Source of the DNA: Bacteroidales bacterium
GTDB taxonomy: Bacteria; Bacteroidota; Bacteroidia; Bacteroidales; JAHJDW01
Assembly (NCBI GenBank): GCA_029004185.1
Contig: JAQUPB010000014.1
Coordinates: forward strand, 1 to 33,019
Direction: 5' to 3'
Length of the DNA stretch: 33,019 nt
Under the pieces are notes generated by a model. It was not told the origin of the DNA, did no database searches, and saw only the letters and a list, made by a program, of their open reading frames with translations. Positions 1 to 33,019 of the stretch are shown here, piece after piece (within the stretch, counting starts at the first letter, position 1; each line of letters opens with the position of its first letter). Both the position numbers and the translations under genes were made by a program.

Positions 1-304
1 TTAAAACCAGTTCTTTGCCCGAGTTAACACTTATGTTTGATAAAATAACGTCATTATATCCCAAGTATGATATTTTCAAATTAACTCTGCCGACAGGAAT
101 TTTTTCCAAACGGAATTTTCCGTCAACATCGGTTACAGTTCCGACAAGCGGATTGCTCCCCGGAATAATGATGTTTGCTCCGAATAGCGAAGTTTTCGTG
201 TTTTTATCAATTATTGTTCCCCGTATTGTTTGTGTGATGTTTTGGGAAAAGGAAATAAAAGTGATTTTAAAAACTAAAAAAAATAAAATGATTTTTTTTA
301 TCAT
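1..304 (-). CDS. Secreted CarboxypepD_reg-like domain protein, N-terminal part (truncated by window edge)
   Basis: The frame opens at an ATG at 304 and stays open to base 1, so only about 101 residues are visible. Residues 1-21 form a signal peptide (MIKKIILFFLVFKITFISFSQ-like: Lys pair, hydrophobic core, ending SFSQ). From about residue 26 the sequence GTIIDKNTKTSLFGANIII, then TDVDGKFRLEKIPVG and ISYLGY, is the typical CarboxypepD_reg-like beta-sandwich of Bacteroidota outer-membrane and surface proteins. In this phylum the domain usually precedes a TonB-dependent receptor barrel or another surface domain, but that part lies outside the window. It starts 37 bases after the stop of the sigma gene on the same strand, so it is probably co-transcribed with it. 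The domain family is well supported; the full protein identity is unknown. Confidence 0.75.
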   Translation of the reverse strand, partial: MIKKIILFFLVFKITFISFSQNITQTIRGTIIDKNTKTSLFGANIIIPGSNPLVGTVTDVDGKFRLEKIPVGRVNLKISYLGYNDVILSNISVNSGKELVL

Positions 305-341
305 ATTATCCGATGAAAAATATTCAGGCAAATTTGCAAAA

Positions 342-1010
342 TTAAATTGAGTTTTGTTCTTCCTCCGCACCGGTATCAACATTAGGAGTTACATCAGGGT
401 TTGTTACAATATTCACATCGGCATCAATATCAGTATCGGCATCAACATCGGTTTTTTCAGAAAAAAACACAGGTCTTATGCCTTTTAATTTATCCTGCAG
501 GAGTTTTCTTGCTCTCATAAGCTGTGATTTGGAAGTATTCTCCGGAATTTCGAGAATTTCTCCAATTTCTTTGTGGCTATATCCTTCAACAACATAAAGG
601 TTAAATACCATACGATAAACTTCCGGTAATCCCTGTATTACCTTCAGTAATTCATTTGCCGACATTGAAGAAATCTGGTCGGGATTTATATCGGGATTAT
701 TCTCATACATATCGGTTTCTTCATGCGAATATGAGAATTTTAAATTCTTTCTGTAAAAATTTATCGAAGTATGAACCATGGTTCTTCTTACCCATCCTTC
801 GAGCGAACCTTCATTGCGGAAGTTCTGCAGATTATAGAAAACCTTTATGAATCCTTCCTGCATGAAATCTTCAGCTTCCATCTTATCTTTGGCGTATCTC
901 ATACACACTCCAAACATCTTGGGAGCAAACCTCTTATAAAGTATTTCCTGTGCTTCCTTAATATTCTGAAGGCATTTCTCAACAAGATCAATATCATCAC
1001 GTATCTTCAT
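342..1010 (-). CDS. RNA polymerase sigma-70 factor, ECF family, with Asp-rich C-terminal tail
   Basis: 222 residues. The region-2 core is visible at about residues 24-68 (LYKRFAPKMFGVCMRYAKD, then EAEDFMQEGFIKVFYNL), which opens DNA at the -10 element. Region 4 is at about 123-175 (GLPEVYRMVFNLYVVEGYSHKEIGEIL, then SKSQLMRARKLLQ), the helix-turn-helix that reads the -35 element. A typical ECF ends near residue 180. Here about 40 more residues follow, rich in Asp with alternating DVDAD/DTDIDAD units and ending EEEQNSI. No anti-sigma gene is visible next to it; the next gene on the strand is a secreted CarboxypepD_reg protein. A CAACC-N16-GTC promoter lies about 90 bases upstream. The sigma assignment is secure; its target regulon is inferred. 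Confidence 0.93.
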   Translation of the reverse strand: MKIRDDIDLVEKCLQNIKEAQEILYKRFAPKMFGVCMRYAKDKMEAEDFMQEGFIKVFYNLQNFRNEGSLEGWVRRTMVHTSINFYRKNLKFSYSHEETDMYENNPDINPDQISSMSANELLKVIQGLPEVYRMVFNLYVVEGYSHKEIGEILEIPENTSKSQLMRARKLLQDKLKGIRPVFFSEKTDVDADTDIDADVNIVTNPDVTPNVDTGAEEEQNSI

Positions 1011-1094
1011 CTACAATGAATTCTGTGAAAAATTTTCCGGATTAACCCGATAAAATTACTCAATAAAAAAATTAAAAAAAAATTTTACTCTTTT

Positions 1095-1124
1095 ATACAA
1101 GACAGGGTTTTGAACAAAAGGTTG
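1095..1124 (-). promoter_or_regulatory. Putative ECF-type promoter upstream of the first sigma gene
   Basis: Reading the minus strand, CAACC (1124-1120) is followed after exactly 16 bases by GTCTTGTA (1103-1096). The same CAACC-N16-GTC arrangement is found at 15586 and 18144. The predicted start of transcription near 1090 leaves a leader of roughly 80 bases before the ATG at 1010. The resemblance to AAC/GTC ECF promoters is an inference from sequence. Confidence 0.6.
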
Positions 1125-1232
1125 CAAAACTTTTTTAATTTATACCCTTTTACTTGATTTAGTATAAAGAAGTTCTGAAAATTATTTTAATATTAGCTTT
1201 TTTATATATAATTTCGCTCTTCTAACAGATAA

Positions 1233-2249
<1,017 letters not shown>

Positions 2250-2309
2250 AATAATCCGACAAGAAGAACGAAAAAAAATCAAAAAAACACCAAGTATAAA
2301 ATAAATTTT

Positions 2310-2406
2310 TCTTTGCGAACTTTGCATTTTGGTCTTAGCGTTCTTTGCGAGAAAAAAAATAAAAGTTTCACGCAAAGTACGCAAAGATATCGCCAAGAAC
2401 GCGAAG
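2310..2406. repeat. CGCAAAG-family inverted repeat element, no gene inside
   Basis: Left arm 2310-2350 is built of CTTTGCG units (CTTTGCGAACTTTGC...TTCTTTGCGAG). Right arm 2368-2406 carries the complementary ACGCAAAG units (CACGCAAAGTACGCAAAG). The arms are imperfect inverted copies with only 17 bases between them. The same units bracket the GxxExxY gene at 13757-14222, so this looks like a gene-less relative. It occupies most of the gap between gap and the next gene. Confidence 0.65.
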
Positions 2407-2508
2407 GTTTCCGTGAATATATTGAAATAAAAATCAGAATTTGACTTTTTTGGTTGAGATTTGGTGCAGTTTAATATAAGAAAAACTAAAAATATTGATA
2501 TTTTATTT

Positions 2509-3030
2509 CTAGAACATCTGCCTTACTTCATTTTTCAAATACTCGATAGCGGCAGTAGTAGGAAGTTTTTCGGTGCGGTATTCCATTTCAAGTAAAACAC
2601 TGCATAAGTCCTTGCCTGTTGCTTCTTCGGGAAGTTTGCTTACGGCAATAGTAATCATTTTAATGATTTCTTCTTTTGAATTTTTAACCATTTCCCATGC
2701 TTCATCTGAAACATAAACCTGCTGGGAAAGGTTATGGTCGAACTCACTGCGGACATTATTCATCAAATCCATCTGCAGTTGTTGGGCAGTTGTTTTACTT
2801 TTTGAAACTCTTATTACAAGATTGCTTGGCGATATCCTTTCTAGCAGTAATGCCAGTCTTTCATATGCCTGCAGGCGTATGGGAGTAATAATTTTTTGTC
2901 CCCCAACTTTTACGTCAACAAGTTTTCTTTTATGTTCAATGTCAAGGAAATTCCTGATTAAAATGTAAGTCGTTGCAAGCACTACCAGCGAAGGCAGTAC
3001 GTATTTTGCGATTTCAAGTATTTCATTCAT
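2509..3030 (-). CDS. Conserved Bacteroidota hypothetical protein, single N-terminal membrane anchor
   Basis: 173 residues. One hydrophobic segment at about residues 9-27 (YVLPSLVVLATTYILIRNF) is followed by a soluble, probably mostly helical domain. The stretch ITPIRLQAYERLALLLERI followed by LMNNVRSEFDHNLSQQVYVS and AWEMVKNSKEEII is a pattern I recognise from an uncharacterised protein family common in Bacteroidota, but no function is known to me. It lies 3' of a converging gap gene and 5' of lnt on the same strand, separated from lnt by a palindromic element, so it may be transcribed independently. The AT content and codon use look like those of its neighbours. Real gene: likely. Function: unknown. 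Confidence 0.75.
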   Translation of the reverse strand: MNEILEIAKYVLPSLVVLATTYILIRNFLDIEHKRKLVDVKVGGQKIITPIRLQAYERLALLLERISPSNLVIRVSKSKTTAQQLQMDLMNNVRSEFDHNLSQQVYVSDEAWEMVKNSKEEIIKMITIAVSKLPEEATGKDLCSVLLEMEYRTEKLPTTAAIEYLKNEVRQMF

Positions 3031-3070
3031 GAGAATAAAGATTTTAAAAATTAATATCTATAGTTTAAAT

Positions 3071-3164
3071 TTCATGGCTAAAGCCCATTTTTACTGAGTT
3101 TTATGACCCCGCACTTAAGTGCGGGGTCATAAATATAAACACACTTTTGGACTTTAGTCCTGAT
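3071..3164. repeat. Nested palindromic element with a perfect 32-bp core
   Basis: Bases 3101-3132 are a perfect palindrome without a loop (16+16, centred on CTTAAG, arms GACCCCGCACTT). It is flanked by a second, imperfect inverted pair: ATGGCTAAAGCCCA at 3074-3087 and TTGGACTTTAGTCCTGA at 3148-3164. The GC-rich core stands out in this AT-rich DNA. It lies upstream of the 2509-3030 gene and downstream of lnt on the minus strand, so it could terminate lnt transcription, although no clean T-tract defines this. Confidence 0.75.
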
Positions 3165-3184
3165 TTAAAATGATTATTTTTTAC

Positions 3185-4813
3185 TTAATTTATAAAATTT
3201 CCTTTCTTAAATAATTTAATCCGGACAATAATAAAAATTAACAATAATAAAATCAAACATGAAACTACTGATGAAAATTTTGCAATGTAGTCGCCATGTT
3301 TTACATAAAAAGTGATTTCATTATTTGCCAAAATATTCTGTTTAATAACTGCCGGTGTCCACCATTTTGTGGGCTGCTGAACATCTCCCTTTTGATTTAT
3401 GAAACATGAAATTCCGGTATTTGCGGCTCTTGCAATGCTTCTCCTGCATTCAATGGTTCGTAGTCTCGCGTATGCACAATGTTGCCTGTAACCCGGAGTA
3501 TCTTTCCACCAGCCGTCATTTGTAATTATGAAAATAAGATTTGCTCCATTTGCAACATATTTTGAAATAAAGTTGCCGTAAATGGATTCATAGCAAATTG
3601 CAGGAGCTATTCTGAAATTACCGTCATCGGTTTTGAAAACTGTTCTTTCCTTCTGTAAACCCAGACTTCCAGTTGTACCGCCGAGGTTTATTGCAAATTT
3701 TTCAAATGGTTTGAATAATGCGGGAAATGGAATTTTTTCAACCCCGATTACAAGTTTTGATTTATGATACAAACGAATATTTTCCTTATTATCAATAAAC
3801 ATTGCCGTATTATATGCATCGTAATATTCTTCTTCATTCATCTTTCTTGCAGTATTCGGCAATTTCTCACCTCTTACGTAATGTTTATATGACGATATAC
3901 CTATAAGTGTATTTAATCCCGGATATTGTTTAAAAAATGATTTCAGTGTAATTATGCTTTCATAATTATCAATTTCGTTTTCCCAAATTCCTTCTGCTAT
4001 TGCCGTTTCAGGAGCAACAAGAAAATCGGTATTTGTATCAATTTTTGTTTTTGCAAGAGAAAGAAGTTTTTTCAACTGTTCATCGTAAGCCATTCCGCCG
4101 AACTTTTCATTATAAGGATCTATGTTCGGCTGAACTATCACCACACTTGCAATATTTCCTTTTTCCGTATAATTATTATAAATAATATTTGAAATAGTAA
4201 CCGGAGCAATAACAACTACAGCGGCTATCAGAAATCTTACCGTAATTTCTTTTATTTTCTTTTTATCAATAATTATTTTTTTAAGAATAATAAAAAACAA
4301 AATGTTTGTAACAACAACCCATAGCGAACCCCCGAAAACTCCGGTAAATTCATACCATTGAACAAGATTTACGTTTGATGCAAAGCCATTACCGAGAGTC
4401 AGCCAGGGCCATGAAAGCTCCCATTCTGTGTGCAGATATTCAAACGCAACCCAGTAAAAAACAAATGCAATATATCCCTGAATGTTTCCAAGCCGTTTTT
4501 TTGTAACATGAAAAACCGTGAAAACAACAGCCATGAAAAGTGAATTAAAAATAAATGCGAGTGCGGCTCCTGCAAAAGATGCATAACAAATCCACCATGT
4601 TGTAAGTAAATTCCAGGTAAGAAAAGTGAGATAAGAATAACTGAACATATTCCACCAGTTATACTTTTCTTTATTTTCGGAAATAAAATGTTCAACAAAC
4701 AAAAGGGGAATGAATGAAACGAAAAGCAATGGAGCCAATCCATTCACAGGCCATGCAAGCCAAAATAATATTCCACTTAAAATGGAAAGTAAAATTAAAT
4801 ATATTTTTTTCAT
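3185..4813 (-). CDS. lnt: Apolipoprotein N-acyltransferase
   Basis: 542 residues from the ATG at 4813. A longer frame would begin at a GTG at 4828, inside a dispersed palindrome, so the ATG is preferred. The product N-acylates the diacylated Cys of lipoproteins at the inner membrane. The N-terminal third has about six membrane segments (starting LILLSILSGILFWLAWP). The periplasmic nitrilase-like domain begins near residue 222 (VVIVQPNID). The catalytic triad is visible: Glu269 in VAPET, a Lys in YHKSKLVIG (351 or 353), and Cys407 in APAICYE. A final membrane helix is at about 513-530. Length and motifs fit the family. It lies immediately downstream of pheT, separated by a hairpin repeat. Confidence 0.93.
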   Translation of the reverse strand: MKKIYLILLSILSGILFWLAWPVNGLAPLLFVSFIPLLFVEHFISENKEKYNWWNMFSYSYLTFLTWNLLTTWWICYASFAGAALAFIFNSLFMAVVFTVFHVTKKRLGNIQGYIAFVFYWVAFEYLHTEWELSWPWLTLGNGFASNVNLVQWYEFTGVFGGSLWVVVTNILFFIILKKIIIDKKKIKEITVRFLIAAVVVIAPVTISNIIYNNYTEKGNIASVVIVQPNIDPYNEKFGGMAYDEQLKKLLSLAKTKIDTNTDFLVAPETAIAEGIWENEIDNYESIITLKSFFKQYPGLNTLIGISSYKHYVRGEKLPNTARKMNEEEYYDAYNTAMFIDNKENIRLYHKSKLVIGVEKIPFPALFKPFEKFAINLGGTTGSLGLQKERTVFKTDDGNFRIAPAICYESIYGNFISKYVANGANLIFIITNDGWWKDTPGYRQHCAYARLRTIECRRSIARAANTGISCFINQKGDVQQPTKWWTPAVIKQNILANNEITFYVKHGDYIAKFSSVVSCLILLLLIFIIVRIKLFKKGNFIN

Positions 4814-4823
4814 TTTAAAATTT

Positions 4824-4878
4824 GCCACAGATTCGCAGATTATTATTCTGAATATTTTTAAATCCGTGAATCTGTGGC
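4824..4878. repeat. CACAGATTCACAGAT-family palindromic hairpin between pheT and lnt
   Basis: Left arm GCCACAGATTCGCAGATT (4824-4841) pairs with right arm AATCCGTGAATCTGTGGC (4861-4878), with two mismatched positions and a 19-base loop. It begins 10 bases downstream of the pheT stop on the minus strand and covers the last bases before the lnt start. It could act as a terminator or mRNA-processing hairpin. Similar copies occur at 12672, 30943 and 31982. Confidence 0.8.
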
Positions 4879-4888
4879 TGTTTTATTT

Positions 4889-7372
4889 TTATCTTATCGC
4901 AGCATTTATTTGCTGTTGGTATGCTTTCACAAGGTTATCCATCACTTTTTCTATTTCATTATCCAACAAGGTTTTTTCTTTATCCTGCAAAATATAGCTA
5001 ACAGCATACGATTTTTTTCCTTCGGGTAATTTATCTCCTTCGTAAATATCAAATAAATTAACTTCTTTCAGCAATTTTTTTTCTGTTTCGAAAGCGATTT
5101 TTTCGATTTTTTCAAATTGAATATTTTTATCGAGTAGCAATGCAAGGTCGCGCCGTACTTCCGGAAATCTTGGCAGTTCCGCGAATTCAGTTTTGCTGTT
5201 TTTTACAAGTTCGAGTAATTTCTCCCACTTTATTTCTGCAAATAACACTTCGTTCCTGATATCGAAAATTTCTGTTATTTTCTTACTTAATGATCCGAAT
5301 TCGGCAATAGTGAGTTCTTCGGCTTTTCCTTTAAACTTTATCGTTGCCTGATTGTTATAAATATCCTGTTTTGAGTTTTTTATTTCTATTGAATATCCTG
5401 ATAATCCTACACGCTTTAAAATATTTGTTACAATGTTTTTTATAAAATAAAAATCAACTTTTTCATCGGTTGTATTCCAGTTTTCCGATTGCTTTCTGCC
5501 CGTAACAAGAACCGAAAGATTTTTGAATTCGGAATAATTTTCCAGTGTTTTTATTTTAGGATTATTCAGATTATGGTATGTTTTGCCGAATTCGTAAAGT
5601 TTTACATCCGCATTTTGCCTGTTTTGATTATAAGCAACTGCCTCCAGTCCGCTGAACAGCAGTGTTTGCCTCAGAACATTCAGCTCTTTACTCAAAGGAT
5701 TCTGAATTACGACATTATTTTCACTTTTCAGTGTTTCCAGTTTTTCGACATAATCGGCATTTGTGAGCGAATTACACATTATCTCATTAAAACCATTTGC
5801 AGAAAGATAATCGGAAACAGTATTCTGCAATTTTTCCTTATCCGGTTTTTCGGCAAATGTTAATGACGACCTCAAAAAATCCGGAAGAGGGATATTATTA
5901 AAACCATAAATTCTAAGTATTTCTTCAATTACATCAACTTCCCTTTGAACATCAACTCTGAACGGAGGAACAGATAAAACCAATCCCTGATTATTTTCGG
6001 AAATTATTCTTATGTCAAGATAAGAAAGAATGTTTTTTATTAAGTTTTTATCGAGCATTTGCCCTACAAATTCTTCAAAAAACTTATATCTCAGTTCAAC
6101 TTTGAAATTTTCGATTTTCGCTGGGTAAACATCAACAATATCTGAAGAAATTTTTCCGCCTCCAAGTTCTTTCATGAGCATTATTGCCCGTTTCATTGCA
6201 TAAACAGTATTATTCGGGTCGGTGCCTTTTTCGAATCTGAATGCCGCATCAGTTCTCAAATTATGAAGTTTCGAGCTTCTGCGGATTGACATCGGATTGA
6301 AATATGCACTTTCGAGAAAAATATTTTTTGTTTTTTCGGTAATTCCCGAGTGCAAACCGCCATAAACTCCGCCTATACACATTGGTTCTGTCGCATTGCA
6401 TATCATCAAATCGTTTTTAGAAAGCTGTCTTTCAACCCCATCAAGAGTTATAAATTTGGTTCCCTGCGCAAGTTTTTTTACAATAACTTTATTTCCTTTT
6501 ATTTCATCGGCATCGAATGCATGAAGCGGTTGTCCGAATTCGTGCAAAATATAATTCGTAATATCAACAATATTATTTATAGGATTTAAGCCAATTGCTT
6601 TCATGTAATTTTTCAGCCATTCCGGTGATTCTTTTATTTCAACGCCGGTAATTGTTATTCCCGAATATCTTGGGCATGCTTCAGCATCTTCTATAACTAC
6701 TTCAATTTTTTTCTCCTCATTATCAATTTTAAAATTATCAACAGATGGATACTTTATATCAAATTCTTCTACGCTTTTTGAATTTCTGAAATTTAAAGTT
6801 TTCAAAACTGCCGACAAATCCCGTGCAACACCTATATGTGAAGTTGCATCTGCCCTGTTTGGTGTTAATCCTATTTCAAAAACTTCATCTTCATAAACAT
6901 TAAAATATTCTTTTGCGGGAGTACCGGTTTTTGCTGAATTATCAAGAACAATAATTCCTTCGTGCGAAGTTCCTGTTCCCAGTTCATCTTCGGCACATAT
7001 CATGCCTTCCGAAAATTCACCCCTGATTTTTGATTTTTTAATTTCAAATTCTCCTTTTGGTGAAAATATTTTAGTTCCTTCAATAGCAACAACAACCTTT
7101 TGTCCGGCTTCAACATTAGGAGCGCCGCAAACAATGCTTAAAAGCTTTTCGCTTCCGGTATTTACTTTTGTTAAACTTAATTTATCGGCATTCGGATGTT
7201 TTGTTTTTTCTACCACTTCGCCAATTACAAAACCTTTAAGTCCGCCTTTAATTGATTCGTATTTTTCAATGCCTTCAACTTCAAGTCCGCAGTCGGTAAG
7301 CAATCTGCCAACCTCTGCTGCAGGCAAATCAATTTTTATATATTGTTTGAGCCAGTTGTAAGAGATTTTCAT
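4889..7372 (-). CDS. pheT: Phenylalanine--tRNA ligase beta subunit
   Basis: 827 residues, the long bacterial form. It forms the alpha2-beta2 enzyme with PheS and charges tRNA-Phe in the cytosol. Domain order: N-terminal catalytic-like start (KISYNWLKQYI), EMAP/OB tRNA-binding fold at about 45-150 (FVIGEVVEKTKHPNADKL, CGAPNV), B3/B4 editing region at about 215-390 (NNIVDITNYILHEFGQPLHAFD), B5 at about 410-480, a class II synthetase-like core, and the FDX-ACB anticodon-binding domain at the C-terminus from about 735 (PRFPEVRRDLALLLD). No frameshift or missing domain is seen. pheS is not in the window, so the two subunits are unlinked here. Its 5' flank carries a CGCAAAG repeat. Confidence 0.97.
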   Translation of the reverse strand: MKISYNWLKQYIKIDLPAAEVGRLLTDCGLEVEGIEKYESIKGGLKGFVIGEVVEKTKHPNADKLSLTKVNTGSEKLLSIVCGAPNVEAGQKVVVAIEGTKIFSPKGEFEIKKSKIRGEFSEGMICAEDELGTGTSHEGIIVLDNSAKTGTPAKEYFNVYEDEVFEIGLTPNRADATSHIGVARDLSAVLKTLNFRNSKSVEEFDIKYPSVDNFKIDNEEKKIEVVIEDAEACPRYSGITITGVEIKESPEWLKNYMKAIGLNPINNIVDITNYILHEFGQPLHAFDADEIKGNKVIVKKLAQGTKFITLDGVERQLSKNDLMICNATEPMCIGGVYGGLHSGITEKTKNIFLESAYFNPMSIRRSSKLHNLRTDAAFRFEKGTDPNNTVYAMKRAIMLMKELGGGKISSDIVDVYPAKIENFKVELRYKFFEEFVGQMLDKNLIKNILSYLDIRIISENNQGLVLSVPPFRVDVQREVDVIEEILRIYGFNNIPLPDFLRSSLTFAEKPDKEKLQNTVSDYLSANGFNEIMCNSLTNADYVEKLETLKSENNVVIQNPLSKELNVLRQTLLFSGLEAVAYNQNRQNADVKLYEFGKTYHNLNNPKIKTLENYSEFKNLSVLVTGRKQSENWNTTDEKVDFYFIKNIVTNILKRVGLSGYSIEIKNSKQDIYNNQATIKFKGKAEELTIAEFGSLSKKITEIFDIRNEVLFAEIKWEKLLELVKNSKTEFAELPRFPEVRRDLALLLDKNIQFEKIEKIAFETEKKLLKEVNLFDIYEGDKLPEGKKSYAVSYILQDKEKTLLDNEIEKVMDNLVKAYQQQINAAIR

Positions 7373-7399
7373 TTTAGTCTACAATTTAAAAAAACATTT

Positions 7400-7440
7400 C
7401 ACGCAAAGCACGCAAAGATTATAACGCAAAGTACGCAAAA
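7400..7440. repeat. CGCAAAG-family half element
   Basis: Four direct units of ACGCAAAG-type sequence (ACGCAAAGCACGCAAAG, then AACGCAAAGTACGCAAAA) lie 28 bases upstream of the pheT start. No opposite CTTTGCG arm is visible nearby, so this is a single arm of the family that appears in both orientations at 2310-2406 and 13757-14222. Confidence 0.65.
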
Positions 7441-7555
7441 AAAAGTTAAGCAAAGTTAAAAAAATGTGTTGTATTTTATATTAGATTTTGAAAACAAAGG
7501 AATAAAATAAACCTGAAATACAAAGAAATATCAAAACAATTGACAGTATTATTGT

Positions 7556-9130
7556 TTAATCTTTCTTTTTGATTTTTATTACAAGAATCTTTTCCTTTTT
7601 AACATTTTGGCTTGCTAACCATTTAAAAAGTCCTTCTTCAGTGTCGTTTTTATAAAATTCCCCGAATTCATCAGGACAATAACTCGAATAACCATTTACT
7701 GATTTTATTCCAACCGATTGCGCCACCAACATCATATCAAGATGTGTTATATAAGCAGGTTGTATTGAATCTATGAGGGCAACAGCTTTGTATTTTCCGT
7801 ATTCATATTTTTCAAGTTCGGTCAATAAAATTTCTTTTCGTTTTATTAATCCGGCTTTTTCTTCTCTTTGAATGTATTTAGGCGAAAAACAGTTATCGGC
7901 AAAAACAAACAGTGCGAATAAAAAGATGTATTTATTTTTAAATCTTACAAGCACATAGCCAATAATTAAAAGCAAAATAAAAATCTCAACATGCATAAAA
8001 CGTGTTAATACTTTCATGCTGTTTATTCCGGGGAGCTTAAATATCAATGCATATAATGTAAGTCCGCTTTCTGTTCTTATATGAATCAAAACAATGATAA
8101 CCGAGGTTATAATAACAGATTTCAAAAGCAATGGCGTTTTAATTTTTTTATACCAGTTATAAAAAAGATAAAATGGAGAAACAATAATTGCCGCAAGAGG
8201 AATTATCCCTAAAAACAAGTAATGTAGCCACCATTCGGGTACATCTGGTTTAGTTATGTCAAAAAGAAATCCCCATGCAACCGAAGCCTCATGCGGAAAC
8301 AAAAAAGAATTCCATAACGGCAGATTTATTGTAACTTCTCTGTATAAACGCAACCCTACTATGTTTGACATTTTCAGATATGGAAGCAAGAGCCACTGAA
8401 AAGCCAAAAGCGATAAGAAAAATATAAGTGATGTGTATGCTAGTTTTTTATTTTTAAAATAATAAAGCAAATCTTTCCATTTTTTTGAAATCAAATAATA
8501 AATAAAAACAAACAATGCAGAAAAATACAAGAGGTAAAACCCTGTATAAACAGCAGAACAAAGCTGAAATATTATACCGAAACAATATATGAGCAGGTAT
8601 TTTGCGGAAGGGGTAATAACCATTTTGTAAGCAGCATAAAAAACAACAGGAACCATGAAACGAACTATCATTTGCATGAAATTGAGCTGACCTAAATTGA
8701 AAACTGAAAACGCAAATATCCATGCGAGAACCAGAGCAACGTCAGAGCGGTTAAACCATTTTTTGAATACAAAATAACTGCACCAATAATTAAGTGAGCA
8801 AATACAGATCCACCATAATTGATAAGAGCTTTCAGGAGAAAATCCTAAAAATCTCCAAATGGAATAAAAAGGTAATGTTCCCAGCATACTATCTGATAAG
8901 GCAATCGAATTTTTAAAAGGATACATGAATTCTCCGTCCCAAAAACTCTGAACATTGCCTGTTAACCAGCGGTAACCATGTTCTAATAAATAATTAATGA
9001 ATCTGGAATCGCCCAGGTCACCGGGGATATATTCCAGATTATCACCCAAAATGCGAATACAGAAATACCAAATTCCTGCAATGAAAGCAATCAATGGAGC
9101 GAACTTATAAATTAATTGAGTTAATTTCAA
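7556..9130 (-). CDS. Polytopic membrane protein, GT-C glycosyltransferase-like
   Basis: 524 residues with about ten hydrophobic segments, starting at residues 10-27 (FAPLIAFIAGIWYFCIRI). The first extracytoplasmic loop contains GDLGDSRFINYLLEHGYRW (acidic residues Asp38 and Asp41). That arrangement is found in GT-C fold lipid-sugar-dependent glycosyltransferases and YfhO-like proteins, where an acidic pair sits in loop 1. The C-terminal about 100 residues are soluble (EEKAGLIKRKEIL to KIKKKD). I could not assign a named family. It lies between pheT and recG on the minus strand with gaps of more than 80 bases on both sides, so no operon partner is evident. Membrane location is well supported; glycosyltransferase activity is an inference from topology and the loop motif. 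Confidence 0.7.
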   Translation of the reverse strand: MKLTQLIYKFAPLIAFIAGIWYFCIRILGDNLEYIPGDLGDSRFINYLLEHGYRWLTGNVQSFWDGEFMYPFKNSIALSDSMLGTLPFYSIWRFLGFSPESSYQLWWICICSLNYWCSYFVFKKWFNRSDVALVLAWIFAFSVFNLGQLNFMQMIVRFMVPVVFYAAYKMVITPSAKYLLIYCFGIIFQLCSAVYTGFYLLYFSALFVFIYYLISKKWKDLLYYFKNKKLAYTSLIFFLSLLAFQWLLLPYLKMSNIVGLRLYREVTINLPLWNSFLFPHEASVAWGFLFDITKPDVPEWWLHYLFLGIIPLAAIIVSPFYLFYNWYKKIKTPLLLKSVIITSVIIVLIHIRTESGLTLYALIFKLPGINSMKVLTRFMHVEIFILLLIIGYVLVRFKNKYIFLFALFVFADNCFSPKYIQREEKAGLIKRKEILLTELEKYEYGKYKAVALIDSIQPAYITHLDMMLVAQSVGIKSVNGYSSYCPDEFGEFYKNDTEEGLFKWLASQNVKKEKILVIKIKKKD

Positions 9131-9213
9131 TTCTAAAACATTTTATACTTGTTTAAAAATTATTTTATTTACAAATTATCAATCCTTCAATCTTGTAATA
9201 TTTCAATTATTAA

Positions 9214-11322
9214 TTAGCTAATCCTGCTCCAATTCGGTTTATTTTTATTCAGATTTATAAAATGCTTCCTTATATTCCTGTTTTCTTCTTTCTGAAGTTG
9301 CGGGTCGGAAGAGAGAACATCGGATGCTATATTTCGGGAAACGCTTATTAGTTTTTCATCTCTTATTAAATCTGCAATTTTCAAATCAATTATTCCGCTT
9401 TGCTGAGTTCCTGCCATATCGCCGGGACCGCGTAAACGCAAATCGGCTTCTGCAATTTCAAATCCATCGTTTGTTCTTGTCATTGTCTGCATTCGGATTT
9501 TTGCATCGTTGGTAAGTTTCGGTGAAGAAATCAAAATACAATATGATTGCTCTCCGCCTCTGCCAACTCTGCCTCTTAGCTGATGTAATTGCGATAAACC
9601 GAATCTTTCGGCGCTTTCAATAACCATTGCTGTTGCATTTGCAACATCAATTCCCACCTCTATAACTGTTGTTGCAACCATAATATTTGTTATTCCTTTT
9701 GCAAATCTCTCCATTTCAGTTTCCTTGTCTTTGGTTTTCATTTGCCCGTGGCAGCAGCTTATCGCGTATTTAGGCAAAGGAAATTCTTTTATCAGACTTT
9801 CATAACCTTCCTGCAAATGTTTTAAATCAAGTTTTTCAGATTCTTTGATTAATGGATAAACAATATAAATCTGCCGTCCCTGATTTATCTGGTCGCGCAT
9901 GAATTTGTAAACCTTGAATTTTTCAATATCGTAAATGTGAATTGTTTTAATGGTTTTTCTGCCCGGAGGCATTTCGTCAATTACCGATTTATCCAAATCG
10001 CCGTAAAATGTCATTGCAAGAGTACGCGGGATGGGCGTTGCCGTCATAACAAGTATATGCGGAGGAATTTGGTTTTTTTTCCAAAGCTTTGCGCGTTGCT
10101 CCACTCCGAATTTATGCTGTTCGTCAATTACAACAATGCCGAGATTTTTAAACTGAACGTTTTCTTCAATTAATGCGTGAGTGCCAAGTAATATCTGCAA
10201 TTCGCCACAGTTTAATTTATCAAGAATTGATTTTCTTTCTGCCGATTTTGTAGAGCCGGTGAGCAATGCAATTTTAATATTAAGTCCTTCGAGCATTTTT
10301 GAAATAGTTTCGAAATGCTGGTTTGCCAGAACTTCGGTGGGTGCCATGAGGCATGCCTGAAAATCATTGTCAAGAGCAATCAGCATTGTCATCAATGCAA
10401 CCAATGTTTTTCCGCTGCCCACATCGCCCTGCAATAATCTGTTCATTTGTTTTGAAGAACCAATATCGGCGCGGATCTCCTTAATTACTCTTTTCTGTGC
10501 ATTCGTTAATTCAAACGGAAGTTTTTCTTTGTAAAACTTATTCAGATAATCGCCAACCTTTGAAAATACATGTCCTTTGATGTTTTTCTCTCTGTTTAAT
10601 TTATATCTTAAAATACCAAGCTGGATAAAGAATAATTCTTCAAACTTTAATCTGAACTGAGCTTTTGCAAGTAAATCGGTATTTTCGGGGAAGTGAATAT
10701 TTTTTATTGCTTCTTCTCTCGAAATCAATTTTAAATTTCCGGTTATTGAATTACTTAATATTTCAGGAAGTTCGTTGTCGCAGTTTGAAATCAGAGTTTT
10801 CATTAATCTCGCGATTCCTCTGCTTTCGAGTCCTTTTGATTTTAGTTTTTCCGTTGTACTGTAAATTGCCTGTAAAGATGATGAAGGCAGAGCTTCATTT
10901 TTTTCGGATGCATATTCAATTTCGGGATGTGTAATATTAAATCTGTTTTTGAAAATAACGGGTTTTCCGAAAACCGTACATTCTTCGCCTAACTTTAAAC
11001 TTTTAGTCACCCACTTTGCTCCCTTGAACCATACAAGTTCGATATATCCTGTTTCGTCTTTGAATAATGCAACCAATCTTTGCGAACCCTTTTTGCCCAC
11101 AGTATCATATTCTTCAATTGTTCCTTTTATCTGCACATAAGGCAGGTCGGGAGTTAACTCCCGTATTTTATAAAATTTTGTTCTGTCAACATAGCGGAAA
11201 GGAAAATATGAAAGTAAATCCTCGAATGTAAAAACCTTGAGTTCTTTTTTCAAAACATCAGCCCGCTGAGGCCCAACGCCTTTAAGATATTCTATCGGTG
11301 TTTCGAGAAAAGTGCGGTTCAT
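9214..11322 (-). CDS. recG: ATP-dependent DNA helicase RecG
   Basis: 702 residues, normal for RecG, which remodels stalled replication forks and Holliday junctions in the cytosol. The N-terminal helix (TPIEYLKGVGPQRADVL) precedes the OB-fold wedge domain at about 60-150. Walker A GDVGSGKT is at residues 299-306, the DEQH box at 400-403 (VVIDEQHKFGVEQRAKLW), motif III is MTATPIPRTLAMT, and motifs V-VI are visible in VATTVIEVGIDV and QLRGRVGRGG. The RecG signature after motif VI (DLRLRGPGDMAGTQQSG) is present. All motifs appear intact. Transcription starts divergently from serC, with 248 bases between them. Confidence 0.97.
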   Translation of the reverse strand: MNRTFLETPIEYLKGVGPQRADVLKKELKVFTFEDLLSYFPFRYVDRTKFYKIRELTPDLPYVQIKGTIEEYDTVGKKGSQRLVALFKDETGYIELVWFKGAKWVTKSLKLGEECTVFGKPVIFKNRFNITHPEIEYASEKNEALPSSSLQAIYSTTEKLKSKGLESRGIARLMKTLISNCDNELPEILSNSITGNLKLISREEAIKNIHFPENTDLLAKAQFRLKFEELFFIQLGILRYKLNREKNIKGHVFSKVGDYLNKFYKEKLPFELTNAQKRVIKEIRADIGSSKQMNRLLQGDVGSGKTLVALMTMLIALDNDFQACLMAPTEVLANQHFETISKMLEGLNIKIALLTGSTKSAERKSILDKLNCGELQILLGTHALIEENVQFKNLGIVVIDEQHKFGVEQRAKLWKKNQIPPHILVMTATPIPRTLAMTFYGDLDKSVIDEMPPGRKTIKTIHIYDIEKFKVYKFMRDQINQGRQIYIVYPLIKESEKLDLKHLQEGYESLIKEFPLPKYAISCCHGQMKTKDKETEMERFAKGITNIMVATTVIEVGIDVANATAMVIESAERFGLSQLHQLRGRVGRGGEQSYCILISSPKLTNDAKIRMQTMTRTNDGFEIAEADLRLRGPGDMAGTQQSGIIDLKIADLIRDEKLISVSRNIASDVLSSDPQLQKEENRNIRKHFINLNKNKPNWSRIS

Positions 11323-11478
11323 TATAATATTTTCTTTTTTACAAAAATATAAAAGTTTAGTGTTGCCGGTAAATAGTTACAAACTTATTTAAAATAAATT
11401 CTCATTTCCCACTTAAAAATTAAGTGTTACTCTTAGACTCAATCCGCTTTATTTTCAGGGCATAACAAAATTTTCAAT

Positions 11479-11506
11479 TTTGTTTTTTTAATCCAGAATA
11501 TTTTTG
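11479..11506 (+). promoter_or_regulatory. Candidate Bacteroidota primary promoter for serC
   Basis: TTTG at 11479-11482 and TATTTTTG at 11499-11506 match the Bacteroidota -33 TTTG and -7 TAnnTTTG elements. The spacer of 16 bases is shorter than the usual 19 or so, so the -33 box is the weaker half. It would give a leader of about 55-60 bases before the ATG at 11571. Confidence 0.45.
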
Positions 11507-11570
11507 CAAATTGCGGCAAAATTCAATGATATTTTACTAATTATAAACGAAACTAAAAAAATCAAAAAAC

Positions 11571-12650
11571 ATGAAAAAAGTTCATAATTTCAATGCAGGT
11601 CCTTGCGTATTGCCGAAACCTGCAATTAATGCGGCAATTGAAGCTTTAAAAGATTTTAAAGGTTCCGGAATGTCAGTTATTGAAATTTCGCATCGTTCAA
11701 AAGATTGGGAAGCTGTGATGACAGAAAGCGAAGCGCTATGGAAAGAACTATTAAATATTCCTGATGGTTACCGCGTATTATTTCTTGGTGGCGGAGCAAG
11801 CACTCAATTTTGTTATGTTCCTTTCAATTTGATGAACAAAAAAGCCGCTTATCTTGAAACAGGCGTTTGGGCAAATAAAGCTTTAAAAGAAGCAAAATAC
11901 TTTGGTGAAGTTGCGATAGTTGCTTCTTCAAAAGAAAGTGTTTATAATCACATTCCAAAAGGATTTACAATTCCTACAGATGCCGATTATTTTCACATTA
12001 CAACAAACAATACAATTTACGGAACAGAAATAAAAGAAGACATGAATTCGCCAATTCCATTGGTAGCTGATATGTCATCGGATATTATGAGCCGTCCTGT
12101 TGATGTTTCCAAATATGCGCTGATTTATGGCGGTGCTCAGAAAAATGTTGGTCCTGCAGGTGTTACTTTCGTTATCGTTAAAGAAAGTGCATTAGGTAAA
12201 GTTGAACGTCCGATTCCAACTATGGTTGATTACCGTACACATATCAAAGAAGGTTCAATGTTTAATACACCTCCGGTTTTTTCAATTTTAGTTATGAATG
12301 AAACATTGAAATGGGTTAAATCGCTTGGTGGTTTGAAAGTAATGCAAAAACTTAATCAGGAAAAAGCTGCAATATTATATGATGAAATTGACCGCAACAA
12401 AATGTTCAAAGGCACAATAGTTGATAAAGCAGACCGTTCACTTATGAACATTTGCTTTGTAATGAACGACGAGTATAAAGACAAAGAAGAAGAATTCATG
12501 AATGTTGCAAAAGCTAATGGAATGGTTGGTATTAAAGGACATCGTTCTGTTGGCGGATTCCGTGCTTCTACTTATAATGCATGCCCGAAAGAAAGCATTC
12601 AGGCATTGGTTGATTGCATGAAAGAATTTGAAGCAAAGAATGCGAAATAA
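11571..12650 (+). CDS. serC: Phosphoserine aminotransferase
   Basis: 359 residues. This cytosolic PLP enzyme converts 3-phosphohydroxypyruvate and glutamate to phosphoserine. The start [14 protein letters not shown] is the family hallmark. [10 protein letters not shown] contacts the substrate phosphate, [10 protein letters not shown] supports the cofactor, ADMSSD contains the Asp that holds the PLP ring, and Lys191 in [12 protein letters not shown] forms the Schiff base. The C-terminal [16 protein letters not shown] is the substrate-binding arginine segment. It is the first gene of the cluster serC-serA-(GxxExxY)-DUF1015, all on the same strand. A hairpin repeat separates it from serA. Confidence 0.97.
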
Positions 12651-12671
12651 GTTTAAAGATTAAAATAATAA

Positions 12672-12729
12672 GCCACAGATTCACAGATAACAAAACATAG
12701 TAAAATAATTATATCTGTGAATCTGTGGT
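12672..12729. repeat. CACAGATTCACAGAT-family palindromic hairpin between serC and serA
   Basis: Left arm GCCACAGATTCACAGAT (12672-12688) pairs with ATCTGTGAATCTGTGGT (12713-12729), with one mismatch at the end of the stem and a 24-base AT-rich loop. It begins 21 bases after the serC stop. It may attenuate or process the serC-serA transcript; its sequence is shared with the other copies in the window. Confidence 0.8.
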
Positions 12730-12816
12730 AATTTTTAAAAAAATTCAGATATAAATTAGTATTTGATTTTATCCCAAACAATTAAAATTTTTATTAATCC
12801 TCTAAAATAAAAAACG

Positions 12817-13737
12817 ATGACAAAAGTATTAATAGCAACAGAAAAACCATTTGCAGCAGCTGCTGTTGATGGCATTAAAAAAATATTTGCAGAAGCAGGT
12901 TTTGAAACCGTTCTTCTGGAGAAATACACCGACCCCAATGACCTGATTAAAGCGGTTGCCGATGTTGATGCAATGATTATCAGAAGTGACAAAGCAACAC
13001 GACAGGTTATCGAAGCAGGAAAAAATCTAAAAATAATTGTTCGTGCAGGTGCGGGATTTGATAATATTGACCTTGCTGCAGCTACCGAAAAGGGAATCGT
13101 GGCAATGAACACTCCCGGACAAAATTCAAATGCAGTTGCCGAACTGGCACTCGGAATGATGGCTTTCATGGCAAGAGCAAATTATAAAGGCGGCTCAGGA
13201 ACCGAATTGAAAGGCAAGAAACTCGGCCTGCAGGCATACGGTTATGTCGGTAAAGCAGTTGCAACAATTGCAAAAGGATTCGGCATGGATGTTTATGCTT
13301 TCGACCCTTTTATCCCGAAAGAAGCAATTACCAAAGACGGCGTAAAAGTTGTGAATTCCGTTGAAGAGCTTTACAGCACTTGTCAGTACGTTTCTTTGCA
13401 TATTCCTGCAAATGATAAAACAAAGAAATCAATAAATTATGCACTTCTTTCAAAAATGCCAAAGAATGCAACTGTTATCAATACTGCAAGAAAAGAAATT
13501 ATTAATGAAGATGATTTAAAAAAGATGTTTACCGAACGACAGGATTTCAAATATGTTTCCGATGTGGCTCCGGAATGTCATGCCGACTTATTACAGTTTG
13601 AAAACCGTTATTATTCAACTCCGAAAAAACAGGGAGCAGAAACATCAGAAGCAAATGTTAACGCAGGTCTTGCTGCCGCAAACCAGATTGTGAAATTCAT
13701 AAAGAACGGCGACAAAACTTTTCAAGTAAATAAATAA
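12817..13737 (+). CDS. serA: D-3-phosphoglycerate dehydrogenase, short lysine-type
   Basis: 306 residues, lacking the ACT and intervening regulatory domains of long SerA. It catalyses NAD-dependent oxidation of 3-phosphoglycerate, the first step of serine synthesis. The substrate-binding segment RAGAGFDNIDL and NTPGQNSNAVAEL are present. The nucleotide-binding turn is LQAYGYVGKAVA (residues 138-149), the form usual for Bacteroidota enzymes. Catalytic Arg225 (NTARKE) and Glu253 (DVAPE) are visible. The usual catalytic His in TPHxG is replaced by Lys270 (YYSTPKKQG), as in the lysine-type enzymes described for Entamoeba. Without an ACT domain, direct serine feedback inhibition is unlikely. It follows serC and precedes the GxxExxY cassette. 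Confidence 0.95.
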   Translation: MTKVLIATEKPFAAAAVDGIKKIFAEAGFETVLLEKYTDPNDLIKAVADVDAMIIRSDKATRQVIEAGKNLKIIVRAGAGFDNIDLAAATEKGIVAMNTPGQNSNAVAELALGMMAFMARANYKGGSGTELKGKKLGLQAYGYVGKAVATIAKGFGMDVYAFDPFIPKEAITKDGVKVVNSVEELYSTCQYVSLHIPANDKTKKSINYALLSKMPKNATVINTARKEIINEDDLKKMFTERQDFKYVSDVAPECHADLLQFENRYYSTPKKQGAETSEANVNAGLAAANQIVKFIKNGDKTFQVNK

Positions 13738-13756
13738 TTACTTATAAAGGACAAAA

Positions 13757-14222
13757 CTTTGCGTCCTTTGCGTAATACATTGCGAACTTTGCGGTTAAAA
13801 TGACTGAAAACGAAATAGCAAATAAAATAATAGGTGTTGCTTTAGAAGTTCATAAATCACTTGGTCCAGGTTTACTTGAAAGTGCATACAAAGAGTGTTT
13901 GGCATTCAAATTAAATCAAATCGGATTAAGTATTGAGAAAGAAAAACCAATGCCTCTTGTTTTTGAAGATGTAAGATTAGAATGTGGGTACAGAATAGAT
14001 ATTTTAGTTGAAAACAAAGTAGTAATTGAAATAAAAAGTGTTGATGGCCTTAATGATGTTCATTTAGCTCAAACTTTAACTTATATGAAATTAGGAAACT
14101 ATAAGTTAGGTTTATTAATAAACTTTAATGTGTCACTATTAAAAAATGGAATAAAAAGAGTAGTTAATAATCTTTAATTAGTAAACCGCAAAGCACGCAA
14201 AGAAAGCGCAAAGTTCGCAAAA
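13757..14222. mobile_element. Putative mobile cassette: GxxExxY gene bracketed by CGCAAAG terminal inverted repeats
   Basis: The left arm at 13757-13794 (CTTTGCGTCCTTTGCG ... TGCGAACTTTGCGG) ends 5 bases before the ATG. The right arm at 14185-14222 (ACCGCAAAGCACGCAAAG ... GCGCAAAGTTCGCAAA) begins 7 bases after the stop. Reverse-complemented, the right arm matches the left over about 38 bases with one gap. The gene is thus tightly framed by inverted repeats of the same family that occur without a gene elsewhere in the window. It sits inside the otherwise coherent serC-serA-DUF1015 cluster. Mobility is inferred; no target-site duplication is clear. Confidence 0.55.
13800..14177 (+). CDS. GxxExxY family protein (PD-(D/E)XK-like)
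   Basis: 125 residues, the usual size. The family motif is seen in LGPGLLESAYKECLAF (residues 21-36), preceded by IIGVALEVHK. A nuclease-like core follows: GYRIDILVENKVVIEIKSV (residues 61-79) has an Asp and an E-x-K arranged as in the PD-(D/E)XK fold, and LAQTLTYMKLGNYKLGLLINF completes it. The biological role of GxxExxY proteins is not established. The gene is flanked within 5-7 bases on each side by inverted CGCAAAG-type repeats and interrupts the serA-DUF1015 pair. Family: secure. Nuclease activity: inferred from the residue pattern only. Confidence 0.92.
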   Translation: MTENEIANKIIGVALEVHKSLGPGLLESAYKECLAFKLNQIGLSIEKEKPMPLVFEDVRLECGYRIDILVENKVVIEIKSVDGLNDVHLAQTLTYMKLGNYKLGLLINFNVSLLKNGIKRVVNNL

Positions 14223-14255
14223 ACAATTTATAAACATTAAATCCTAAATTAAACT

Positions 14256-15503
14256 ATGGCAATATTAAAACCATTCAAAGCGCTTCGTCCGCCGAAAGAA
14301 ATCGTAAAGGAAATTGCAGCACGCCCTTATGATGTGCTGAGTTCGAACGAAGCAAGAGCTGAAGTGAAAGGAAATAAATATTCACTTCTTCACATTACTA
14401 AACCAGAAGTTGACCTTGGCGATAATGTTGATGAACACGAACCGCAGGTTTATGAAAGAGCAAGGGTGAATTTCGACATGTTCCGCAAAAACGGATGGCT
14501 CGTTCCCGACGAAAAAGAATGTCTTTACATTTATGCGCAAACAATGGATGGCAGAACGCAGTACGGAATTGTAGGCTGTGCAGGTGTTACCGATTATATG
14601 AATAACATAATAAAAAAGCACGAGCTGACAAGAAAGGATAAAGAAGAAGACCGCATGAAACATATTCGCGTGAATAATGCAAACATTGAACCTGTTTTCT
14701 TTACTTATCCTGCCGTTAAAGAAGTTGACGAAGTTGTTGCCGGCGTTGTTAAAAACCAGAAACCGGAATATGATTTTGTTGCTGATGAGGGATTCGGACA
14801 CAAGTTATGGGTTATAAAAGATGACAAAATCATAAACAAACTTGTTGAGTTGTTTGCAAAAATTCCTTCCCTCTACGTTGCCGACGGTCATCATCGCACA
14901 GCAGGTGCAGCATTAATCGGAAATGAAAAAAAACTAAAAAATCCTAACCATACCGGAAAAGAAGAATATAATTTTTTCCTTGCCGTTATATTTCCCGGAA
15001 ATCAGCTTCACATTATAGATTACAACCGTGTGATGAAAGATTTAAACGGATTGTCAAAAGCTGAGCTTCTTGAAAAACTCAATAAATCTTTTGACGTTCA
15101 GGAAAAAGGAACTGAAATTTATAAGCCCAATAAAATTCATAACTTCAGCATGTACATTGACGGCAAATGGTATTCGTTGACTGCAAAACCCGGAACATTT
15201 AATGATAATGACCCCATTGGCGGACTTGATGTTACGATATTATCAAAGCTTGTTCTCGACGAAATTTTCGGAGTTAAAGATTTAAGAACCGATAAAAGAA
15301 TTGATTTTGTTGGCGGAATAAGAGGCCTGGGTGAACTCAAAAAACGTGTTGACAGCGGCGAAGTAAAAGTTGCCTTTGCACTTTTCCCGGTTCCCATTCA
15401 GCAACTATTCAATATTGCCGACACAGGAAACATAATGCCACCGAAAACAACATGGTTCGAACCGAAACTAAGAAGCGGACTCTTTGTGCATTTGTTGGAT
15501 TAA
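14256..15503 (+). CDS. DUF1015 family protein
   Basis: 415 residues. Family-typical stretches include the start ILKPFKALRPP, IAARPYDVLSSNEA, YSLLHITKPEVDL, and the central LYVADGHHRTAGAA with an adjacent His pair followed by Arg. The C-terminal SGLFVHLLD is usual. DUF1015 genes are repeatedly found beside serC/serA in Bacteroidota and other phyla, so a role in serine or phosphoglycerate metabolism has been suspected, but no reaction is established to my knowledge. Here it is the last gene of that cluster, 78 bases after the GxxExxY stop, and a palindromic terminator-like element follows 23 bases after its own stop. Confidence 0.93.
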   Translation: MAILKPFKALRPPKEIVKEIAARPYDVLSSNEARAEVKGNKYSLLHITKPEVDLGDNVDEHEPQVYERARVNFDMFRKNGWLVPDEKECLYIYAQTMDGRTQYGIVGCAGVTDYMNNIIKKHELTRKDKEEDRMKHIRVNNANIEPVFFTYPAVKEVDEVVAGVVKNQKPEYDFVADEGFGHKLWVIKDDKIINKLVELFAKIPSLYVADGHHRTAGAALIGNEKKLKNPNHTGKEEYNFFLAVIFPGNQLHIIDYNRVMKDLNGLSKAELLEKLNKSFDVQEKGTEIYKPNKIHNFSMYIDGKWYSLTAKPGTFNDNDPIGGLDVTILSKLVLDEIFGVKDLRTDKRIDFVGGIRGLGELKKRVDSGEVKVAFALFPVPIQQLFNIADTGNIMPPKTTWFEPKLRSGLFVHLLD

Positions 15504-15526
15504 AAAAATCATTAAATAAATTCACA

Positions 15527-15560
15527 GACCTCAAAGGTTTTAAAAACCTTTGAGGTCTTT
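15527..15560 (+). terminator. GACCTCAAAGG palindrome, terminator-like, after DUF1015
   Basis: A 15-base stem (GACCTCAAAGGTTTT paired with AAAACCTTTGAGGTC) with a single-base centre spans 15527-15557 and is followed by a short T-run. It ends the serine cluster just before the ECF promoter at 15586. The same element with a variant stem occurs at 20077-20107. Confidence 0.8.
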
Positions 15561-15585
15561 TATTAATTATTTTTTTTCTAAATTA

Positions 15586-15614
15586 CAACCTTTAAAATTT
15601 TCACTTGTCTTTAT
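15586..15614 (+). promoter_or_regulatory. Putative ECF-type promoter of the sigma/anti-sigma operon
   Basis: CAACC (15586-15590), 16 bases, then GTCTTTAT (15607-15614). Aligned with the site at 18144, the shared pattern is CAACC..TTTAAAA....TCAC.TGTCTTTAT at nearly identical spacing. Because this -10 would overlap the first in-frame TTG at 15605, the translation start of the sigma gene should be further downstream. Autoregulation by the encoded sigma factor is inferred. Confidence 0.65.
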
Positions 15615-15643
15615 TATTGAATTTGCAAATTGACAGAACAAAT

Positions 15644-16207
15644 TTGGAGAATGTATCGGTAGATATTCATCGCGAGCTTATTGAGCAAAGCAAAAACGGA
15701 ATAAGAGTCGCACAGTACGAGCTTTATAAACTATACTCTAAAGCTATGTATAATGTTTGCTGCCGGATACTGAATGACAGAGACACTGCAGAAGACATAT
15801 TGCAGGACACATTTGTAGATGCATTCACCAAACTTGATTTGTTCCGTTATGAATCAACATTCGGAGCGTGGCTGAAGCAGATAGCAGTAAACAAATGTTT
15901 AAACGAACTTAATAAAACAAAAGCAAATTTTGAATTCATTGACATAGAAAATTATGATTTCGCAGAAGAAAAAGAAACGGTAAATGAAGAAGAATTAAAA
16001 ATGAGCGTGGCAAAAGTTAAAGAGGCAATGGAGAAATTGCCCGAAGGATGCAGAGTGGTTTTTTCGCTGTATAGCTTTGAAGGATACGACCACCAGGAAA
16101 TAGCAGAAATTTTAAAAATAAGCGAATCAACATCGAAAACACAATATATGAGAGCAAAACAACTGATAAAAGAAATGTTAATAAAAAATAATTATGCAGA
16201 ACGATAA
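15644..16207 (+). CDS. RNA polymerase sigma-70 factor, ECF family
   Basis: About 187 residues from the proposed TTG at 15644. The frame is open from a TTG at 15605, but that codon lies in the predicted -10 element, and no in-frame ATG is available, so the start is uncertain (15617, 15623 and 15644 are all TTG). Region 2 is visible as YELYKLYSKAMYNVCCRIL and DTAEDILQDTFVDAFTKL. Region 4 is EKLPEGCRVVFSLYSFEGY, HQEIAEIL and STSKTQYMRAKQLI. It overlaps the next gene, a membrane anti-sigma-like protein, by 14 bases, which indicates translational coupling and a cognate pair. Its own promoter at 15586 resembles the one at 18144, so autoregulation and control of the downstream envelope operon are likely. 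Confidence 0.9.
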   Translation: MENVSVDIHRELIEQSKNGIRVAQYELYKLYSKAMYNVCCRILNDRDTAEDILQDTFVDAFTKLDLFRYESTFGAWLKQIAVNKCLNELNKTKANFEFIDIENYDFAEEKETVNEEELKMSVAKVKEAMEKLPEGCRVVFSLYSFEGYDHQEIAEILKISESTSKTQYMRAKQLIKEMLIKNNYAER

Positions 16208-16886
16208 ACTCGAAAAATTCATAAGCGACAACCGCCGCGAATTTGATGATAAAGAACCATCACCGGATATGTGGAGCCGCATTGAAAAAAAGATTGAACG
16301 CAAAAAACAAAAAAGAATAAACTGGCTCAGCGTTTCCTGGAAAGCAGCAGCGGCAATTCTGATATTCATAATGTCGTATTATTTTCATAAATATTATGAT
16401 AACAAGCCGCAACAAACAATTGTAGCTGTTAAGATTAATAAACCCGTTAGAAATATTTCAAAACCGGTTATTAAAAAAATAACTGAAGAACCTAAAAAAG
16501 AAGTAATTCAAAATACAGTAATCAAAAAGAATTTTGCACAAAACAAAAGAAAAGCAGTATATAAAAAACCTGTCGAAAACATTATTGAAAAACAAATTGA
16601 AGAAGTAAATGGTTACTATACCTATATTATTGAAAACAAGAAAAAAGAAATTTTTCATTTTGCAAACGCAGAAATTGATACAAAAAATGAAATTAACGTA
16701 GAATTTTCGGTTCTCGATAAAAATCTTAAAGAACTTCGTAACGACCTGAACGACAATGTAAATAACGAGGAAATTATTGAAGCAATGATACAGAATTACC
16801 GCATAAAACTCGACATACTTGAAAATATTTTAGGACAATTAAAAAATAAAAACAAACAAAAAGATGAGAAAGAATATAAAATATAA
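16194..16886 (+). CDS. Putative membrane anti-sigma factor
   Basis: 230 residues. The N-terminus (LEKFISDNRREFDDKEPSPD, then MWSRIEKKIERKK) matches the short cytosolic segment common to Bacteroidota anti-sigma proteins that follow ECF genes. One membrane segment lies at about residues 45-63 (SWKAAAAILIFIMSYYFH). The periplasmic part is Lys-rich, then mostly helical and possibly coiled-coil in the last 60 residues (LRNDLNDNVNNEEIIEAMIQ). It overlaps the sigma gene by 14 bases and the following DUF4097-type gene by 23 bases. No zinc-finger (ZAS) motif is present. Function is inferred from position, topology and the N-terminal motif, not from a named Pfam family. Confidence 0.75.
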   Translation: MQNDKLEKFISDNRREFDDKEPSPDMWSRIEKKIERKKQKRINWLSVSWKAAAAILIFIMSYYFHKYYDNKPQQTIVAVKINKPVRNISKPVIKKITEEPKKEVIQNTVIKKNFAQNKRKAVYKKPVENIIEKQIEEVNGYYTYIIENKKKEIFHFANAEIDTKNEINVEFSVLDKNLKELRNDLNDNVNNEEIIEAMIQNYRIKLDILENILGQLKNKNKQKDEKEYKI

Positions 16887-17967
16887 ACATGTATTAATTA
16901 CTGCTTTTATACTCGGAATTTCTTTTGTGATAAAAGCACAACCATCCGAAAAGCATAAATACATTTCCAATGCTTATAAAGCATTTCCCGAAACAAGCGT
17001 TCAGATTGCAAATAAATACGGGAACATAAATGTGATTACCTGGGAAAAAGATTCGGTATTGATAGAAGTTGACATTAAAGCAATTGCCAAGCCCGACAAG
17101 GTTGAAAAAATATTGAATAATATTAATGTGAATTTTACCAACTCTCAATATTACATTATTGCAAAATTGATTTTCAACGATTTTAAAGGAACCGTTTTAG
17201 CCGATTTTTCAGATATGGCAACAACAACAATAAGCGGAGGCAATAAGGTTGAAGTCAACTGGACCATACATATACCGGAAAAAACATCGATTGCTCTTGA
17301 AAATAAATTCGGAAGTATTTACACAACAAACCACAGCGGCAAACTTGATATAACTCTTTCAAACGGAGATTTAAAGGCAAATAATCTTTTAGGTGAAACA
17401 AAATTAAACCTCGAATTCGGCAATTGCAGCATAAATAATATGAAAAATGCAAAACTTGTTTTGAATTATTCCGAATTTAATTTGGTGTCTGCCAACAAAT
17501 TAAATATTGAAAGCAAATCATCAAAAATTGAAATTAAAAAAGTAAACGAACTTGAAATAAATTCAAAAAGGGACAAGTATTATATTGATACTGTTGATGT
17601 TATAAATTCAGGTGCCGATTTTTCATATCTTAATATTTCACAACTTAACAAAAGTATTTTCTCGAAAAGCAAATACGGAAGTTTGAAAATTGATAATATT
17701 GAAAATGGTTTTAAATATATTAATCTGCTTCCAACTTATTCTGATATAAATCTTTCATTCAATAAAGAATCGTCATTTACCTTTAGTTTAACAACCAAAA
17801 AAACATCAATCTCAATGCCTGAAATTTTTAATTCGCTCGAAAAAACTATTATTAATAAAGAAGATGAAGCATACAAGGTTGCAGGCATAATCGGTCAAAG
17901 CGGACAATCACTTTCCGAAGTTCAGATTAATGCTGTAAGCGGAAGTGTTGTTGTGAAATTCAAGTAG
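16864..17967 (+). CDS. Secreted DUF4097-type beta-solenoid protein
   Basis: 367 residues with an N-terminal signal peptide of about 25 residues (VLITAFILGISFVIKAQ). The mature start AFPETSVQIANKYGNINVITWEKDSVLIEVDIKA is typical of DUF4097 (putative adhesin) proteins, where short beta-strands repeat into a solenoid. Later strands repeat the pattern (ALENKFGSIYTTNHSGKL, LNLEFGNCSINNM, KSKYGSLKIDNI). It overlaps the anti-sigma gene, so the three genes are almost certainly one transcript. Such genes commonly accompany ECF/anti-sigma pairs in Bacteroidota and may sense or modify envelope state, but that role is an inference. A CGCAAAG/CTTTGTG-type repeat follows its stop. Confidence 0.82.
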   Translation: MRKNIKYKHVLITAFILGISFVIKAQPSEKHKYISNAYKAFPETSVQIANKYGNINVITWEKDSVLIEVDIKAIAKPDKVEKILNNINVNFTNSQYYIIAKLIFNDFKGTVLADFSDMATTTISGGNKVEVNWTIHIPEKTSIALENKFGSIYTTNHSGKLDITLSNGDLKANNLLGETKLNLEFGNCSINNMKNAKLVLNYSEFNLVSANKLNIESKSSKIEIKKVNELEINSKRDKYYIDTVDVINSGADFSYLNISQLNKSIFSKSKYGSLKIDNIENGFKYINLLPTYSDINLSFNKESSFTFSLTTKKTSISMPEIFNSLEKTIINKEDEAYKVAGIIGQSGQSLSEVQINAVSGSVVVKFK

Positions 17968-18020
17968 AAAATGAAATTTTACTAAACTCTCTTTTAATCC
18001 AGCTTATTTATAAAAAATTA

Positions 18021-18095
18021 TTCTTAGTGTTTCTTTGTGTCTTAGTGTCTTGGTGGCATTTATTTTTTTACCGCAAAGACGCAGAGACGCAAAGA
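18021..18095. repeat. CGCAAAG-family inverted element, diverged copy
   Basis: Left arm 18021-18057 (TTCTTAGTGTTTCTTTGTGT ... CTTGGTGGC) and right arm 18070-18095 (ACCGCAAAGACGCAGAGA ... CGCAAAG) are imperfect inverted copies separated by an AT-rich dozen bases. It resembles the repeats around the GxxExxY gene but holds no gene. It lies between the sigma operon and the DUF2807 operon, about 50 bases upstream of the second ECF-type promoter. Confidence 0.65.
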
Positions 18096-18143
18096 TTTCA
18101 TGAAGTTTTTAAATAAAGCAGGTTAAATAATTTTTTATTTTTC

Positions 18144-18172
18144 CAACCCTTTAAAAAATCACCTGTCTTTAT
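18144..18172 (+). promoter_or_regulatory. Putative ECF-type promoter of the DUF2807 operon
   Basis: CAACC (18144-18148), 16 bases, then GTCTTTAT (18165-18172), with the same spacing and nearly the same intervening sequence as the promoter at 15586. The predicted transcription start near 18178 gives a leader of about 20 bases before the ATG at 18199. Confidence 0.65.
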
Positions 18173-18198
18173 ATTAAAATTTCAAAAATATTTTAGAT

Positions 18199-18915
18199 AT
18201 GAAGACAAAAATACTAACAATCGCAGCGGCATCTTTATTATCCGTTTTATTTACTTCCTGCTATAAGTTCTGGCGGATAGAAGGAAATCATCATGTAGTA
18301 AATCAAAACCGAAATGTTCCGGAGTTTTATGAAATTGTTTCGGAGGGAGATTTTTATGTATCCGTTATCAATGATTCAATCAAAGAACTCAGTGTTGAAG
18401 CTGAAGAAAACCTTTTGCCGTTTATTGAAACATTTGTTTCGGACAATAAATTAATAGTAAGAACTAAAAGAGGTAAAAACATAAAAAATCATAACAGGAT
18501 GATAATTAAAGTAAGGAGTCCGCAAATCAGCGGTTTGCATCTTTCAGGTTCTGGAAAAATTGAAGCGGATACGTTAAAAACAAATGAACTAACCGTAAAA
18601 ATATCCGGTTCGGGAAACATTGATCTTGGGGCTAAATGCGGAACAATAAACGCAAATATTTCCGGTTCCGGTGAAATAAATATTTCAGGAACTTCAGACA
18701 AAACGAACTTTGATATTTCAGGCTCAGGTAACATCAACAGTTATTTTCTTTCACAAAATTTGTGTTATGCCAGTATTGACGGTTCAGGAAGTATTTATGC
18801 AACAGTTGAAAAATATATAAGCGTTAATATCTCAGGAAGCGGCAATTTTCATTACTATGGAAATCCGACTGTTGAAACACATATAAAAGGTTCTGGAAAA
18901 GTAGTTCGTCATTAA
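18199..18915 (+). CDS. Head-GIN/DUF2807 beta-solenoid lipoprotein
   Basis: 238 residues. A lipoprotein signal is visible: residues 1-20 with lipobox LFTSC, making Cys21 the acylated residue, so the protein is membrane-attached and likely surface or periplasmic. The domain begins VPEFYEIVSEGDFYVSVIND (the head of DUF2807) and continues with seven GSG-type turns (LSGSGKI, ISGSGNI, ISGSGEI, ISGSGNI, IDGSGSI, ISGSGNF, IKGSGKV) spaced about 15-22 residues apart, as expected for coils of a right-handed solenoid. It is the first gene behind the 18144 promoter, followed 10 bases later by a small outer-membrane-type gene. Ligand or function is unknown. Confidence 0.9.
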   Translation: MKTKILTIAAASLLSVLFTSCYKFWRIEGNHHVVNQNRNVPEFYEIVSEGDFYVSVINDSIKELSVEAEENLLPFIETFVSDNKLIVRTKRGKNIKNHNRMIIKVRSPQISGLHLSGSGKIEADTLKTNELTVKISGSGNIDLGAKCGTINANISGSGEINISGTSDKTNFDISGSGNINSYFLSQNLCYASIDGSGSIYATVEKYISVNISGSGNFHYYGNPTVETHIKGSGKVVRH

Positions 18916-18925
18916 TAAAAAATTT

Positions 18926-19414
18926 ATGAAAAAATTTGTTTTATTATTTGCTTCATTAATAATTCTTGCAAATATTTTTGCTCAGAATAAAGAAAGGGCG
19001 ATAGGTTTTCGAGGAGGAGAAACATTTGGTTTTACATATAATTACAACCCCGACGAAAGTATTTCCATTGGCGCCATTCTGAAATTAAGTCATAATGAAA
19101 TACGGTTTGTAATTTTAAAAGAAAATGTAATGCCTGTATTGTTAAGCCACTCAGACCATTTATTTTTTTATAATGGATTAGGAGTTCATGCAGGTTTTAT
19201 GAGATGGGAAAAGTACAGAAGCGATGAATTCCATTCCGTAAATTATTGTGCTCCATTAATTGGCGCAGATTTCGTTGTTGGTCTGGAATATCGCTTTTTC
19301 AAATATCCGTTTTCTGTCGGAGCTGAATATAAACCATACGTGGATTTATTCGGGGAAAAATTTTTCTCATTACGATTATTTGATTTCGGAGGTACTATAA
19401 AATATAATTTTTAA
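18926..19414 (+). CDS. Small secreted/outer-membrane-type protein, unknown
   Basis: 162 residues with a clear signal peptide (MKKFVLLFASLIILANIFAQ, cleavage after Gln or nearby). The mature part alternates short hydrophobic and aromatic stretches separated by turns (ERAIGFRGGETFGFTYNY, EYRFFKYPFSVGAEYKPY) and ends in an aromatic residue (GGTIKYNF), which fits a small outer-membrane beta-barrel. It starts 10 bases after the DUF2807 gene, so it is in the same transcript. I do not recognise a named family; barrel structure is inferred. Confidence 0.72.
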   Translation: MKKFVLLFASLIILANIFAQNKERAIGFRGGETFGFTYNYNPDESISIGAILKLSHNEIRFVILKENVMPVLLSHSDHLFFYNGLGVHAGFMRWEKYRSDEFHSVNYCAPLIGADFVVGLEYRFFKYPFSVGAEYKPYVDLFGEKFFSLRLFDFGGTIKYNF

Positions 19415-19437
19415 ATATTAACTAAATTTTACTCACT

Positions 19438-20067
19438 ATGAAACAATTATTATTAATCTTTTTTGCTGTTGCAATATGTTCAGCAAATGTTCAGGGGCAA
19501 AAAGCCGACAGTACCCAGAAAAATACAGGCGAAATAAAAACAATTTTTAAAGGAAAAGTAAAACACGGCGGTTACGGTGGAATATCATTCGGATATTCGT
19601 TAATCAATAATAAAGATGCTTTATCAGCAGGAGTGCAACTTGCATGGATTATCAATCATTCATTTTGCATAGGCTTTGCAGGAAGCGGCTTTGTAAATGA
19701 TTATAAATTTTATAATAACTATAGCAGTAATAATCTTGCCGGCGGCTATGGAGGACTTTTATTTGAAACTATCTTTCTGCCAAAATTTCCTGTTCATATT
19801 TCTGTTCCCGTATTAATAGGTGCAGGAGGAATTTCATATAATGATAATTCTTACCTGAGCTATAATGATGATTATTATGTTAAAGATGCCGATGCATATT
19901 TAATTGTTGAACCGGGAATACAACTAGAGCTTAATCTTGTAAAATGCATACGGTTATCTTTGGGAGCAACTTACCGTTATACATCATCAATAAATTTATT
20001 CAATACTCCGCGACAGGTTTTGGACGGACTGACAACAGGCTTTACAATAAAATTCGGAAAGTTCTGA
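19438..20067 (+). CDS. Outer-membrane beta-barrel-type protein, unknown
   Basis: 209 residues. A signal peptide (MKQLLLIFFAVAICSANVQG) precedes a mature chain with Gly/aromatic-rich amphipathic strands: KHGGYGGISFGYSLINN, AGVQLAWIINHSFCIGFAG, LAGGYGGLLFETIF, LGATYRYTSSINLF. The chain ends TTGFTIKFGKF, with the terminal Phe expected by the BAM machinery. It begins 23 bases after the preceding gene and a bidirectional terminator follows 10 bases after its stop, so it closes the operon headed by the DUF2807 lipoprotein. The pattern is that of small Bacteroidota outer-membrane proteins; no specific function is visible. Confidence 0.78.
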   Translation: MKQLLLIFFAVAICSANVQGQKADSTQKNTGEIKTIFKGKVKHGGYGGISFGYSLINNKDALSAGVQLAWIINHSFCIGFAGSGFVNDYKFYNNYSSNNLAGGYGGLLFETIFLPKFPVHISVPVLIGAGGISYNDNSYLSYNDDYYVKDADAYLIVEPGIQLELNLVKCIRLSLGATYRYTSSINLFNTPRQVLDGLTTGFTIKFGKF

Positions 20068-20072
20068 ATATA

Positions 20073-20111
20073 AAAAGACCTCAAAGATTTTAAAAATCTT
20101 TGAGGTCTTTT
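20073..20111. terminator. Bidirectional terminator, GACCTCAAAGA palindrome
   Basis: Bases 20077-20107 form a 15-base stem (GACCTCAAAGATTTT / AAAATCTTTGAGGTC) with an A-run before it and TTTT after it, so it can terminate both strands. It sits exactly between the converging outer-membrane gene (stop 20067) and the protease gene (stop 20137). Same family as 15527-15557. Confidence 0.85.
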
Positions 20112-20136
20112 ACTCAGTTATCAATTACAATTTTAA

Positions 20137-22611
20137 TTATTGTACAATCAGCTTCTGATATTTCTGATTTGTTTTTCCTGTGAGTTTTATCAGGTATATT
20201 CCTTTTGACATATCTTTAAAGTCAAATGTTTTAGTGTAATTATTTCCGATTTTCAGTTCTTCATAAACTTTTTCTCCGATAATATTTTCAATAACCAAGT
20301 CGTAATTTTCATTCGGACTATTAACCTTAATTACAAAAGTTCCTTTGTTAGGATTGGGATAAACATAAATGCCTTCATTATTTGAAATATTATTTCTTAA
20401 ATTATCTAATAAGAAGTAAATACTATCGGACAGATTTGTACAAGAAAGTGCATCGGTAATTTCAACCTTATAATATCCGCTTTGTGTTGGTTCATATTTT
20501 TGATTTGTTGCTCCGTTAATCAGATTTCCTCCAAGATACCATTGGTATGAATATGCAGTTGTTGAAATCAAGGTATCTTCTGAAACAGTAATTTTGGGTT
20601 TGTCGGGACTAACAATAACATGAACAGGAATTCTTACACCCTGACATCCAAGGTCAGCAACTTCCCAGTTGTAGAAAAAATAATGACTTCCGGGCGAACC
20701 TGCCGAAACATCGTTGCCTGTGATGCATATTGATTGTCCGGCAAAATAAGGATATGTGGCTCCTGCACTGTTCATATATAATTTCAATAAGCTGCCGCCG
20801 ATTTTAAGTGCATAATTATATCCGGGCTGAACGTCGAAATCAAGTGTTGCCCTGCTTTCTCCCAAAGGAAGATTTACGGCTTTCTGCAATATTACAGCTC
20901 CTGCACCATTAAGCAATTGAAAAGTTCTCACTCCTGCAATACTCGAATATACCTTAACCGATTTTATTCTTATGGGCATATAAACATCAAAGAATTCCTT
21001 ATGGTTAAAAGAACTGTTATAAGCTCCGGCACCTATTGTATTATCAGTCGGTCCCGCATAAACAGTATTTTCGGGAAATCCGCTGCCGACATAAAACGTT
21101 GTTGTCGAATCCACATTTGTAATATTGCAGGTCTGACCGGTTCCTATTATGTTCATGCCTGTGGAATTCGTAAACCAATAAAGCGTAACGTCACCAGTAG
21201 CATGCAATGTAACAGGTCCTGGTCCGCATCTGTTTGTATCATTTGATAAAGGCGTACTGAACACTTCGGGAATGATCACGTAATTGGTTTTTGTAGCAGT
21301 ATTTGAATTGGTGCTGTAATCGGTAACCGTGAGTTTAACTGTATAAGTTCCGGGTTGAGTGTAAAAGTGAACCGGATTGCGCAATGTAGAAGAATCGCCG
21401 TCGCCGAAATTCCACTTCCATGTTGCAGGCGGTTTAAAATCAGAACTGTCTTTGAAGCGCACTTCCCCTGTGCAATCGTTGAAATATGTATTGCTGAACT
21501 CAGCTTTAAGCGTAGCGCTTGTCATGCCGCCTCTATAAACAAGATAATTTGCCGAACTTCCTATTTTATCCACACCCCATGCAATACGCATATAACCTTT
21601 TTCGCCCCACGAAGCTCCCCATGAATTACGCATGTACCAGAATCCTCCGGCAGAATCGTTCCAGCCTGTTAAAATAACAGCATGATTTGTTGAATTTGTT
21701 GTTGTTTCTGTAAATATGCCATTTAAATATGATTGCATTTTAGGACTTGCGTATACGCTGACATAAATAGGACCGTGATCAAATATTGCCTGTTTTATGG
21801 CAGTTACATTATTGGAAACACTGTATGAATTATCAATTTTTTCATGAACAGGATAACTTGGTGCGCAATTGGCATCTACTGCAAGGTATGGAGCTTCAGA
21901 TTCATACACAGCGCCGTGATTTTTCCATGTTGAATGAGCACAACCGCCACCGCCACAACCATTAAAATAACAATTCACCAGATATTGTTCCGATAAGTCT
22001 TTTGTAACTTTATCCCTGAATTTCATGCTTGCTTCAAAAGTACCTGAGCTGGCAAATGCCCAGCAGCTGCCACACGATGCCTGATTTTTGACAGGAGTAC
22101 ACGCATCATAATCCACCCAGTTGAATTGTGATGGCAATGCTTTGCTTCCATTTTCAGGAACATAATTTTGTATCGGTTTTTCTTCTTCCGGTTTAAAAGT
22201 GCCGCCATAAGCGCCTTCTGCTTCAACAGTTATGCTGAATGTTTCGGCAGGTTTAACATCGTTTTCCCAAGGACGTTTGTAAGCCAGCTCCAACTGCGTA
22301 GTTCCTTTTGAAAGGGATTTAAAATACAGTATTTGTGTTTCCCACATACCTACTGCATCGCTTTTGTTATCGCTGACAAATTCGCCGCTGCCAATTTGTT
22401 CAATTATGTTTTTATCGGTATTTACAACATACCATCCGAATCCTGCTGAAGGATTGGCCGGAAGTTTTATCTCGAGAACCTGAGATTGCGTAAGGGTTAT
22501 TTTCTGCCCGTTTGTGTTTCTATCAACAGAATAAAAATTCTGGGCATTAACATTAAAAGCTATTGCAACAAATAAAACTTTTAATAAAAAGGTAAATTTT
22601 AGTTTTCTCAT
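20137..22611 (-). CDS. T9SS-secreted papain-like (C1A) protease with chagasin-like inhibitor domain and PKD domain
   Basis: 824 residues from the ATG at 22611. The frame extends 22 codons upstream, but a signal peptide starts at this ATG (MRKLKFTFLLKVLFVAIAFNVNAQ). Residues about 32-131 look like an inhibitor I42/chagasin domain: NPSAGFGW loop (53-60), a VGMWETQILYF segment, and YKRPWE (111-116). The C1A catalytic domain follows at about 160-362: Gln177 and Cys183 in NQASCGSCWAFA, His310 in TNHAVILTGW, Asn329 in RNSWGASWGEKGY. A PKD domain (WKWNFGDGD, then FYTQPGTYTVKL) is at about 396-446, followed by Ig/adhesin-like regions and a C-terminal T9SS type A sorting domain (VYPNPNKGTF, then KGIYLIKLTGKTNQKYQKLIVQ). 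It is thus exported and anchored or released by T9SS. The usual C1A propeptide is absent. All catalytic residues are present. Confidence 0.92.
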   Translation of the reverse strand: MRKLKFTFLLKVLFVAIAFNVNAQNFYSVDRNTNGQKITLTQSQVLEIKLPANPSAGFGWYVVNTDKNIIEQIGSGEFVSDNKSDAVGMWETQILYFKSLSKGTTQLELAYKRPWENDVKPAETFSITVEAEGAYGGTFKPEEEKPIQNYVPENGSKALPSQFNWVDYDACTPVKNQASCGSCWAFASSGTFEASMKFRDKVTKDLSEQYLVNCYFNGCGGGGCAHSTWKNHGAVYESEAPYLAVDANCAPSYPVHEKIDNSYSVSNNVTAIKQAIFDHGPIYVSVYASPKMQSYLNGIFTETTTNSTNHAVILTGWNDSAGGFWYMRNSWGASWGEKGYMRIAWGVDKIGSSANYLVYRGGMTSATLKAEFSNTYFNDCTGEVRFKDSSDFKPPATWKWNFGDGDSSTLRNPVHFYTQPGTYTVKLTVTDYSTNSNTATKTNYVIIPEVFSTPLSNDTNRCGPGPVTLHATGDVTLYWFTNSTGMNIIGTGQTCNITNVDSTTTFYVGSGFPENTVYAGPTDNTIGAGAYNSSFNHKEFFDVYMPIRIKSVKVYSSIAGVRTFQLLNGAGAVILQKAVNLPLGESRATLDFDVQPGYNYALKIGGSLLKLYMNSAGATYPYFAGQSICITGNDVSAGSPGSHYFFYNWEVADLGCQGVRIPVHVIVSPDKPKITVSEDTLISTTAYSYQWYLGGNLINGATNQKYEPTQSGYYKVEITDALSCTNLSDSIYFLLDNLRNNISNNEGIYVYPNPNKGTFVIKVNSPNENYDLVIENIIGEKVYEELKIGNNYTKTFDFKDMSKGIYLIKLTGKTNQKYQKLIVQ

Positions 22612-22646
22612 AACGTGGGGGGTTAAGTTTTTTAATAAAAGATAAA

Positions 22647-22654
22647 CAAATATA
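22647..22654 (-). promoter_or_regulatory. Candidate -7 element for the secreted protease
   Basis: On the minus strand TATATTTG (22654-22647) matches TAnnTTTG. A TTTTG lies 14 bases upstream (22673-22669), closer than usual for a -33 box. The implied leader is about 30 bases. The rest of the 22612-22875 gap holds nothing else I can identify except another lone TACCTTTG at 22812-22805. Confidence 0.4.
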
Positions 22655-22875
22655 ATACATGAAAAAGCCAAAAGCAACTAAAAGTCAAAATAGTTAATGC
22701 ATCATAATGCTATGATAAATCTGTGATAGAGGAAGTTAATTGTTAAAAATATGAACTGATACTTGGGTTTTCATTCTTTTGTCTATAAAAATTTGAAATT
22801 TGACCAAAGGTAAATTATTGTGTTTTTCTTTTCCTCGGTTCTTGTTTTTATTGATAGGATTAACTTCTACTAAAC

Positions 22876-24678
22876 CTACAAATTATCTTTTTTTCTCACC
22901 CACCTCGGCACTGCATCAATTAAAATAACCGTAACGCAAATCATTATTATAAGTGTTAAAGAAAATTTTATTATTCCCTGAACCTTTGTTCCTGCGGCAG
23001 TAATTTGAGGGAGATAAATATTTTTAATATTCGTAAAACCTGCAGTAAGGGTTGTTATTCCCACAAAAATCATTGGAATAATTGTAATAAAAGCGTATTT
23101 TCTTTTTCCGTTATTAATAATATAAGATGTTCCTATTGCCAGTGCAATTGTTGCGAGAAGCTGGTTTGCAGTTCCGAACATAGGCCAAATTGTTGCCACT
23201 GTTCCGGTATAAATAAAATATCCCCATGCAAAAACGATAACGAAGCTTGCAATAATATTTCCCGGCAACCAGTTTGTTTTCGAAAACGGTTTATAAACTT
23301 TACCCAGTGATTCCTGTAAAACAAATCTTCCTATTCTGGTTCCCGCATCAATTGTGGTTAAAATAAACAATGCCTCGAACATAATTGCAAAATGATACCA
23401 GTACGACATTAAACTTTTCAATCCCGGAATTGAAGAAAATATTTGCGCCATGCCCACTGCAAGCGAAACAGCACCTCCCGTTCTCCCGACAATTTTTTCT
23501 CCCACATTTGCAGAAAGTTCGGTAATATTCGAATCAACAAATCCCATTGCTTTGAGTTGGGGAAGAATTGCATTAAATTTTTCAACAGGAACATTTATCT
23601 GAAAATAATCAAGAGGAAACAAACTTGAAGCCGCAATCAATGCCAGAACACTCACAATTCCTTCTGTCAGCATTGAACCCACTGCAATAAATTTTATGTG
23701 TGATTCCTGCATTATCATTTTTGGAGTAGTGCCCGAACTTACGAGTGAGTGAAATCCCGATATTGCCCCGCAGGCAATTGTAATGAAAAGATATGGGAAT
23801 AAAGTTCCCGGAATTATAGGTCCGCCGCCGCCTGCAAAATGGGTAAAAGCAGGCATTTTCAGTTCGGGTGCAACTACAATGATTCCAACTGCAAGCATAG
23901 CGATAACGCCAATTTTCATTATTGAACTCAGATAATCGCGTGGTGATAGCAAAAGCCATACAGGCAATACGGAAGCACAAAAACCATAAGCTGCAATTAA
24001 AATCGTTAATGTTTTTTTATCATAACTAAACCACGATGCAATTGCTGATTGAGGAATGTAGCGTCCATAAATCACCGCAGCGGTCAATAAAACTACTCCT
24101 ATTATTGTTGCTTCAACGGTTTTTCCTTTTCTGAACTGAAACATCCAAACGCCCATGAACAGTGCAATGGGAATTGTTGCGGCAATAGTGAATGTTCCCC
24201 ATGAACTTTCGGCAAGTGCGTTAACTACCACAAGTCCGAGTCCTGCCAGCGCAACAACTATTATTATAATAATTGCAACCGAGGCAGTAATTCCGCTTAG
24301 TTTGCTTATTTCTTTTTTTGCAATTTCGGCAAGCGACATTCCGTTATGACGGACAGATGCCGTGAGAATCACAAAATCATGAACTGCGCCTGCCATAACT
24401 GCGCCGACAACCATCCATAAAAAACCGGGAAAATAACCGAACTGAGCCGCAAGAACAGGACCAACCAAAGGACCCGCTCCTGCAATTGCCGCAAAATGAT
24501 GACCGAACAAAATCCATTTGTTCATCGGATAATAATTCTGTCCGTCGTATAAGCGGCCTGAAGGGGTTATTCTGGAGTTATCGAGAGCAAGGACTTTGGC
24601 TGAAATAAATGCAAAATAAAATCTATATGCTAAAACAAAAATAGCCACAGCTCCTATAACCAAAGGCATTGCATTCAT
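22876..24678 (-). CDS. cstA: Carbon starvation protein CstA family transporter
   Basis: 600 residues from the ATG at 24678 ([20 protein letters not shown]). A longer frame to 24810 would translate an AGTCGTAAGT repeat and overlap the divergent gene, so it is rejected. The inner-membrane protein has about 14-16 hydrophobic segments. The conserved region [20 protein letters not shown], then [16 protein letters not shown], is the CstA signature, as is [16 protein letters not shown]. CstA proteins import peptides and/or pyruvate when carbon is limiting. This one is the shorter form compared with about 700 residues in E. coli. It lies upstream of the protease gene with a 264-base gap, so the two could share peptide nutrition as a theme, but no operon is shown. 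Confidence 0.93.
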
Positions 24679-24690
24679 AAGACAGTAGTA

Positions 24691-24714
24691 AGTCGTAAGT
24701 CTTGAGTCGTAAGT
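24691..24714. repeat. AGTCGTAAGT direct repeats upstream of cstA
   Basis: Two perfect copies of AGTCGTAAGT at 24691-24700 and 24705-24714 lie 13 bases upstream of the cstA start, preceded by the related AGTAGTAAGTC. They define why an upstream extension of the cstA frame is unlikely. Confidence 0.7.
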
Positions 24715-24761
24715 AAAAAGCAAAATTAAAAATAAAAGATGGTATAAATTAATTTTTTTGA

Positions 24762-24769
24762 TATTTTTG
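24762..24769 (+). promoter_or_regulatory. Candidate -7 element for the TMTC-like gene pair
   Basis: TATTTTTG matches TAnnTTTG and would start transcription only 15-20 bases before the ATG at 24792. No good -33 TTTG at the right distance is visible, so this is tentative. Confidence 0.4.
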
Positions 24770-24791
24770 ATAAAAAGAATTTCATTTATAA

Positions 24792-26645
24792 ATGCAAAAC
24801 AACAAAGCAAATAAGAAGAACTCTAAAAAATTTCAGTCAAAGGGAAAAGCAACAAAAGAAGTTGCTTTCAGGGAGATTAAAGCGGAAAAAAACACCACCA
24901 TAAACAAGTTTTACCTTTATGGCATAATCATTTTATTTTCTTTTATTCTTTACGGAACTACGATTTCCTACGATTATGCGCTCGACGATGCAATAGTGAT
25001 AACCGAAAATAAATTCACCCAAAAAGGAATTGACGGCATTAAAGACATTTTTTCTTACGATTCGTTTAAAGGAAATAATGAAAATTTGTTAAATGCAGTT
25101 TCCGGCGGAAGATACAGACCTTTGTCGATTGCTACTTTTGCCGTTGAATATGAATTTTTCGGGAAAAATCCGCACATAAGTCACTTTATTAATGTCCTTC
25201 TTTATTCATTAACCTGTCTCCTTATTTTTATTTTGTTTTCAAAACTTCTGGAGAAATTTCCACGTCAAAAATGGTATTCAACTATTCCATTTATTGCGAC
25301 AATTTTGTTTATTGCTCATCCCATTCATACCGAAGTTGTTGCCAATATCAAAAGCCGTGATGAAATTTTTTCGCTTTTATTTTCGCTTCTTACATTTTGG
25401 TTCCTGTGGAAATATCTTGATACAAAAAAAATCATTCATTTGCTTTTTAGTTCCTTTTTGTTCTTTCTTGCACTTATTTCAAAGGAAATAGCAGTTGTAT
25501 TTATTGTAATTTTTCCTTTATCATTTTATTTTTTCACAAACCATTCACTGAAAAAAACCATTTTTTCTTTAATTCCTTTGTTCATTATTATTATCGTATT
25601 TATTATTCTGAGACAAATGATAATTTCCAAAACAGGAACATCAATAGTGAATACAAGAGACATAATGAATAATTCCTTCGGAGCAATGAATTTTTCGCAG
25701 AAATATGCTACAATTGCTTATACATTAGGATTATATGTGAAACTTTTATTTTATCCTCATCCCCTTACATGGGACTATTATCCTTATCATATTTCAATTA
25801 TGGAATGGTCGAATTTTGCAGTATTGTTTTCTTTGCTGATTTATCTGATACTTCTTTTTTTCGCTTTCAAGGGATTGAAAAGTAAAAACTTCTTTTCGTA
25901 TTGCATTTTTTTATATCTGATACCTCTATCATTGACTTCAAACATTGTCTTTCCTGTGGGAGCGTTCATGTGCGAAAGGTTTCTTTATGCGGCATCTCTT
26001 GGCTTTACATTGATTATAGCATATTTGATGGTTGTAAAACCTAATAATTTTTTTAAAATAGTTTTCAGCATGCCGTATTTATTTTTAGTTCCCGTATTGT
26101 TTTTGTATTCTTTCAAAACAATTACAAGAAATCAGGCATGGAAAAACAGTGCTGTTCTGATTGAAACAGATGTGATAACATCATTTAAAAGCGCAAAAAG
26201 CAATGCCTCATACGGAAACGACCTTTACAATAAAGCCGAAAAATGCAAGGACGCAAATGAAAAAGCAAAATTTTATGAGCTTGCGCTTCAGTATTGCGAT
26301 AATGCGTTTAAAATAAATCCCAATATTCAGAATGTAAATTTTATTCTCGGCACTATTTACGGCAGATATAAAAATGATTTGAATAAATCCATTTATTATC
26401 TGAACAATGCCATGAATTTAGATCTTAACAATTTCGAATCGTACAACAATCTGGGAACCGCTTATGGCATGGCAAAGCAATACGACAAAGCCATAGAAAC
26501 TTTTGAAAGAGGGTTGAAAATTTCTCCCGAAAACATAAGCATTATGAGTAATCTTGCATTGACTTACCAGATAGTAGGGAAAACCGATAAAGCAGAAGAA
26601 TACCTGAAAAAGTCAAAGGAAATTCAGGGGAAACAAAAAAAATAA
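24792..26645 (+). CDS. TMTC-like GT-C membrane protein with C-terminal TPR repeats (copy 1)
   Basis: 617 residues. After a Lys-rich cytosolic N-terminus of about 38 residues, the first membrane helix ([15 protein letters not shown]) leads to [12 protein letters not shown], with the Asp65-Asp66 pair expected in loop 1 of GT-C enzymes. The segment [20 protein letters not shown], then [20 protein letters not shown], is the hallmark of TMTC-type (O-mannosyltransferase-like) proteins. About nine more hydrophobic segments follow up to residue 440, then TPR units from about 470 ([30 protein letters not shown]). It probably transfers a sugar from a lipid carrier to proteins outside the cytoplasmic membrane; that activity is inferred. 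A near-identical-architecture paralogue starts two bases after its stop. Confidence 0.88.
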
Positions 26646-26647
26646 TA

Positions 26648-28522
26648 ATGCCACAGATTCACAGATTAAAAGCCGAAAAAATAAAAAACCCTTCTAAAAG
26701 TCCTTTATTAAAGGAAACTGAAAACAAAAACAAATACTACACCTATATTGTTGTTTTTCTTTTTTCATTTATTCTTTACGGAAATACAATAAAAAATGAA
26801 TATGCGCTGGATGATTGCATGGTGATTACAAAAAATGATTTCACGCAAAGCGGAATAAAAGGAATAAAAAACATTTTTTCTTACGATTCCTTTAAAGGAT
26901 TTGACGAAAGATTTCTGAATGGTCTTTCGGGCGGAAGATACAGACCTTTTTCAATTGCCACTTTTGCTGTTGAGCATGAATTTTTCGGGAATAATCCTCA
27001 TATCAGTCATTTCATTAATGTTCTCCTCTATTCATTAACATGTCTTCTTATTTTCATTTTACTTACAAAACTTTTTGAAAAATACCCTCGTCAGAAATGG
27101 CATTCTTCAATTCCGTTTATTGCAACCATTTTGTTTGCCGCTCACCCCATTCATACCGAAGTTGTGGCAAACATAAAAAGCCGTGATGAAATTTTTTCGC
27201 TTTTGTTTTCACTGCTCACATTGTGGTTTATGTGGAAATACCTTGATTCAAAAAGAATCATTCATTTATTTTATAGTTCCGCTTTATTCTTTCTTGCACT
27301 TATTTCAAAAGAAATAGCTGTTGTTTTCATTTTAATAATTCCGCTGACATTTTACTTTTTTACAAATCATTCCTTAAAAGAAATATCGAAATCAATTATT
27401 CCGTTATTATTAATTGCAATTGTATTTATCATCATAAGACAAACCATTATTGACCGGACTTCCACCGATCTTATTAAAATAAAAGATGTTCTGAATGACT
27501 CATTTGCCGAAATGAATTTTAATCAGAAATATGCTACAATAATGTTTACACTCGGTTTATATTTAAAACTTTTATTTTTCCCTCATCCGTTAACATGGGA
27601 TTATTATCCTTATCATATTTCAATTATGGAATGGTCGGATTTTTCTGTATTGTTATCGTTGCTGATATATTTGTTTCTTCTTTTCTTTGCTTTTAGGGGA
27701 TTGAAAAATAAAAATTTCTTTTCTTTTTGTATTTTTTTATATCTCATTCCTTTATCGCTGACTTCAAACATTCTCTTTCCTGTCGGGGTTTTTATGGGCG
27801 AAAGATTTCTTTATGCTTCGTCTCTTGGCTTTACACTTTTAATTTCATATTTAATTGTTATCAAACCAAACATTTTTTTTAAAATAATCTTTAATAAACC
27901 CTTGTTTCTCCTCCTTCCTGTTTTGTTTTTATATTCTTTTAAAACCATTACAAGAAATAATGCGTGGAAAAATGATTTCATGATTCTCCAAACCGATGTC
28001 GAAACATCATACAACAGCGCTAAAAGTAATGCCGAATATGGCTCCGAACTTTTTCATAAAGCTGAAAAAAGTATGGATAAGCAAGAACAAATAAAATATT
28101 ACGATCTGGCTCTTAAACACTGCGAAAAAGCATTTAAAATTGACTCCAATATTCAAAAGGTTAATTATATTCTCGGAGCGGTTTACTGCAAATACAAAAA
28201 CGATTATGAGAAAGCAATCCGCTACCTCAATAATTCCATAATTCTTAATCCGCAGCATTTTAATTCATATAACAATCTTGGTATTGCTTATGGTTCAGTG
28301 GGAAAATACTATAACTCCATTGAAGTTTTTGAAAAAGCTTACAAGTTATCCCCTCAAAATATCGAAGTTTTGAACAATCTTGGAACTACTTATGCTTTTA
28401 TAGGAAAATATGACAAAGCAATTGAGGCATTTGAGAAAGCCCTTGAAATATCGCCCGGCAACGAACAGGTTTTAAATAATATTTCAATAGCCCGTAAGTT
28501 GGCAGAAGAAAAAAGTCATTAG
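26648..28522 (+). CDS. TMTC-like GT-C membrane protein with C-terminal TPR repeats (copy 2)
   Basis: 624 residues, aligning along its length with copy 1, with about two thirds or more identical residues by eye in the membrane part. The loop-1 acidic pair is at Asp55-Asp56 (EYALDDCMVI) and the TMTC segment [16 protein letters not shown] is unchanged. Divergence is highest in the cytosolic N-terminus and the TPR region, and the TPR array extends one helix further (YNNLGIAYGSVGKYYNSIEV, NNLGTTYAFIGKYDKAIEAF). The only ATG lies within a CACAGATTCACAGATT repeat half-copy (residues MPQIHRL come from it), and the stop codon is formed by an AGTCATTAGTCA repeat. It is 2 bases from copy 1, so the pair is co-transcribed. 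Substrates are unknown; sub-functionalisation is possible. Confidence 0.88.
   Translation: MPQIHRLKAEKIKNPSKSPLLKETENKNKYYTYIVVFLFSFILYGNTIKNEYALDDCMVITKNDFTQSGIKGIKNIFSYDSFKGFDERFLNGLSGGRYRPFSIATFAVEHEFFGNNPHISHFINVLLYSLTCLLIFILLTKLFEKYPRQKWHSSIPFIATILFAAHPIHTEVVANIKSRDEIFSLLFSLLTLWFMWKYLDSKRIIHLFYSSALFFLALISKEIAVVFILIIPLTFYFFTNHSLKEISKSIIPLLLIAIVFIIIRQTIIDRTSTDLIKIKDVLNDSFAEMNFNQKYATIMFTLGLYLKLLFFPHPLTWDYYPYHISIMEWSDFSVLLSLLIYLFLLFFAFRGLKNKNFFSFCIFLYLIPLSLTSNILFPVGVFMGERFLYASSLGFTLLISYLIVIKPNIFFKIIFNKPLFLLLPVLFLYSFKTITRNNAWKNDFMILQTDVETSYNSAKSNAEYGSELFHKAEKSMDKQEQIKYYDLALKHCEKAFKIDSNIQKVNYILGAVYCKYKNDYEKAIRYLNNSIILNPQHFNSYNNLGIAYGSVGKYYNSIEVFEKAYKLSPQNIEVLNNLGTTYAFIGKYDKAIEAFEKALEISPGNEQVLNNISIARKLAEEKSH
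26650..26667. repeat. Half-copy of the CACAGATTCACAGAT repeat inside the start of copy 2
   Basis: GCCACAGATTCACAGATT matches the left arm of the palindromes at 12672, 30943 and 31982 exactly or nearly so. No right arm follows within 100 bases. It overlaps the start codon and encodes the first residues of the second TMTC-like protein. Confidence 0.8.
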
Positions 28523-28541
28523 TCAATAGTCACAAGTCATT
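28514..28541. repeat. AGTCATTAGTCAATAGTCA direct repeats at the end of copy 2
   Basis: AGTCATT occurs at 28514-28520 and 28535-28541 with AGTCAAT and AGTCACA between them. The TAG stop of the preceding gene at 28520-28522 lies in the first unit. It resembles the AGTCGTAAGT repeats at 24691 in being a short tandem of AGTC units. Confidence 0.6.
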
Positions 28542-28597
28542 AATAAAGATTCCTTTTTCGATTAACTGTTCTGCGAAACTCCGCGTTTTACTTTGCT

Positions 28598-29040
28598 CCC
28601 GATAGCTGGGGTGATTAATTAAAAGATTTATAAAAAAATTGTTACTTGTCCTTTTTTTCTTGATAAAAAAAGAACGAAAAAAATCAAGGCAAAACGATGC
28701 TTCAACCCACTCTTGAAAATGGAAGAATCATAGGCAAAGTAATGTCCCGATAAAGTATTTTAGAGTTAATTTACGAAAATCTTATAAATTCTTTATCGGG
28801 ACAAACGACAAGCGCCTTTGCCATGATTCTAACCATTTTCAATTCACAGCTCACGCCGGCCCGCCGTTTTGCCTGGCCTACGCGCTATTTCCCTATATGA
28901 AATCCTGCTTGATGAAAAAAATAAAAACCCCGAATTTGATTGTTTTTGTTCAATTCCGAGGTAATTTAATAATAGCAAAACCTCTGCTTGCCCTGTAGAT
29001 ACTTATGTTTTTGTTTTAGCGAATGACCCTAACTATCGGG
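28598..29040. repeat. Gene-free nested inverted-repeat element
   Basis: No reading frame or RNA gene is recognisable between 28523 and 29053. Four colinear pairs of inverted blocks are present: GGCAAAACG (28688) with CGTTTTGCC (28865); TTGAAAATGG (28713) with CCATTTTCAA (28833); AGAATCATAGGCAAAG (28724) with CTTTGCCATGATTCT (28816); TGTCCCGATAAAG (28743) with CTTTATCGGGACA (28791). An outer CCCGATAG (28598) / CTATCGGG (29033) pair brackets the whole. To the right, ACCCCGAATTTGA (28927) and TCAATTCCGAGGT (28950) could form a terminator-like hairpin. It resembles a long-stem non-autonomous element or a structured RNA; no ends or duplication are defined. Confidence 0.65.
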
Positions 29041-29053
29041 ACTGCAAGAAATT

Positions 29054-29695
29054 TTATTTCTTCAACGACAGATAATACCTGCAAAATTTCTTTAATTCGC
29101 ATTCTTCGCATTTGGGTTTTCTGGCAATGCACACATATCTGCCGTGCAAAATAAGCCAGTGGTGAGCAAGCGTTAATTTGTCCTGCGGAATGTTTTTTAC
29201 AAGTTGTTTCTCTGTTTCAAGAGGATTTGCGGCATCAGTTGTTAAACCAATTCTCGCCGACACCCTGAAAACATGAGTATCAACAGGCATTGCGGGTTTT
29301 TTAAAAGCAACGGCAAGAACTACATTTGCACTTTTTCTTCCAACGCCGGGAAGTTTTTGCAACTCGTCAATATCTGATGGCACTATTCCGTTAAAGTCAG
29401 ACACGAGCATTTTTGCCATTCCTGATAAATAAATTGCCTTACTGTTAGGGTATGAGCAGGATTTTATCAATTTAAAAATATCCGCTTGTGTTGCTTTTGC
29501 AAGTTTTTCTGCAGTAGGATATTTTTTAAATAATGCAGGAGTAATCATATTAACCCGCTTATCGGTACATTGAGCCGATAAAATAACAGCAACAAGCAGC
29601 TCATATGGGTTTACATATTCAAGTTCGGTTTCGGCTTCGGGCAGATGCTTTGAAAAGTAGTCAATAAATTTTTTATAAAGTTCTTTCTTCTGCAT
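29054..29695 (-). CDS. nth: Endonuclease III
   Basis: 213 residues from the ATG at 29695. A TTG nine codons upstream would also be in frame but the ATG gives the normal length. This bifunctional DNA glycosylase/AP lyase removes oxidised pyrimidines. The helix-hairpin-helix LPGVGRKSANVVLAV carries the catalytic Lys121, and VDTHVFRVSARIGL carries Asp139. The C-terminal 4Fe-4S cluster ligands are Cys189, Cys196, Cys199 and Cys205 (C-X6-C-X2-C-X5-C, in VCIARKPKCEECELKKFC). All key residues are intact. It has no close neighbour on its strand; a hairpin repeat lies just upstream. Confidence 0.96.
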   Translation of the reverse strand: MQKKELYKKFIDYFSKHLPEAETELEYVNPYELLVAVILSAQCTDKRVNMITPALFKKYPTAEKLAKATQADIFKLIKSCSYPNSKAIYLSGMAKMLVSDFNGIVPSDIDELQKLPGVGRKSANVVLAVAFKKPAMPVDTHVFRVSARIGLTTDAANPLETEKQLVKNIPQDKLTLAHHWLILHGRYVCIARKPKCEECELKKFCRYYLSLKK

Positions 29696-29730
29696 ATAAA
29701 AAGTAATAAATGGATCTTTCAAAAATAAAA

Positions 29731-29780
29731 AAGTATAAGATACAAAGTACTAATAAAATCATACTTTATGTCTCATACTT
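29731..29780. repeat. Imperfect hairpin repeat upstream of nth
   Basis: Arms AAGTATAAGATACAAAGTA (29731-29749) and TACTTTATGTCTCATACTT (29762-29780) pair with three mismatches across a 12-base loop. It lies between nth and the 88-residue gene on the same strand and may terminate the latter or be another dispersed repeat. Confidence 0.65.
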
Positions 29781-29802
29781 CTTAATATTAATCACCCTGC
29801 AA

Positions 29803-30069
29803 TCAATTCATAACATATTCCACATTATGAAAATTGTCAAGTTTAACAACCTTCAGTGCTTTCGAAAAAGCAAGAATGTTTGAAATTACGTTATCACCGG
29901 GAGATATTTGGGAGTCGTCAAGCAATTTTTTGGTTTTCCTGAAAGACCTGCATTGTTTTCTTAAAAAACCGTCTTCTTTTATTGCTTGTGTTAATTCTTT
30001 TTTATCAGTTTCGCTTGTTTCGTTGTATGTGTAAAGAATTAAATCATTAAGGGTAAATGTTTTCTTCAT
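29803..30069 (-). CDS. Small conserved-type hypothetical protein
   Basis: 88 residues, no signal peptide or membrane segment. The pattern FTLNDLILYTYNETSETDKK followed by KKLLDDSQISPGDNVISNIL resembles small Bacteroidota proteins whose N-terminal half looks like the cytosolic segment of anti-sigma factors (a Leu-rich helix, Tyr, then a charged helix), but no membrane anchor follows. Function is unknown. It is divergent from pyrH with 131 bases between starts and is followed by nth, so nth and this gene could be co-transcribed. The coding character is supported by the conserved-looking pattern and clean ATG; the family assignment is from memory only. Confidence 0.65.
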   Translation of the reverse strand: MKKTFTLNDLILYTYNETSETDKKELTQAIKEDGFLRKQCRSFRKTKKLLDDSQISPGDNVISNILAFSKALKVVKLDNFHNVEYVMN

Positions 30070-30165
30070 AGATAATTTTAAGTTAATAATAATTTTATAT
30101 CATTAAAACGACATATTGTTTTTAATATTGTATAATTTTGAATAAAATTTTTTAAATTCTTTTTG

Positions 30166-30173
30166 TAATTTTG
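30166..30173 (+). promoter_or_regulatory. -7 element of pyrH
   Basis: TAATTTTG matches TAnnTTTG. It overlaps an in-frame TTG at 30171, which therefore cannot be the translation start; the ATG at 30201 gives a leader of about 20 bases. A -33 TTTG is present at 30137-30140 but is farther than usual. Confidence 0.5.
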
Positions 30174-30200
30174 CCAGATAACAAATCTATTAAGGATAAT

Positions 30201-30908
30201 ATGAAATATAAGCGGATTCTTTTAAAATTAAGCGGAGAAGCGTTGATGGGAAGCAATCAGGCAGGCATCGACCCCAAAATAATCGGTGAATACTGCGAAG
30301 AAATTAAGTCCATTGTTGCCGAAGGGACTCAGCTTGGGATTGTAGTTGGCGGAGGCAATATTTTCAGGGGGTTAAAAGGCATAAGCGAAGGATTTGACCG
30401 CGTGCAGGGAGATTACATGGGCATGCTGGCGACTATTATTAACAGTCTGGCTCTTCAGTCGGTTCTGGAAAAAAACAATATAAAGACCAAAATTTTATCG
30501 GGCATTTCGATAGAACCTGTTTGCAAAACCATGAACAGGAGATTGGCAATGAAGTATCTCAACAGCGGTTATGTTGTAATTATGAGCGGGGGAACAGGGA
30601 ATCCTTATTTTACAACAGACACGGCAGCTGCCTTGCGTGCCGCAGAGATTAAAGCCGAAGTCATTCTTAAGGGCACCAGGGTGGATGGAGTTTATTCTGC
30701 CGACCCCGAAAAGGACAAAAATGCCGTAAAATTCGAAAACCTGACTTTCACCGAAGCAATTGATAAAAAACTTGGTATAATGGATTTAACTGCATTTACA
30801 TTTTGCAGGGAAAATAAAATCCCAATTATTGTTTTTAATATGAATGTAAAAGGTAATCTGAAAAAAATTGTTAACGGTGATAAAATTGGAACATTAGTAA
30901 CAAATTAA
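30201..30908 (+). CDS. pyrH: UMP kinase
   Basis: 235 residues from the ATG at 30201, the normal length; a frame ten codons longer would begin at a TTG within the promoter. This hexameric cytosolic amino-acid-kinase-fold enzyme phosphorylates UMP to UDP. Motifs: YKRILLKLSGEALMG (phosphate loop), VVGGGNIFRG (UMP site), MSGGTGNPYFTTDTAAALRA (substrate and nucleotide loop), KGTRVDGVYSADPEKD. Nothing missing. In many genomes pyrH precedes frr; here a hairpin repeat and a 2TM-domain gene lie between them, so the conserved pair has been spread apart. Confidence 0.96.
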   Translation: MKYKRILLKLSGEALMGSNQAGIDPKIIGEYCEEIKSIVAEGTQLGIVVGGGNIFRGLKGISEGFDRVQGDYMGMLATIINSLALQSVLEKNNIKTKILSGISIEPVCKTMNRRLAMKYLNSGYVVIMSGGTGNPYFTTDTAAALRAAEIKAEVILKGTRVDGVYSADPEKDKNAVKFENLTFTEAIDKKLGIMDLTAFTFCRENKIPIIVFNMNVKGNLKKIVNGDKIGTLVTN

Positions 30909-30942
30909 TATTAATCTGTTTTGTATGGATAAAAATAAAAAA

Positions 30943-31057
30943 GCCACAGATTCACAGATTAAATTTTTACTTAAATATTATTTAGAATTAACAGTTAATT
31001 TCAGTGAAAGTTTATTAATTACAAAAAGAGTATTTTTATAATCTGTGAATCTGTGGC
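30943..31057. repeat. CACAGATTCACAGAT-family palindrome with long spacer
   Basis: Left arm GCCACAGATTCACAGATT (30943-30960) is a perfect inverted match to AATCTGTGAATCTGTGGC (31040-31057), but the intervening AT-rich spacer is 79 bases, much longer than in the other copies. It lies between pyrH and the 2TM gene. Confidence 0.85.
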
Positions 31058-31107
31058 AATTTTAATTCCATAAAATATTCGTTTTAGAACTATAATTTTT
31101 TAAGAAT

Positions 31108-31395
31108 ATGGAAAATACTGAAGACAAAAACAAGGAACTTTGGGAACTTGCGCAGGCACGTGCAGGTTTTAAAGTGCATTTAACAGTTTACATTCTTGTA
31201 AATCTTTTTCTCTGGGCTGTTTGGTATTTTACAACAATAATAACAGAAGAAAAAACCTTTTCGTACTGGCCTGTTTATCCGATGCTTGGATGGGGAATCG
31301 GTTTGCTGTTTCACTATATGAGAGTATATCACTGGACCATTAACTGGACTGAAAAGGAATATCAGAAGCTCATTAAAAAACAAAATAAAAATTAA
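31108..31395 (+). CDS. 2TM domain-containing protein
   Basis: 95 residues. The pattern ELAQARAGFKVHLTVYILVNLFLWAVWYF (first membrane helix with conserved His and Asn) then WPVYPMLGWGIGLLFHYMRVY (second helix) and a charged C-terminus (EYQKLIKKQ) is the 2TM domain family, which occurs as small proteins or fused to histidine kinases in Bacteroidota. Its role is unknown; it is an inner-membrane protein. It lies 20 bases upstream of frr on the same strand and is likely co-transcribed with it. Confidence 0.9.
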   Translation: MENTEDKNKELWELAQARAGFKVHLTVYILVNLFLWAVWYFTTIITEEKTFSYWPVYPMLGWGIGLLFHYMRVYHWTINWTEKEYQKLIKKQNKN

Positions 31396-31415
31396 CTTCT
31401 AAAAACAACAAACCT

Positions 31416-31979
31416 ATGAGTGAGCAAGCCAAACAATGCATAGACCAAACCAAGAATCAGATGCAGGCGGCAATTACGCATCTTGAAAAAGAACTTATGA
31501 AAGTACGTGCAGGAAAAGCATCTCCGCAAATGCTCGATTCCATTCTTGTTGACTATTACGGAACAATGACTCCGCTGAATCAGATTGCAAACATAAGCAC
31601 TCCTGATGCTAAAACAATTGTCGTTCAGCCATGGGATAAGTCGGTGCTTCCGGTGATAGAAAAAACAATTCTGAATGCAAACCTGGGTTTTAATCCCAAA
31701 AACGACGGCATGGTTTTGCGAATTACCGTTCCCACACCAACCGAAGAAAGAAGAAAAGAGCTTGTAAAAAAAGCAAAAACAGAAGCTGAAAATGCAAAAG
31801 TTACAGTAAGAAATATAAGAAGAGACATGAATGAAGTTGTAAAAAAGTTACAAAAAAGCGGATTACCGGAAGATGTTGCAAAAAATACCGAAAACGAAAT
31901 TCAAAATCTTACCAATAATTACACTGCCAAAATCGAACAGGTCTTGTCTATTAAAGAGAAAGACATTATGACGGTTTGA
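31416..31979 (+). CDS. frr: Ribosome recycling factor
   Basis: 187 residues, normal length. With EF-G it splits the post-termination ribosome. Conserved stretches: AAITHLEKELMKVRAGKASP, LDSILVDYYGTMTPLNQIAN, TIVVQPWDKSVLPVIEK, VLRITVPTPTEERRKELVKK, VRNIRRDMN. It follows the 2TM gene by 20 bases, and a perfect-stem hairpin begins 2 bases after its stop. No unusual residues. Confidence 0.97.
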   Translation: MSEQAKQCIDQTKNQMQAAITHLEKELMKVRAGKASPQMLDSILVDYYGTMTPLNQIANISTPDAKTIVVQPWDKSVLPVIEKTILNANLGFNPKNDGMVLRITVPTPTEERRKELVKKAKTEAENAKVTVRNIRRDMNEVVKKLQKSGLPEDVAKNTENEIQNLTNNYTAKIEQVLSIKEKDIMTV

Positions 31980-31981
31980 AA

Positions 31982-32046
31982 AAAATAGCCACAGATTCAC
32001 AGATTTTAAAAATGTTTTTAAAATCTGTGAATCTGTGGCTATTTTA
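31982..32046. terminator. CACAGATTCACAGAT-family perfect hairpin, bidirectional terminator of frr and the radical SAM gene
   Basis: The arms are perfectly complementary from AAAATAGCCACAG (from 31982) to CTGTGGCTATTTT (to 32046), about 31 bases each with a 2-3 base centre. The hairpin has A-runs before and T-runs after the stem, and lies between the converging frr (stop 31979) and radical SAM (stop 32066) genes, so it can terminate both. It is the most perfect copy of the family in the window. Confidence 0.85.
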
Positions 32047-32065
32047 TTTTTTTACTAAACAAAAT

Positions 32066-33019
32066 TTATTCCGTACAATTCCCACAAATACCAATCGTTT
32101 TTCGTGAAGTAAGAATATTTTTTCTGAATTCTTTATAAGATTTGCTGTTCCAGATTTCTTTAAAAGTATTTTCTTTCAAATTACCCGATTTATATTCGGC
32201 ATCTTTGTCAAAGCAACAGGGAAGTACTCTTCCATCCCAAGTTACGACAGGATTTGTCCACAGGCGAAAACATTTATTTCTTAGTTTATTTTTTATGAAA
32301 TATTTTTCTCCAACTTTCTTGTATCTGGAGTATTTTTCATTTGAAGGGATTAAAATATTTCCTTTTTCAAAATCGTAAATCTGTGCCGATTTAAATTCGA
32401 GCTTGTTGACATTCAGCTTTTTAGCTAAGTTTTTTATTTCACTTATCTCATTTTCGTTATGGCTAAAAACAAGAAACTGCAAAACAACGAAAGGATTTTT
32501 TCTTTTGAGTTCATTTTTGACTTTTACAATATTTTCAATTCCTTCAATTACTTTTTCAAGTGAACCGCCTTTACGATAAGCCGAATAAGATTTCTGTGTT
32601 GTTCCATCAAGGGAAATAATAATTTTATCCAAATCAGATTCTATTGTTTTAGCAGCATTTTCTTTTGATAAAAAATGTCCGTTTGTTGAAATTGTAACAA
32701 GCATTTTTTTCTCCGAAGCGTATTTTATTAATTCGAAAATTTTTGGATGGGAATACGGTTCGCCCTGAAAATGAAGAGTAAGATAAATTATTTTTTTATG
32801 AATTTCATCAATTATTTTTTTATACAAATTTAAATCAATATATCCTTTTTCTCTTGTAAGCAAATCCGAACCGCTGGGACATTCGTGACATTTCAGGTTG
32901 CAATAATTTGTCGGCTCAATTGTAATGCTTGCAGGAAAACCAATATTTACGGGCTTTTTAAAAAGAGAAGAAATGAAGTAAGAAAGTAAGTTTGCAGATA
33001 AATTCAGGAATCTTTGAAA
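32066..33019 (-). CDS. Radical SAM/SPASM domain protein, 5' end beyond window
   Basis: The frame is open from the stop at 32066 to the window edge, 317 residues visible, start outside. Visible residues 40-47 (CNLKCHEC, from about 32902 to 32879 on the minus strand) are the CxxxCxxC cluster motif of radical SAM enzymes, preceded by GFPASITIEPTNY. Reading on: YLTLHFQGEPYSHP (equivalent of the GGEP SAM-binding motif), VTISTNGHFL, KIIISLDGTTQKSYSAYRKGG, and a C-terminal SPASM-like Cys cluster (TWDGRVLPCCFD, FKEIWNSKSYKEFR, ICGNC). The architecture is that of SPASM enzymes that act on peptides or other substrates, or of MoaA-like relatives. The substrate is not deducible. A start at the in-frame TTG at 32863 would delete the cluster motif and is wrong. 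Confidence 0.9.
   Translation of the reverse strand, partial: FQRFLNLSANLLSYFISSLFKKPVNIGFPASITIEPTNYCNLKCHECPSGSDLLTREKGYIDLNLYKKIIDEIHKKIIYLTLHFQGEPYSHPKIFELIKYASEKKMLVTISTNGHFLSKENAAKTIESDLDKIIISLDGTTQKSYSAYRKGGSLEKVIEGIENIVKVKNELKRKNPFVVLQFLVFSHNENEISEIKNLAKKLNVNKLEFKSAQIYDFEKGNILIPSNEKYSRYKKVGEKYFIKNKLRNKCFRLWTNPVVTWDGRVLPCCFDKDAEYKSGNLKENTFKEIWNSKSYKEFRKNILTSRKTIGICGNCTE

Follow-up and report, generated by a model that had tools for sequence, protein, structure and literature searches.

A GxxExxY gene between inverted arrays of seven-base units at the serA–DUF1015 site of a Bacteroidales genome, and covariation suggesting that the protein recognises its flanking repeats

The closest described systems are REP/RAYT (the REPtron) and the TIRYT 'TIRtron', in which a nuclease/transposase gene lies between inverted repeats, further copies of these repeats occur across the genome without the gene, and the enzyme recognises the repeats (PMC3733652). 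The GxxExxY element analysed here resembles the REPtron in that the inverted repeats around its gene also occur dispersed without a gene. It differs in the enzyme, which is of the PD-(D/E)XK type by prediction, whereas the REPtron enzyme is a HUH tyrosine transposase (IS200/IS605 type). It also differs in the repeats, as neither arm of our element carries a GTAG tag, and GxxExxY arms consist of arrayed 7-bp units whose specificity varies. S23 genes are known from the intervening sequences of 23S rRNA (PMC4990558). Here the likeness is a small open reading frame inside inverted arms, in sense, in a transcribed region, and S23 relatives occur at the serA–DUF1015 site; however, the GxxExxY element does not lie in rRNA and has an unrelated fold, other unit words and a base–residue code. 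In the sections available of the work on the Rpn/YhgA-like proteins (PF04754), these are likewise PD-(D/E)XK nucleases of patchy distribution with many paralogs and a link to recombination, RpnA is reported to have little sequence specificity, and flanking repeat arrays are not mentioned (PMC5350276). The two groups belong to different Pfam families.

MITEs and insertion sequences share with our element the terminal inverted repeats, and gene-less copies with ends like those of gene-bearing ones, but the GxxExxY element has no transposase of a known family, and its arms are made of tandem units. A few homing endonucleases have the PD-(D/E)XK fold. They are similar as small nucleases whose gene spreads by cutting the allele that lacks it; for GxxExxY the target would instead be a family of repeats and not a single conserved site in a gene. 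In the open-access literature, GxxExxY is named in two papers, once in each, and PF13366 in one, and no account of a link to flanking repeats was found. The element is best placed with systems that combine an enzyme with cognate dispersed inverted repeats, and there is a fair chance that it would merit a separate class if mobility were proven.

The window is the whole stretch of DNA that was analysed, 33,019 nucleotides of contig JAQUPB010000014.1 (assembly GCA_029004185.1); its features are collected in Table 1. An earlier note, made from the letters alone, had described a GxxExxY gene between CGCAAAG inverted repeats that separates serA from DUF1015. Sequence and profile matches confirmed the gene and its repeats, and the neighbours were identified as expected. 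The scores for TIGR04256 (143.2 bits, cut-off 35) and PF13366 (138.5 bits, cut-off 22) were above the curated cut-offs. On the forward strand, the upstream arm reads CTTTGCG at 13757, 13766, and 13787 and CATTGCG at 13778, and the downstream arm reads CGCAAAG at 14187, 14196, and 14207 and CGCAAAA at 14216. The unit spacings are 9/12/9 and 9/11/9, respectively, and the match of the arms over about 38 bases requires a one-base offset in the middle spacer. The end of the upstream arm that faces the gene is GGTT/AACC. The inner 17-nt block of the arms has two counterparts, with a complementarity of 94% and 88%, and the arms were paired in the predicted RNA fold of the whole arm–gene–arm unit (z −3.1). 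No Rfam hit was found in the window.

Table 1. Positions of the element, its host genes and the further repeat copies in the window.
Feature	Position	Strand	Remarks
SerA-like D-2-hydroxyacid dehydrogenase, host gene upstream	12817-13737	+	profile searches
Upstream inverted arm	13757-13796	-	four CGCNAAG-like units: 13757-13763, 13766-13772, 13778-13784, 13787-13793
GxxExxY gene	13800-14177	+	125 aa; TIGR04256 E 4e-42, PF13366 1.6e-40 (profile searches)
Codon of residue 7, Ala in window	13818-13820	+	tracks unit base p5 (A in window) across the family
Codon of residue 122, Val in window	14163-14165	+	tracks unit base p2 (G in window) across the family
Downstream inverted arm	14185-14222	+	four CGCAAAG-like units: 14187-14193, 14196-14202, 14207-14213, 14216-14222
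DUF1015, host gene downstream	14256-15503	+	profile search; serA–DUF1015 adjacency ancestral in the order
Gene-less hairpin, same unit family as window arms	2310-2406		8 units in two arms
Single arm, same unit family (CACGCAAAGCACGCAAAG..CGCAAAGTACGCAAA), without partner arm	7400-7440	+	
Gene-less hairpin, related variant, 8-nt period (CGCAAAGACGCAGAGACGCAAAG)	18032-18095		

The GxxExxY protein is a predicted PD-(D/E)XK nuclease. Its sequence and structure model follow the pattern E ... D-x(n)-E-x-K on an alpha-beta core, and the active-site set E27, D67, E77, and K79 was invariant in 109 relatives. The predicted structure had a pLDDT of 94.9 and matched Cas4 SSO0001 with a Z-value of 10.4 (99 residues, 3.2 Å), followed by BpuSI (8.5) and archaeal Hjc (7.4). 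Z-values below about 8 are common, and therefore only the Cas4-like PD-(D/E)XK core is firm. Likeness of fold does not make the protein a Cas4, and Cas4 proper was rejected, as PADLOC gave only a weak hit (E 0.026). A sequence search of the PDB returned no relative of the GxxExxY protein. Profile searches with the window protein gave no match other than PF13366/TIGR04256, and none to PF04754, DDE, HUH or site-specific recombinase families.

For the comparison across the family, GxxExxY loci were gathered by protein similarity or HMM only, with the flanks not considered; the sample consists mostly of draft or metagenome-assembled genomes. The inverted-flank score is that of the best local alignment between the 120 bp before the gene and the reverse-complemented 120 bp after it. 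A score of at least 30 was reached by 46.9% of 113 GxxExxY genes compared with 0.6% of 165 other ORFs at the same loci (Fisher 6e-24), and by 4.9% of mismatched flank pairs. Sixty further genes were taken from the HMM list as a replication, and 45.8% of 59 scored at least 30. Units, counted as at least two C[AG]CN[AG]AG words in one orientation within 100 bp, were found beside 87 of 115 GxxExxY genes and in 61% of flank windows versus 1.8% of background windows. This pattern was learned from the same data, with the proteins not used in defining it, and about a quarter of the GxxExxY genes had no unit that matched it. The arms were inverted at 38 genes and direct at 4, and the units lay about 5–50 bp from the start codon. 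The highest-ranking words in an unbiased count of 7-mers in the clade near the window included CGCTAAG, CACTAAG, CGCAGAG, and GTGGTTA/GCGGTTA. The same arm design was observed in archaea (Methanophagales), Planctomycetota, Brocadia, Treponema, Chlorobi, Gemmatimonadota, and Alphaproteobacteria, and on replicons of Gemmatirosa, Sphingomonas, Bernardetia, and Bacteroides. The earlier note had asked whether CGCAAAG-type repeats flank GxxExxY genes more often than chance; repeats do so by a wide margin in many phyla, and its counter-case, that GxxExxY genes elsewhere lack such flanks, was decided in favour of its reading.

Among 170 proteins, the arms were of type A (CRCNRAG) in 103, of type B (CRCNGAT) in 25, and of another kind in 42. 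On the maximum-likelihood tree of these proteins, which was built from 126 columns and is poorly resolved with many unresolved forks, the A/B label required 2 changes, against a mean of 23 and a minimum of 19 for shuffled labels. Seven genomes carried both type A and type B elements, and host base composition was therefore rejected as the cause of arm type. Each arm resembled its own partner more than the partners of other elements of the same type.

The adjacency of serA and DUF1015 is old in the order. In more than 20 relatives, the gap between them was either empty or small, from 11 to about 210 bp. In two (G021 and G076), it contained an S23 gene flanked by separate inverted arrays, and in another (G034) a gene-less CACNNAG hairpin. 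Among the relatives compared, GxxExxY stood between the two genes only in the window genome, and on this comparison of gene order it is a derived insertion. Vertical descent at this site was rejected because of the empty or short gaps in more than 20 relatives and the S23-type genes in others. The empty sites that the earlier note had called for were thus present in many relatives, and its counter-case, a gene always present through vertical descent, was decided in favour of its reading. No filled and empty sites among these relatives were close enough for the junction to be aligned, and a plasmid search returned 8 records, all predicted non-mobilizable, with no filled/empty pair. At four further loci (L288, L290, L289, L284), the serA–DUF1015 site carried long periodic arrays without a gene, built from very different words (TTGTCAGTTGTCAG, TTGAGTCTTGAGTC). 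The presence of different arrays at this site in several genomes indicates that it attracts or tolerates them. A conserved S23-like paralog (FFRFEDLRIYHK..., with a polar tail) without inverted arms was also seen there (L146, L152, L158, L159, L161, L164, L167, L168); several related families carry it in their serine operon, and it looks vertically kept.

Comparison of the gene neighbourhoods showed a strong sense bias. Out of 91 GxxExxY genes, 80 were in sense and 3 in antisense between two co-directional neighbours (p 2e-20); the median gaps were 83 and 75 bp. On a Sphingomonas replicon (L247:449-914), we observed a GxxExxY gene between fabD and fabG with a CACGCGAAGGCGCGAGGACGCGAAG arm upstream. 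Recent copies within a genome (L056/L327, 92% DNA identity; L291/L308, 82%) had the gene in common but not the arms, and in one pair from two genomes (L125/L140), arm, gene, and arm were common and nothing beyond. These few cases are only suggestive that the gene may move with or without its own arms.

The type A unit can be written C-p2-C-p4-p5-A-G. The two arms of one element agreed at p2 with a frequency of 0.88 compared with 0.50 between elements, and at p5 with 0.87 compared with 0.51, and 0 of 2000 permutations were as high in either case. At p4, agreement was 0.61 for own arms and 0.57 between elements. As p4 is unmatched, base pairing or fresh inverted duplication is disfavoured as the sole cause of the likeness of the arms. 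From these comparisons, the arms resemble recurring binding sites whose address is specific to the element. Two positions of the address followed two residues of the protein: p2 tracked residue 122, with Val accompanying G and Ile accompanying A, and p5 tracked residue 7, with Thr accompanying G and Ser or Ala accompanying A. Columns 122 and 7 stood out in mutual information with a z of 25 each, and only columns 124–125 and 8 came near them. In 16 path-independent tree pairs, Ile122 went with A by 14.0:0 and Thr7 with G by 12.3:0, while the best score of any column for 150 simulated traits on the same tree was 8.3 and 9.0, respectively. This test used all branches and was backed by the simulation; the starred-branch version gave just 2–3 pairs and had little power.

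Both codons lie near the ends of the gene, and the association was therefore examined with the far arm only. The p2 base of the upstream arm, about 370 bp away, predicted residue 122, with Ile in 0 of 28 proteins with G and 30 of 43 with A. The p5 base of the downstream arm predicted residue 7, with Thr in 23 of 29 with G and 1 of 57 with A. Crossed arm–residue combinations were weak. As the far arm alone predicts the residue, local DNA linkage was rejected as the source of the code. A held-out set of 37 type B and related elements had Thr7 in 16 of 23 with p5=G and in 0 of 9 with p5=A (p 8e-4). For Ile122 the support was weak: it was found in 8 of 21 elements with p2=A, compared with 0 of 8 where p2=G (p 0.066). 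The window element fits the code, with Val122, Ala7, and CGCNAAG arms. The GxxExxY protein thus very probably recognises its own flanking repeats, and the covariation suggests that the gene and its flanks form one previously undescribed genetic element. The earlier note had proposed that the product might act on its terminal repeats, and the covariation of arms and protein backs the recognition part of this proposal.

The repeat family is not confined to the gene. Gene-less copies had been listed at 2310-2406 and 18021-18095; the former was confirmed, and the latter is a true hairpin with a narrower span (Table 1) and a variant 8-nt period. The lone arm was absent from that list. Matches to CGCAAAGnnCGCAAAG with up to 3 mismatches numbered 10 in the window compared with 3.05 expected (0 of 100 shuffles as high), and matches with up to 1 mismatch numbered 102 genome-wide compared with 2 for the reversed pattern. 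The shuffles, the reversed-pattern counts, and the comparison ORFs rule out that the arms arose by chance or low complexity. Most of the CGCAAAGnnCGCAAAG-like sites in the genome are hairpins of about 95 bp without a gene, in which two arms enclose a loop of 10–20 nt, and the same genome had five PF13366 matches. Repeat number was higher in genomes with a GxxExxY gene (p 3e-5). Two genomes (G067 and G028) had dozens of such hairpins and no PF13366 gene. The relation between the dispersed copies and the code of the resident protein showed only a trend (rho 0.33, p 0.15; rho 0.26, p 0.28). Hence, of the claim that the gene-less copies are non-autonomous, their abundance stood, and their dependence on a resident protein was a non-significant trend. 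In G067, we also observed about 48 CRCARAG double sites (L206-L225), many of them in near-identical 105-bp hairpins whose flanks are conserved for at least 45 bp on each side, which makes them part of a longer, recently spread repeat. In the window genome (G000:C82, C172, and C175; L026, L032, and L033), the perfect palindromes CCCGATAGCTATCGGG and CCTGCCTGCCGGCAGGCAGG were seen inside units of gene-less hairpins and resemble nested insertions of a second repeat family.

We consider it quite probable that arm, gene, and arm form a compact element whose product would be a sequence-specific PD-(D/E)XK nuclease binding the units of both arms. GxxExxY would bind the 7-bp units C-p2-C-p4-p5-A-G, with residue 122 setting p2 and residue 7 setting p5. 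The units would be bound as duplex DNA, since both arms carry the word, which in a single strand of RNA would appear in just one of them. The element would insert in sense between operon genes and the gene would be expressed by read-through. Cutting may take place at or beside the arms, and spread may occur by repair of the cut, as for a homing enzyme, possibly into existing gene-less hairpins; this route is proposed because two recent gene copies have unrelated arms. The gene-less hairpins may be target sites, remnants or non-autonomous copies.

The code demands recognition and not mobility, and the arms could accordingly be operators through which the nuclease represses its own gene, or marks of self DNA in a defence or toxin-like system, with the gene moving by ordinary horizontal transfer. 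The short distance of the units from the start codon, the patchy distribution, and the several paralogs per genome would suit such a role. We nevertheless regard it as unlikely: both arms share one address and one of them follows the stop codon, hairpins without a gene are found in tens of copies away from any such gene, the sense bias is strong, the operon insertions have no partner gene, and no defence model matched beyond the weak Cas4 hit (E 0.026). The 80:3 sense orientation, together with the predicted arm pairing (z −3.1), could also indicate an element that works at the RNA level, comparable to the 23S rRNA intervening sequence, in which the arms pair in the operon mRNA and RNase III or GxxExxY processes the stem, so that the insertion is harmless. 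S23/IVP genes with inverted unit arrays at the same serA–DUF1015 site in G021 and G076 fit this explanation as well. Pairing would, however, favour a match of own arms at p4, which is lacking, and the base–residue code is found in both arms, which present different strands in RNA. Type A or B units were found in 0 of 60 flanks of S23 genes from the same order, whose inverted arrays use other words, and an RNA-level origin is quite improbable. The same 0 of 60 bears on mere hitch-hiking, in which GxxExxY genes would land by accident beside hairpins that are common in these genomes. The abundance of hairpins in G067 and G028, which have no GxxExxY gene, agrees with this, but arm type follows the protein tree even inside one genome and the base–residue code ties protein to repeat. 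Hitch-hiking is contradicted by the present data and is hardly credible.

Recognition of its own repeats by the GxxExxY protein may extend further than the window genome. We tentatively propose, at somewhat less than an even chance, a cross-domain class of mobile elements in which a stand-alone PD-(D/E)XK nuclease would home into palindromic short-word arrays and use its own array as ends. Its specificity would evolve via residues 122 (base 2) and 7 (base 5), a readable protein–DNA code, and the class would explain a large share of the dispersed hairpins in environmental bacteria. GxxExxY is widely annotated but has no assigned function; if the protein does recognise its own repeats, a large unassigned nuclease family gains a substrate and widespread dispersed hairpins gain a likely cause. 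The code predicts the outcomes of a simple binding test, and a small nuclease that changes its word specificity through known residues would be of interest for studies of sequence-specific enzymes.

The S23/IVP arrays form a sister system that uses separate words. Outside rRNA, four-helix-bundle genes of the S23/IVP kind (PF05635; L176-L205, e.g., L181, L189, and L201, and also L257 and L274) carried inverted arrays of 7–10 nt units. The words differed by locus (GAGTAGATGAGTAGTC, AGCCAGTAGCC, GTTTAACGT), and the inverted-flank score was at least 30 in 34% of 29 such genes.
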